From the NCBI GenBank assembly GCA_018652475.1, contig JABICB010000001.1:1-38714 (forward strand): DNA of 38,714 nucleotides. Direction: 5' to 3'. The notes under the pieces were generated by a model, which saw only the letters and a program-made list of their open reading frames with translations, had not been told where the DNA came from and did no database searches. Below, in pieces: positions 1-38,714 of this stretch (positions within the stretch are counted from its first letter, which is position 1; every line of letters starts with the position of its first letter). Source of the stretch: an archaeon (GTDB lineage: Archaea > Nanobdellota > Nanobdellia > SCGC-AAA011-G17 > PNOQ01). A program made the position numbers and the translations under genes.

Positions 1-516
1 AGTTTTATCACCATTATCAAAATTAGGAATTGACGGTGAAGTATGAATCTGATATTCTCCTAATCCATGGCCTCCAAGATTTTTTATTGGACTAAGTCCT
101 GCATCAGTAATGACCTTATTAATCGCTTTACCAATCTCTCTAACTTCAACGCCTGGCTTAGCAGTTTCAATTGCAGCCTTCAATGCATCTTCAGATGCTT
201 TAACTAAATTAGAATTATCTCCTAAATCAATTGTGCAGGCAGTATCTCCAATTGCACCTTCAACATGTGCACCCACATCCAATTTAACAAGATCACCTTC
301 TAAAAATACAGTTTTATCATCAACAATTGCATTATAGTGTGCAGCAGTACTATTTCTTGATAATTGTGCAGGGAATGCAATTTTTCCACCAAGTTCAATT
401 ATCTTAGCTTCAACCTTTTCAGTAACTTCTAATAAATTAGCTCCAACTACAACCAAACTTCTTCCATACTCTCTAGCTTCAGAAGCTATTTTTCCTGCTT
501 TGATCCAATTATCCAT
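1..516 (-). CDS. map: Methionine aminopeptidase, type II (C-terminus outside window)
   Basis: Removes the initiator methionine from new proteins in the cytoplasm, using two metal ions. The first 172 codons are in the window and the rest runs off the left edge. The visible part has the archaeal MetAP signature: His60 in the 'AAHY' segment, the metal ligands Asp80 (KLDVGAH) and Asp91 (GDTACT), His150 in 'GGHGLGEYQIH' and His158. The last visible ligand region is followed by SIPNFDNG, so only the final glutamate ligands are missing from view. The ATG at 516 is the natural start, with an A+T-rich region shared with the divergent polB gene. Identification rests on conserved motifs and is secure; the absence of a stop is due to the window edge. 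Confidence 0.95.
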   Translation of the reverse strand, partial: MDNWIKAGKIASEAREYGRSLVVVGANLLEVTEKVEAKIIELGGKIAFPAQLSRNSTAAHYNAIVDDKTVFLEGDLVKLDVGAHVEGAIGDTACTIDLGDNSNLVKASEDALKAAIETAKPGVEVREIGKAINKVITDAGLSPIKNLGGHGLGEYQIHTSPSIPNFDNGDKT

Positions 517-567
517 ACTATCTAAAAATCATAAACCTTTAAAAATATAACTACCAAAAGTAACACT

Positions 568-2874
568 ATGAAAGGATTCATCATATCTCAAACTTCTAGA
601 ATAATTAATGGAAAACCCTGTGTTTTATTATATGGGAGATTAGAGAATGGGGAATCTTTTGTAACAATAAACAAATTTAATCCATACTTCTTTATCGAAT
701 CAATAAACCTAGCAAAAGCAAAGAAGATAGAAACATTCAAAGAAGAATCAACAAAATTAACCAATTTCAAAAATAAAAAAGTAACGAAAATAATTTTAGA
801 TCATCCAAAAGATGTTTCAACTTTAAGGCACAATCTAGAGGCAGAAGGAATTAAAACCTATGAAGCAGACATTAACTATGCAAAACGATTCTTAATTGAT
901 AACAGTATACAAAGTTCAATAGAAATTGAAGGAGACTTCGAATCAGTTGATGAACTAGATAGAATATACAAGGAGCCGGAATTAAAAAAGTCAGATTATG
1001 TTCCAACAAATCTAAAAATATTTTCATTTGATATTGAAACAGATAATAAAGCAAATCAATTGTATTGTATTTCCGCATATTCAAAAAATTATAAGAAATC
1101 TTTCATAGTATCAGATAAAAAAGTACAAAATGCAGAATCATTCAAAACAGAAGATGATTTACTAGATGCATTCAGAGAAGAAATAATAAATTTTGACCCA
1201 GATATAATTACGGGTTGGAATGTAATAGATTTTGATTTAGAATTTTTAAGAAAAAAGTTCAAAGAATATAATATTCCATTTATTTTAGGAAGAGATAATT
1301 CACTTTCAAAATTAAGAATAGAATCAAGTTTTTTTAGAACTAGTAAGGCAGAAATTTCAGGAAGAGTTGTTCTGGATGGAATTGATTTAACAAAATCTTC
1401 ATTCATAAAATTAGATAATTATAAATTAGACACTGCAGCAAAGGCGTTACTAGGAAAACAAAAATTAATTCAAGAAAGCGGATTACAAAAAGTAGAAGAA
1501 ATAACAAACTTATTCAAGAATAATAAAAAGAAATTAATCGAGTACAATCTTTTAGATGCAGAGCTAGCGTACAGAATAATAGATGAAGCGGATCTAGTCA
1601 ATTTGGCCATACAAAGATCATTATTAACAGGTATGCCTGTAGATAGAGTCAATTCATCAATAGCCTCATTAGATTTTTTATATTTACAACGAGCAAGGGC
1701 AAAAAAATTAGTTTGTCCGACTTCTACAAATGGAGATAGAGAATCAAGGATAAAGGGCGGTTTTGTTATGAGTCCGGCCCCAGGAATATATGACAACATT
1801 ATAGTATTAGATTTCAAATCTCTGTATCCTTCAATTGTAAGGACTTTCAATATTGATCCTGCCTCCTATTTAGAAAACAAAACAAAAGATTCTATTACTG
1901 CGCCGAACGGAGCAAATTTTAAAAAAACAGAAGGAATAATGCCTGAAATTATTCAGGAACTTTGGGCAGCCAGAGAACAAACCAGGAAAGATAAGAATGA
2001 ATTGGGAAGATATGCTATAAAGATATTAATGAATTCATTCTTTGGAGTTTTAGCAAATCCTAATTGTAGATTTTATAATTTAAACATAGCAAATGCAATA
2101 ACACATTTTGGACAAGAATTAATTAAAGAAACAGCAGCAGAAACAGAGAAAAGAGGATATAATGTAATCTACTCAGATACGGATTCTATCTTCATAGATA
2201 CGAAATTAGATTCAGTTAAGAAATCAGAAAAAATAGGTAAGGATTTAGAAAAAGAACTAAATGAATTCCATAATAAACAGATAAAACAAAAACATGGAAT
2301 AAAAAGTTATTTAGAGTTAGAGTATGAAAAATGTTATTCGAGATTTTTAATGCCTAAAGTAAGGGGAAGCGATAAAGGTGCAAAAAAAAGGTATGCAGGA
2401 TTATTAGAAAAAGATGGAAAAGAACATATTCAATTTGTTGGTCTAGAAACAGTTAGGAGTGATTGGACATTAGCAGCAAAAGAATTTCAACAGAAATTAT
2501 ATGATAAAATATTTCACAAAGAAGATCCAACAAAATTCATAAAGAAATATGTTGATGACATTTTGAGTGGCAAATTAGACAAAAAATTAATTTATAGAAA
2601 ATCAATTAGAAAGAGTTTGGAAGAGTATACAAAAACAACACCACCTCATGTGAAGGCTGCCAGGAAATTAAAGAAACTAGAGTCAAGTACAATAGAGTAT
2701 TATGTAACTACTGATGGCCCAGAACCTATTCAAATTTTAAAACATAACATAGATTATGAACATTATTTAGAAAAGCAGATAAAACCTATAGCGGATGCAA
2801 TTTTATCTTTTTTTGATACAACTTTCAAGGAAGTTGTCGAAGGAAATAAACAAACAACATTAGCAGGATTTTAA
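568..2874 (+). CDS. polB: Family B DNA polymerase
   Basis: Replicative/repair DNA polymerase with 3'-5' proofreading. Exonuclease motifs are Exo I DIE at 155-157, Exo II around N218 to D221 (GWNVIDFD) and Exo III Y326...D330. Polymerase motif A is DFKSLYPS at 415-422, motif B runs from K485 to NSFFG at 489-493, and motif C is YSDTDS at 535-540. The last residues, QTTLAGF (762-768), fit a PCNA-interacting (PIP) motif. At 768 residues it is full length for the family, with no intein. Motif B and its downstream segment (NSFFGVLANPNCRF) recall bacterial Pol II as well as archaeal PolB. A FEN-1 gene lies 34 bases downstream with its own TATA box. Confidence 0.97.
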   Translation: MKGFIISQTSRIINGKPCVLLYGRLENGESFVTINKFNPYFFIESINLAKAKKIETFKEESTKLTNFKNKKVTKIILDHPKDVSTLRHNLEAEGIKTYEADINYAKRFLIDNSIQSSIEIEGDFESVDELDRIYKEPELKKSDYVPTNLKIFSFDIETDNKANQLYCISAYSKNYKKSFIVSDKKVQNAESFKTEDDLLDAFREEIINFDPDIITGWNVIDFDLEFLRKKFKEYNIPFILGRDNSLSKLRIESSFFRTSKAEISGRVVLDGIDLTKSSFIKLDNYKLDTAAKALLGKQKLIQESGLQKVEEITNLFKNNKKKLIEYNLLDAELAYRIIDEADLVNLAIQRSLLTGMPVDRVNSSIASLDFLYLQRARAKKLVCPTSTNGDRESRIKGGFVMSPAPGIYDNIIVLDFKSLYPSIVRTFNIDPASYLENKTKDSITAPNGANFKKTEGIMPEIIQELWAAREQTRKDKNELGRYAIKILMNSFFGVLANPNCRFYNLNIANAITHFGQELIKETAAETEKRGYNVIYSDTDSIFIDTKLDSVKKSEKIGKDLEKELNEFHNKQIKQKHGIKSYLELEYEKCYSRFLMPKVRGSDKGAKKRYAGLLEKDGKEHIQFVGLETVRSDWTLAAKEFQQKLYDKIFHKEDPTKFIKKYVDDILSGKLDKKLIYRKSIRKSLEEYTKTTPPHVKAARKLKKLESSTIEYYVTTDGPEPIQILKHNIDYEHYLEKQIKPIADAILSFFDTTFKEVVEGNKQTTLAGF

Positions 2875-2880
2875 TAACTT

Positions 2881-2888
2881 TTATATAA
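2881..2888 (+). promoter_or_regulatory. TATA box for fen
   Basis: TTATATAA lies about 25 bases before the fen ATG at 2909, directly after the polB stop. This spacing predicts a leaderless or nearly leaderless transcript, so fen need not depend on polB transcription. Confidence 0.6.
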
Positions 2889-2908
2889 TTCCTAATAAAT
2901 TCTAACTC

Positions 2909-3910
2909 ATGGGAGTCGCTATTTCAGAATTAATTCCAAAGGAAGAAATTCAGATAAATCACTTAAGGGGAAAAAAATTAGCAGTAGATGCATCAAATGT
3001 AATCTATCAGTTTTTGGCATCAATAAGGCAGAGAGATGGTGCACCACTAATGGACAATAGTGGAAATATAACTTCTCATTTATTAGGATTATCAACAAGG
3101 ATTCCAAATCTAATGGAACAAGGGATAAAATTATGTTTTGTTTTTGATGGGAAGCCTCCTGTAATGAAAGAAGCAGAATCAAAAAGAAGAAGAGAGAAAA
3201 AAGCAATTGCAGAAGAGAAATTAAAGGAAGCAACTAAAGATCATGATATAGAATCTATGGCAAAATTTAGTAAACAAACAATAAAACTAACTGAAGAAAT
3301 AAAAAATGAATCAATGGAGTTTCTTGAAGCAATAGGGATACCAGTAATCCAGGCACCTTCAGAGGCAGAAGCACAAGCAGCATACCTGGCAGAACAAGGG
3401 GATGTTTGGGGAACAGTATCCCAAGATGCAGATACATTACTTTATTCTACTCCTAGATTAATTAGGAATTTAACGATATCACAAAAGAAAAAACTTCATG
3501 GGAGTTATGTAAAAGTTACCCCTCAAGTGATAGATTTGCAAAAAACATTGGATGAGTTGGAAATAAACAAAGAACAACTAATGGCATTGTCTATATTGAT
3601 AGGTACTGATTATAATATTGGGGGAGTAAAGGGGATAGGTCCCAAAACTGGATTAAAATTAGTCAAAGAACACAAAACAATAGAGAAAGTTTTTGAAAAT
3701 ATAGAAACTAATTTCGATTGGAAAGAAGTATACAACACTTTCAAAGAAATGAAAATAAAAAAAGATTGCCACTTGGTGTGGAAATCTCCTGATCAAGATA
3801 AAATAAAAGAAATTCTAACAAAACATGATTTTTCCGAAGAAAGAATCAATAGATTATTAGAAAAATTAAAACCAAAAAAACAAAAAAATTTAGATAAATG
3901 GTTTAATTAA
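2909..3910 (+). CDS. fen: Flap endonuclease 1 (FEN-1)
   Basis: Structure-specific nuclease that removes 5' flaps during Okazaki fragment maturation and repair. The 333-residue protein has the N-terminal XPG domain (starting MGVAISELIP, with Asp27 in LAVDASN), the internal XPG domain (APSEAEAQAAYLA, then SQDADTLLY), and the helix-hairpin-helix region with IGTDYN and GVKGIGPKTGLKLV. It ends in QKNLDKWF (325-332), a clear PIP box for PCNA. Length and domain order are normal. Its 3' end overlaps the convergent membrane-protein gene by 8 bases. A functional link with the preceding PolB is expected from known archaeal replication. Confidence 0.97.
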   Translation: MGVAISELIPKEEIQINHLRGKKLAVDASNVIYQFLASIRQRDGAPLMDNSGNITSHLLGLSTRIPNLMEQGIKLCFVFDGKPPVMKEAESKRRREKKAIAEEKLKEATKDHDIESMAKFSKQTIKLTEEIKNESMEFLEAIGIPVIQAPSEAEAQAAYLAEQGDVWGTVSQDADTLLYSTPRLIRNLTISQKKKLHGSYVKVTPQVIDLQKTLDELEINKEQLMALSILIGTDYNIGGVKGIGPKTGLKLVKEHKTIEKVFENIETNFDWKEVYNTFKEMKIKKDCHLVWKSPDQDKIKEILTKHDFSEERINRLLEKLKPKKQKNLDKWFN

Positions 3911-4997
3911 ATGAATATCCTGCTTTTTCTAATCTTTTTCTAATTTGATCTGCTTTATCATACTCTGTTTTCCATTCATTATACTCTGGAGTGCCTTTTT
4001 TAGGGGTCTGATTGCCTGTTTTATTTTTTTTATTATACTCTTTAATAATTTCATTTATTCTCTGGATTATTTTCGTATATTGATTAGCAAGGTCCTCAAG
4101 ATTATCTTCTTTCTTTTCTGCAACAGATTCTGCTTCAGAACTTTCTTTTGATTCAGATTTAGCTTCTTTAACTTCTATTTTATCTTCCCTTAATAATCTT
4201 TTAGCCCATTTATTTGATTCTTTAAGATGTTTTATTGCACTATCAATATAATGGATTGCACCATTAGTATTATTTCCACTCAATGCAGTAATAGCCTCAT
4301 GTAGTAATTCACCTATTTCTCTATTTTCTTTCTTCATGTGAATAATTTTAGGACTATCTTCTTCCAAATCTTTTTGCCTTATGATAAATTTATAATCTCT
4401 TTCTATTATGCTCGAAACTGTTTCAATTTCAGTTTTTATTTTACTGGCTTCTGAATCATATTCATCTTTATTAATATTTTTAATTTCATTAATGATATTC
4501 TTTAACGTACTAATAGCACTTCTATTATGGCTTTTCAATTTTCGATATAATTTTCTCATCCGGTGATATCCCTTCTCTGCTTTGTCTAATATTGATGAAT
4601 CTTCATCAGAAAGAGAACTCAATGTATTAGATAGGGGTCTATGTGCAATTCTAAACATAACATATGCCGCATAAAACATAAAGAAAAGAGCCATAAACAT
4701 AACAGACCATCCACCAAGATTAATAACCATCCACACCATTCCTAATGTAACTGAGGATGTACTAACTACTATAAGTGCTAAAATTGCAGCAAAAGCTTTA
4801 GCAATCTTATCCTCTCCCTCGTCTAAATCATAAGTATTTTCTTTTCGGAAGAAAGGTATTTTCTTAGCTAATACATAAAATATAATCCATAATAAAAGAG
4901 TCGTCAAGAGTATAACCCATAATGGGCCATGTGCTTTAAATAAATTAATATCTCTACTAAGTAAATTTCCTATTGAGTCAAATATATTATACATCAT
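3903..4997 (-). CDS. Membrane protein with long charged C-terminal domain, function unknown
   Basis: No family recognised. Starting at the ATG at 4997, the protein has about 364 residues. An N-terminal membrane segment (PLWVILLTTLLLWIIFYVL) is followed by two closely spaced ones (AFAAILALIVVSTSSVTLG and VMFMALFFMFYAAYVMF). The remaining two thirds is hydrophilic, rich in Lys, Glu and Asn, and probably helical or coiled coil (KLYRKLKSHNRSAISTLKN onward). The frame stays open to a TTG at 5030, but that would overlap the upstream gene by 23 bases. The ATG at 4997 sits 10 bases after the upstream stop and follows AGGA, so it is preferred. It is probably co-transcribed with the four-helix membrane protein upstream. 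Its end overlaps fen. Confidence 0.75.
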   Translation of the reverse strand: MMYNIFDSIGNLLSRDINLFKAHGPLWVILLTTLLLWIIFYVLAKKIPFFRKENTYDLDEGEDKIAKAFAAILALIVVSTSSVTLGMVWMVINLGGWSVMFMALFFMFYAAYVMFRIAHRPLSNTLSSLSDEDSSILDKAEKGYHRMRKLYRKLKSHNRSAISTLKNIINEIKNINKDEYDSEASKIKTEIETVSSIIERDYKFIIRQKDLEEDSPKIIHMKKENREIGELLHEAITALSGNNTNGAIHYIDSAIKHLKESNKWAKRLLREDKIEVKEAKSESKESSEAESVAEKKEDNLEDLANQYTKIIQRINEIIKEYNKKNKTGNQTPKKGTPEYNEWKTEYDKADQIRKRLEKAGYSFN

Positions 4998-5007
4998 TTT
5001 CAAATTC

Positions 5008-5361
5008 CTATTCTTGTAACCATGCTCCAACTAACAAATAAATTGAATAGATGAAGAATATTGCTTGCAAGACTACCATATTAATTTCAAATAAAACGTT
5101 AGTAACTGCAAAATGCATCAAAATTAACCAAACACCAAATCCAAACATCAAGCTACCTAAAATAACTCTCATCCATTTTGAAAAATCAAATCCAGTATTG
5201 AATGCTGCAAAAAATATTAATAAACCCACAACACTAATTAATATTTTCAATATTAACTCAGTCATATTAAAACTAAATGGAATTAAATTTGGAAAAAAAG
5301 GAATGAGCCCAATAGCAATGAATAAGGTTCCAAGTCCTAACCATTTCCAACTCTCTTTCAT
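5008..5361 (-). CDS. Small four-helix membrane protein, function unknown
   Basis: About 117 residues, almost entirely hydrophobic, with four predicted membrane segments: WLGLGTLFIAIGLIPFF, ILKILISVVGLLIFFAAF, VILGSLMFGFGVWLILMHF and MVVLQAIFFIYSIYLLVGAWL. No family recognised. The frame is open further upstream (TTG at 5457, ATG at 5397). The ATG at 5361 is chosen because GGTGA lies about 5 bases before it, one of the clearest Shine-Dalgarno matches in the window, and a TATA-like TTTAAATATA lies farther upstream. The stop lies 10 bases before the ATG of the next membrane protein, suggesting a two-gene operon. Confidence 0.75.
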   Translation of the reverse strand: MKESWKWLGLGTLFIAIGLIPFFPNLIPFSFNMTELILKILISVVGLLIFFAAFNTGFDFSKWMRVILGSLMFGFGVWLILMHFAVTNVLFEINMVVLQAIFFIYSIYLLVGAWLQE

Positions 5362-5436
5362 AAAGTCACCTTTTTTATTTAAAATCATAGATATTAATTC
5401 ATAATTAATATATTTAAACCTATCGACAAAGAAAAA

Positions 5437-5444
5437 TTTATATA
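5437..5444 (+). promoter_or_regulatory. TATA box for the Trm5-like gene
   Basis: TTTATATA is about 26 bases before the ATG at 5467, consistent with a leaderless transcript. The divergent membrane-protein operon has its own TATA-like TTTAAATATA on the other strand at about 5409-5418, so two promoters share this intergenic region. Confidence 0.6.
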
Positions 5445-5466
5445 ACTCTCTTTTCAAATATAACTT

Positions 5467-6270
5467 ATGTTTTTTTCAAGAAAAAATAAAAAATTGACAA
5501 AGAAAGAAATAACTTTGATTCCAAGATCATACGATGTAGTCGGAGATATCTTAATTTTTTCAGAATTTCCAGACGAATTAAAGAAAAAAGAGAAATTAGT
5601 TGGAGAATATGTACTAACCAGCCATCCGAGGATAAGAACTGTTACGAGAAAATCAAAAAGTTACTCTGGAAAATTCAGAACTCCTAAATTGAAAGTTTTA
5701 GCGGGAGAAAAAAACAAAGAAACAATCCATAAAGAGAATGGAGTAAGGATCAAAGTAAATCCAGAAAAAGCATACTATTCTTCAAGGAGCGGGACAGAAA
5801 GGTTGAGGATTGCAAAACAAGTAAAAAAAGATGAGAATATATTAGTGATGTTTTCAGGAGTGGCACCCTTCCCATTAACCTTAGCAAAACATACCAAAGC
5901 AAAAAACATCATAGGTATAGAAATAAATCCGGAAGGGCACAAATACGGAGAAGAAAATATAAAATTAAATAAATTTAACAACATAAAATTATACAAGGGA
6001 GATGTAACAAAAGTTCTTCCTAAACTAAAAATAAAATTTGACAGAATAATCATGCCTCTACCTAAAACCTCGGAACAATTCATGAATTTAGCAAAATCAA
6101 AATTAAAGAAAAACGGAACAATACACCTCTATACATTTGTAAAGAAAGAAGACTTCATAACAATCAAGAAAAAATATTCAGAAGATTTCAAAGTAAGTTT
6201 AGTAAAAGCAGGTTCACCCAGTCCGGGAAAATTCAGAGTTTGTTTAGATATGAAATATTTACAATCCTAG
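5467..6270 (+). CDS. Trm5/Met_10-type tRNA methyltransferase
   Basis: Probably the SAM-dependent enzyme that makes 1-methylguanosine at tRNA position 37, or a close wybutosine-pathway relative. The 267-residue protein has an N-terminal RSYDVVGDILI domain, then the family segment YYSSRSGTERLRIA (103-116) with Arg107. The SAM-binding fold follows: VMFSGVAPFPLTLAK (127-141), IGIEINPE (149-156), KGDV (177-180) and DRIIMPLPKTSEQF (192-205). Where many Trm5 proteins have 'NLP' in the last motif, this one has 'PLP' at 197-199. No zinc ribbon or THUMP domain is seen. The gene ends overlapping the convergent ATPase gene by 12 bases. The Trm5 family call is firm; the exact substrate is inferred. Confidence 0.85.
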   Translation: MFFSRKNKKLTKKEITLIPRSYDVVGDILIFSEFPDELKKKEKLVGEYVLTSHPRIRTVTRKSKSYSGKFRTPKLKVLAGEKNKETIHKENGVRIKVNPEKAYYSSRSGTERLRIAKQVKKDENILVMFSGVAPFPLTLAKHTKAKNIIGIEINPEGHKYGEENIKLNKFNNIKLYKGDVTKVLPKLKIKFDRIIMPLPKTSEQFMNLAKSKLKKNGTIHLYTFVKKEDFITIKKKYSEDFKVSLVKAGSPSPGKFRVCLDMKYLQS

Positions 6271-7599
6271 ATCTAAAAGTCCCTTCCTTTTTACTGGGAC
6301 TGCAGTTGGTGCTTCTCCACCGTGCCAAGTAATCCTGGGCCTCATTTGCATAGGATATATTCGTTCAGAATTATCATCTAGTATAATTGCACTACCTTTC
6401 ATTCGAGGTAAGTTGGAAATATATTTTTGAATATCAGATAACAAATAAGTCTGCATCATATTATTTAATGCATCAATATCTTTTTTTGCAGTTATCCTGT
6501 GGCTTAATACAATATCAGACTGAGTAATAACATCTTTATGAATTTCTCCTGGTTGTTGAGTAGCAAGAACCATCGAAATACCGGGTTGTCTACCTTCCCT
6601 AAGTAACTGAACCAGTGCATCTGAAGCAGCAGTTTTACCCTCTCTAGGCAAGAACTCATGTGCTTCATCAATCATTAACCAAACAAGGGGCATTTTTTCA
6701 CCCTCTATTGTTTTTTCAAAACCAAAATAACTTTTTCCAGCTTCAAGAGATTTAAGTTCCTCAAGTTTTCTACTAATCATTCTTTCAGATAATAATTTTT
6801 TTGATAATAACCCAGTAACTAAAGTTTTGATTCCCCAACTACCTGCAGACTGATTATAGCAACTAATATCAAGTATACTAACTCTTCCAGGTTTTACAAT
6901 ATCTTTTATTTTAGTTCCAGATTTACCAAACAAGCCCCACCCCTTAGCAGCAATAAATCTATTTTCTGCAGCATTCTTCGTTTTTTGTTCAGCATTTTTT
7001 TGAGAAGTAATAAATTTAAGAATATCATCAATATCATAATCTTCTTTTTTGAGATCTTGTAATTCTGCAATAACTCTTTCAATTAGAATACCAACAGAAT
7101 CCATCAAATCAATTCCAAATGCATTACACCAATCCCCTGCATTTAATTCAGAAGTATTAATCATAAAAGAATAATCTACTGGAATGCCACTTTCTTTTTG
7201 TTGTTTGACATATCCTGCAGGCGTATAAATATCTAGATTATCAAATTCACCTGGCGCAGAATTCCACCCTCTTAACAGATCTTCCTCTTTCCAATTAGGA
7301 TTTTTCATTGTCCAGAAAACTCCCATAGTATCAAAGATTAGGATACTAAGATTATCAGAAACATCTTTTGGAAGTTTAGACATTGCTTCAGCAATTACAC
7401 CTAAAGTATAAGATTTACCAGAACCTCTCTTACCACAAACTAATACTACATGGGATCTAGCCATATCCATATAAATTTCGGAACTAAGTGAGACGGTTTC
7501 ACCCATCTTTACATAATGCTTTCCAAGAAAAACAGCACCTCTATCACCAAGTTTTTTCTTATCGCTAGCAGTCCTACCAACAATTATCTTTTCTGCCAT
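6259..7599 (-). CDS. HerA-like ATPase (DUF87-type)
   Basis: FtsK/HerA-superfamily ATPase of 446 residues. An N-terminal small beta domain (IIVGRTASDKKKLGDRGAVFLG) resembles the HAS-barrel of HerA. Walker A is GKRGSGKS (56-63), Walker B is LVWLMIDEAHEFLP, and a sensor-like segment VLATQQPGEIHKDVITQSD follows. HerA proteins are hexameric DNA-translocating motors that often work with the nuclease NurA in end resection; no nurA is seen nearby, so this may be a HerA paralogue with another role. The ATG at 7599 is preceded on the same strand by a TATA-like TATTTAAT about 29 bases upstream, overlapping the end of rfcL's intergenic gap. Confidence 0.85.
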   Translation of the reverse strand: MAEKIIVGRTASDKKKLGDRGAVFLGKHYVKMGETVSLSSEIYMDMARSHVVLVCGKRGSGKSYTLGVIAEAMSKLPKDVSDNLSILIFDTMGVFWTMKNPNWKEEDLLRGWNSAPGEFDNLDIYTPAGYVKQQKESGIPVDYSFMINTSELNAGDWCNAFGIDLMDSVGILIERVIAELQDLKKEDYDIDDILKFITSQKNAEQKTKNAAENRFIAAKGWGLFGKSGTKIKDIVKPGRVSILDISCYNQSAGSWGIKTLVTGLLSKKLLSERMISRKLEELKSLEAGKSYFGFEKTIEGEKMPLVWLMIDEAHEFLPREGKTAASDALVQLLREGRQPGISMVLATQQPGEIHKDVITQSDIVLSHRITAKKDIDALNNMMQTYLLSDIQKYISNLPRMKGSAIILDDNSERIYPMQMRPRITWHGGEAPTAVPVKRKGLLDLGL

Positions 7600-7639
7600 A
7601 ACTGTAAATTAGATATTTAGATTATTAAATATTCCTATT

Positions 7640-8824
7640 TTAAACAAGCCCCTTCAAGTCATCATCATCAATTTCTAATTCATTTCTTAGTTCAACATCA
7701 TTTTTCAATGCATACTTCAAATATCCTAGTGATTCAAATGCTCTTTTTTTAGAAATATGAGATTCTTCTGCAATTTTTTCAGCCAATGCACGTTTTTTTC
7801 CATACTTCATTTTTGCAATCCATAATTTTAATATTCTTGAAGATCGTTTATAATTATGAAAGGTATTAGATTTATTTTCCTTTACAAAAGAAACTCCTGC
7901 AGTCATGAAATAATTTTGATAAACTAAAAATCTCCAGTGTTGCATTCTTCTAATTCTTCCACGAAAAACATCTGCCAGAGATATTGATTCAAATGCAAGT
8001 TCAAGATCTTTCGAATCAGCATAAACAGAGGGGAGATTTTCTTCTATCCATAATAAAGATTCATCTAAATTCATATTTATATCATTAAGGGCATAAATTA
8101 CTTGCTCACTCTTACTTTTAAAAATTAGATTCAATGCAGTATCAATTTCTTCTTTTCTTTCTCTGTAGCCCAATAATTCTAAATCATCTACATTCAATTC
8201 TGTTTTTCCACTAGCTATAGTTTGTAAATCATTGATAGCTGAACGTAAATCACCAGAAGAGATCATACTAATTTTTTTCAAAGTAGAATCTTTTGCAATA
8301 ATTTCTTCTTTAGAACAAATGTTTTTCAATACTTCAAAAATTTCAATGTAACTAAGTTTCAAAAGTTCAATAACTTTAGATTTTTTTCTAATTGGTGATA
8401 ATTTTTTTAAGTAAGCATCATTCGCAGTAAGAATAATAGGAAATGGGGATTTTGCAACAATTGCCACGATCGCAGGAACTCCTCCCCTATCTTTGGTACC
8501 GCTAAGTCCATCCACTTCATCAACTAATATTATTTTTCCCCTATTGAATAAACTAGCTTGATTAACAGAATTACCTAATACTGCATTAATTCCATCTTTG
8601 TTTCTAATATCACTGGCATTAATTTCTAGAATTTCTAAATTATGTTCTTTTGCGATTGCATAAACTGAAGATGTTTTACCAACTCCTGGCAACCCATGGA
8701 GTAATAAACTTTTTTTCTTCTGAGATTTATAATTTAAAATAAAATCTTCAAGTTCTAACAATGAATCAGTATTGCCCTTTACATCCTTTAGAGTTTTTGG
8801 CGCATATTTATTAGTCCATATCAT
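7640..8824 (-). CDS. rfcL: Replication factor C large subunit
   Basis: One of the two clamp-loader subunits that open and load the PCNA ring. The 394-residue protein starts MIWTNKYAPKTLKDVKG and has Walker A GLPGVGKTS (44-52) and Walker B ILVDEVD (99-105), the DEVD form typical of the large subunit. Sensor 1 is LTANDAY. The start ATG overlaps the rfcS stop in an ATGA junction (8821-8824), so the pair is translationally coupled. It is shorter than the roughly 450-500 residues I would expect, and the C-terminus (ending DDDDLKGLV) lacks the PIP motif often found there. The identification is firm from the AAA+ motifs and the partner gene. Confidence 0.95.
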   Translation of the reverse strand: MIWTNKYAPKTLKDVKGNTDSLLELEDFILNYKSQKKKSLLLHGLPGVGKTSSVYAIAKEHNLEILEINASDIRNKDGINAVLGNSVNQASLFNRGKIILVDEVDGLSGTKDRGGVPAIVAIVAKSPFPIILTANDAYLKKLSPIRKKSKVIELLKLSYIEIFEVLKNICSKEEIIAKDSTLKKISMISSGDLRSAINDLQTIASGKTELNVDDLELLGYRERKEEIDTALNLIFKSKSEQVIYALNDINMNLDESLLWIEENLPSVYADSKDLELAFESISLADVFRGRIRRMQHWRFLVYQNYFMTAGVSFVKENKSNTFHNYKRSSRILKLWIAKMKYGKKRALAEKIAEESHISKKRAFESLGYLKYALKNDVELRNELEIDDDDLKGLV

Positions 8825-9753
8825 TTTGCAAAACTAGCTAGTAAAGCTTCAAGTTGAATAAATTCATCAGAACCCTCCACTAATCTAAACTCAATATCTC
8901 CACATCTCGCAATCATGTCTAATTTTTGTTTATTATCAATTTCAAAATCAACAACTTCTTTTTGAATTTGTTTTATTACATCTATTCCTGATAAACCATG
9001 CTTCAACATAGTATTCAATAATAAATCTCTAGCCTTGACAAAATCTCCTGCAACGCTAAATGCAAGAACTTCTGCAATTTCTTTTGGTTTGGCTGCAGAA
9101 ACAATTTCATATACTGAATCTTCTGTAATATCTTTACTTACAGATGCACAACTTTGTAATATATTGGCAACTCTTCTAGCATCACCTTCACTAACTTCAT
9201 ATATTGCCTTTTTTGCAGCGGCGTTACACTCAAGACCTTCGCTTGCAATAATTTTATCTATCATTTCACTAACATTTTCTTCGCTAAGTGGCCTAAACCT
9301 AAACACACTACATCGTGACTGAATGGGATCTATTATTTTACTAGAATAATTACAACTAAGAATAAATCTACAACTATTAGAATATGTTTCCATAGTTCTC
9401 CTAAGTGCTTGTTGAGCATCTTTAGTTAATGAATCACACTCATCCAGATATATAATTTTGAAAGGTACATTTTTTATCGATTTTGTTCTTGCAAAATCTT
9501 TCACTTTTACTCTAACAACATCAATTCCTCTCTCATCACTAGCATTTAATTCAAGAAAGTTATGATTCCAGTCATCACCAAATGTTTTTTTCGCGATTAT
9601 CAAGGCAAGAGTAGTCTTACCGATGCCTGCCGGGCCAGTAAGTAATAAATGAGGCATATTCTTATGTTCAACAAAGGATTTTAATCTAGGAATGATTTTT
9701 TCTTGTCCCTTTACATCTGCAAATTCCTTTGGCCTATATTTTTCAGTAAACAT
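8821..9753 (-). CDS. rfcS: Replication factor C small subunit
   Basis: AAA+ clamp-loader subunit; in archaea usually four copies join one RfcL. Starting at the ATG at 9753, the protein has 310 residues: MFTEKYRPKEFADVKGQE, Walker A GPAGIGKTT (40-48), Walker B IIYLDECD (DECD in place of the usual DEAD), sensor 1 LSCNYSSKI, and the SRC motif IQSRCSVFRFRPL. The frame is open to 9819, but the extra residues are not family-like. A TATA box (9775-9782) lies about 25 bases before the 9753 ATG, supporting that start and a leaderless transcript. It overlaps rfcL by 4 bases. Confidence 0.96.
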   Translation of the reverse strand: MFTEKYRPKEFADVKGQEKIIPRLKSFVEHKNMPHLLLTGPAGIGKTTLALIIAKKTFGDDWNHNFLELNASDERGIDVVRVKVKDFARTKSIKNVPFKIIYLDECDSLTKDAQQALRRTMETYSNSCRFILSCNYSSKIIDPIQSRCSVFRFRPLSEENVSEMIDKIIASEGLECNAAAKKAIYEVSEGDARRVANILQSCASVSKDITEDSVYEIVSAAKPKEIAEVLAFSVAGDFVKARDLLLNTMLKHGLSGIDVIKQIQKEVVDFEIDNKQKLDMIARCGDIEFRLVEGSDEFIQLEALLASFAK

Positions 9754-9774
9754 ATTCAATGAAACAAGATGGAT

Positions 9775-9782
9775 TTTATAAA
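9775..9782 (-). promoter_or_regulatory. TATA box for rfcS-rfcL
   Basis: On the minus strand the sequence reads TTTATAAA about 25 bases before the rfcS ATG at 9753. It supports the shorter rfcS start and a leaderless message. A separate TATA-like ATATTTAAA at 9818-9826 on the plus strand serves ileS. Confidence 0.6.
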
Positions 9783-9852
9783 CATTATGTAAGTTTATAT
9801 CCATTAAAGTTAGAAACATATTTAAACTAAAAATTAACAGAAAAGGTATAAG

Positions 9853-12800
9853 ATGTATGAAGCAAATAAGATAGAGGAAGAAGTATTACAATTTTGGAAA
9901 GATAACAATATTTACAAAAAGGTTAGAGATAAGAATAAAGGAAACAAACCTTTCTATTTTTTACAAGGTCCACCCTACACTTCAGGAAAATTACATATGG
10001 GCCACGCATGGAATAATTCATTAAAAGATTTAGTTTTACGATATAAGAATATGAAAGGATTACATGTCTGGGATCGTGCAGGATATGATATGCATGGGAT
10101 TCCTACTGCAGCAAAAGTACAAGAAAAATTAGGATTAAAAACAAAAGAATCAATATTAAAGTATGGAATGGGTAAATTCATAAAAGAATGTATGGAATTT
10201 TCAAAAAACCATGCAAAGGTAATGAATGATGATTTATTCAGATTAGGGATTTGGATGGATTACAAAAATGCATACATGCCAATAGAAGAAGATTGGATGG
10301 AAAGTGTTTGGTGGTTAATAAAAAGAGCAGAAGAAGAAGGCAGATTATACGAGGGAAAGAAAACTATGACTTGGTGTAGGAATTGTGGTTCTGCTTTAGC
10401 AAAACATGAATGTGATTATAAGGAAATAAAAGATAAATCTATTTTTGTCAAATTCAAAGTAAAAAATAAAGAAAATGAACATATCATAATCTGGACTACA
10501 ACACCTTGGACGATTTCTTTCAACTTAGCAGTAATGGTAAATCCTGAAATAGATTATATTCGGGCAAAAGTAGGAGAAGAAGTATGGATCATTGCAAAGG
10601 AATTGGCAGACAAAGTAATCAAAGATAAATTAGATTTAGATTATTCAATTTTGGAAGAATTCAAAGGGAAAGAGTTAGAAAAATTAGAATATGAACACCC
10701 TTGGAATAAAGATATAAAAGATTTTGAAATTTTAAAGAAAGCTCATGAAGCAGTCCACACCGTAATATTATCAAAAGAATATGTAAACTTGGAAGCAGGA
10801 ACTGGATTAGTTCATTGTGCACCAGGATGCGGCCCTGAAGATTATGAAGTTGGAAGAAAATACGGAATTCCTCCCTATAATAAAATCGACCAATCAGGAA
10901 TATTTCCTGAAGAGTTTGGTGAAATGGCCGACTGGATAGCAAAAAAAGATGATCAGAAATTCATAAATAAATTAGAAGAAGATGAAGTATTATTAGATAC
11001 AGAAACTGTTTTACATGATTATGCACATTGTGAAAGATGTAAAACTCCGGTGATATTTAGAACAACAAAGCAATGGTTTTTCAAAATAGAAGATTTGAAA
11101 GAAAAAATGTTGGAGTCAAACAAGAAAGTACATTGGGTTCCAGAAACAGTAAATAATGCATTCATTTCATGGCTAGAGAATCTAAGGGATAATTCAATAA
11201 CCAAACAAAGATTTTGGGGAACTCCTGCACCAATATGGAAATGTGCGGATTGTAATGGTTACACAGTTATTGGCTCAAGGAAAGAATTAGAAGAGTATTC
11301 CGGAAAAAGTCCAGAAAATTTACACAAACCTTGGATTGATGAAATAACTTTAAAATGTAGTTGTGGTGGAACGAGAACAAGGATACCTGATGTATTAGAT
11401 GTGTGGATAGATTCCGGAGTAGCATCATGGGCATGTTTATATCATCCACAAAAAAAAGAATTATTTGAAAAAATGTTCCCTGCAGATCTTATATTAGAAG
11501 CAAGAGAACAAGTTAGGGGCTGGTTTAATCTATTGATGGTTTCATCTATGATCGCAACAGGACAAGTACCGTTCAAAGCAGTTTATTCTCATGGGTTACT
11601 GACGGGAGTAGATGGAGTAAAGATGTCAAAATCATTAGGAAATGTAATTTCCCCTTATGAATTAATTGATAAACATGGTTCAGATACGACCAGATTATAT
11701 TTAACTCAGATAAATGCAGGTGAAGATATAAGTTTTAGTTGGGAAGAAGCAAAAATAAAACAAAGAACTTTATCAATACTTTGGAATTTACACACCTATC
11801 TAATAAATTATGCAAAGGCTACAGGAATAAATCCTACTGAGGTAAAAATTGATAATTTAGGAGCAGAAGAGAAATTCATTCTATCAAAATTACATAGAAC
11901 AATAAAGAAAGTAACTGAACATTATGAATTTTATAATATAGATAAGGTGCCAGGATTATTAGAAGACCTATTCTTGAGCCTAAGTAGAGATTACATACAA
12001 TTCACTAGGGATAAAATTTTAGAAAAACCAGAATTAGTTCTAAACACAATTTATACAGTTCTCATGGAAACAACAAAGATGATCTCTACAGTTACTCCCT
12101 TCATAGCAGAGAAACTGTATCAGAATATGAAAGAAGCATTCAATTTAACAGAAGAGAGTGTTCACATGTTTTCTTGGCCAGAGCATGATCCAACAAAAAT
12201 AAATGATTTGATAGAAAATGAAATGGCAATAATTGATGATTTAATTCAAGCAGGTTTATCTGCCAGGGAAAAAGCAAAGACTGGAGTAAGGTGGCCATTG
12301 AATGGAATAGTTATAGTAACAAAAGACCAAGAAGTACAAAGAACATTAAACAGCCTATCAGATTTAGTAAAATCAAAATTAAACATAAAAGAAATTCATG
12401 TCGAAAAGGAATTCAAAGAAACAAAAGTAGAAGTAATGGTAAATAATTCAGCAATTGGTAAGGATTTCAAACAAGATTCACCAGAGGTGTTAAAGGGAAT
12501 AACTCCTGAAATTTTAGAGAAGTTAAAACAAGGAGATAATGCATTTGTAAACAATTTCGAATTAAATAGTAGTCACGTAATAGTCAAGGAATCATTACCA
12601 GAAGAGTTCATATCAAGTAGTTTCAAACAAGGATATATAGTATTAGATACACATTCCACGGAAGAGCTTGAAAAGGAAGGATATTCCAGAGAAGTAACTA
12701 GAAAAATACAAGATTTAAGAAAGACATTGAATTTAGAGAGATCACAAAAAATAAATCTTGCAATAACTGGAGATATTGATGTTTCAACTTTTGCCGACGC

Positions 12801-12918
12801 CATTAGTGAAAAGGTGGGTGCAACCTCCCTAGTATTCGAAGAGAAAGAGTACGGAGAAGTTATAGAATTCAAGATTAAGGACAAATATTTTAAAGCTTTT
12901 TTAGAAATTTTGAAGTAA
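9853..12918 (+). CDS. ileS: Isoleucyl-tRNA synthetase
   Basis: Charges tRNA-Ile with isoleucine; class I synthetase of 1021 residues, the usual length. The HIGH signature is HMGH (48-51) in PPYTSGKLHMGH, and the KMSKS loop is exact at 590-594. The tryptophan-rich editing-domain entry TTTPWTISFNLAV and the WIDSGVASW motif are present. Cys pairs in CRNCGSALAKHEC, CERC and CADC/CSC suggest zinc sites. The start ATG follows AAAGGT at 9842-9846, though the TATA spacing suggests that little of this would be transcribed. The cognate tRNA-Ile(GAT) gene lies at 22425-22499. Confidence 0.97.
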   Translation: MYEANKIEEEVLQFWKDNNIYKKVRDKNKGNKPFYFLQGPPYTSGKLHMGHAWNNSLKDLVLRYKNMKGLHVWDRAGYDMHGIPTAAKVQEKLGLKTKESILKYGMGKFIKECMEFSKNHAKVMNDDLFRLGIWMDYKNAYMPIEEDWMESVWWLIKRAEEEGRLYEGKKTMTWCRNCGSALAKHECDYKEIKDKSIFVKFKVKNKENEHIIIWTTTPWTISFNLAVMVNPEIDYIRAKVGEEVWIIAKELADKVIKDKLDLDYSILEEFKGKELEKLEYEHPWNKDIKDFEILKKAHEAVHTVILSKEYVNLEAGTGLVHCAPGCGPEDYEVGRKYGIPPYNKIDQSGIFPEEFGEMADWIAKKDDQKFINKLEEDEVLLDTETVLHDYAHCERCKTPVIFRTTKQWFFKIEDLKEKMLESNKKVHWVPETVNNAFISWLENLRDNSITKQRFWGTPAPIWKCADCNGYTVIGSRKELEEYSGKSPENLHKPWIDEITLKCSCGGTRTRIPDVLDVWIDSGVASWACLYHPQKKELFEKMFPADLILEAREQVRGWFNLLMVSSMIATGQVPFKAVYSHGLLTGVDGVKMSKSLGNVISPYELIDKHGSDTTRLYLTQINAGEDISFSWEEAKIKQRTLSILWNLHTYLINYAKATGINPTEVKIDNLGAEEKFILSKLHRTIKKVTEHYEFYNIDKVPGLLEDLFLSLSRDYIQFTRDKILEKPELVLNTIYTVLMETTKMISTVTPFIAEKLYQNMKEAFNLTEESVHMFSWPEHDPTKINDLIENEMAIIDDLIQAGLSAREKAKTGVRWPLNGIVIVTKDQEVQRTLNSLSDLVKSKLNIKEIHVEKEFKETKVEVMVNNSAIGKDFKQDSPEVLKGITPEILEKLKQGDNAFVNNFELNSSHVIVKESLPEEFISSSFKQGYIVLDTHSTEELEKEGYSREVTRKIQDLRKTLNLERSQKINLAITGDIDVSTFADAISEKVGATSLVFEEKEYGEVIEFKIKDKYFKAFLEILK

Positions 12919-12958
12919 AATAATTTATAAATAGTTTTAAATAAGTTTCCCTCCCTTC

Positions 12959-12967
12959 TTTATAAAT
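12959..12967 (+). promoter_or_regulatory. TATA box for tbp, with a second TATA-like box upstream
   Basis: TTTATAAAT lies about 32 bases before the tbp ATG at 12995. A second near-identical match, AATTTATAAATAG, lies at about 12922-12934, separated from it by TTTTAAATAAG and a pyrimidine run. Tandem sites for TBP in front of its own gene would allow autoregulation, but this is inference. Confidence 0.55.
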
Positions 12968-12994
12968 ACCTATTAATTATTAGGGGTTATAATA

Positions 12995-13573
12995 ATGGCT
13001 AAAGGAAAAGTAAAAATCGTAAATATTGTATGTTCGACTTCATTAGAACAAGATATACATTTAATCAAATTGGCAGAAGCTTTGCCAAACACGGAATACA
13101 ATCCTGAACAATTTCCAGGATTAGTTATGAGGATAAGAGAACCAAAAACTTCTGCACTTATATTTAGTTCAGGAAAGGTAGTAAGTACTGGGGCTAGATC
13201 TATGGCAAAAGTTAGAGAGTCCATAAATCAAATCATAAAAAATGTTGCAAAAATTGGAGTTAATGTAACAATAAAACCAAAAATAACTGTACAAAATATG
13301 GTAGCTTCTGGAGAAATTGGAATGGATCTTAATTTAAATAAATTAGCTATGCAACTAGCTAATGCAGAATATGAGCCAGAACAGTTCCCAGGATTAGTAT
13401 ACAAATTAGCAGGAACAAAAGCAACATTTCTCTTATTTAGTAATGGAAAGATAGTATGTACTGGAACAGTATCTGAGATAAAGTTAAAAGAAGCGATTCA
13501 ACAACTGATAAAGGTACTAAAAAATCTTAAGGGAAATGGTTCAGCAACTGATAAAAGTACTAAAAAATCTTAA
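12995..13573 (+). CDS. tbp: TATA-box binding protein
   Basis: General transcription factor that binds promoter TATA boxes and, with TFB, recruits RNA polymerase. The 192-residue protein consists of the two imperfect direct repeats of the TBP saddle. The first contains NTEYNPEQFPGLVMRI and SALIFSSGKVVSTGA; the second contains NAEYEPEQFPGLVYKL and TFLLFSNGKIVCTGT. The C-terminal tail (after LIKVLKNLKG) is rich in Gly, Ser, Thr and Lys and arises from a 29-base sequence that is repeated at the 3' end in another frame (see the repeat entry). The mcm gene begins 50 bases downstream. Confidence 0.98.
   Translation: MAKGKVKIVNIVCSTSLEQDIHLIKLAEALPNTEYNPEQFPGLVMRIREPKTSALIFSSGKVVSTGARSMAKVRESINQIIKNVAKIGVNVTIKPKITVQNMVASGEIGMDLNLNKLAMQLANAEYEPEQFPGLVYKLAGTKATFLLFSNGKIVCTGTVSEIKLKEAIQQLIKVLKNLKGNGSATDKSTKKS
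13502..13573 (+). repeat. 29-bp direct repeat at the 3' end of tbp
   Basis: Bases 13502-13530 recur at 13545-13573 with one mismatch (G13513 versus A13556); the shared core is GTACTAAAAAATCTTAA. The offset is 43 bases, so the second copy is read in another frame: the first encodes QLIKVLKNLK and the second gives the terminal TDKSTKKS and the stop codon. This looks like a recent small duplication. Confidence 0.85.
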
Positions 13574-13578
13574 ATAAA

Positions 13579-13586
13579 TTTATATA
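13579..13586 (+). promoter_or_regulatory. TATA box for the mcm operon
   Basis: TTTATATA follows the tbp stop by 5 bases. The expected transcription start is about 13605-13610, leaving a leader of about 15-20 bases that contains GGGGGATGAT before the mcm ATG at 13624. Confidence 0.6.
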
Positions 13587-13594
13587 GGTTCTTC

Positions 13595-13615
13595 ATCCTC
13601 CAAACGTTGGGGGAT
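13595..13615 (+). promoter_or_regulatory. Inverted repeat before mcm
   Basis: ATCCTCCAA (13595-13603) and TTGGGGGAT (13607-13615) form a 9-base-pair stem with one G-T pair and a 3-base loop. The right arm holds the purine-rich GGGGGAT just before the mcm start. It sits near the predicted transcription start, so it could be a DNA operator or, if transcribed from farther upstream, an RNA hairpin hiding the ribosome site. Confidence 0.45.
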
Positions 13616-13623
13616 GATATTTT

Positions 13624-15651
13624 ATGTCTGATGACTCTTTAACACAGATTGAAAAATTTAAAGATTTTTTTGAAACAAACTCATCGAAAGAGCTAAATGC
13701 CATTGTTAAAGAGGGTAAACCATTTCTTGAAGTAAATTTTTCAGAATTATCGAAGTTTGATGTAGAATTAGCAGAGCAAACTCTAGCAAACCCTATTGAA
13801 GCAATAGGAAATGCAGAATATGCTGTAGAACAATTAGATCTCCCCATAGATTTCAGAATTAGAGTGAGGTTTTTCAAGTTACCAAAATCACAAAATATAA
13901 GGCTAAGGGACATAAGGAGCAGGAATTTGGGATCTTTGCTGAGTTTAACAGGATTAGTAAGGTTATCTTCAGATGTAAGGCCGCAAGTAATTTCTGCAAA
14001 GTTTGAATGTCCAAGTTGTGGAAATCTTTTGACAGTTTTACAAGTAGATCATAATCAATTCAGAGAACCTTCTAGGTGTAGTTGTGGAAGAAAGGGTAAA
14101 TTCAAGTTAAAATCAAAAGATTTAGTTGATGCTCAAAGAGTAGTATTAGAAGAATCACCTGAAACACTAGACGGAGGGGAGCAACCAAAGAGACTTTCCA
14201 TTTTCCTAAAGGAAGATTTAGTAGATCCAAAGATGGAGAAAAGAACAACTCCTGGAAGTAAGATAACTATAACAGGGATTGTAAAAGAAATTCCAGTTTT
14301 GCTAAAAACAGGGGCAGCATCAACGAGATTCGATATAGCAATGGAAGCAAATCATGTAGATCCAGTACAAGAAACCTATGAAGATATTAAAATATCAAAA
14401 AAAGAAGAAAAAGAATTCAGGAAGATTGCTAACGATCCAAATGTATTAGAGAATTTAGTAAAATCCATAGCACCTTCAATCTTAGGTCATGATCTAATAA
14501 AAAAAGCATTAGTTTTACAGATGGTAGGAGGATCAAGATTAGTATTGAGTGATGGAATCAAAAGAAGGGGAGATATCCACCTTCTTTTAGTGGGAGATCC
14601 TGGAGCAGGAAAATCACAATTATTAAGTTTCATTTCAAAGAGTGCACCAAAGGGACGATTTGTAAGTGGTAAGGGTGCATCTGGAGCAGGTTTAACTGCC
14701 GCAGTTGTAAAAGATGAATTTATGAAAGGATGGAGTCTCGAAGCTGGAGCAATGGTTTTAGCAAATAAAGGTGTATGTTGTATTGATGAGTTAGATAAAA
14801 TGTCTTCAGAAGATAGAAGTGCTCTGCACGAAGCATTAGAACAACAAACGATCACAATTTCTAAAGCAAGTATTCAAGCAACTTTAATGGCAGAAACTAC
14901 TGTGTTGGCTGCAGCAAATCCAATCCATGGAAGATTTGATCCAGATAGTTTAATCCCTGATCAAATAAATTTGCCACCTACCTTAATTAACAGATTTGAT
15001 TTGATATTCATCATTAGAGATTTACCGAACAAAGAACAAGATACACGAATAGCAACTCATGTATTAACATCATATAAGAAAAAAGATACTATCCCAGTAC
15101 CATTCGATATTCCTAAATTAAAAAAATACATATCTTATGCAAAATCACAATCACCAAAATTAACTGAAGCTGCACTAAATGTAATCAGGGATTATTATGT
15201 AGGATTAAGGGGGAGCGCAGATTCAGGAGATGGGGGAATTAAACCAGTTCCAATATCCCCAAGGCAGTTAGAGGCATTAGTTAGAATGGCAGAAGCATCT
15301 GCAAAGATAAGATTACACAAGGAAGTAACTGTGGAGGATGCACAATTGGCAACAGGACTATTACAATCATCTTTACAACAAGTAGGTTTTGATAAAGAGA
15401 CTGGCCAAATTGATATAGACAGAATTTCAACAGGAATTCCTGCCTCAAGAAGGGGAAAAATGGTAGTGATAAAAGATATTATTACAAAATTGACAGAAAC
15501 AGGAATAAGTGCAATACCCTTAGAAAGCATAATGGCAGAAGCAGCCGAAAAAGAAATAAAGGAAGACAAGGTTGAAGAAATACTTGAACAATTAAAAAGG
15601 TCTGGAGAACTCTTTGAACCAAAGAGAGGTTTCATCCAGAAAACAGGTTAA
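13624..15651 (+). CDS. mcm: MCM replicative DNA helicase
   Basis: Hexameric 3'-5' helicase that unwinds DNA at the replication fork. The 675-residue protein has an N-terminal domain with a zinc-binding set (Cys129, Cys132, Cys152, Cys154) and an OB-fold segment (GSLLSLTGLVRLSSDVRPQV). The AAA+ module has Walker A GDPGAGKSQ near 323-331, Walker B CCIDELDKM near 384-392 and the arginine-finger segment LINRFDLIF near 454. A C-terminal winged-helix region follows. Length is normal and no intein is present. It leads a compact unit with the RPA-like gene, aIF2-beta, DUF424 and the NMD3-like gene; the RPA-like ATG begins 2 bases after its stop. Confidence 0.98.
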   Translation: MSDDSLTQIEKFKDFFETNSSKELNAIVKEGKPFLEVNFSELSKFDVELAEQTLANPIEAIGNAEYAVEQLDLPIDFRIRVRFFKLPKSQNIRLRDIRSRNLGSLLSLTGLVRLSSDVRPQVISAKFECPSCGNLLTVLQVDHNQFREPSRCSCGRKGKFKLKSKDLVDAQRVVLEESPETLDGGEQPKRLSIFLKEDLVDPKMEKRTTPGSKITITGIVKEIPVLLKTGAASTRFDIAMEANHVDPVQETYEDIKISKKEEKEFRKIANDPNVLENLVKSIAPSILGHDLIKKALVLQMVGGSRLVLSDGIKRRGDIHLLLVGDPGAGKSQLLSFISKSAPKGRFVSGKGASGAGLTAAVVKDEFMKGWSLEAGAMVLANKGVCCIDELDKMSSEDRSALHEALEQQTITISKASIQATLMAETTVLAAANPIHGRFDPDSLIPDQINLPPTLINRFDLIFIIRDLPNKEQDTRIATHVLTSYKKKDTIPVPFDIPKLKKYISYAKSQSPKLTEAALNVIRDYYVGLRGSADSGDGGIKPVPISPRQLEALVRMAEASAKIRLHKEVTVEDAQLATGLLQSSLQQVGFDKETGQIDIDRISTGIPASRRGKMVVIKDIITKLTETGISAIPLESIMAEAAEKEIKEDKVEEILEQLKRSGELFEPKRGFIQKTG

Positions 15652-15653
15652 AA

Positions 15654-16385
15654 ATGTTACAACAAGGAAGACAAACAGCATACAAGGCATGGATATCTGA
15701 TTTAATCAATAATGAATATATCCAACAGAAAGGGGAGTGGGAACCAAATTTTGTTCAGATAAGGAATAAACAAGTTTCCAGAGTGAATATCATAGCAATA
15801 GCAGTTGAAAAATTCAATAATGATGATGGAAGTTATGCATCATTGAGTATAGATGATGGCACAGAAACAATTCCTCTAAAAGTTTGGAAGGAAGAGATGG
15901 ACATAATAGAGGGGATTGAAGTAGGTGACATTATTTTAACTATTGGGAAGATCAAAGAATATAATGGATTAAGGTACATATTACCAGAAATAGTGAAAAA
16001 AATAGAAAATCCTCGATGGGTAGAAGTTAGAAAAATAGAATTAACGAAAGAATATGGTGCGCCAAGCATAGTTGCAGAGAAACCTTCTTCAAATATTTCA
16101 GAAGAACCAATTACTGAAGAAGTAAATACCTCTCCTAAAGTAGAATCTATAGGGATAGAAGTTGAAGAGGAACAATTAGATTCAGGTTCCCAATTATCAA
16201 AGGGATCAAGACAAGATCTGTTAGATATTATTTCAAGAAGTAAATCTGAAGAAGGGATGGACATTCTAGAATTAATAGAAACTTCAGGAATTGATGAAGA
16301 ATCGGCTAATTCCCTAATACAGGAACTTTTAAAAGAAGGGGAAATCTTTGAAATAAAGAAAGGCAAGGTAAAAATTATAGAATGA
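15654..16385 (+). CDS. RPA-like single-stranded DNA-binding protein
   Basis: Probably a replication protein A (RPA32-type) subunit that coats single-stranded DNA. In its 243 residues, an OB-fold spans roughly 35-125 (SRVNIIAIAVEKFNNDDGSY, LSIDDGTETIPLKVW, VGDIILTIGKIKEYNGLRYI). A low-complexity acidic linker is followed by a C-terminal winged-helix-like domain (RQDLLDIISRSKSEEGMDIL, then LIQELLKEGEIFEIKKGKV). This order, OB fold then winged helix, is that of eukaryotic RPA32 and archaeal RPA relatives. It starts 2 bases after mcm and its stop overlaps the aIF2-beta ATG (ATGA), so coupled translation with MCM is likely. The fold call is good; the exact subunit name is inferred. Confidence 0.8.
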   Translation: MLQQGRQTAYKAWISDLINNEYIQQKGEWEPNFVQIRNKQVSRVNIIAIAVEKFNNDDGSYASLSIDDGTETIPLKVWKEEMDIIEGIEVGDIILTIGKIKEYNGLRYILPEIVKKIENPRWVEVRKIELTKEYGAPSIVAEKPSSNISEEPITEEVNTSPKVESIGIEVEEEQLDSGSQLSKGSRQDLLDIISRSKSEEGMDILELIETSGIDEESANSLIQELLKEGEIFEIKKGKVKIIE

Positions 16386-16792
16386 CATCATATGAAGAAT
16401 TATTAAGCAGAGGAATAAAAAAAGTACCAAAGGGAATACAATCAAAAGAGAGATTCGAAATTCCTTTAACAAAAGGTTATGTTGAAAAAACAAAAACAAT
16501 CATAACAAATTTTATGGATATTGTAGAAAAATTAAGAAGGGAACCAAAACAGCTATTGAAATATTTACAAAGAGAATTAGCAGCACCCGGATTTATAGAT
16601 AAAAGAAAATTAATTATTGGAAGAAAGATTAGTTCACATATAATTAATGAAAAAATAAAAAAATATGCAAATGATTTTGTCATTTGTAAGGATTGTAATA
16701 AACCAGATACAAAATTAATTAGAGAAAACAGAATTTTATTATTGAAATGTCAGGCATGTGGTGCAAAGCATCCTGTAAAGGCAAGGTTATAA
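16382..16792 (+). CDS. Translation initiation factor aIF2 beta subunit
   Basis: Beta subunit of the heterotrimeric factor that brings initiator tRNA to the small ribosomal subunit. The 136-residue protein shows the family pattern: an N-terminal helix (SYEELLSRGIKKVP), a central domain with REPKQLLKYLQRELAAPG and IIGRKISSHIINEKIKKY, and a C-terminal zinc ribbon with Cys102, Cys105, Cys123 and Cys126. Length is typical. Its ATG overlaps the stop of the RPA-like gene, and the DUF424 gene begins 1 base after its stop, so it sits in a replication/translation operon. Confidence 0.97.
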   Translation: MTSYEELLSRGIKKVPKGIQSKERFEIPLTKGYVEKTKTIITNFMDIVEKLRREPKQLLKYLQRELAAPGFIDKRKLIIGRKISSHIINEKIKKYANDFVICKDCNKPDTKLIRENRILLLKCQACGAKHPVKARL

Positions 16793-16793
16793 C

Positions 16794-17084
16794 ATGTTAG
16801 TAAAAATACATATAATGGGCGATAACGAAGTAGTTTCAGTTTGTGATACAAATTTAGTTGGAAAAACTTTCACAGAAGGAGAATTAGAATTAAAAGTTTC
16901 TGAACAATTTTACAAAGGTGAAGAAAAAACAGTCGAAGAAGTTTCAGAACTAATAAAAGAAGCTAAAAACTTAAACTTAGTTGGCGAAGAATCAATAAAT
17001 CTGGCAGAAAAAATAGGAATTTTAGAAAAAGATAACGTATTAGTTATTGATGGAATTCCTCATGCACAATTATTTCAAATTTAA
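16794..17084 (+). CDS. DUF424 family protein
   Basis: A conserved archaeal small protein (96 residues) of the DUF424 family. Features I recognise are the N-terminal MLVKIHIMGDNEVVSVCDTN, the segment VGKTFTEGELELKVSEQFYKG, and the end VLVIDGIPHAQLFQI, which matches the family's G(I/V)PHAQ signature. No catalytic motif is visible and the biochemical role is not known to me. It lies between aIF2-beta and an NMD3-like gene with 1-base gaps, which suggests a role in translation or ribosome maturation. Confidence 0.85.
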   Translation: MLVKIHIMGDNEVVSVCDTNLVGKTFTEGELELKVSEQFYKGEEKTVEEVSELIKEAKNLNLVGEESINLAEKIGILEKDNVLVIDGIPHAQLFQI

Positions 17085-17085
17085 A

Positions 17086-17409
17086 ATGGTAAGACTACTA
17101 ATAGGGCAAGGATATGAAGCAAAAATACAACTTAGACCATTTGACAAAAAACTTCATGAATATGTATATATTAAAATTAAAAAAGATAATATTGATGTAA
17201 TACATGAACAAAAATTAAAAGAAGGTGTCGATATATATGTTTCTTCAGCAAAATTTGCATTTGGATTAATAAAAAAATTAAAAAAACAATTCAAGGGAAC
17301 CTCAAAAGTAACAAGATCTCTAGTTGGATTAAATAAAAAAGCAGGAAAACAAATACACAGAATAACTGTGTTATTTAGATTAGATCCTCCTGAAGAAGAC
17401 GAAGAATAG
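17086..17409 (+). CDS. NMD3-like C-terminal domain protein (short, stand-alone)
   Basis: A 107-residue protein starting at the ATG at 17086, 1 base after the DUF424 stop; the open frame extends back to 17047 inside that gene but the extra residues are unlikely to be used. The segment KEGVDIYVSSAKFAFGLI, the basic KKLKKQFKGTSKVTRSLVG, and KKAGKQIHRITVLFRL resemble the C-terminal part of NMD3, the export/maturation adaptor of the large ribosomal subunit. The zinc-binding N-terminal half of NMD3 is absent: there are no Cys pairs. It ends in the acidic EEDEE. The family match is by memory of sequence pattern, so moderately confident; the function is inferred. Confidence 0.65.
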   Translation: MVRLLIGQGYEAKIQLRPFDKKLHEYVYIKIKKDNIDVIHEQKLKEGVDIYVSSAKFAFGLIKKLKKQFKGTSKVTRSLVGLNKKAGKQIHRITVLFRLDPPEEDEE

Positions 17410-17474
17410 TCACGAAACATTTATATTCTAATTTTTTCAAATTATACTGTTATTAGTTATATAACATTAATAAA

Positions 17475-18515
17475 ATGAGGTTAACTAAACTATTAATTAT
17501 ACTATGTATGATTTTCTTAGTATTTAATTTTGCATCTGCAGAAGAAATGACTCCCATAAAGGTACAACTTAATTGGGAGCATGAAGTAGAATTTGCAGGA
17601 TATTATGCTGCAATTGAACAAGGTTATTATGAAGAATTTGGATTATCTGTTGAATTAATTCCAGGAGGGGCTGGCCTATATAATGCCGAAGAGATGGAAA
17701 AACAAAATGCTTCTTTTGCAATAATGGAGTGTTTAGATTTAATAACAAGTAAATCAGAAGGGTATGATCTGCGTGCAGTTTCTGCAATTTTTCAAAAACA
17801 TCCTGGAGTATTGTTCACCCATATAGATTAAGGGATCGAAACGCCAGAGGATTTCAAGGATAAAAAAGTAGGAATTAAAGATTTAATATGGGGAAATAAA
17901 ATAAAGAAGATCTTAGAAAATCTAGGTATGTCTTATGCAGATGATATAATCAAAGTAGGTGTTGGGGATAACATTAGTTTATTTTACGAAGAGGTTGTAG
18001 ATGTTTGGTCAGGATATGCATGGGATGAACCGATAGAATCAGAACTTGCAGGATATCCAGTAAATACAATTTATACTTCAGATCATGGTGCGGGCTCTTA
18101 TGCGGGATTTATTGTAACTAAGGAAGAGACAATAATAAACAATCCTAGTTTAGTAAAGAATTTTATTGTCGCAAGCCTAAAAGGATGGGATTATGCATTA
18201 GAAAACAAAGAAGATGCAGCAAAATATGCAATTGAAAGAAATCCTTCTTTATCTTATGAACACCAATTATTAGCAATGGGAGTATTAGAAGATTTAACAA
18301 ATTACCATGGAACTAGAGGGTGTTTTAATAAAGATAGGTTAATGGGAAAAGAATATCTATACTATTCTGGGTTTGTAGATGATATTTGTCCAACTGAAAT
18401 TTATCAACCAATAAATATCAAGAACATAACATTTATTTTCGCAATATTATTAGGGGCAGTGTTAGTAGCAATTAGTTATATGTTTATAAAAATTACAAAA
18501 AAGAAAAGGAAATAA
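17475..18515 (+). pseudogene. NMT1/SsuA-type substrate-binding protein, interrupted by an in-frame TAA
   Basis: The frame reads through 347 codons with one internal stop, TAA at 17829-17831 (codon 119). Before it come a signal peptide (MRLTKLLIILCMIFLVFNFASA) and the NMT1/THI5-like start (LNWEHEVEFAGYYAAIEQGYY, FGLSVELIPGG). After it the domain continues in the same frame as GIETPEDFKDKKVGIKD, the usual segment for this family, and ends in a C-terminal membrane helix and KKKRK. A Ser codon TCA changed to TAA would explain the stop. No permease or ATPase gene is nearby. It could be a fresh pseudogene, a sequencing error, or two fragments. The downstream part has an ATG at 17928. Confidence 0.8.
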
Positions 18516-18518
18516 AAC

Positions 18519-18767
18519 ATGAATATGAAGAAAATTATATCGCAATTATTTTTCATAATTTTATTAATAAAACAAGTCATAGCAGAAACCAATTCTATAG
18601 TAATAACAAAAGTAGAGGGATTTGGAAATGGATTTAATGGGGCAATAGCAGGAATAGATAAAAATTTGATGCCCCTGGCAATAATATTTGGAATATTATT
18701 ATTAATACCTACCTTAATATTAATTCGTTTATATTATATTTATTATAAAAAACATGGAAAAATATAA
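18519..18767 (+). CDS. Small secreted or membrane protein, function unknown
   Basis: An 82-residue protein with an N-terminal signal-like segment (KKIISQLFFIILLIKQVIA), a short outer domain (ETNSIVITKVEGFGNGFNGAIAGIDKN) and a C-terminal membrane helix (LMPLAIIFGILLLIPTLILIRLYYIYY) with a basic tail. No family recognised. It begins 3 bases after the interrupted substrate-binding gene, which also ends in a membrane helix plus basic tail, so the two probably share a transcript. The ATG at 18519 is used; a second ATG lies at 18525. No clear ribosome-binding site. Confidence 0.6.
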   Translation: MNMKKIISQLFFIILLIKQVIAETNSIVITKVEGFGNGFNGAIAGIDKNLMPLAIIFGILLLIPTLILIRLYYIYYKKHGKI

Positions 18768-18786
18768 TCAAATTCCTTTCAAAACC

Positions 18787-18793
18787 TTTATAA
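18787..18793 (+). promoter_or_regulatory. TATA box for aIF1A
   Basis: TTTATAA lies about 27 bases before the aIF1A ATG at 18817, giving the leaderless spacing seen elsewhere in the window. Confidence 0.55.
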
Positions 18794-18816
18794 GTTAATT
18801 TTTTTCCTAATTCTGT

Positions 18817-19152
18817 ATGGCACCAAAGGAGAAAGGAAAACACCAACAAGATAATCAGCCCCTAAGAGTAAGAACTCCAAGAGCACCAGAAATTTTAGGT
18901 TCAGTGGTTCAAAGATTGGGCGGTTCGAGAATGACAGTTTCTTGCTTTGATGGTAAGTCAAGATTATGCCGGATACCAGGAAGATTAAAGAAATTTTTAT
19001 GGGTAAGAGAAGGAGACATAGTCTTAATCAAACCTTGGGAGTTTCAAGCAGACACAAAAGGAGACATAGTTTACAAATATAATAAAAACCAAGTATTTTG
19101 GTTAAAACAAAAAGGATATTTGAAAGAAATTTCAGAATTCAACGAATTTTAA
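18817..19152 (+). CDS. Translation initiation factor aIF1A
   Basis: Small-subunit initiation factor that helps scanning and start selection. The 111-residue protein has a basic N-terminal tail ([22 protein letters not shown]), the OB-fold core ([46 protein letters not shown]), and a C-terminal helix ([12 protein letters not shown]). This matches archaeal/eukaryotic eIF1A. The KH-domain gene follows 2 bases after the stop. In many archaea a RIO1 kinase gene lies between these two; here it does not. Confidence 0.96.
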
Positions 19153-19154
19153 GA

Positions 19155-19700
19155 ATGGCAATAGAAGAAGTAAAAATACCTCAAGAAAGAGTTGCAGTAT
19201 TAGTAGGAACAAAAGGTTCTATGAGGAGGAAGATTGAAAAAATATCCTCTACTAAATTAATCGTAGACTCTGCAAATGGCGATGTTAAAATTGAAGGAGA
19301 AGATTCTCTAAAAGTTTTCACAACGAGAGATGTAGTAAAAGCAATAGGAAGAGGTTTTAATCCATTAAAGGCCTTGAAATTATTAGAAGAAGATAATGTA
19401 TTCGAATTAGTAAGCATAAAAGAATATGCTGGAAAATCACAAAAGAAAGAAGAGCGATTAAAATCAAGAATTATCGGAACAGAAGGAAAAGCAAAAAAAA
19501 CTATTGAAGATAAGACATACTGTGAGCTATCAATATATGGAAAAACAGTAGGAGTTATAGGTCCGATAAATAAAGTTCATATTGCGAGAAGGGCAGTAGA
19601 AATGATTTTACACGGTTCACAACACGGTCATGTATATCAATGGATCGACGATCAGTTAGAAAAAGAAAAATTAGATGACTTTAGTCAAGAAATACAATAA
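19155..19700 (+). CDS. KH-domain protein, Dim2/Pno1-like
   Basis: RNA-binding protein of 181 residues, similar to archaeal homologues of Dim2/Pno1, a small-ribosomal-subunit assembly factor. Two KH-like regions are visible: KIPQERVAVLVGTKGSMRRKI near the start, with the GTKG loop, and LKSRIIGTEGKAKKTIEDKT with GTEG, followed by YGKTVGVIGPINKVHIARRAVEMILHGSQHGHVY. The open frame extends back to 19098 within aIF1A, but the ATG at 19155 gives the family-like start MAIEEVKIP. It sits between aIF1A and top6B, as in other archaea. Confidence 0.9.
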   Translation: MAIEEVKIPQERVAVLVGTKGSMRRKIEKISSTKLIVDSANGDVKIEGEDSLKVFTTRDVVKAIGRGFNPLKALKLLEEDNVFELVSIKEYAGKSQKKEERLKSRIIGTEGKAKKTIEDKTYCELSIYGKTVGVIGPINKVHIARRAVEMILHGSQHGHVYQWIDDQLEKEKLDDFSQEIQ

Positions 19701-19702
19701 AG

Positions 19703-19710
19703 TTTATATA
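19703..19710 (+). promoter_or_regulatory. TATA box for top6B-top6A
   Basis: TTTATATA lies about 27 bases before the top6B ATG at 19734, immediately after the KH gene stop. It suggests that the topoisomerase pair has its own leaderless promoter. Confidence 0.55.
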
Positions 19711-19733
19711 CTCTTCAAAAAATTCTTAATTCT

Positions 19734-21305
19734 ATGCAAGTTAAATTGTCCGACTCACCAAAAGAAATGAATCATGCTATAGAGCAAGCTAAAAAACAGC
19801 AATCCATTTCAATTTCAGAATTCTTTACAAAAAATAGACACCTATTGGGATTTGATAATCCTCTAAAGGCAATTTCAACAACAATCAAAGAAGGAGTAGA
19901 TAATTCCTTAGATGCTTGCGAAGAATCAAATATTCTACCAGAGATTATAGTAGAAATTAAACCCACTACTAAAGATAGGTTTATAGTATCAATAGAAGAT
20001 AATGGTCCTGGAATCATAAAAGAACAGGTTCCGAAAATATTTGGAAAATTATTATATGGTTCAAAGTTTCATAAACTTTCTCAAACGAGGGGTCAGCAAG
20101 GAATAGGTATTTCTGCAGCTGCACTTTATGGGCAATTAACAACCGGAAAACCAATAAAAGTTATTTCTAGAATAGGAGAACATAAACCAGCAAGATCATA
20201 TGAACTACATTTAGACACAAAAACAAATGAGCCAGAGATAACCAAAGACATTGAAACAGAATGGACAAGGAATCATGGTACTCGTGTTGCAATAGAAATG
20301 GAAGGAAAATATCACAGGGGGAAAAGATCTGTTGCAGAATATATTAAATACACTGCAGTTGCAAATCCTCATGCAAAATTAACATTAATAGAACCAGATG
20401 GATCTAAGATAGAATATCAAAGAGCAACAAATCAATTACCAGTTAAAGCAAAAGAAATTAAACCACATCCTGATGGAATAGAATTAGGAATTTTAATTGA
20501 TATGTTAAAAGGAACTAGTTCAAGAACATTACAATCATTTCTAACAACTGAGTTTTCAAGAATTGGTTCAAAAACTGCAAAACAAATCTGCGGGGAAGCA
20601 AACTTATATCCTAATGCAAGGCCGTCAAGGATTGCAAAGAATGAAGCAGATAATTTACTTCAGGCGTTAAGAAATACAAAATTTATAGCACCTCAAACAG
20701 ATTGTTTATCTCCGATTGGGGAAGATCTCTTGGAAAGAAGTTTGAAAAAAGAATTTGATGCAGATTTTTTTAAGGCAGTAACAAGAACAGCATCAGTATA
20801 TAGGGGAAATCCCTTCAAGGTAGAGGCAGCGATTGCATATGGGGGTTCATTAGAAAAAGATTCTCCTGCAGAGATAATAAGGTTCGCAAATAGAGTTCCA
20901 TTACAATATCAAAAGTCAGCTTGTGGAATAACACAATCAATTTCAAAAACCAATTGGAAACAATATGGATTACAACAATCAGGTTCAAATTTACCAAATG
21001 GCCCAGTAGTTATTGTAGTGCACATGTCTTCAGTTTGGGTACCTTTCACTTCAGAAAGTAAGGAAGCGATTGCACACTATCCTGAAATAATTAAAGAATT
21101 AAAGTTGGCAGTCCAAGAGTGCGGAAGGGATTTAGGAAAATACCTAAGGAAACAAGGAAAGGAAAAGGACGAGGCAAAAAAACTTTCATATTTAGAAAAA
21201 TACGTTCCAGTTATTGGAGAAGCATTAAATGAGATTCTTGGAAATGTAAATGAAGAAGAAATAACAAGGAATTTAAAAGATACCTTGGAGAGGTCTAGAA
21301 AATGA
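19734..21305 (+). CDS. top6B: DNA topoisomerase VI subunit B
   Basis: ATP-binding subunit of the type IIB topoisomerase that relaxes and decatenates DNA. The 523-residue protein has the GHKL ATPase motifs: the N-box E53GVDNSLDACEE with N57, the G1 box EDNGPGI (88-94) and the G2 region TRGQQGIGISAAA (118-130). A helix-two-turn-helix region (LLQALRNTKFIAPQTDCLSP) and a transducer domain follow. The length is typical. Its TGA overlaps the top6A ATG (21302-21305). Confidence 0.97.
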   Translation: MQVKLSDSPKEMNHAIEQAKKQQSISISEFFTKNRHLLGFDNPLKAISTTIKEGVDNSLDACEESNILPEIIVEIKPTTKDRFIVSIEDNGPGIIKEQVPKIFGKLLYGSKFHKLSQTRGQQGIGISAAALYGQLTTGKPIKVISRIGEHKPARSYELHLDTKTNEPEITKDIETEWTRNHGTRVAIEMEGKYHRGKRSVAEYIKYTAVANPHAKLTLIEPDGSKIEYQRATNQLPVKAKEIKPHPDGIELGILIDMLKGTSSRTLQSFLTTEFSRIGSKTAKQICGEANLYPNARPSRIAKNEADNLLQALRNTKFIAPQTDCLSPIGEDLLERSLKKEFDADFFKAVTRTASVYRGNPFKVEAAIAYGGSLEKDSPAEIIRFANRVPLQYQKSACGITQSISKTNWKQYGLQQSGSNLPNGPVVIVVHMSSVWVPFTSESKEAIAHYPEIIKELKLAVQECGRDLGKYLRKQGKEKDEAKKLSYLEKYVPVIGEALNEILGNVNEEEITRNLKDTLERSRK

Positions 21306-22384
21306 ATGAAGTATTAACAAAGATCAAAGATACAGCAACTAGAGTTAAGGAAACAATTAACAAAAAGAAAAAACCAGAACTGACAATTCCAATCAGATCT
21401 TTAACTAATGTTAATTATGATCCAAAGATAGGCTACTTCGAATTAAAGGGTGCAAAAAAGAAAAGAGAACTAACTGTAAACACAATAAAATCATTTGCTC
21501 AATCACTAAAAATGATGGGCCTATCAAAACAGATAGTAGAAACAAAAGATATGGCAACAAAGAGAGAAGCATATTATGTTTCAAAGAATTGGGGCGATGC
21601 AAGGTTTAAGGAGCAAAGAGAATCAGATTCAGTAATGGACGACGTAGAAGCAATGTTCATGGTAAATAGAGAACAATTAGGATTTGTACCTGAAGAAAAA
21701 GGTGGAGATATAGCTGGACAATTAACAGTTATAGATAAAGATCAAAATACGGGAGAAGAATTAAAGATTGATTGTACAAAATTTGGTTCCGGTGCATATT
21801 CAATTCCAAGTTCAGTAGAACATTTAGGTTTTGAAACAGATGCAAAATTCATTTTAGCAATAGAAACTGCAGGTATGTTTCAAAGATTAGTAAAACATAA
21901 TTATTGGAAAACTGCAAATTGTATTTTAATCTCAATGGGAGGTGTTCCAACAAGAGCATGTAGGAGATTCATAAGAAGATTAGCAGATGATAAAAAATTA
22001 CCAGTTTATGTATTCACAGATGGGGATCCTTATGGGTATATGAGCATCTACAGAACATTAAAGGTAGGTTCAGGAAATGCAGCACATATAAATAAATTTT
22101 TCTGTGTTCCTCAAGCAAGTTTTTTAGGTGTAACTCCAGAAGATATTCAAAAATATAAATTACCTACTCACCCATTAAAAGATGTTGATAAGAAAAAAAT
22201 TAAAGATATAATAAAAAATGATCCATTTGTTAAACAACACCGTGAATGGAGATTAGCATTAGAGAAAATGCAAAAAGGTGGGCAGAGGGTAGAACAGCAA
22301 GCATTAGCAGCGCATGGTCTTAATTTTGTAATGGAAACCTACCTTCCAGAAAAGATTAAAGAAGTAAGTAAATTTTTACCTTAA
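21302..22384 (+). CDS. top6A: DNA topoisomerase VI subunit A
   Basis: DNA-cleaving subunit, related to Spo11. The 360-residue protein has a winged-helix domain with the REAYYVSKNW motif, in which Tyr92 is the likely catalytic tyrosine (Tyr91 is adjacent). The Toprim domain has Glu188 (AIETAGMF) and DGD at 240-242 (FTDGDPYG), the magnesium-binding residues. It ends VSKFLP. It is coupled to top6B by an ATGA junction and is followed 40 bases on by tRNA-Ile. Confidence 0.97.
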   Translation: MNEVLTKIKDTATRVKETINKKKKPELTIPIRSLTNVNYDPKIGYFELKGAKKKRELTVNTIKSFAQSLKMMGLSKQIVETKDMATKREAYYVSKNWGDARFKEQRESDSVMDDVEAMFMVNREQLGFVPEEKGGDIAGQLTVIDKDQNTGEELKIDCTKFGSGAYSIPSSVEHLGFETDAKFILAIETAGMFQRLVKHNYWKTANCILISMGGVPTRACRRFIRRLADDKKLPVYVFTDGDPYGYMSIYRTLKVGSGNAAHINKFFCVPQASFLGVTPEDIQKYKLPTHPLKDVDKKKIKDIIKNDPFVKQHREWRLALEKMQKGGQRVEQQALAAHGLNFVMETYLPEKIKEVSKFLP

Positions 22385-22424
22385 TAGTTAGTTTTATAAA
22401 TTATTTAATATAGTTTTCAAACAT

Positions 22425-22499
22425 GGTCCTGTGGCTTAGTCTGGCTATAGCACTCGACTGATAATCGAGAGGTCGTCGGTTCAAATCCGATCGGGACCA
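22425..22499 (+). tRNA. tRNA-Ile (anticodon GAT)
   Basis: The acceptor stem GGTCCTG pairs with CGGGACC. The anticodon arm is CTCGA-CTGATAA-TCGAG, giving anticodon GAT. The T arm contains TTCAAAT flanked by GTCGG and CCGAT. The discriminator base is A and no CCA is encoded. There is no intron. A TATA-like TTTAATATAG lies upstream at about 22403-22412. It decodes ATC/ATT codons. Confidence 0.95.
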
Positions 22500-22527
22500 T
22501 TCTTATTTTCTAAAAAATAATCAAAAC

Positions 22528-22537
22528 CTATTTAAAT
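22528..22537 (+). promoter_or_regulatory. TATA-like box before the Cys-rich surface protein
   Basis: CTATTTAAAT lies about 45-54 bases before the ATG at 22582, leaving a leader that contains the Shine-Dalgarno-like GAGGTGG at 22567-22573. This leadered layout differs from the leaderless genes nearby. Confidence 0.45.
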
Positions 22538-22581
22538 TAACAATATTAGTAATATTCATACTATCAGAGGTGGTATTGAAT

Positions 22582-24540
22582 ATGAAAAAGTTAGGTGTAA
22601 TAATTTTTATTAGTTTAATGTTAGTCGTTCCAGCAGCACATGCATTTAGTTTCAGTGAGTTGTTTGGCAATTTTGGAGATTTTTTAGGCATTACTGGTCA
22701 TGCTAGTAAATGTACAAATCCGAAAACATGTGGGAAAATTTCATGTTGTTCAGGATATACTTGTAATAAAGGGACTTGCGTTGCCGCCATAGTTTGTGGA
22801 GATGGCAATGTGGGGTCTGGAGAAACCTGTGATAGTAATTCACAATCTTGCACACTGGATGATTATTCGGGAACTCAAACCTGTAACTCTAATTGTGATG
22901 GGTGGAATAGTTGTACTACTTCTGAATCTTGTGGCGATGAAACTATCAATGGTGCAGAAACTTGCGACGGTGGAGCTCTAAATGGGCAAGAATGCAGTCC
23001 AGCATATTCACAATCTTGTACTTATTGTTCAGAAGATTGTAGTCAAAGTATAACTGTAAATGGTTCTTCTTGTGGTGATGGAACTTGTGATTCAGAAGAA
23101 ACATGTATATCTTGTGAATCCGATTGTGGGAGATGTACTACTTTTGATAATGCACCAACAATATCTTTAACTTTAGAAGATTTCACAATAGGAGATAGTA
23201 GTTTATCTCTTGATATAACTAATGCAACAAGATGTTCATATTCTTTAGATAGGCACGATAGTGCAGAAATATCAACAAGAAGAAGTATAAGTTCTCAAAT
23301 TGAAACTAATGTAATCTTAAATGAAGTATTCGATTGTGATTCTCCAACAACAGAAATATCAAAAAAATTAAACACCTTACCTTCTGCAGAGTATGTATTG
23401 TCAGTAACTGCTAAAAATAATGCAGGGCAAGGCCAAACTAGAGCAGTATTTGATATAACAGGTGGAGCAATTAGTATAACTGCTCCAAAATTAAATTATA
23501 AATATAGTCCTACCTACCCTCCCACTATAACTGCAACTGTTTCTGGAATAAGTTCAGGATGTTCATGGACAGTAAATGGAGATAGGGAGCAGACTTTCGA
23601 TTGCACTGAAATATTAAAAGCAGACATTTCTACATATAGTGATGATGGAATAAATACTTTAGTTATTACTGCAGGAAGAGAACTAGTAGAAAGAGAATAC
23701 TTTTATTATGAAACTGCAACACATGTAGGTACAATAATATCAAAACATACTGGTATGAGGTCAACAAGTGAAGCATTTAACATTATTGCAGGAACTTCTC
23801 ATTCTGGAATAACATCTAATACTGCTAGCATAGCTATATTTTCTGCTGAAGAAAATATGAAGAAAAGGGGAAAAATTAGTTTTGATGAAAGAGAAGAAAT
23901 ATTGAATAAATTAAAAAATTCTGAAGCAGTTTTAAGCACATTAACCAGTCTATCAGAAACATTTAATGGAAATTTAAAATTAGCAGCAATACCTACTGCC
24001 ACCTTTAGGAACTTGGGCAATAGTCCAGGATATATTTCGGATTTCGCTATTTTCGAATCTTATGAATCAGTGGGAGTTATAACTTCTTCTTCATTGGTAA
24101 CAACAGAACATGAAATAGAAGTAACAAAAACAAGTGGGAATAATATTAATCGAAGAGTATACATAACATTACATAGTGACCCAGTTCAGTTAAATATTTT
24201 GGTGGGAAGTTGTGAAGCAGCAGATGTAAGTGGAGACTCAATAGAAGATATCATAGTTTGTTACCATGATGATGATTCACTTACAATAAATAATATTGTA
24301 GTGGCAGAAGAAGGATTAGATTCAGCATATGATCTTGATTCAGAAATTCTTCCAACAATAACCATAGAAACAACAAAAGAATATAATCTTCCATTAAGTG
24401 ATGATGAAATCATAAATAAAGTAATGGAAAAATATACTCCTGTTCTTTCAATTTTTGGAGCATTGTTATTAATTCTTACAGTTTCTTCAGTTAGATTAGC
24501 ATTTCTAACAACAGAAACAAAAACAAAAAAGAGAAAATAA
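22582..24540 (+). CDS. Cys-rich secreted surface protein with C-terminal membrane anchor
   Basis: Surface protein of about 652 residues. It starts with a signal peptide (MKKLGVIIFISLMLVVPAAHA), then a region with many cysteines in repeats of the form CGDG...GE.CD (CGDGNVGSGETCD, CGDETINGAETCD, CGDGTCDSEETC), similar to the DUF4215/Myxococcus Cys-rich type. A long, mostly beta-like ectodomain follows, with few Cys, and the protein ends in a membrane helix (FGALLLILTVSSVRLAFL) and a basic tail KTKKRK. The frame opens at a GTG at 22570, but the GAGGTGG site 10 bases before the ATG at 22582 favours that start. The role is unknown; disulphide-stabilised display on the cell surface is likely. Confidence 0.8.
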   Translation: MKKLGVIIFISLMLVVPAAHAFSFSELFGNFGDFLGITGHASKCTNPKTCGKISCCSGYTCNKGTCVAAIVCGDGNVGSGETCDSNSQSCTLDDYSGTQTCNSNCDGWNSCTTSESCGDETINGAETCDGGALNGQECSPAYSQSCTYCSEDCSQSITVNGSSCGDGTCDSEETCISCESDCGRCTTFDNAPTISLTLEDFTIGDSSLSLDITNATRCSYSLDRHDSAEISTRRSISSQIETNVILNEVFDCDSPTTEISKKLNTLPSAEYVLSVTAKNNAGQGQTRAVFDITGGAISITAPKLNYKYSPTYPPTITATVSGISSGCSWTVNGDREQTFDCTEILKADISTYSDDGINTLVITAGRELVEREYFYYETATHVGTIISKHTGMRSTSEAFNIIAGTSHSGITSNTASIAIFSAEENMKKRGKISFDEREEILNKLKNSEAVLSTLTSLSETFNGNLKLAAIPTATFRNLGNSPGYISDFAIFESYESVGVITSSSLVTTEHEIEVTKTSGNNINRRVYITLHSDPVQLNILVGSCEAADVSGDSIEDIIVCYHDDDSLTINNIVVAEEGLDSAYDLDSEILPTITIETTKEYNLPLSDDEIINKVMEKYTPVLSIFGALLLILTVSSVRLAFLTTETKTKKRK

Positions 24541-24558
24541 TTTTTCTCTTTTTTTTAT
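24525..24558 (+). terminator. Hairpin-plus-T-run terminator
   Basis: The gene ends in a 13-base A-rich arm (24525-24537, with GAGA) that is complementary to 24542-24554 (with CTCT), leaving a 4-base loop that includes the TAA stop, and the right arm runs into a stretch of T. It would separate the Cys-rich gene from the beta-helix gene, which has its own TATA box. Confidence 0.65.
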
Positions 24559-24571
24559 TTTTATAATAACA

Positions 24572-24579
24572 TTTATATA
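24572..24579 (+). promoter_or_regulatory. TATA box for the beta-helix surface protein
   Basis: TTTATATA lies about 45 bases before the TTG at 24622. The predicted leader holds GGGGTG (24608-24613), a Shine-Dalgarno-like site 8 bases before the TTG, and this supports the unusual start codon. Confidence 0.5.
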
Positions 24580-24621
24580 GGATAAATTACATTATTTTCT
24601 TAATAAAGGGGTGTAGGTTAT

Positions 24622-27600
24622 TTGCATAAAAAAAGAATAGGTGACAAAGAGTATTTCTATACTAGTGTGAGGGATGAAAATGGTAAAGTAAAAACCATTT
24701 ACTTAGGTTCAACTAGTAAGGGTGCTAAGAAAAGAGAAGCAGAGCTGGGCCTAACAAGAAAGAAACAAGGAATTAACTTACAACTAATATCCATAATATT
24801 TTTATCACTACTTTTAATTTCAACAGGTTTTTTAGCAATAACAGGATTTAATGTTTTGAATATCACAGAAGAACCAATTAACGATACTCTTGATCAAATA
24901 AAAAACAATAATATTTCAGAAGACATAATTATTGAAGAAACAAATAATTTTATCAATGAAACTCCAATCCTGAATGAAACAATAGAATTAAATCAATCTG
25001 AAGAAATAAATTTAACAGTACAGAATCAAACAATTAAACAAAACAATACTGAAGAATCTTTAGAACTAGGCACAATTCAAGAGATACATATCGCAAAAGG
25101 TGATAATAATTTTTCAGAAGAAATACTAAATAAATCAGATAGTAATTCTACTATTGAAATCAATTCAACTATTGAGACTATAGAATTAAACCAAACAGAA
25201 GAGATTACTCAATATGGTGCTGTAATAAATAAACCAGTCAAATGGAAGAAGAAAATAATATTAAATAAACCCATAAAAAATATTTCAATAGAACTACCAA
25301 AAGAAGCAACAAAGATAGAAATAATAAAAGATAAAGAAACAAATTTAATCACAGGGGCAGCTACAATAGAAACAGAGCTGTTTACTACAATTGTAGACTT
25401 TTTTTCAGATATATTCAAATTTACTGGACTAGTAACTTATGAAGAAGAATTTCATGAATTAAATTTCGAAGAAGAAGTAACTGAAATAGAAATCGAATAT
25501 GAAACTCCTGCTCCAACTTCAAAAGAAACACAATTAACTGAAAATAAAAAACAGATAGTAATATCTTCGGATGTGCATTATACGAATATATTAGCATATA
25601 CAGAAATAGAAAATACTCCCCTGGAATCAATCAATCTTTATTGGATAATTGATAATAACGAAAATTTCGAATTTGAAGGATACGATACTGATGAAGATGG
25701 ATTAGTAGATTATATTGAATGGGTGGTTCCACATCTCTCCGATCAAACTTTCGAATTAGAGATAAATATACTAAATGTTCAGTCTTATCCTAATGTGGGA
25801 GGGGAATGGGAAGTTCAATTTGAGACTATGGGAACTGCAGATTTAACTATATCTGCAATAAACGGAACAACCTGGTCAAATGAAACAGAATTAGAAGATC
25901 TTAAGTTTTTAACTTTGAAATGTGGAGAAAACTCATTAGATTATATTTGGACAAATGATAAAGTAAAAATAGAAAATTATTCTTGTGAAAGTGCGGGCTA
26001 TGAAACAAGCAAAGTTTTAACTCAGGGAAAACACCATTTAGAATTTGATTTTGGTGGATTAAAAGGATATGCAAATAATTTTGCAGGATGTCAAAATATA
26101 ACGGCAAGTGGGAGCTATACTCTGGATGCAAATATTTCAGATTATAATTCAACTAATTACTGTATAAACATAAATGCTTCAGATGTCAGATTCGATTGTC
26201 AAGGTTTTGAAATAGATGGGGCAGACTCTTCCGATTATAATCTGACTGCAATAAATATAGATAATGCAGAAAATGTAACAGTCAAGAATTGTATAATAAA
26301 AGATTTTTCATATGGTATATATTTTGATACATCGCCAGAAGGTCATGCATTAAACAACACAATAGGTTACAAAAATGGTTTAACCTACAGTTTTAAGGGA
26401 ATAGGGTTAGAGTTTTCTAATAGTACGTTAGTTGAAAATAATACAATAAGTGGATTTGGTAATTCAGATAGTGAAAGTAGTGCAATCTCAATGCCCGGTT
26501 CAAGTAATTGTAATATTACGGGAAATGAAATTAGTAATTTTGACGGAGATGGAATATTTTTATCATTAGCAGAACTTACTCAAAGCGACCATAATTTAAT
26601 AGAGGATAATATTATCAATGACACTCTTTCTTCAATAGGATTTGCAGCCATAAGACTAAATGATGCACATAATAATACTATCAACTCAAATGATATTACT
26701 GGTTCAGGATCATGTACAACTAACTGTAATTATTATGGAATCGCATTATCTAATTCAGAAGAAAATAATTTAACAAATAATAACATTGTAAAAAGTACAG
26801 AAGGAAGTATATATCTTTATGCTTCAATTTTAAATAGAATAGAAGAAAATACATTAAACGACATAATCACCACAACAAATACTGCAATGCTATATCTTGA
26901 TGCAAGTTCAAATAATAATACAATAAAGAATAATAACTTAACGAATATAGATAATGTGGGAATTTGGTTATATTCAAGTTCAAATTATAATATAATAAAT
27001 GATACATCAATAACTGCCAGTTCAGATAATGATGTTTTGGCAATTTCAAATTCACAATACAATGAAATAAATAATTTTACTAGTACTGATTCGGAAGCAA
27101 ATGGGGTTGCACTATACACTTCAACAAATAATACTTTTACAGATATATCTATTTCAGGAAGTTCATATTCAGGAGTTTATTTTAGCAATTCTTCAAATAA
27201 TACTTTTTATAATTTAAATTCAAGTTTAAATGACGAAAGTGGAACATATGGAGATATTGCAATTGTCGGTAGTTTAAGTGATAATGAATATTTAATAAAT
27301 TCAACATTCAATCAGAGTAATATATTATTCAATGATTCCAGCGATGCAGATATCTATGTAAAATGGTATTTGAATGTTTTTGTTAATGACACTAATGGTA
27401 ATTTAGAAAATGCTAATGTTTCAGCATGGGACACAGATAGTAATTTAATATTTACAGAACTGACAAATTCAAAAGGAGATATAACTGAACAAACGATAAC
27501 AGAATACTATCAGAATTCCACGAATTCATATTATCTTACTAATTATACATTAAATACTACCAAATCAACACATAATATTGATTCAAGAGAAATAAATCTA

Positions 27601-29445
27601 ACTAGTAGTACTGATGAATCTATCGATTTAACAATTCTGGGAGAATGTCATTCAAATATAACAGAATCATTCAACTTAACTTCAAATATAACTGCTTGTG
27701 CAGAAGATTATATCTTAACTATTACAGAAGACAATGTAGTATTGGATTGTCAAGGTTACACTATTAGTGGAAGTAATAGTGATTATGGGATTCATACAGA
27801 AAAAGATAATGTAACTATAAAAAATTGCATTATAGATATGACTCATGGAAATGGATATCATGGAATTTCTGCAGAATCATTAACAAACATTACATTACAA
27901 AATAACACTATAGATGTATTTTATTTTGCAATAAATCTTGATAAAGTAATTAGTAGTTTAGTTACTGGGAATAATTTATCTTCAAAATCATACACATTAC
28001 AATTAACAAGTAGTGATGACAATGAAATAAATAATAATACTTTATCTTCTCCAATGGGCTTTAAAAATCTAAAATTAATTACTTCTGATAATAATGAATT
28101 TTCTGATAATACACTTAGTACCGGAACTCAGAATATTCTGATTATGCCAACCTCCTCTTCGAATATTTTCAGAAATAATAATTTGACTATTTCAATAATA
28201 AGTTCGTTAATTGAGGATAGTTCGGGAGAAGGATATACAAATACCTTAATTTATAATAATTCATTTGGGGAAATAAATTGGACAAATACTGATTTAGATT
28301 TAGGAAATGGTGGAAATTTAAATTTGGGAAGCAACTTAGATATAACTAACAACAATATCTATGTAAATTCCACACAATATTCAGGATTAAACAACTCTGC
28401 AAACTTAACATTATATAATACAAACAGTTTAGGCTATGAAAATAGAACTCCGTTCAGAAATGGAGCAGAATGTTCTTCAGACATATGTACAGAATTAACT
28501 GATGCAGATACTTACACCTTTACAGTAACTCAATTCACAAATTATAGTGTGGGTGAAGGAACTGTAATTACTCCAAGTGCGGGAGGATCGGGAGGAAGAA
28601 CTGTACAAAATTTCGAATGTACTTCAAGTGTAGAATGTGATAAAAATAAATTATGTCATGAAAACAAATGTATTACTCCTTTTGATATTAAAATAGATTC
28701 AGGAATTTTTACAAACCAGGGAGAATCACTAAAATTCGATTATACACTAATACCAACTACTGGTATAAATGGAAATGTAAAAATAAGATATTGGTTAGAA
28801 ACAATAGAAGAAGGATCATACTTATTCAGTTATACAAAAAATACTTGCGGAGATGGAATTAAAACAGAATTAGAAGAATGTGATCAGGGAGAAAATAATA
28901 CAAATGATCCTTGCACGCCAAATTATGATTCAAGTTGTAGTTATTGTGGCACTGATTGTAATTTAAATATAATTTCGGGAGGTTATTGTGGAGACGATAT
29001 CTGTGAAGTGGGAGAAACAACTTGTAAAGATTGTGAACAGAATATAATTTCAGATATAATCGATTATATAAGTAATTTAGTTGAATTAACAGGATTTGTA
29101 ATATTAACTGAAGTACAAGAGAAAGAAATCTACATCAACGGCGCAGGAACTGCACTGACTAAGGGGTTTGAATTAAATATCCCTGGAGAATTAACTGGAA
29201 AATATGAACTACATATAGAATTAGTTCATGATGATTTAATATTTGAAACAATAAGATTAGTAGAGATAGATGAGTTAACCAAAGAAATCACCATAAAACA
29301 TATTGAAGAACCAATGCTTTCGACAGAAAATAATAATCAAGTATTCAACTTATTATTACTATTAGCAGGAATAATGTTAGCAGTAGCAGCATTAATAAAA
29401 GGGACAATAGAAATAAAAAAAATAATAAAAAAATCTAGCCAATAG
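24622..29445 (+). CDS. Giant surface protein with NosD-like parallel beta-helix repeats
   Basis: A 1607-residue surface protein. A short cytoplasmic lead (HKKRIGDKEYFYTSVRDENG) precedes a membrane helix (LQLISIIFLSLLLISTGFLAITGF), so it may be type II anchored or cleaved. A Glu/Asn-rich segment and beta domains follow. Two parallel beta-helix regions, each opening with a DCQG motif (around 26185 and 27745), carry NosD-like N-N-N/S turns. Near the C-terminus come Cys-rich CGDG...E.CD repeats and a last membrane helix (NLLLLLAGIMLAVAALIKG) with a basic tail. N-x-S/T sites are very frequent, suggesting heavy glycosylation. The TTG start is supported by the GGGGTG site; there is no ATG before the conserved lead. 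The function may be carbohydrate binding or adhesion (inference). Confidence 0.8.
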   Translation: MHKKRIGDKEYFYTSVRDENGKVKTIYLGSTSKGAKKREAELGLTRKKQGINLQLISIIFLSLLLISTGFLAITGFNVLNITEEPINDTLDQIKNNNISEDIIIEETNNFINETPILNETIELNQSEEINLTVQNQTIKQNNTEESLELGTIQEIHIAKGDNNFSEEILNKSDSNSTIEINSTIETIELNQTEEITQYGAVINKPVKWKKKIILNKPIKNISIELPKEATKIEIIKDKETNLITGAATIETELFTTIVDFFSDIFKFTGLVTYEEEFHELNFEEEVTEIEIEYETPAPTSKETQLTENKKQIVISSDVHYTNILAYTEIENTPLESINLYWIIDNNENFEFEGYDTDEDGLVDYIEWVVPHLSDQTFELEINILNVQSYPNVGGEWEVQFETMGTADLTISAINGTTWSNETELEDLKFLTLKCGENSLDYIWTNDKVKIENYSCESAGYETSKVLTQGKHHLEFDFGGLKGYANNFAGCQNITASGSYTLDANISDYNSTNYCININASDVRFDCQGFEIDGADSSDYNLTAINIDNAENVTVKNCIIKDFSYGIYFDTSPEGHALNNTIGYKNGLTYSFKGIGLEFSNSTLVENNTISGFGNSDSESSAISMPGSSNCNITGNEISNFDGDGIFLSLAELTQSDHNLIEDNIINDTLSSIGFAAIRLNDAHNNTINSNDITGSGSCTTNCNYYGIALSNSEENNLTNNNIVKSTEGSIYLYASILNRIEENTLNDIITTTNTAMLYLDASSNNNTIKNNNLTNIDNVGIWLYSSSNYNIINDTSITASSDNDVLAISNSQYNEINNFTSTDSEANGVALYTSTNNTFTDISISGSSYSGVYFSNSSNNTFYNLNSSLNDESGTYGDIAIVGSLSDNEYLINSTFNQSNILFNDSSDADIYVKWYLNVFVNDTNGNLENANVSAWDTDSNLIFTELTNSKGDITEQTITEYYQNSTNSYYLTNYTLNTTKSTHNIDSREINLTSSTDESIDLTILGECHSNITESFNLTSNITACAEDYILTITEDNVVLDCQGYTISGSNSDYGIHTEKDNVTIKNCIIDMTHGNGYHGISAESLTNITLQNNTIDVFYFAINLDKVISSLVTGNNLSSKSYTLQLTSSDDNEINNNTLSSPMGFKNLKLITSDNNEFSDNTLSTGTQNILIMPTSSSNIFRNNNLTISIISSLIEDSSGEGYTNTLIYNNSFGEINWTNTDLDLGNGGNLNLGSNLDITNNNIYVNSTQYSGLNNSANLTLYNTNSLGYENRTPFRNGAECSSDICTELTDADTYTFTVTQFTNYSVGEGTVITPSAGGSGGRTVQNFECTSSVECDKNKLCHENKCITPFDIKIDSGIFTNQGESLKFDYTLIPTTGINGNVKIRYWLETIEEGSYLFSYTKNTCGDGIKTELEECDQGENNTNDPCTPNYDSSCSYCGTDCNLNIISGGYCGDDICEVGETTCKDCEQNIISDIIDYISNLVELTGFVILTEVQEKEIYINGAGTALTKGFELNIPGELTGKYELHIELVHDDLIFETIRLVEIDELTKEITIKHIEEPMLSTENNNQVFNLLLLLAGIMLAVAALIKGTIEIKKIIKKSSQ

Positions 29446-29764
29446 TTGAACCAGATTCTATATCTTTATCTACAGTCAATAAAACAACATTTTCTTTATC
29501 TTCACCTGATGCAGCTAGGAGCATACCTTCACTCTTAACACCACGTAGCACTGCAGGTTCCAAATTGGCTAATACAACGATCTTTTTCCCAACTAATTCT
29601 TCTTTACCATAGTGGTTTTTTATTCCAGCTACGATGGTCTTTTCTTCTTCGCCAAGCTTTATTTTTAGAACATAAAGTTTATCTGCATTAGGATGATCTT
29701 CAGCTTCCAAAACTTCTGCAACTCTTAAGTCCAAATTTTGCCAATCTTTAAAGTTTATTTCCAT
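29435..29764 (-). CDS. Stand-alone tRNA-binding domain (MetRS beta / Trbp111-like)
   Basis: A 109-residue OB-fold protein of the tRNA-binding type found at the C-terminus of bacterial MetRS and in Trbp111/Arc1p/EMAPII. Features are INFKDWQNLDLRVAEVLEAEDHPNADKLYVLKIKLG, TIVAGIKNHYG, VVLANLEPAVLRGVKSEGMLLAA. The ATG at 29764 lies 1 base after the MetRS stop; the frame is open further upstream inside metG but those residues are not family-like. The pair therefore forms a split MetRS, with this protein probably helping tRNA binding as a dimer. The end overlaps the convergent surface-protein gene by 11 bases. Confidence 0.92.
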   Translation of the reverse strand: MEINFKDWQNLDLRVAEVLEAEDHPNADKLYVLKIKLGEEEKTIVAGIKNHYGKEELVGKKIVVLANLEPAVLRGVKSEGMLLAASGEDKENVVLLTVDKDIESGSTIG

Positions 29765-29765
29765 T

Positions 29766-31232
29766 TTATTCAATTTTCTTAAACAAGATATCTCCTTTCT
29801 TAATAGAGTATTTTTTAATAACTCCAAATTTAATGTTCTTTATAGTTCCAGATTTTATTCCTAGTTGGGAGTTTATTTTATCGCAACTTCCTGGGATAAA
29901 TGAAGATAATAATAGTGAGCTTATCCTAATTGCTTCCAATAAGTTATACAAAACAACTTCTCTAGTTTCTTCATTCTTCCAAGGTTCTTTATCATTAACA
30001 TATTTGTTAGATGCGCGAACAAAAGACCAGATTTCTTCTAACGCTAAATGAAGATTATAATTCTCAATATGTTTTTCTATTTTTTTAAGATTTAATTTTT
30101 CAAATAATCCATCATTTTTCTGTTTAGTTAATTTTCCAGAATAATATTTTTCACATAAACTCAAGGTTCTACTAAGTAAATTCCCCAAATCATTAGCAAG
30201 TTCATTATTAGTTCTATCTTTTAACGAATTTTCAGAAAAGTCACCATCTTGATCAAAAGGAATATCTTTCAACATAGTATATCTAAACTGATCAACGCCA
30301 TATTTGTCAATAAGTTCGGAAGGATCAATTGCATTACCCAAACTTTTACTTATTTTCTCGCCATTGAATGTTACATAACCATGAACTAAAATTTGTTTAG
30401 GCAGTGGAATCTCTGCAGACATGAGAATGGCTGGCCAAATAACGGAATGGAACCAATTTATTCCTTTTCCTACAACATGTACATCTGCAGGCCAATATTT
30501 TTTATATTTTGCTCCAGCAGGATAACTCAATGCAGAGATATAATTAGTCAATGCATCGATCCAAACATAAATTTTATGTTCAGAATCTATTGGAGTATCA
30601 ATCCCCCAATCTAATCCTTGCCTACTAACCGATATATCTTTCAAACCATCCAACTTTATTCTATTAACTATTTCTTTTCTCCATCCAGAAGGAACAATAA
30701 AATTTTTACTAGAACAAAGTTTCAAAATTTCTTTTTCATATTTACTAAGTTTGAAAAAATAATTTTCTTCTTCAATTATTTTTGGTTTCTTTTTATGTTC
30801 TGGACATTTTCCATCAACTAGATCTCTTTCTCCTAAGAAGGCTTCACAACCTTCACAATATTTGCCAGAATAAGTTTTTTTGTATATATCTCCCTTGTCA
30901 TAAACTTTTTTAAAAATAGCTTGTGCAACTTTTATGTGTCTATCTTGAGTTGTTTTTATAAAATCATCATTTGTTAAATTAAGGGTTTTACACAATTCTT
31001 CAAAAGATTCAGTATTTTTATCAACAAAGTCTTTAGTTGGGATATTTTTTTCTTTAGCTACCTGATCATTTTTCTGAGCATTTTCATCAGTACCAGTAAG
31101 AAAAAATGTATCTTTTTCATAAAATCTACTCCATCTAGCAAGAACATCAGAAAGTATCTTTTCATATGCGTGCCCTATGTGTGGTTTAGCATTTGCATAA
31201 TCGATTGCAGTAGTAATATAAAATTTTTCCAT
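29766..31232 (-). CDS. metG: Methionyl-tRNA synthetase
   Basis: Charges both initiator and elongator tRNA-Met. From the ATG at 31232 the protein has 488 residues: the HIGH motif HIGH (18-21), the zinc-knuckle region with Cys126, Cys129, Cys143 and His146, and the KMSKS loop as KISKS (293-297). The anticodon-binding helical domain is present but the tRNA-binding OB domain is missing and is supplied by the next gene. The frame is open to 31310, but the residues before MEKFYITTAIDY are not family-like, and the palindromic ATTTAAAT 25 bases before 31232 supports this start. Confidence 0.97.
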   Translation of the reverse strand: MEKFYITTAIDYANAKPHIGHAYEKILSDVLARWSRFYEKDTFFLTGTDENAQKNDQVAKEKNIPTKDFVDKNTESFEELCKTLNLTNDDFIKTTQDRHIKVAQAIFKKVYDKGDIYKKTYSGKYCEGCEAFLGERDLVDGKCPEHKKKPKIIEEENYFFKLSKYEKEILKLCSSKNFIVPSGWRKEIVNRIKLDGLKDISVSRQGLDWGIDTPIDSEHKIYVWIDALTNYISALSYPAGAKYKKYWPADVHVVGKGINWFHSVIWPAILMSAEIPLPKQILVHGYVTFNGEKISKSLGNAIDPSELIDKYGVDQFRYTMLKDIPFDQDGDFSENSLKDRTNNELANDLGNLLSRTLSLCEKYYSGKLTKQKNDGLFEKLNLKKIEKHIENYNLHLALEEIWSFVRASNKYVNDKEPWKNEETREVVLYNLLEAIRISSLLLSSFIPGSCDKINSQLGIKSGTIKNIKFGVIKKYSIKKGDILFKKIE

Positions 31233-31253
31233 AGAATATATTAAAAAACAGTA

Positions 31254-31261
31254 ATTTAAAT
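31254..31261 (-). promoter_or_regulatory. TATA-like box for metG
   Basis: ATTTAAAT is palindromic and lies about 25 bases before the metG ATG at 31232, in the leaderless position. It lies between metG and the end of the upstream Lon-type gene (stop at 31264). Confidence 0.5.
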
Positions 31262-31263
31262 AA

Positions 31264-32034
31264 TTAACTAATGAAGTAAGTAAGTGCTTCTTCGATACTT
31301 CCAACTTCAATAATTTCTAATCCACTTTCATTTGCAATATCTACTTGTTTAGGGATACGTTCAGTACTACACCATTCCATTATTCCAAACGTTTCACAAT
31401 GTTCGACAGTTTCATAAACAATCTCATTTCCTTGCAGCAAGGGAACAATAAATTTAATTGCACCAACCTGTTTAGCAGCTTTAGCTTTTTCTAAAACTCC
31501 ACCTATCGGTCCAATGGATCCATCATGATTAACCGTTCCAGTTATCATTACACTTTTATTTAATATAATATTTTGTATGGCTGCAATACTTGCAAGAGTA
31601 AGCGCAGCTCCAGCACTTTCTCCACCTATCAATGAAGCATTCGCATTTATTGAAAAAGTAAGATCATAATTATCTAAATTGACTCCAGTAATATTTTCAG
31701 AAACAAGTTTTGCCATCCTTATACTATTCTGAGTATCTGCCCAAAATAATAAATTATCAATATCAACTAAAGTTCTTCCAGATCCCTGTTCTAATTTAAC
31801 AATCAATTCAGTACTAATTCCTGTGCCATTCGAATTAATTGCTGGAACACGTATGAATCCTACATTATCTTCCAGTAAAATTTCGTTTTCAGCTTGTTCA
31901 GAAGATATAGGTTCATTTGCCCAGAACATGGATTGACCAATAACTCCAATAAATATGCCAAATAATAATATTAATAATAAGCTTGATGTTAATTTTAATT
32001 TTTGTTGAAGTTTTCTTCTTTGTCTCTTTTTCAT
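31264..32034 (-). CDS. Membrane-anchored Lon-type serine protease domain protein
   Basis: A 256-residue protein with a basic N-terminus (KKRQRRKLQQKLK) and a membrane helix (LTSSLLLILLFGIFIGVIG), followed by a Lon S16 proteolytic domain facing outward. The catalytic Ser140 lies in GGESAGAALTLA and Lys183 in GGVLEKAKAAK. Their spacing of 43 residues equals that between Ser679 and Lys722 of E. coli Lon. There is no AAA+ ATPase domain, so it would cut unfolded or small substrates without ATP. Similar Lon-domain proteases without ATPase exist in archaea. A TATA box at 32057-32064 lies about 26 bases before the ATG. Confidence 0.88.
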   Translation of the reverse strand: MKKRQRRKLQQKLKLTSSLLLILLFGIFIGVIGQSMFWANEPISSEQAENEILLEDNVGFIRVPAINSNGTGISTELIVKLEQGSGRTLVDIDNLLFWADTQNSIRMAKLVSENITGVNLDNYDLTFSINANASLIGGESAGAALTLASIAAIQNIILNKSVMITGTVNHDGSIGPIGGVLEKAKAAKQVGAIKFIVPLLQGNEIVYETVEHCETFGIMEWCSTERIPKQVDIANESGLEIIEVGSIEEALTYFIS

Positions 32035-32056
32035 AAACTAAATTTGAAAAAGAGAG

Positions 32057-32064
32057 TATATAAA
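32057..32064 (-). promoter_or_regulatory. TATA box for the Lon-type protease
   Basis: Minus-strand TTTATATA lies about 26 bases before the ATG at 32034 and just after the 3' end of the tRNA-Glu gene. A run of six T on the same strand (32073-32078) probably ends the tRNA transcript first. Confidence 0.55.
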
Positions 32065-32083
32065 TTTTATTAAAAAATTAGAA

Positions 32084-32158
32084 TGCTCCCTCCGGGATTT
32101 GAACCCGGGTTGATGCCTTGAGAGGGCACCGTGCTTGGCCGGACTACACTAAAGGAGC
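32084..32158 (-). tRNA. tRNA-Glu (anticodon CTC)
   Basis: On the minus strand the acceptor stem is GCTCCTT with AGGGAGC, the D arm starts GTGTAGTCCGGCCAAGCAC, and the anticodon loop CTCTCAA gives anticodon CTC. The T loop is TTCAAAT in a CCGGG/CCCGG stem. No CCA is encoded and there is no intron. It decodes GAG. A TATA-like TTTATAAA lies about 25 bases upstream, near 32180. Confidence 0.95.
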
Positions 32159-32191
32159 ATAACAAGACAACTGCTCGAGCCATTTATAAAA

Positions 32192-32404
32192 TTAATCTTT
32201 TAGGTTTTCAAATGATAATATTCGATAATCTTTGCAACAACCCTCGCAGCCATGGATATAATCTTCGGTTGGAGAATAAACGGGATGTCCAACCTCATGT
32301 TCACAAATATATTCTATATTTCCATCCAATCTTCGAATTAAATTTTCTCTTTTCATACTGGGATTAATTTCTAATATCTTTTCAATTATTTTTTCAATTT
32401 TCAT
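32192..32404 (-). CDS. Small Cys/His-rich protein between two tRNA genes
   Basis: A 70-residue protein with an N-terminal helical part (KIEKIIEKILEINPSMKREN) and a Cys/His cluster: CEHEVGHPVYSPTEDYIHGCEGCC. The Cys-x-His...GHP and HGCEGCC spacing looks like a small metal site, and I recall similar small archaeal, bacterial and phage proteins with an 'HGCDGCC' end, without a known function. The ATG is 11 bases after the 3' end of tRNA-Gln, leaving no room for a promoter of its own. It would be transcribed from the tRNA-Gln promoter and freed by tRNA 3' processing with a leader of about 12 bases. Stop codon lies 33 bases before tRNA-Glu. Confidence 0.8.
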   Translation of the reverse strand: MKIEKIIEKILEINPSMKRENLIRRLDGNIEYICEHEVGHPVYSPTEDYIHGCEGCCKDYRILSFENLKD

Positions 32405-32415
32405 TTTAAATAATA

Positions 32416-32488
32416 TAGTCCCACCAGGATTCGAACCCAGGTTGCAAGGCCCAGAACCTTGAGTGTTTGACCGCTACACTATGGGACT
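32416..32488 (-). tRNA. tRNA-Gln (anticodon CTG)
   Basis: On the minus strand the acceptor stem AGTCCCA pairs perfectly with TGGGACT. The D arm is GTGT...ACAC, the anticodon arm CAAGG-TTCTGGG-CCTTG gives anticodon CTG, and the T loop is TTCGAAT. Discriminator A; no encoded CCA and no intron. It decodes CAG. Only this isoacceptor is in the window. Confidence 0.95.
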
Positions 32489-32536
32489 ATAATTAATGAG
32501 CAATTACCAAATTTATATGCTTTTTGATAACATTAA

Positions 32537-32546
32537 TTTTATATAT
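32537..32546 (+). promoter_or_regulatory. TATA box for the orphan protein gene
   Basis: TTTTATATAT lies about 26 bases before the ATG at 32568, in the leaderless position. It would drive both the orphan gene and the overlapping TraB-like gene. Confidence 0.55.
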
Positions 32547-32567
32547 TAGATAAGATAAAACAAGAAT

Positions 32568-33182
32568 ATGATATTTGTACAAAGACTTATTGAGAATAAA
32601 CCTACAGCAGACGACCATAAACAATTAATAAGATTTAGTAAGGGAATTTTTAAAACTAGGTCAGCGTCAAAAATAAATATAGTAAAGGGGCTATTAAAAG
32701 TCTCAGCATCTTATGATCTTGCAAAAGATATTGCAAGGATGATTGCAAATACATCAAATAAAATAAGTATCAAAGGTAAAGTAATAAAATCAAAAAAGAA
32801 AGAAGAATTTGATGAAGTAGTTACAAAAGAACGATTATTAGCATTAATAGAAGAAAATGATTTTTTCTTATTACATTTAACTGCAGGAGATTATTCTCTT
32901 AAAGTTGGAAAAAGTATACCTAAGCCAGGAAAGGAATTGAAAGTTAATTGGTGCAAAGCTGTATTACCTGTAGAAAATGCAAAAGATTTCGCATTTGATT
33001 TCGAATTAAAAAAGAAGGCAGAGATTAGTCATGATTTTGTAATTGAAGATATAATAGTTCCAAAAGAATATGTAGATGATTTTCAAAAAGCAAGGATGTT
33101 TTCAAAAAGAAAGGGAAAAATAATTAGGAGAATCATAATAGATGGAGAGGAAACAGAAACAGAAACAGAATTCAAAGCTTAA
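32568..33182 (+). CDS. Uncharacterised cytoplasmic protein
   Basis: A 204-residue protein that I do not recognise. It has no signal peptide or membrane helix. The N-terminal half looks helical (MIFVQRLIENKPTADDHKQL, SYDLAKDIARMIANTSN); the C-terminal half looks beta-rich (DFFLLHLTAGDYSLKVGKSI, LKVNWCKAVLPVENAKDF, DFVIEDIIVPKEYVDDFQ), followed by a basic KRKGKIIRR and an acidic tail. Its tail coding sequence contains three GAAACA repeats, read as ETETET here and as KQKQKQ in the overlapping TraB-like gene. The overlap (41 bases) suggests that the two genes are translated together. Confidence 0.8.
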   Translation: MIFVQRLIENKPTADDHKQLIRFSKGIFKTRSASKINIVKGLLKVSASYDLAKDIARMIANTSNKISIKGKVIKSKKKEEFDEVVTKERLLALIEENDFFLLHLTAGDYSLKVGKSIPKPGKELKVNWCKAVLPVENAKDFAFDFELKKKAEISHDFVIEDIIVPKEYVDDFQKARMFSKRKGKIIRRIIIDGEETETETEFKA

Positions 33183-33984
33183 AGATTATTTTGTCTCGGC
33201 ATTAATCGGGACGACATTAGGATTAACTTTAAGTTTTTCTCCAAATATTATTAAAAATATCAATTCAAAACCAAATTTGGAAAAAGTACAAACCATTGCA
33301 AGTGAAGTAAACTATGAAATAAATGATTATTTTTTACCAAACAATAAAAAACCAGAATTAATTCTTATTGGAGATATACATGGGAGTACAAATACTCAAA
33401 TAAGTAAAATTTTGAATAAATTAGTAAGTAATAACGACGAGGTTCTAATTGAATGTCCAACAAATCAAACAACTCTCGAATCAGTTATAGAAAGGGAATA
33501 TTTAAGGCCACTATTTGAAGGAAAAAAGTTAACAAATATTTCTATTGAGGGAACTGATGATAGCCTATTAGTTGAGCAAAGTTTAGAAGTGGTAGAAATT
33601 ATGGATTATTCAAATTACTTAGGTATAAAAAAACTTTCAAGACTTGCAACAAATTATCTAATTTCTATTGCATATGAAAGGGATAGATTTTCCTTTTCTC
33701 CAAAGATAATCGAGTCTATAGAAAAGAATAGAATAAAAAACAATTCAATAAGAAATTTATTGGGATTAAGTGCATCCAGTGAATCATATCAAATCATAGG
33801 TTCATTACATTTGGAAATGGATGAAATAAGGAAGAATTTAAAAAAAGAAGGCGTTTCTTATATTTCGCTAATTCCTAACTTTGAATTAGAAAAAGATAGT
33901 GTATTAAGTCAAGAACGAAGAATAAATGCACAAAAAATATACGATAAGTCAAGAGGATATTTTAACCAATCAAAAGGTTTATAA
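33142..33984 (+). CDS. TraB/Tiki-like membrane-anchored protein
   Basis: A 280-residue protein: a basic N-terminus, one membrane helix (YFVSALIGTTLGLTLSF, 16-32), then a domain resembling the TraB/PrgY/GumN (Tiki) hydrolase fold. Motif candidates are GDIHG (77-81, the GxxH position), Glu104 in VLIECP, ERDR (179-182), and GSLHLE (220-225), the position of the family's G-x-x-H-L. Family members include eukaryotic Tiki (a membrane metalloprotease) and bacterial TraB/PrgY; the activity here is inferred. The ATG at 33142 lies within the previous gene (41-base overlap) with AGGAG upstream at 33126-33130. The gene ends 109 bases before uL3. Confidence 0.65.
   Translation: MERKQKQKQNSKLKDYFVSALIGTTLGLTLSFSPNIIKNINSKPNLEKVQTIASEVNYEINDYFLPNNKKPELILIGDIHGSTNTQISKILNKLVSNNDEVLIECPTNQTTLESVIEREYLRPLFEGKKLTNISIEGTDDSLLVEQSLEVVEIMDYSNYLGIKKLSRLATNYLISIAYERDRFSFSPKIIESIEKNRIKNNSIRNLLGLSASSESYQIIGSLHLEMDEIRKNLKKEGVSYISLIPNFELEKDSVLSQERRINAQKIYDKSRGYFNQSKGL
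33150..33167 (+). repeat. GAAACA tandem repeat in a gene overlap
   Basis: Three perfect copies of a 6-base unit (GAAACA) lie where the orphan gene and the TraB-like gene overlap, giving Glu-Thr repeats in one frame and Lys-Gln repeats in the other. Copy-number change would add two residues to both proteins without shifting either frame. Confidence 0.8.
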
Positions 33985-34000
33985 ATTACATATTCTGACT

Positions 34001-34039
34001 TTAGAATCCCCTACTGTACGTTGCAGTCGCTGATTCTAA
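34001..34039 (+). ncRNA. Candidate structured RNA hairpin before uL3
   Basis: The arms TTAGAATC (34001-34008) and GATTCTAA (34032-34039) are perfectly complementary. Inside them sit a symmetric 4+4 internal loop (CCCT and CGCT), a 6-base-pair inner stem (ACTGTA with TGCAGT, one G-U pair) and a 3-base loop CGT. The region is more G+C-rich than its surroundings and ends before the uL3 TATA box. It could be an RNA leader, a small RNA, or the end of the upstream transcript. No tRNA, C/D or H/ACA signature is seen. TTTATAAA lies upstream at 33978-33985. Confidence 0.45.
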
Positions 34040-34058
34040 GAGAGGACTCTATCAAAAG

Positions 34059-34068
34059 ATTTAAATAG
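34059..34068 (+). promoter_or_regulatory. TATA box for the ribosomal protein operon
   Basis: ATTTAAATAG lies about 30 bases before the uL3 ATG at 34094. The predicted start is about 34087, after the hairpin at 34001-34039, so this promoter alone would not transcribe the hairpin. Confidence 0.55.
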
Positions 34069-34093
34069 GGAACTATTACCCCAAAAAGTAAAA

Positions 34094-35044
34094 ATGGCAA
34101 CACCAACAAAACCAAGATCAGGAAGTTTGCAATTCTGGCCCAGGGTAAGGGCAAAAAGAATGCAAGCAAGGATTAGACAATGGGCTAATTCATCTAGTAA
34201 TGAAGTAATTGGTTTTGCAGGTTATAAGGCAGGCATGACTCATTTATCTATTATTGATAAAGAAAAAGGCATGACAAATGGAGAAAGGATTTCAGTTCCA
34301 GCAACTATAATTGAATGCCCATCCATAAAACCTATTTCTGTTCGAGTTTACAAACAAAATTATAGGGGATTGCAAGTTATTGATGAAATCCCTGCAAAAA
34401 AATTAGATAAAGAATTATCACGAAGATTAATATTGCCAAAAAAAGAAAAAACTGTCGAAGATCCAAAAGTTTTTGACGAATTAAGATTATTAGTTTACAC
34501 ACAACCAAAATTAACTGGAATTGGTAAGAAAAAACCAGAAGTATTCGAATTAGGTATAAATGGGGATTTAGAATATGCTAAATCACTATTAGAAAAAGAA
34601 ATAACTCTTGAAGATGTATTCAAACCAGGACAATATATAGATACTCACTCAATTACAACAGGTAAGGGATTTCAGGGAGTAGTAAAAAGGTTTGGAGTAA
34701 CATTAAAATCACACAAGTCCGAGAAAAAAAGAAGATCCATAGGTAACTTAGGACCTTTCACACCAAGAAGAGTTTCATTCAAAGTACCTCAAACTGGTCA
34801 AATGGGATGTCACACAAGAACTGAATATAATAAATTAATTTTAGGAATGGGTGCTAATCCAGAAGATGTAAACCAATCAGGTGGAATCAGAGGATATGGA
34901 GTTGTAAAAGGAAATTATTTATTAATTAAAGGTTCAGTTCCAGGACCAAAGAAAAGATTAATCAAATTTACAAAATCAATAAGAGGAACAAAAGATATTT
35001 CCGAACAAGATATAAGGAGAATAAGTACTAACTCTAAAAGATGA
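34094..35044 (+). CDS. rpl3: Ribosomal protein uL3
   Basis: Large-subunit protein near the peptidyl-transferase centre. The 316-residue sequence has the archaeal N-terminus (KPRSGSLQFWPRVRAKR) and the family core (GFAGYKAGMTHL, TGKGFQGVVKRFGV, RRSIGNLGPFTPRRV, QTGQMGCHTRTEYNKLIL). The end overlaps the uL4 ATG in an ATGA junction. It opens a ribosomal operon in archaeal order: uL3, uL4, uL23, uL2, uS19, uL22, uS3. Confidence 0.98.
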   Translation: MATPTKPRSGSLQFWPRVRAKRMQARIRQWANSSSNEVIGFAGYKAGMTHLSIIDKEKGMTNGERISVPATIIECPSIKPISVRVYKQNYRGLQVIDEIPAKKLDKELSRRLILPKKEKTVEDPKVFDELRLLVYTQPKLTGIGKKKPEVFELGINGDLEYAKSLLEKEITLEDVFKPGQYIDTHSITTGKGFQGVVKRFGVTLKSHKSEKKRRSIGNLGPFTPRRVSFKVPQTGQMGCHTRTEYNKLILGMGANPEDVNQSGGIRGYGVVKGNYLLIKGSVPGPKKRLIKFTKSIRGTKDISEQDIRRISTNSKR

Positions 35045-35880
35045 AAGCAACAATACTAGATATAACTGGAAAAAAGAAATCTGAAATAACTTTCCCTAGT
35101 CAGTTCAATGAAGAAATTAGGGCAGACTTAATAAAGAAAGTAGCAGTTGCCGCACAAGCAAATAAAAGGCAAAAATATGGTGCAACTCATAAAGCAGGTA
35201 TGAAACATTCAGCAACAGTATCTAGAAGAAGAAAAGATTACAGAGGTAGTTATGGACACGGTATCTCAAGAGTTCCAAGAAAGGTAATATTAAGAAGAGG
35301 AACAAGATTTGTTTGGATTGGTGCAATAGTTTCTGGAATGGTTGGAGGAAGGAGAGCTCACCCACCAAAGACAGAAAAGAATTGGGATCAAAAAATTAAT
35401 AATAAAGAAAGATTGAAAGCAATCAGATCAGCTATGGCTGCAACATTAAACAAAGATATGTTAAAAGAAAGTGGTTTTTCCACCTTTGAACCTATTGTTG
35501 TGGACAAATTAGAATCAATAAATAAAACTAAAGATTTACTAATAACTTTAAATGCATTAAATTTAGATAAAGAATTAGAGAGATCAAGAGAAAAGAAGAT
35601 TAGGGCAGGAAGAGGAACATCCAGGGGTAGAAAATACCAACGGAAGAAAGGTCCATTAGTAGTAGTAGTAAATTCAGATTCAATATTAAAGGCTGCACAG
35701 AATATTCCTGGATTGGAAATTGTTTCAGTTGATAAATTAAATATAACTTTACTTGCACCTGGAGCACGAGCCGGAAGATTAACTATCTGGTCAAAAGGAG
35801 CATTAGAAAAGTTAGAGAAAGAACAATTATTCACTGGAAAAAAAGTGGCAGTGAAAAAAATAGAGAAGGTAGCAAAATAA
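35041..35880 (+). CDS. rpl4: Ribosomal protein uL4
   Basis: Large-subunit protein lining the exit tunnel. The 279-residue sequence shows the archaeal/eukaryotic loop region (RQKYGATHKAGMKHSATVSR, YGHGISRVPRKV) and the later segment RAGRGTSRGRKYQRKKGPLV, with the C-terminal ITLLAPGARAGRLTIWSKGALEKL. Translation is coupled to uL3 by an overlap of 4 bases. The uL23 ATG begins 1 base after its stop. Confidence 0.98.
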   Translation: MKATILDITGKKKSEITFPSQFNEEIRADLIKKVAVAAQANKRQKYGATHKAGMKHSATVSRRRKDYRGSYGHGISRVPRKVILRRGTRFVWIGAIVSGMVGGRRAHPPKTEKNWDQKINNKERLKAIRSAMAATLNKDMLKESGFSTFEPIVVDKLESINKTKDLLITLNALNLDKELERSREKKIRAGRGTSRGRKYQRKKGPLVVVVNSDSILKAAQNIPGLEIVSVDKLNITLLAPGARAGRLTIWSKGALEKLEKEQLFTGKKVAVKKIEKVAK

Positions 35881-35881
35881 A

Positions 35882-36142
35882 ATGGATCCATACAATACAA
35901 TAAAATATTTATTAGGAACTGAAAAAGCAGTAAGAATCTTAGAAGAAGATAATAGGATTGTTTGTATTGTTCATAAAAAAGCAGATAAGGCTAAAATTAA
36001 AGAAGCATTTGAAGAAGCTTTCAAAGTTAAGGTAACAAAAATAAATACTTTAGTTACTCCACAAGGAAAAAAGAAGGCATATATAACTTTATCAGGGGAT
36101 CATCCTGCAATAGATATTGCAACAGAATTAGGATTAATGTAA
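35882..36142 (+). CDS. rpl23: Ribosomal protein uL23
   Basis: Exit-tunnel rim protein that docks chaperones and SRP. The 86-residue sequence matches archaeal uL23: NTIKYLLGTEKAVRILEEDN, a basic central part, VKVTKINTLVTPQGKKKAYI. The start ATG is 1 base after the uL4 stop and the uL2 ATG 1 base after its own. Confidence 0.97.
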   Translation: MDPYNTIKYLLGTEKAVRILEEDNRIVCIVHKKADKAKIKEAFEEAFKVKVTKINTLVTPQGKKKAYITLSGDHPAIDIATELGLM

Positions 36143-36143
36143 G

Positions 36144-36869
36144 ATGGGAAAAAGAATAATATCACAGAGAAGAGGAAGAGGAACTTCAACTTATAGGGCA
36201 CACAGTTTCAACTATAAGGGAATGGTTAGTCATAGAATCTATGATCAAATCGAACAAGAAAGTGTAATCTTTGGAAAAGTACTTGATATAATGCATTGCC
36301 CAGGACATTCAGCGCCACTTGCACTTATTGAGTATGAAAATAAAGAAAGAGTATTAACTCTTGCCTGTAAAGGAATGAATACTAAACAAATCGTACAATC
36401 TGGTTCAAAGGCAGAACCACTATTAGGAAATACAGTTCCAATAAGTAGCGTAGAAATAGGTATGGAAATCTTTAATATTGAAAATTCAACTGGAGACGGT
36501 GGAAAATATGTAAAGGCTGCAGGTGGATCAGCAAAAGTAGTATCAAAATCAGATAAAAAAGTAAAAATAAAATTTGCATCAAAAAAATTCAAAGAAGTAA
36601 CTAATACTTGCAGAGTAACAGTAGGAGTCATTGCCTCAACAGGTAAGACTGACAAACCTTTTGTTAAAGCAGGTAATAGATATTATGCAATGAAAGCTCG
36701 TAATAAATTATGGCCAAAAACTTCCGGAGTTGCAATGAACTCAGTAGACCATCCATTTGGATCCGGCCGTGGAAGACACATTGGTAAATCAAAAGTTGCT
36801 CCCCGTAATGCACCTCCTGGAAGAAAGGTTGGTCCAATAAGGGCAAGAAGATTAGGTAAGAAGAAATAA
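36144..36869 (+). CDS. rpl2: Ribosomal protein uL2
   Basis: Large-subunit protein essential for peptidyl transfer and subunit joining. The 241-residue sequence begins MGKRIISQRRGRGTSTYRAH, has the SH3-like and OB-fold segments (VLDIMHCPGHSAPLALIEYE, CRVTVGVIASTGKTDKPFVKAG) and the conserved C-terminal loop AMNSVDHPFGSGRGRH. It ends in the basic RARRLGKKK. Archaeal in type and of normal length. Confidence 0.98.
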   Translation: MGKRIISQRRGRGTSTYRAHSFNYKGMVSHRIYDQIEQESVIFGKVLDIMHCPGHSAPLALIEYENKERVLTLACKGMNTKQIVQSGSKAEPLLGNTVPISSVEIGMEIFNIENSTGDGGKYVKAAGGSAKVVSKSDKKVKIKFASKKFKEVTNTCRVTVGVIASTGKTDKPFVKAGNRYYAMKARNKLWPKTSGVAMNSVDHPFGSGRGRHIGKSKVAPRNAPPGRKVGPIRARRLGKKK

Positions 36870-36871
36870 AA

Positions 36872-37270
36872 ATGGCAAAAAAAGAATTCAAATTTCACGG
36901 AAAATCACTTGAAGAAGTTAAAACAATGAGTTTAACAGAGTTTGGTAAACTATTGCCTTCTAGACAAAGGAGATCTCTTCAAAGAGGTTATACTGAAGCA
37001 CAGAAGAAATTAATATATAAAGTGAAAAGAACAAATGAAGGAACTTACAAAAAAACAATAAAAACTCATTGTAGAGATGTAATAATAGTTCCATCTATGC
37101 TTGGATTAACTATTTTAATTCATACTGGAAGAAAATTTGAGGCATTAATGGTAGTTCCAGAAATGTTAGGTCATTTCTTAGGAGAGTTTGCTTTAACTAG
37201 AACAAGATTGCAACATTCTTCACCAGGTATCGGTGCTACAAGATCAAGTGCATCACAATCAACACACTAA
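36872..37270 (+). CDS. rps19: Ribosomal protein uS19
   Basis: Small-subunit head protein at the subunit interface. The 132-residue sequence has the archaeal features LLPSRQRRSLQRGYTEAQKK, THCRDVIIVPSMLGLTILIH and MLGHFLGEFALTRTRLQHSSPGIGATRSS. The ATG follows the uL2 stop by 2 bases; the uL22 ATG follows its stop by 2 bases. Confidence 0.98.
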   Translation: MAKKEFKFHGKSLEEVKTMSLTEFGKLLPSRQRRSLQRGYTEAQKKLIYKVKRTNEGTYKKTIKTHCRDVIIVPSMLGLTILIHTGRKFEALMVVPEMLGHFLGEFALTRTRLQHSSPGIGATRSSASQSTH

Positions 37271-37272
37271 AA

Positions 37273-37830
37273 ATGAGTACTGAAACAAAAAAAACGGAAA
37301 AGAAAATAGTAGCTAAAGTAGATACTAAAGTAGATACTAAAGTAGATACTAAAGTAGATACTAAAGTAGATACTAAAGTAGATACTAAATTAGATACTAA
37401 AGTTGAAAAGAAAGTAGAAGTTAAAGATCATACTGCAAAAGTAGATGTTAAAAATCTAAGAATTTCAACAAAGTTTTCAGTAGAGATTGGTAAATTCATT
37501 ATTAAAAAAAATCTTCAAACTGCAAAAAAAATGTTAGAAGAAGTAATACTAATAAAACAAGCAGTTCCAATGAAGAAATACAAAAAAGAAGTTCCCCATA
37601 AAGTTGGAATGGCTGCAGGAAGATATCCAGTAAAAGCTTCAGAAGCAGTATTAATGTTATTAAAATCAGTAGAAAGTAATGCTGAAGAAAAAGGATTAGC
37701 AACTGAGAAATTAATAATCTCTGAATTCATTACTGGAAAAGGTACAAATCAGATGCATCAAGGTAGGCATAGAGGAAGATCAATGAAGAGAACTCATATT
37801 AAAATAGTAGTTAGGGAATCTGAAAAATGA
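37273..37830 (+). CDS. rpl22: Ribosomal protein uL22 with repeat-rich N-terminal extension
   Basis: Exit-tunnel protein of 185 residues. The conserved uL22 body starts near residue 55 (VDVKNLRISTKFSVEIGKFI) and has KMLEEVILIKQAVPMKKYKKEVPHK, GMAAGRYPVKASEAVLMLLKSVESNAEEKGL and TGKGTNQMHQGRHRGRSMKRTHI. It is preceded by an extension of about 50 residues, with seven VDTK/LDTK tetrapeptides in a row (residues 16-43). This tail is not part of standard uL22 and would be flexible. Its stop overlaps the uS3 ATG. Confidence 0.96.
   Translation: MSTETKKTEKKIVAKVDTKVDTKVDTKVDTKVDTKVDTKLDTKVEKKVEVKDHTAKVDVKNLRISTKFSVEIGKFIIKKNLQTAKKMLEEVILIKQAVPMKKYKKEVPHKVGMAAGRYPVKASEAVLMLLKSVESNAEEKGLATEKLIISEFITGKGTNQMHQGRHRGRSMKRTHIKIVVRESEK
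37318..37401 (+). repeat. 12-bp tandem repeat in uL22 N-terminus
   Basis: Seven copies of a unit GTAGATACTAAA (one variant TTAGATACTAAA) run in frame, encoding VDTK repeats. The near-perfect DNA identity suggests recent expansion by slippage. Confidence 0.95.
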
Positions 37831-38714
37831 TAGAGAGAAAAACAATAAAAAAGAAAATGGATTTATTTCTTGTAGAGAAGTATATCTCCGATGAATTAGA
37901 TAAACCGGGATATAGTCATACTGAAATTCAAAGAACTCCATTGGGTGAAAAAATCTTAATTTACACTTCAAAACCAGGATTAATTGTAGGGAGGGGCGGT
38001 TCAACAATAAAAGAATTAACCGAAGTATTGAAAAAAAGATTCAAACTAGAAAATCCCCAGATCGAAGTTAATGAAATCAACAGTCCCTTTTTGGATGCAT
38101 CTTCAGTTGCAAGAAGCATAGTGCATAGTTTCGATAGATTCGGACCAAGAAGATTCAAATTAACAGGATATAGAACTTTAAAAAGTATAATGGATGCAGG
38201 AGCATTAGGTGCAGAAATTGTTATTGCAGGAAGAGGAGTCCCAAGTAGTAGATCTAGAACTTGGAGATTCTCAGCAGGATATTTAAAAAAATCAGGAGAT
38301 ATATCTGAAAATCATACTGAAAGAGGAATGGGTACAGCTCATTTAAAATCAGGTTCAATTGGAATAAAAGTTAGTATCTTAACTCCGGATGTAAATTTAC
38401 CAGATAAGGTAAAAATATATTCAGAAGAGCCTATCAAAGTTGAAGAAATAACTGAAAAGGTTGAAACTAAGGTTGAAGAAAAAGCAGAAGCTAAAGTTAA
38501 GGCTGCAACTGAAACTAAAGAAAAGAAAGAAGTTAAAACTAAAACTAAGGATAAAGTAGAAGCTAAAGTAGAAGCTAAAGTAGAAGCTAAAGCAGAAGCT
38601 AAAGTAGAAGCTAAAGTAGAAGCTAAAGCAGAAGTTAAAGAAGAAGTTAAAGAAGAAGTTAAAGAAGAAGTTAAAGTTCCAACTGCTGCTGAATTAAAAG
38701 AGAAAAAAACTGAA
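37827..38714 (+). CDS. rps3: Ribosomal protein uS3 with Val-Glu-Ala-Lys repeat tail (C-terminus outside window)
   Basis: Small-subunit mRNA-entry protein with a KH domain. The 296 visible residues contain the type-2 KH domain with GLIVGRGGSTIKEL (GRGG at 55-58), the segment ARSIVHSFDRFGPRRFK, and the C-terminal domain with GAEIVIAGRGVPSSRSRTWRFSAG and GSIGIKVSIL. From about residue 210 a charged tail follows with [VA]E[AV]K repeats (residues 244-283). The ATG overlaps the uL22 stop. No stop codon is reached before the window ends. Confidence 0.97.
   Translation, partial: MIERKTIKKKMDLFLVEKYISDELDKPGYSHTEIQRTPLGEKILIYTSKPGLIVGRGGSTIKELTEVLKKRFKLENPQIEVNEINSPFLDASSVARSIVHSFDRFGPRRFKLTGYRTLKSIMDAGALGAEIVIAGRGVPSSRSRTWRFSAGYLKKSGDISENHTERGMGTAHLKSGSIGIKVSILTPDVNLPDKVKIYSEEPIKVEEITEKVETKVEEKAEAKVKAATETKEKKEVKTKTKDKVEAKVEAKVEAKAEAKVEAKVEAKAEVKEEVKEEVKEEVKVPTAAELKEKKTE
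38556..38675 (+). repeat. 12-bp degenerate tandem repeat in the uS3 tail
   Basis: Ten in-frame units of the form GTAGAAGCTAAA, with variants GCAGAAGCTAAA and GAAGAAGTTAAA, encode VEAK, AEAK, AEVK and EEVK. They share the 12-base length, A-rich composition and Lys-at-position-4 pattern of the uL22 repeat. Confidence 0.95.

Follow-up and report, generated by a model that had tools for sequence, protein, structure and literature searches.

Upstream of a ribosomal protein operon, a hairpin can be drawn between an open reading frame and the first gene, uL3, in the window (the whole 38,714-nucleotide stretch of archaeal DNA analyzed here). Does this hairpin act on the operon, or does another element at the same place do so? 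The features that bear on this question are collected in Table 1.

Table 1. Features around the uL3 leader region, in window coordinates
Feature	Position	Strand	Basis or remark
TATA box 1, predicted leader promoter; TTTATAAA overlaps the upstream ORF at its end	33978..33985	+	predicted start at ~34006-34010; spacing to CCCTACTG in relatives
Earlier-described hairpin, outer stem 34001-34008 with 34032-34039	34001..34039	+	judged a chance fold; 5' arm at or before the predicted start
Core 5' half, CCCTACTG, with an extra C at 34008; predicted mRNA 5' end	34009..34016	+	columns 83-98% identical, 48 aligned loci
Small hairpin ACTGTA-CGT-TGCAGT with a 3-bp CUG/CAG core	34013..34027	+	fold of the window; identical in the genus mate
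Core 3' half, AG[CT]CGCTGATTCTA	34025..34038	+	conservation over 48 loci
TATA box 2, predicted second promoter; TTTAAATA, 34 nt upstream of the uL3 ATG	34060..34067	+	position; box in relatives
uL3 gene, first of the operon	34094..35044	+	PF00297, E 9.3e-63
uL4, uL23, uL2, uS19 and uL22, rest of the operon in the window	35041..37830	+	PF00573, PF00276, PF03947, PF00203, PF00237

The drawn hairpin is a chance fold

The geometry that the first-pass annotation drew is real: the arms TTAGAATC and GATTCTAA, the CCCT/CGCT internal loop, the inner stem ACTGTA/TGCAGT with one G-U pair and the CGT loop are all present. Its description of the hairpin as a well-ordered structure did not hold up, as the fold has a z value of only −1.6 and 11 of 200 shuffled sequences fold equally well. 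The window contains 31 perfect 8-bp stems with loops of 3-30 nt, fewer than the average of 36.9 for 15 Markov-1 randomizations, and two 8-bp stems enclosing a 6-bp inner stem, as against a mean of about two in 30 random versions. Among 17 aligned loci, the outer helix is paired in 45.9% of cells and the whole drawn structure in 51.1%, compared to 51.9% in shuffles. The annotation had itself proposed loss of the stems in close relatives, or a lack of compensatory changes, as the test of a conserved hairpin. The genus mate and most relatives have a disrupted outer stem, and the stems are lost in close relatives with no compensatory changes; the drawn hairpin is therefore refuted. The structure at 34001-34039 is a chance fold that overlies a conserved primary-sequence signal. 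As to the place, the annotation proved right insofar as an element specific to the uL3 operon does lie here, but the hairpin is not that element.

A bipartite core is conserved inside the hairpin

We located uL3 in 57 of 61 relatives and read the upstream stretches of 55 of these; in the other two, G044 and G026, the sequence stops at the gene or within it. Upstream stretches from 38 more genomes of the order were added, as were 80 named loci, some of which belong to the same genomes. The core in the window consists of CCCTACTG, a short insert and AGTCGCTGATTCTA, and the arrangement of CCCTACTG, an insert of 9-73 nt and the 3' half recurs upstream of uL3 in 37 loci. Conservation in the aligned loci begins abruptly at the CCC of the 5' half. 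Within the 3' half, ATTCT is identical in all 48 aligned loci, the C/T position reaches 64%, the last A 81% and the other columns 89-98%. The genus mate, whose uL3 is 71% identical, has kept the core letter for letter, whereas the outer stem is not preserved. Conservation of this primary-sequence core is far above chance. In locus L012 (G004) of the same family only the 3' half is clearly retained, and G019 of the same order, where the locus lies at a contig end, is without the core and has an apparently leaderless uL3.

The small hairpin listed in Table 1 may bring the two halves of the core together. Its CUG/CAG pairs are nearly invariant and many short inserts do not fold; RNAalifold found no common pairs in the core, and the short form is without a secondary structure supported by covariation. 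Among the long inserts, 9 of 17 have a fold that equals or surpasses those of 96% of their own shuffles. By eye, the CCC could be paired with a downstream GG in some rows only.

We built a model of the core (R1) from 17 sequences, with 3 bp, and counted its matches at E ≤ 0.01 in the 103 genomes of the order, 97 of which have a uL3 match. R1 matched 37 of the 103 genomes, with one match per genome, and every one of these matches precedes uL3 by 17-98 nt on the same strand, the placement expected of a ribosomal protein leader (r-leader). The 37 genomes comprise the 17 training rows (L077 and L102 being equated with G097 and G094 by coordinates) and 20 that are not in the model. Across the phylum, 21 of 371 sampled genomes match, all from the window's own order or nearer. 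The core is thus conserved, confined to uL3, always on the strand of that gene and at a fixed distance from a TATA box, as described below.

A predicted promoter at fixed spacing would place the core at the 5' end of the transcript

An archaeal TATA box lies about 28 nt before the start of transcription, according to PMC8553660. A TTTATAAA-like box begins 30-33 nt upstream of CCCTACTG at 35 of 37 loci, the exceptions being L060 (best box at 58, a weaker one at 30) and L035 (no box). Because of this fixed spacing, CCCTACTG is the predicted 5' end of the mRNA, at about 34008 in the window, and a start within the range given in Table 1 would leave the 5' arm of the drawn hairpin mostly untranscribed. 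The earlier suggestion that the element is carried on read-through transcripts is unneeded, since TATA box 1 should start a transcript at the core itself.

CCCTACTG downstream of a TATA box is not a general initiator. The pattern TATAWAN(21-26)CCCTACTG has 34 matches in 33 of the 103 genomes, of which 30 are at uL3 (coordinates compared by eye) and four elsewhere (G009, G003, G099 and a second copy in G020), whereas a reversed control pattern has 11 matches in the same 103 genomes.

TATA box 2 is predicted to give an almost leaderless uL3 mRNA. A strict match to such a second box occurs in 18 of 49 loci. The 31 without a strict match include the window and its genus mate, each of which has a weaker box, and in most of these 31 the core falls within the apparent 5' UTR of uL3. 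Between the core and uL3 the window has no run of at least five T, and such a run precedes the gene at just 1 of 37 loci. The TATA spacing and the absent T runs are the indications that the core may lie within the 5' UTR of the uL3 mRNA; the absent T runs also speak against the transcript end proposed in the first-pass annotation. That the drawn hairpin itself works, as a regulator on read-through RNA or as a transcript end, is hardly credible: it does fold as described, but it is not above chance, it is lost in relatives including the genus mate, its 5' arm precedes the predicted start and no T run stands behind it.

Fuller relatives join the core to a covarying RNA module

A second module, of the form AAGGCGA-stem-GAYGUCU-stem', follows the core in these fuller relatives. 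Among 22 chosen sequences, pairing in the stem of this module reaches 100% of cells, and 4 of 4 pairs have changed on both sides. A pseudoknot AAGGC:GUCUU is possible: in the same rows, its four main pairs are formed in 100% and are nearly invariant, and the fifth in 72.7%. A model of the module (R2) has 41 matches in 37 of the 103 genomes of the order, and 35 of the 41 lie upstream of uL3; the other six are not at uL3 and are all weak (E ≥ 4.8e-4). R1 and R2 occur together at uL3 in seven genomes by model and, by eye, additionally in G020, G093 and G095, and we therefore regard the core and the R2 module as one leader. Of the 66 genomes of the order from which R1 is absent, 28 carry the R2 module at uL3, and one or the other marks 65 of the 97 genomes with uL3. 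We searched the window for the R2 module, which is absent there.

Comparison with known leaders and with ribosomal RNA

A scan of the window with 4227 Rfam families at gathering thresholds, combined with ARAGORN, returned three tRNAs only, and a lax Rfam scan of 33900-34150 gave no match to box C/D, H/ACA or any other family. In bacteria, the S10 leader is bound by uL4 and differs from the archaeal operon's in leader structure and gene order. It is similar in leading an operon with uL3, uL4, uL23 and uL2, a likeness that we followed through Rfam scans alone.

PMC7247131 mentions a bacterial L4 leader and lists few archaeal r-leaders, namely S15, eL15 and L4. Those for S15 and eL15 are likewise predicted to be cis-acting on ribosomal protein genes, but they belong to other operons and other lineages. 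The L4-Archaeoglobi leader RF03135 (Eckert and Weinberg 2020), upstream of rplC, rplD, rplW and rplB, is a predicted leader of the same archaeal operon, and uL4 is its predicted ligand by precedent (PMC7247131). It differs in being a structure of 85 positions with several stems that in Archaeoglobi precedes uL3 by roughly 400-500 nt. RF03135 did not match 33900-34150 of the window at E values up to 5. In one scan, all four Archaeoglobi-type uL3 loci matched it as a positive control, whereas six loci from Woesearchaeota or resembling the window's gave no match at gathering level. The annotation's remark that no uL3 leader of such a layout had been described is therefore correct in that no Rfam family fits, but a leader of the uL3 operon is known from Archaeoglobi, even if it is unmatched here. 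In the freely available papers that we searched, we found no uL3 leader for Woesearchaeota and no r-leader for DPANN archaea; a search there for papers on structured or noncoding RNA in Woesearchaeota found none. We class the element as a new candidate r-leader.

Neither sequence comparison nor models pointed to mimicry of rRNA by the leader. Against six rRNA loci, models R1, R2 and R3 (the last described below) gave no match better than E 0.43. The leaders share the short words UUUAAUAA and GAUGUCU with 23S rRNA, where we take the former to be the loop of H65 and the latter to lie near H66 as part of the uL2 site; with no model match, we rejected these words as chance. The UUU of UUUAAUAA is stem-paired in the leaders, unlike in 23S, where it is presumably not in a stem. 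CCCTACTG was likewise rejected as a 23S mimic: of 6 rRNA loci, 1 contains it, the 23S of the genus mate. In the window's own assembly no 23S match was found.

A putative autoregulatory leader and its alternatives

The reading that we hold fairly probable is a new cis-regulatory leader in the mRNA of the uL3-uL4-uL23-uL2-uS19-uL22 operon, of which the site would be the 5'-terminal part and which is probably autoregulated by one of the operon's own proteins. Transcription would start from TATA box 1 at about 34008, such that the mRNA begins with CCCUACUG, and the short insert would place CCCUACUG close to the second conserved half, AG(U/C)CGCUGAUUCUA. The proteins encoded by uL3 or by the rest of the operon are candidate ligands. 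An operon protein present in excess over rRNA (uL4 first, by precedent, or uL3, uL2 or uL23) might bind the core, and such binding would make the operon mRNA less stable or less well translated. A shorter mRNA from TATA box 2 would escape control by the leader. PMC7247131 cautions that guesses at the ligand carry little weight when an operon has several genes. We infer from the sequence that the core is transcribed, and likewise that it has a ligand and a regulatory role; in Woesearchaeota-like archaea, the conserved core is probably an undescribed element that limits ribosomal protein production.

Action at the RNA level suits the core because the distance between its halves varies (9-73 nt) and long inserts often fold. 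The same two facts weaken the idea that CCCTACTG...CGCTGATTCTA is an operator in the DNA of the initiator region, right behind TATA box 1, to which a transcription regulator binds. The fixed TATA spacing of the 5' half would fit such an operator, as would the conservation of sequence rather than pairs in short forms, but the 3' half drifts relative to both the 5' half and the TATA box, the long inserts are often hairpins, and in fuller relatives the core is joined to an RNA module that covaries. We consider an operator unlikely. That TATA box 1 instead drives an independent, trans-acting small RNA ending before TATA box 2 seems quite improbable. The two TATA boxes in the window, and the strict second box in other loci, would allow for it; however, the lack of a T run after the core, the 31 loci without a strict second box, the constant position beside uL3 and the single R1 match per genome all count against it.

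Within the leader reading, the first transcribed letters, CCCUACUG, set by the TATA spacing, might form half of a recognition site at the very 5' end of the mRNA, with uL3 leaders of the core, pseudoknot and GCCUGAAAAG types then swapped across the class; this proposal we hold to be rather doubtful. The 5' terminal oligopyrimidine (TOP) signal of eukaryotic ribosomal protein mRNAs is somewhat alike, in that the mRNA's own start is read. If the autoregulatory leader is real, these archaea, with their very small genomes, also tune the synthesis of ribosomal proteins by an mRNA leader, and its exact predicted mRNA start is provided here.

Neighboring genes and other leaders at uL3

Neither Pfam at E 0.001 nor tblastn against the uL3 loci of 29 relatives gave a match for the upstream ORF called 'TraB-like' in the first-pass annotation (33142-33984); viral relatives of the upstream ORF were sought and none were found. 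This ORF seems to have been inserted between a 204-aa ORF and the leader, the leader having stayed next to uL3. Relatives of the 204-aa ORF (32568-33182), for which Pfam likewise gave no match, lie upstream of uL3 in 6 of the 29 loci examined, which makes the 204-aa ORF a conserved neighbor.

In sister lineages, an element of the form GCCUGAAAAG...AAUAGGC occupies the same place upstream of uL3 (32 rows; L219-L248, L082-L127). In 14 chosen rows, 95.8% of its cells are paired and 5 of 12 pairs have changed on both sides, a level that none of 500 shuffles reached. The corresponding model (R3) matches 31 of the 371 phylum genomes, some of which may be training genomes, and none in the window's own order; uL3 is near the match in all 30 loci examined of these 31. 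Leaders of several different designs thus seem to exist for the uL3 operon within this class, which would offer material on the origin and replacement of leaders.

Further forms were seen upstream of uL3. CUUUUCAGUACAGUU...AACUGUUUUCU stands inside the GCCUGAAAAG frame in L074, L075, L084, L092, L096, L099, L113 and others, and covers nearly all of the 19 rows set aside from the 32. A hairpin ending in AUYUAAUA precedes uL3 in L022, L030, L018, L193, L199 and L207, also in families without the window's core, and its 5' partner seems by eye to covary. Thermoplasmata/Poseidoniia and Methanosarcina (L122, L140, L145 and L149; L139, L147 and L148) have stretches before uL3 that look conserved by eye, for example TGTCACGGTT and GGTCTGCTCGAGGCTTT, and these are possibly further uL3 leaders.
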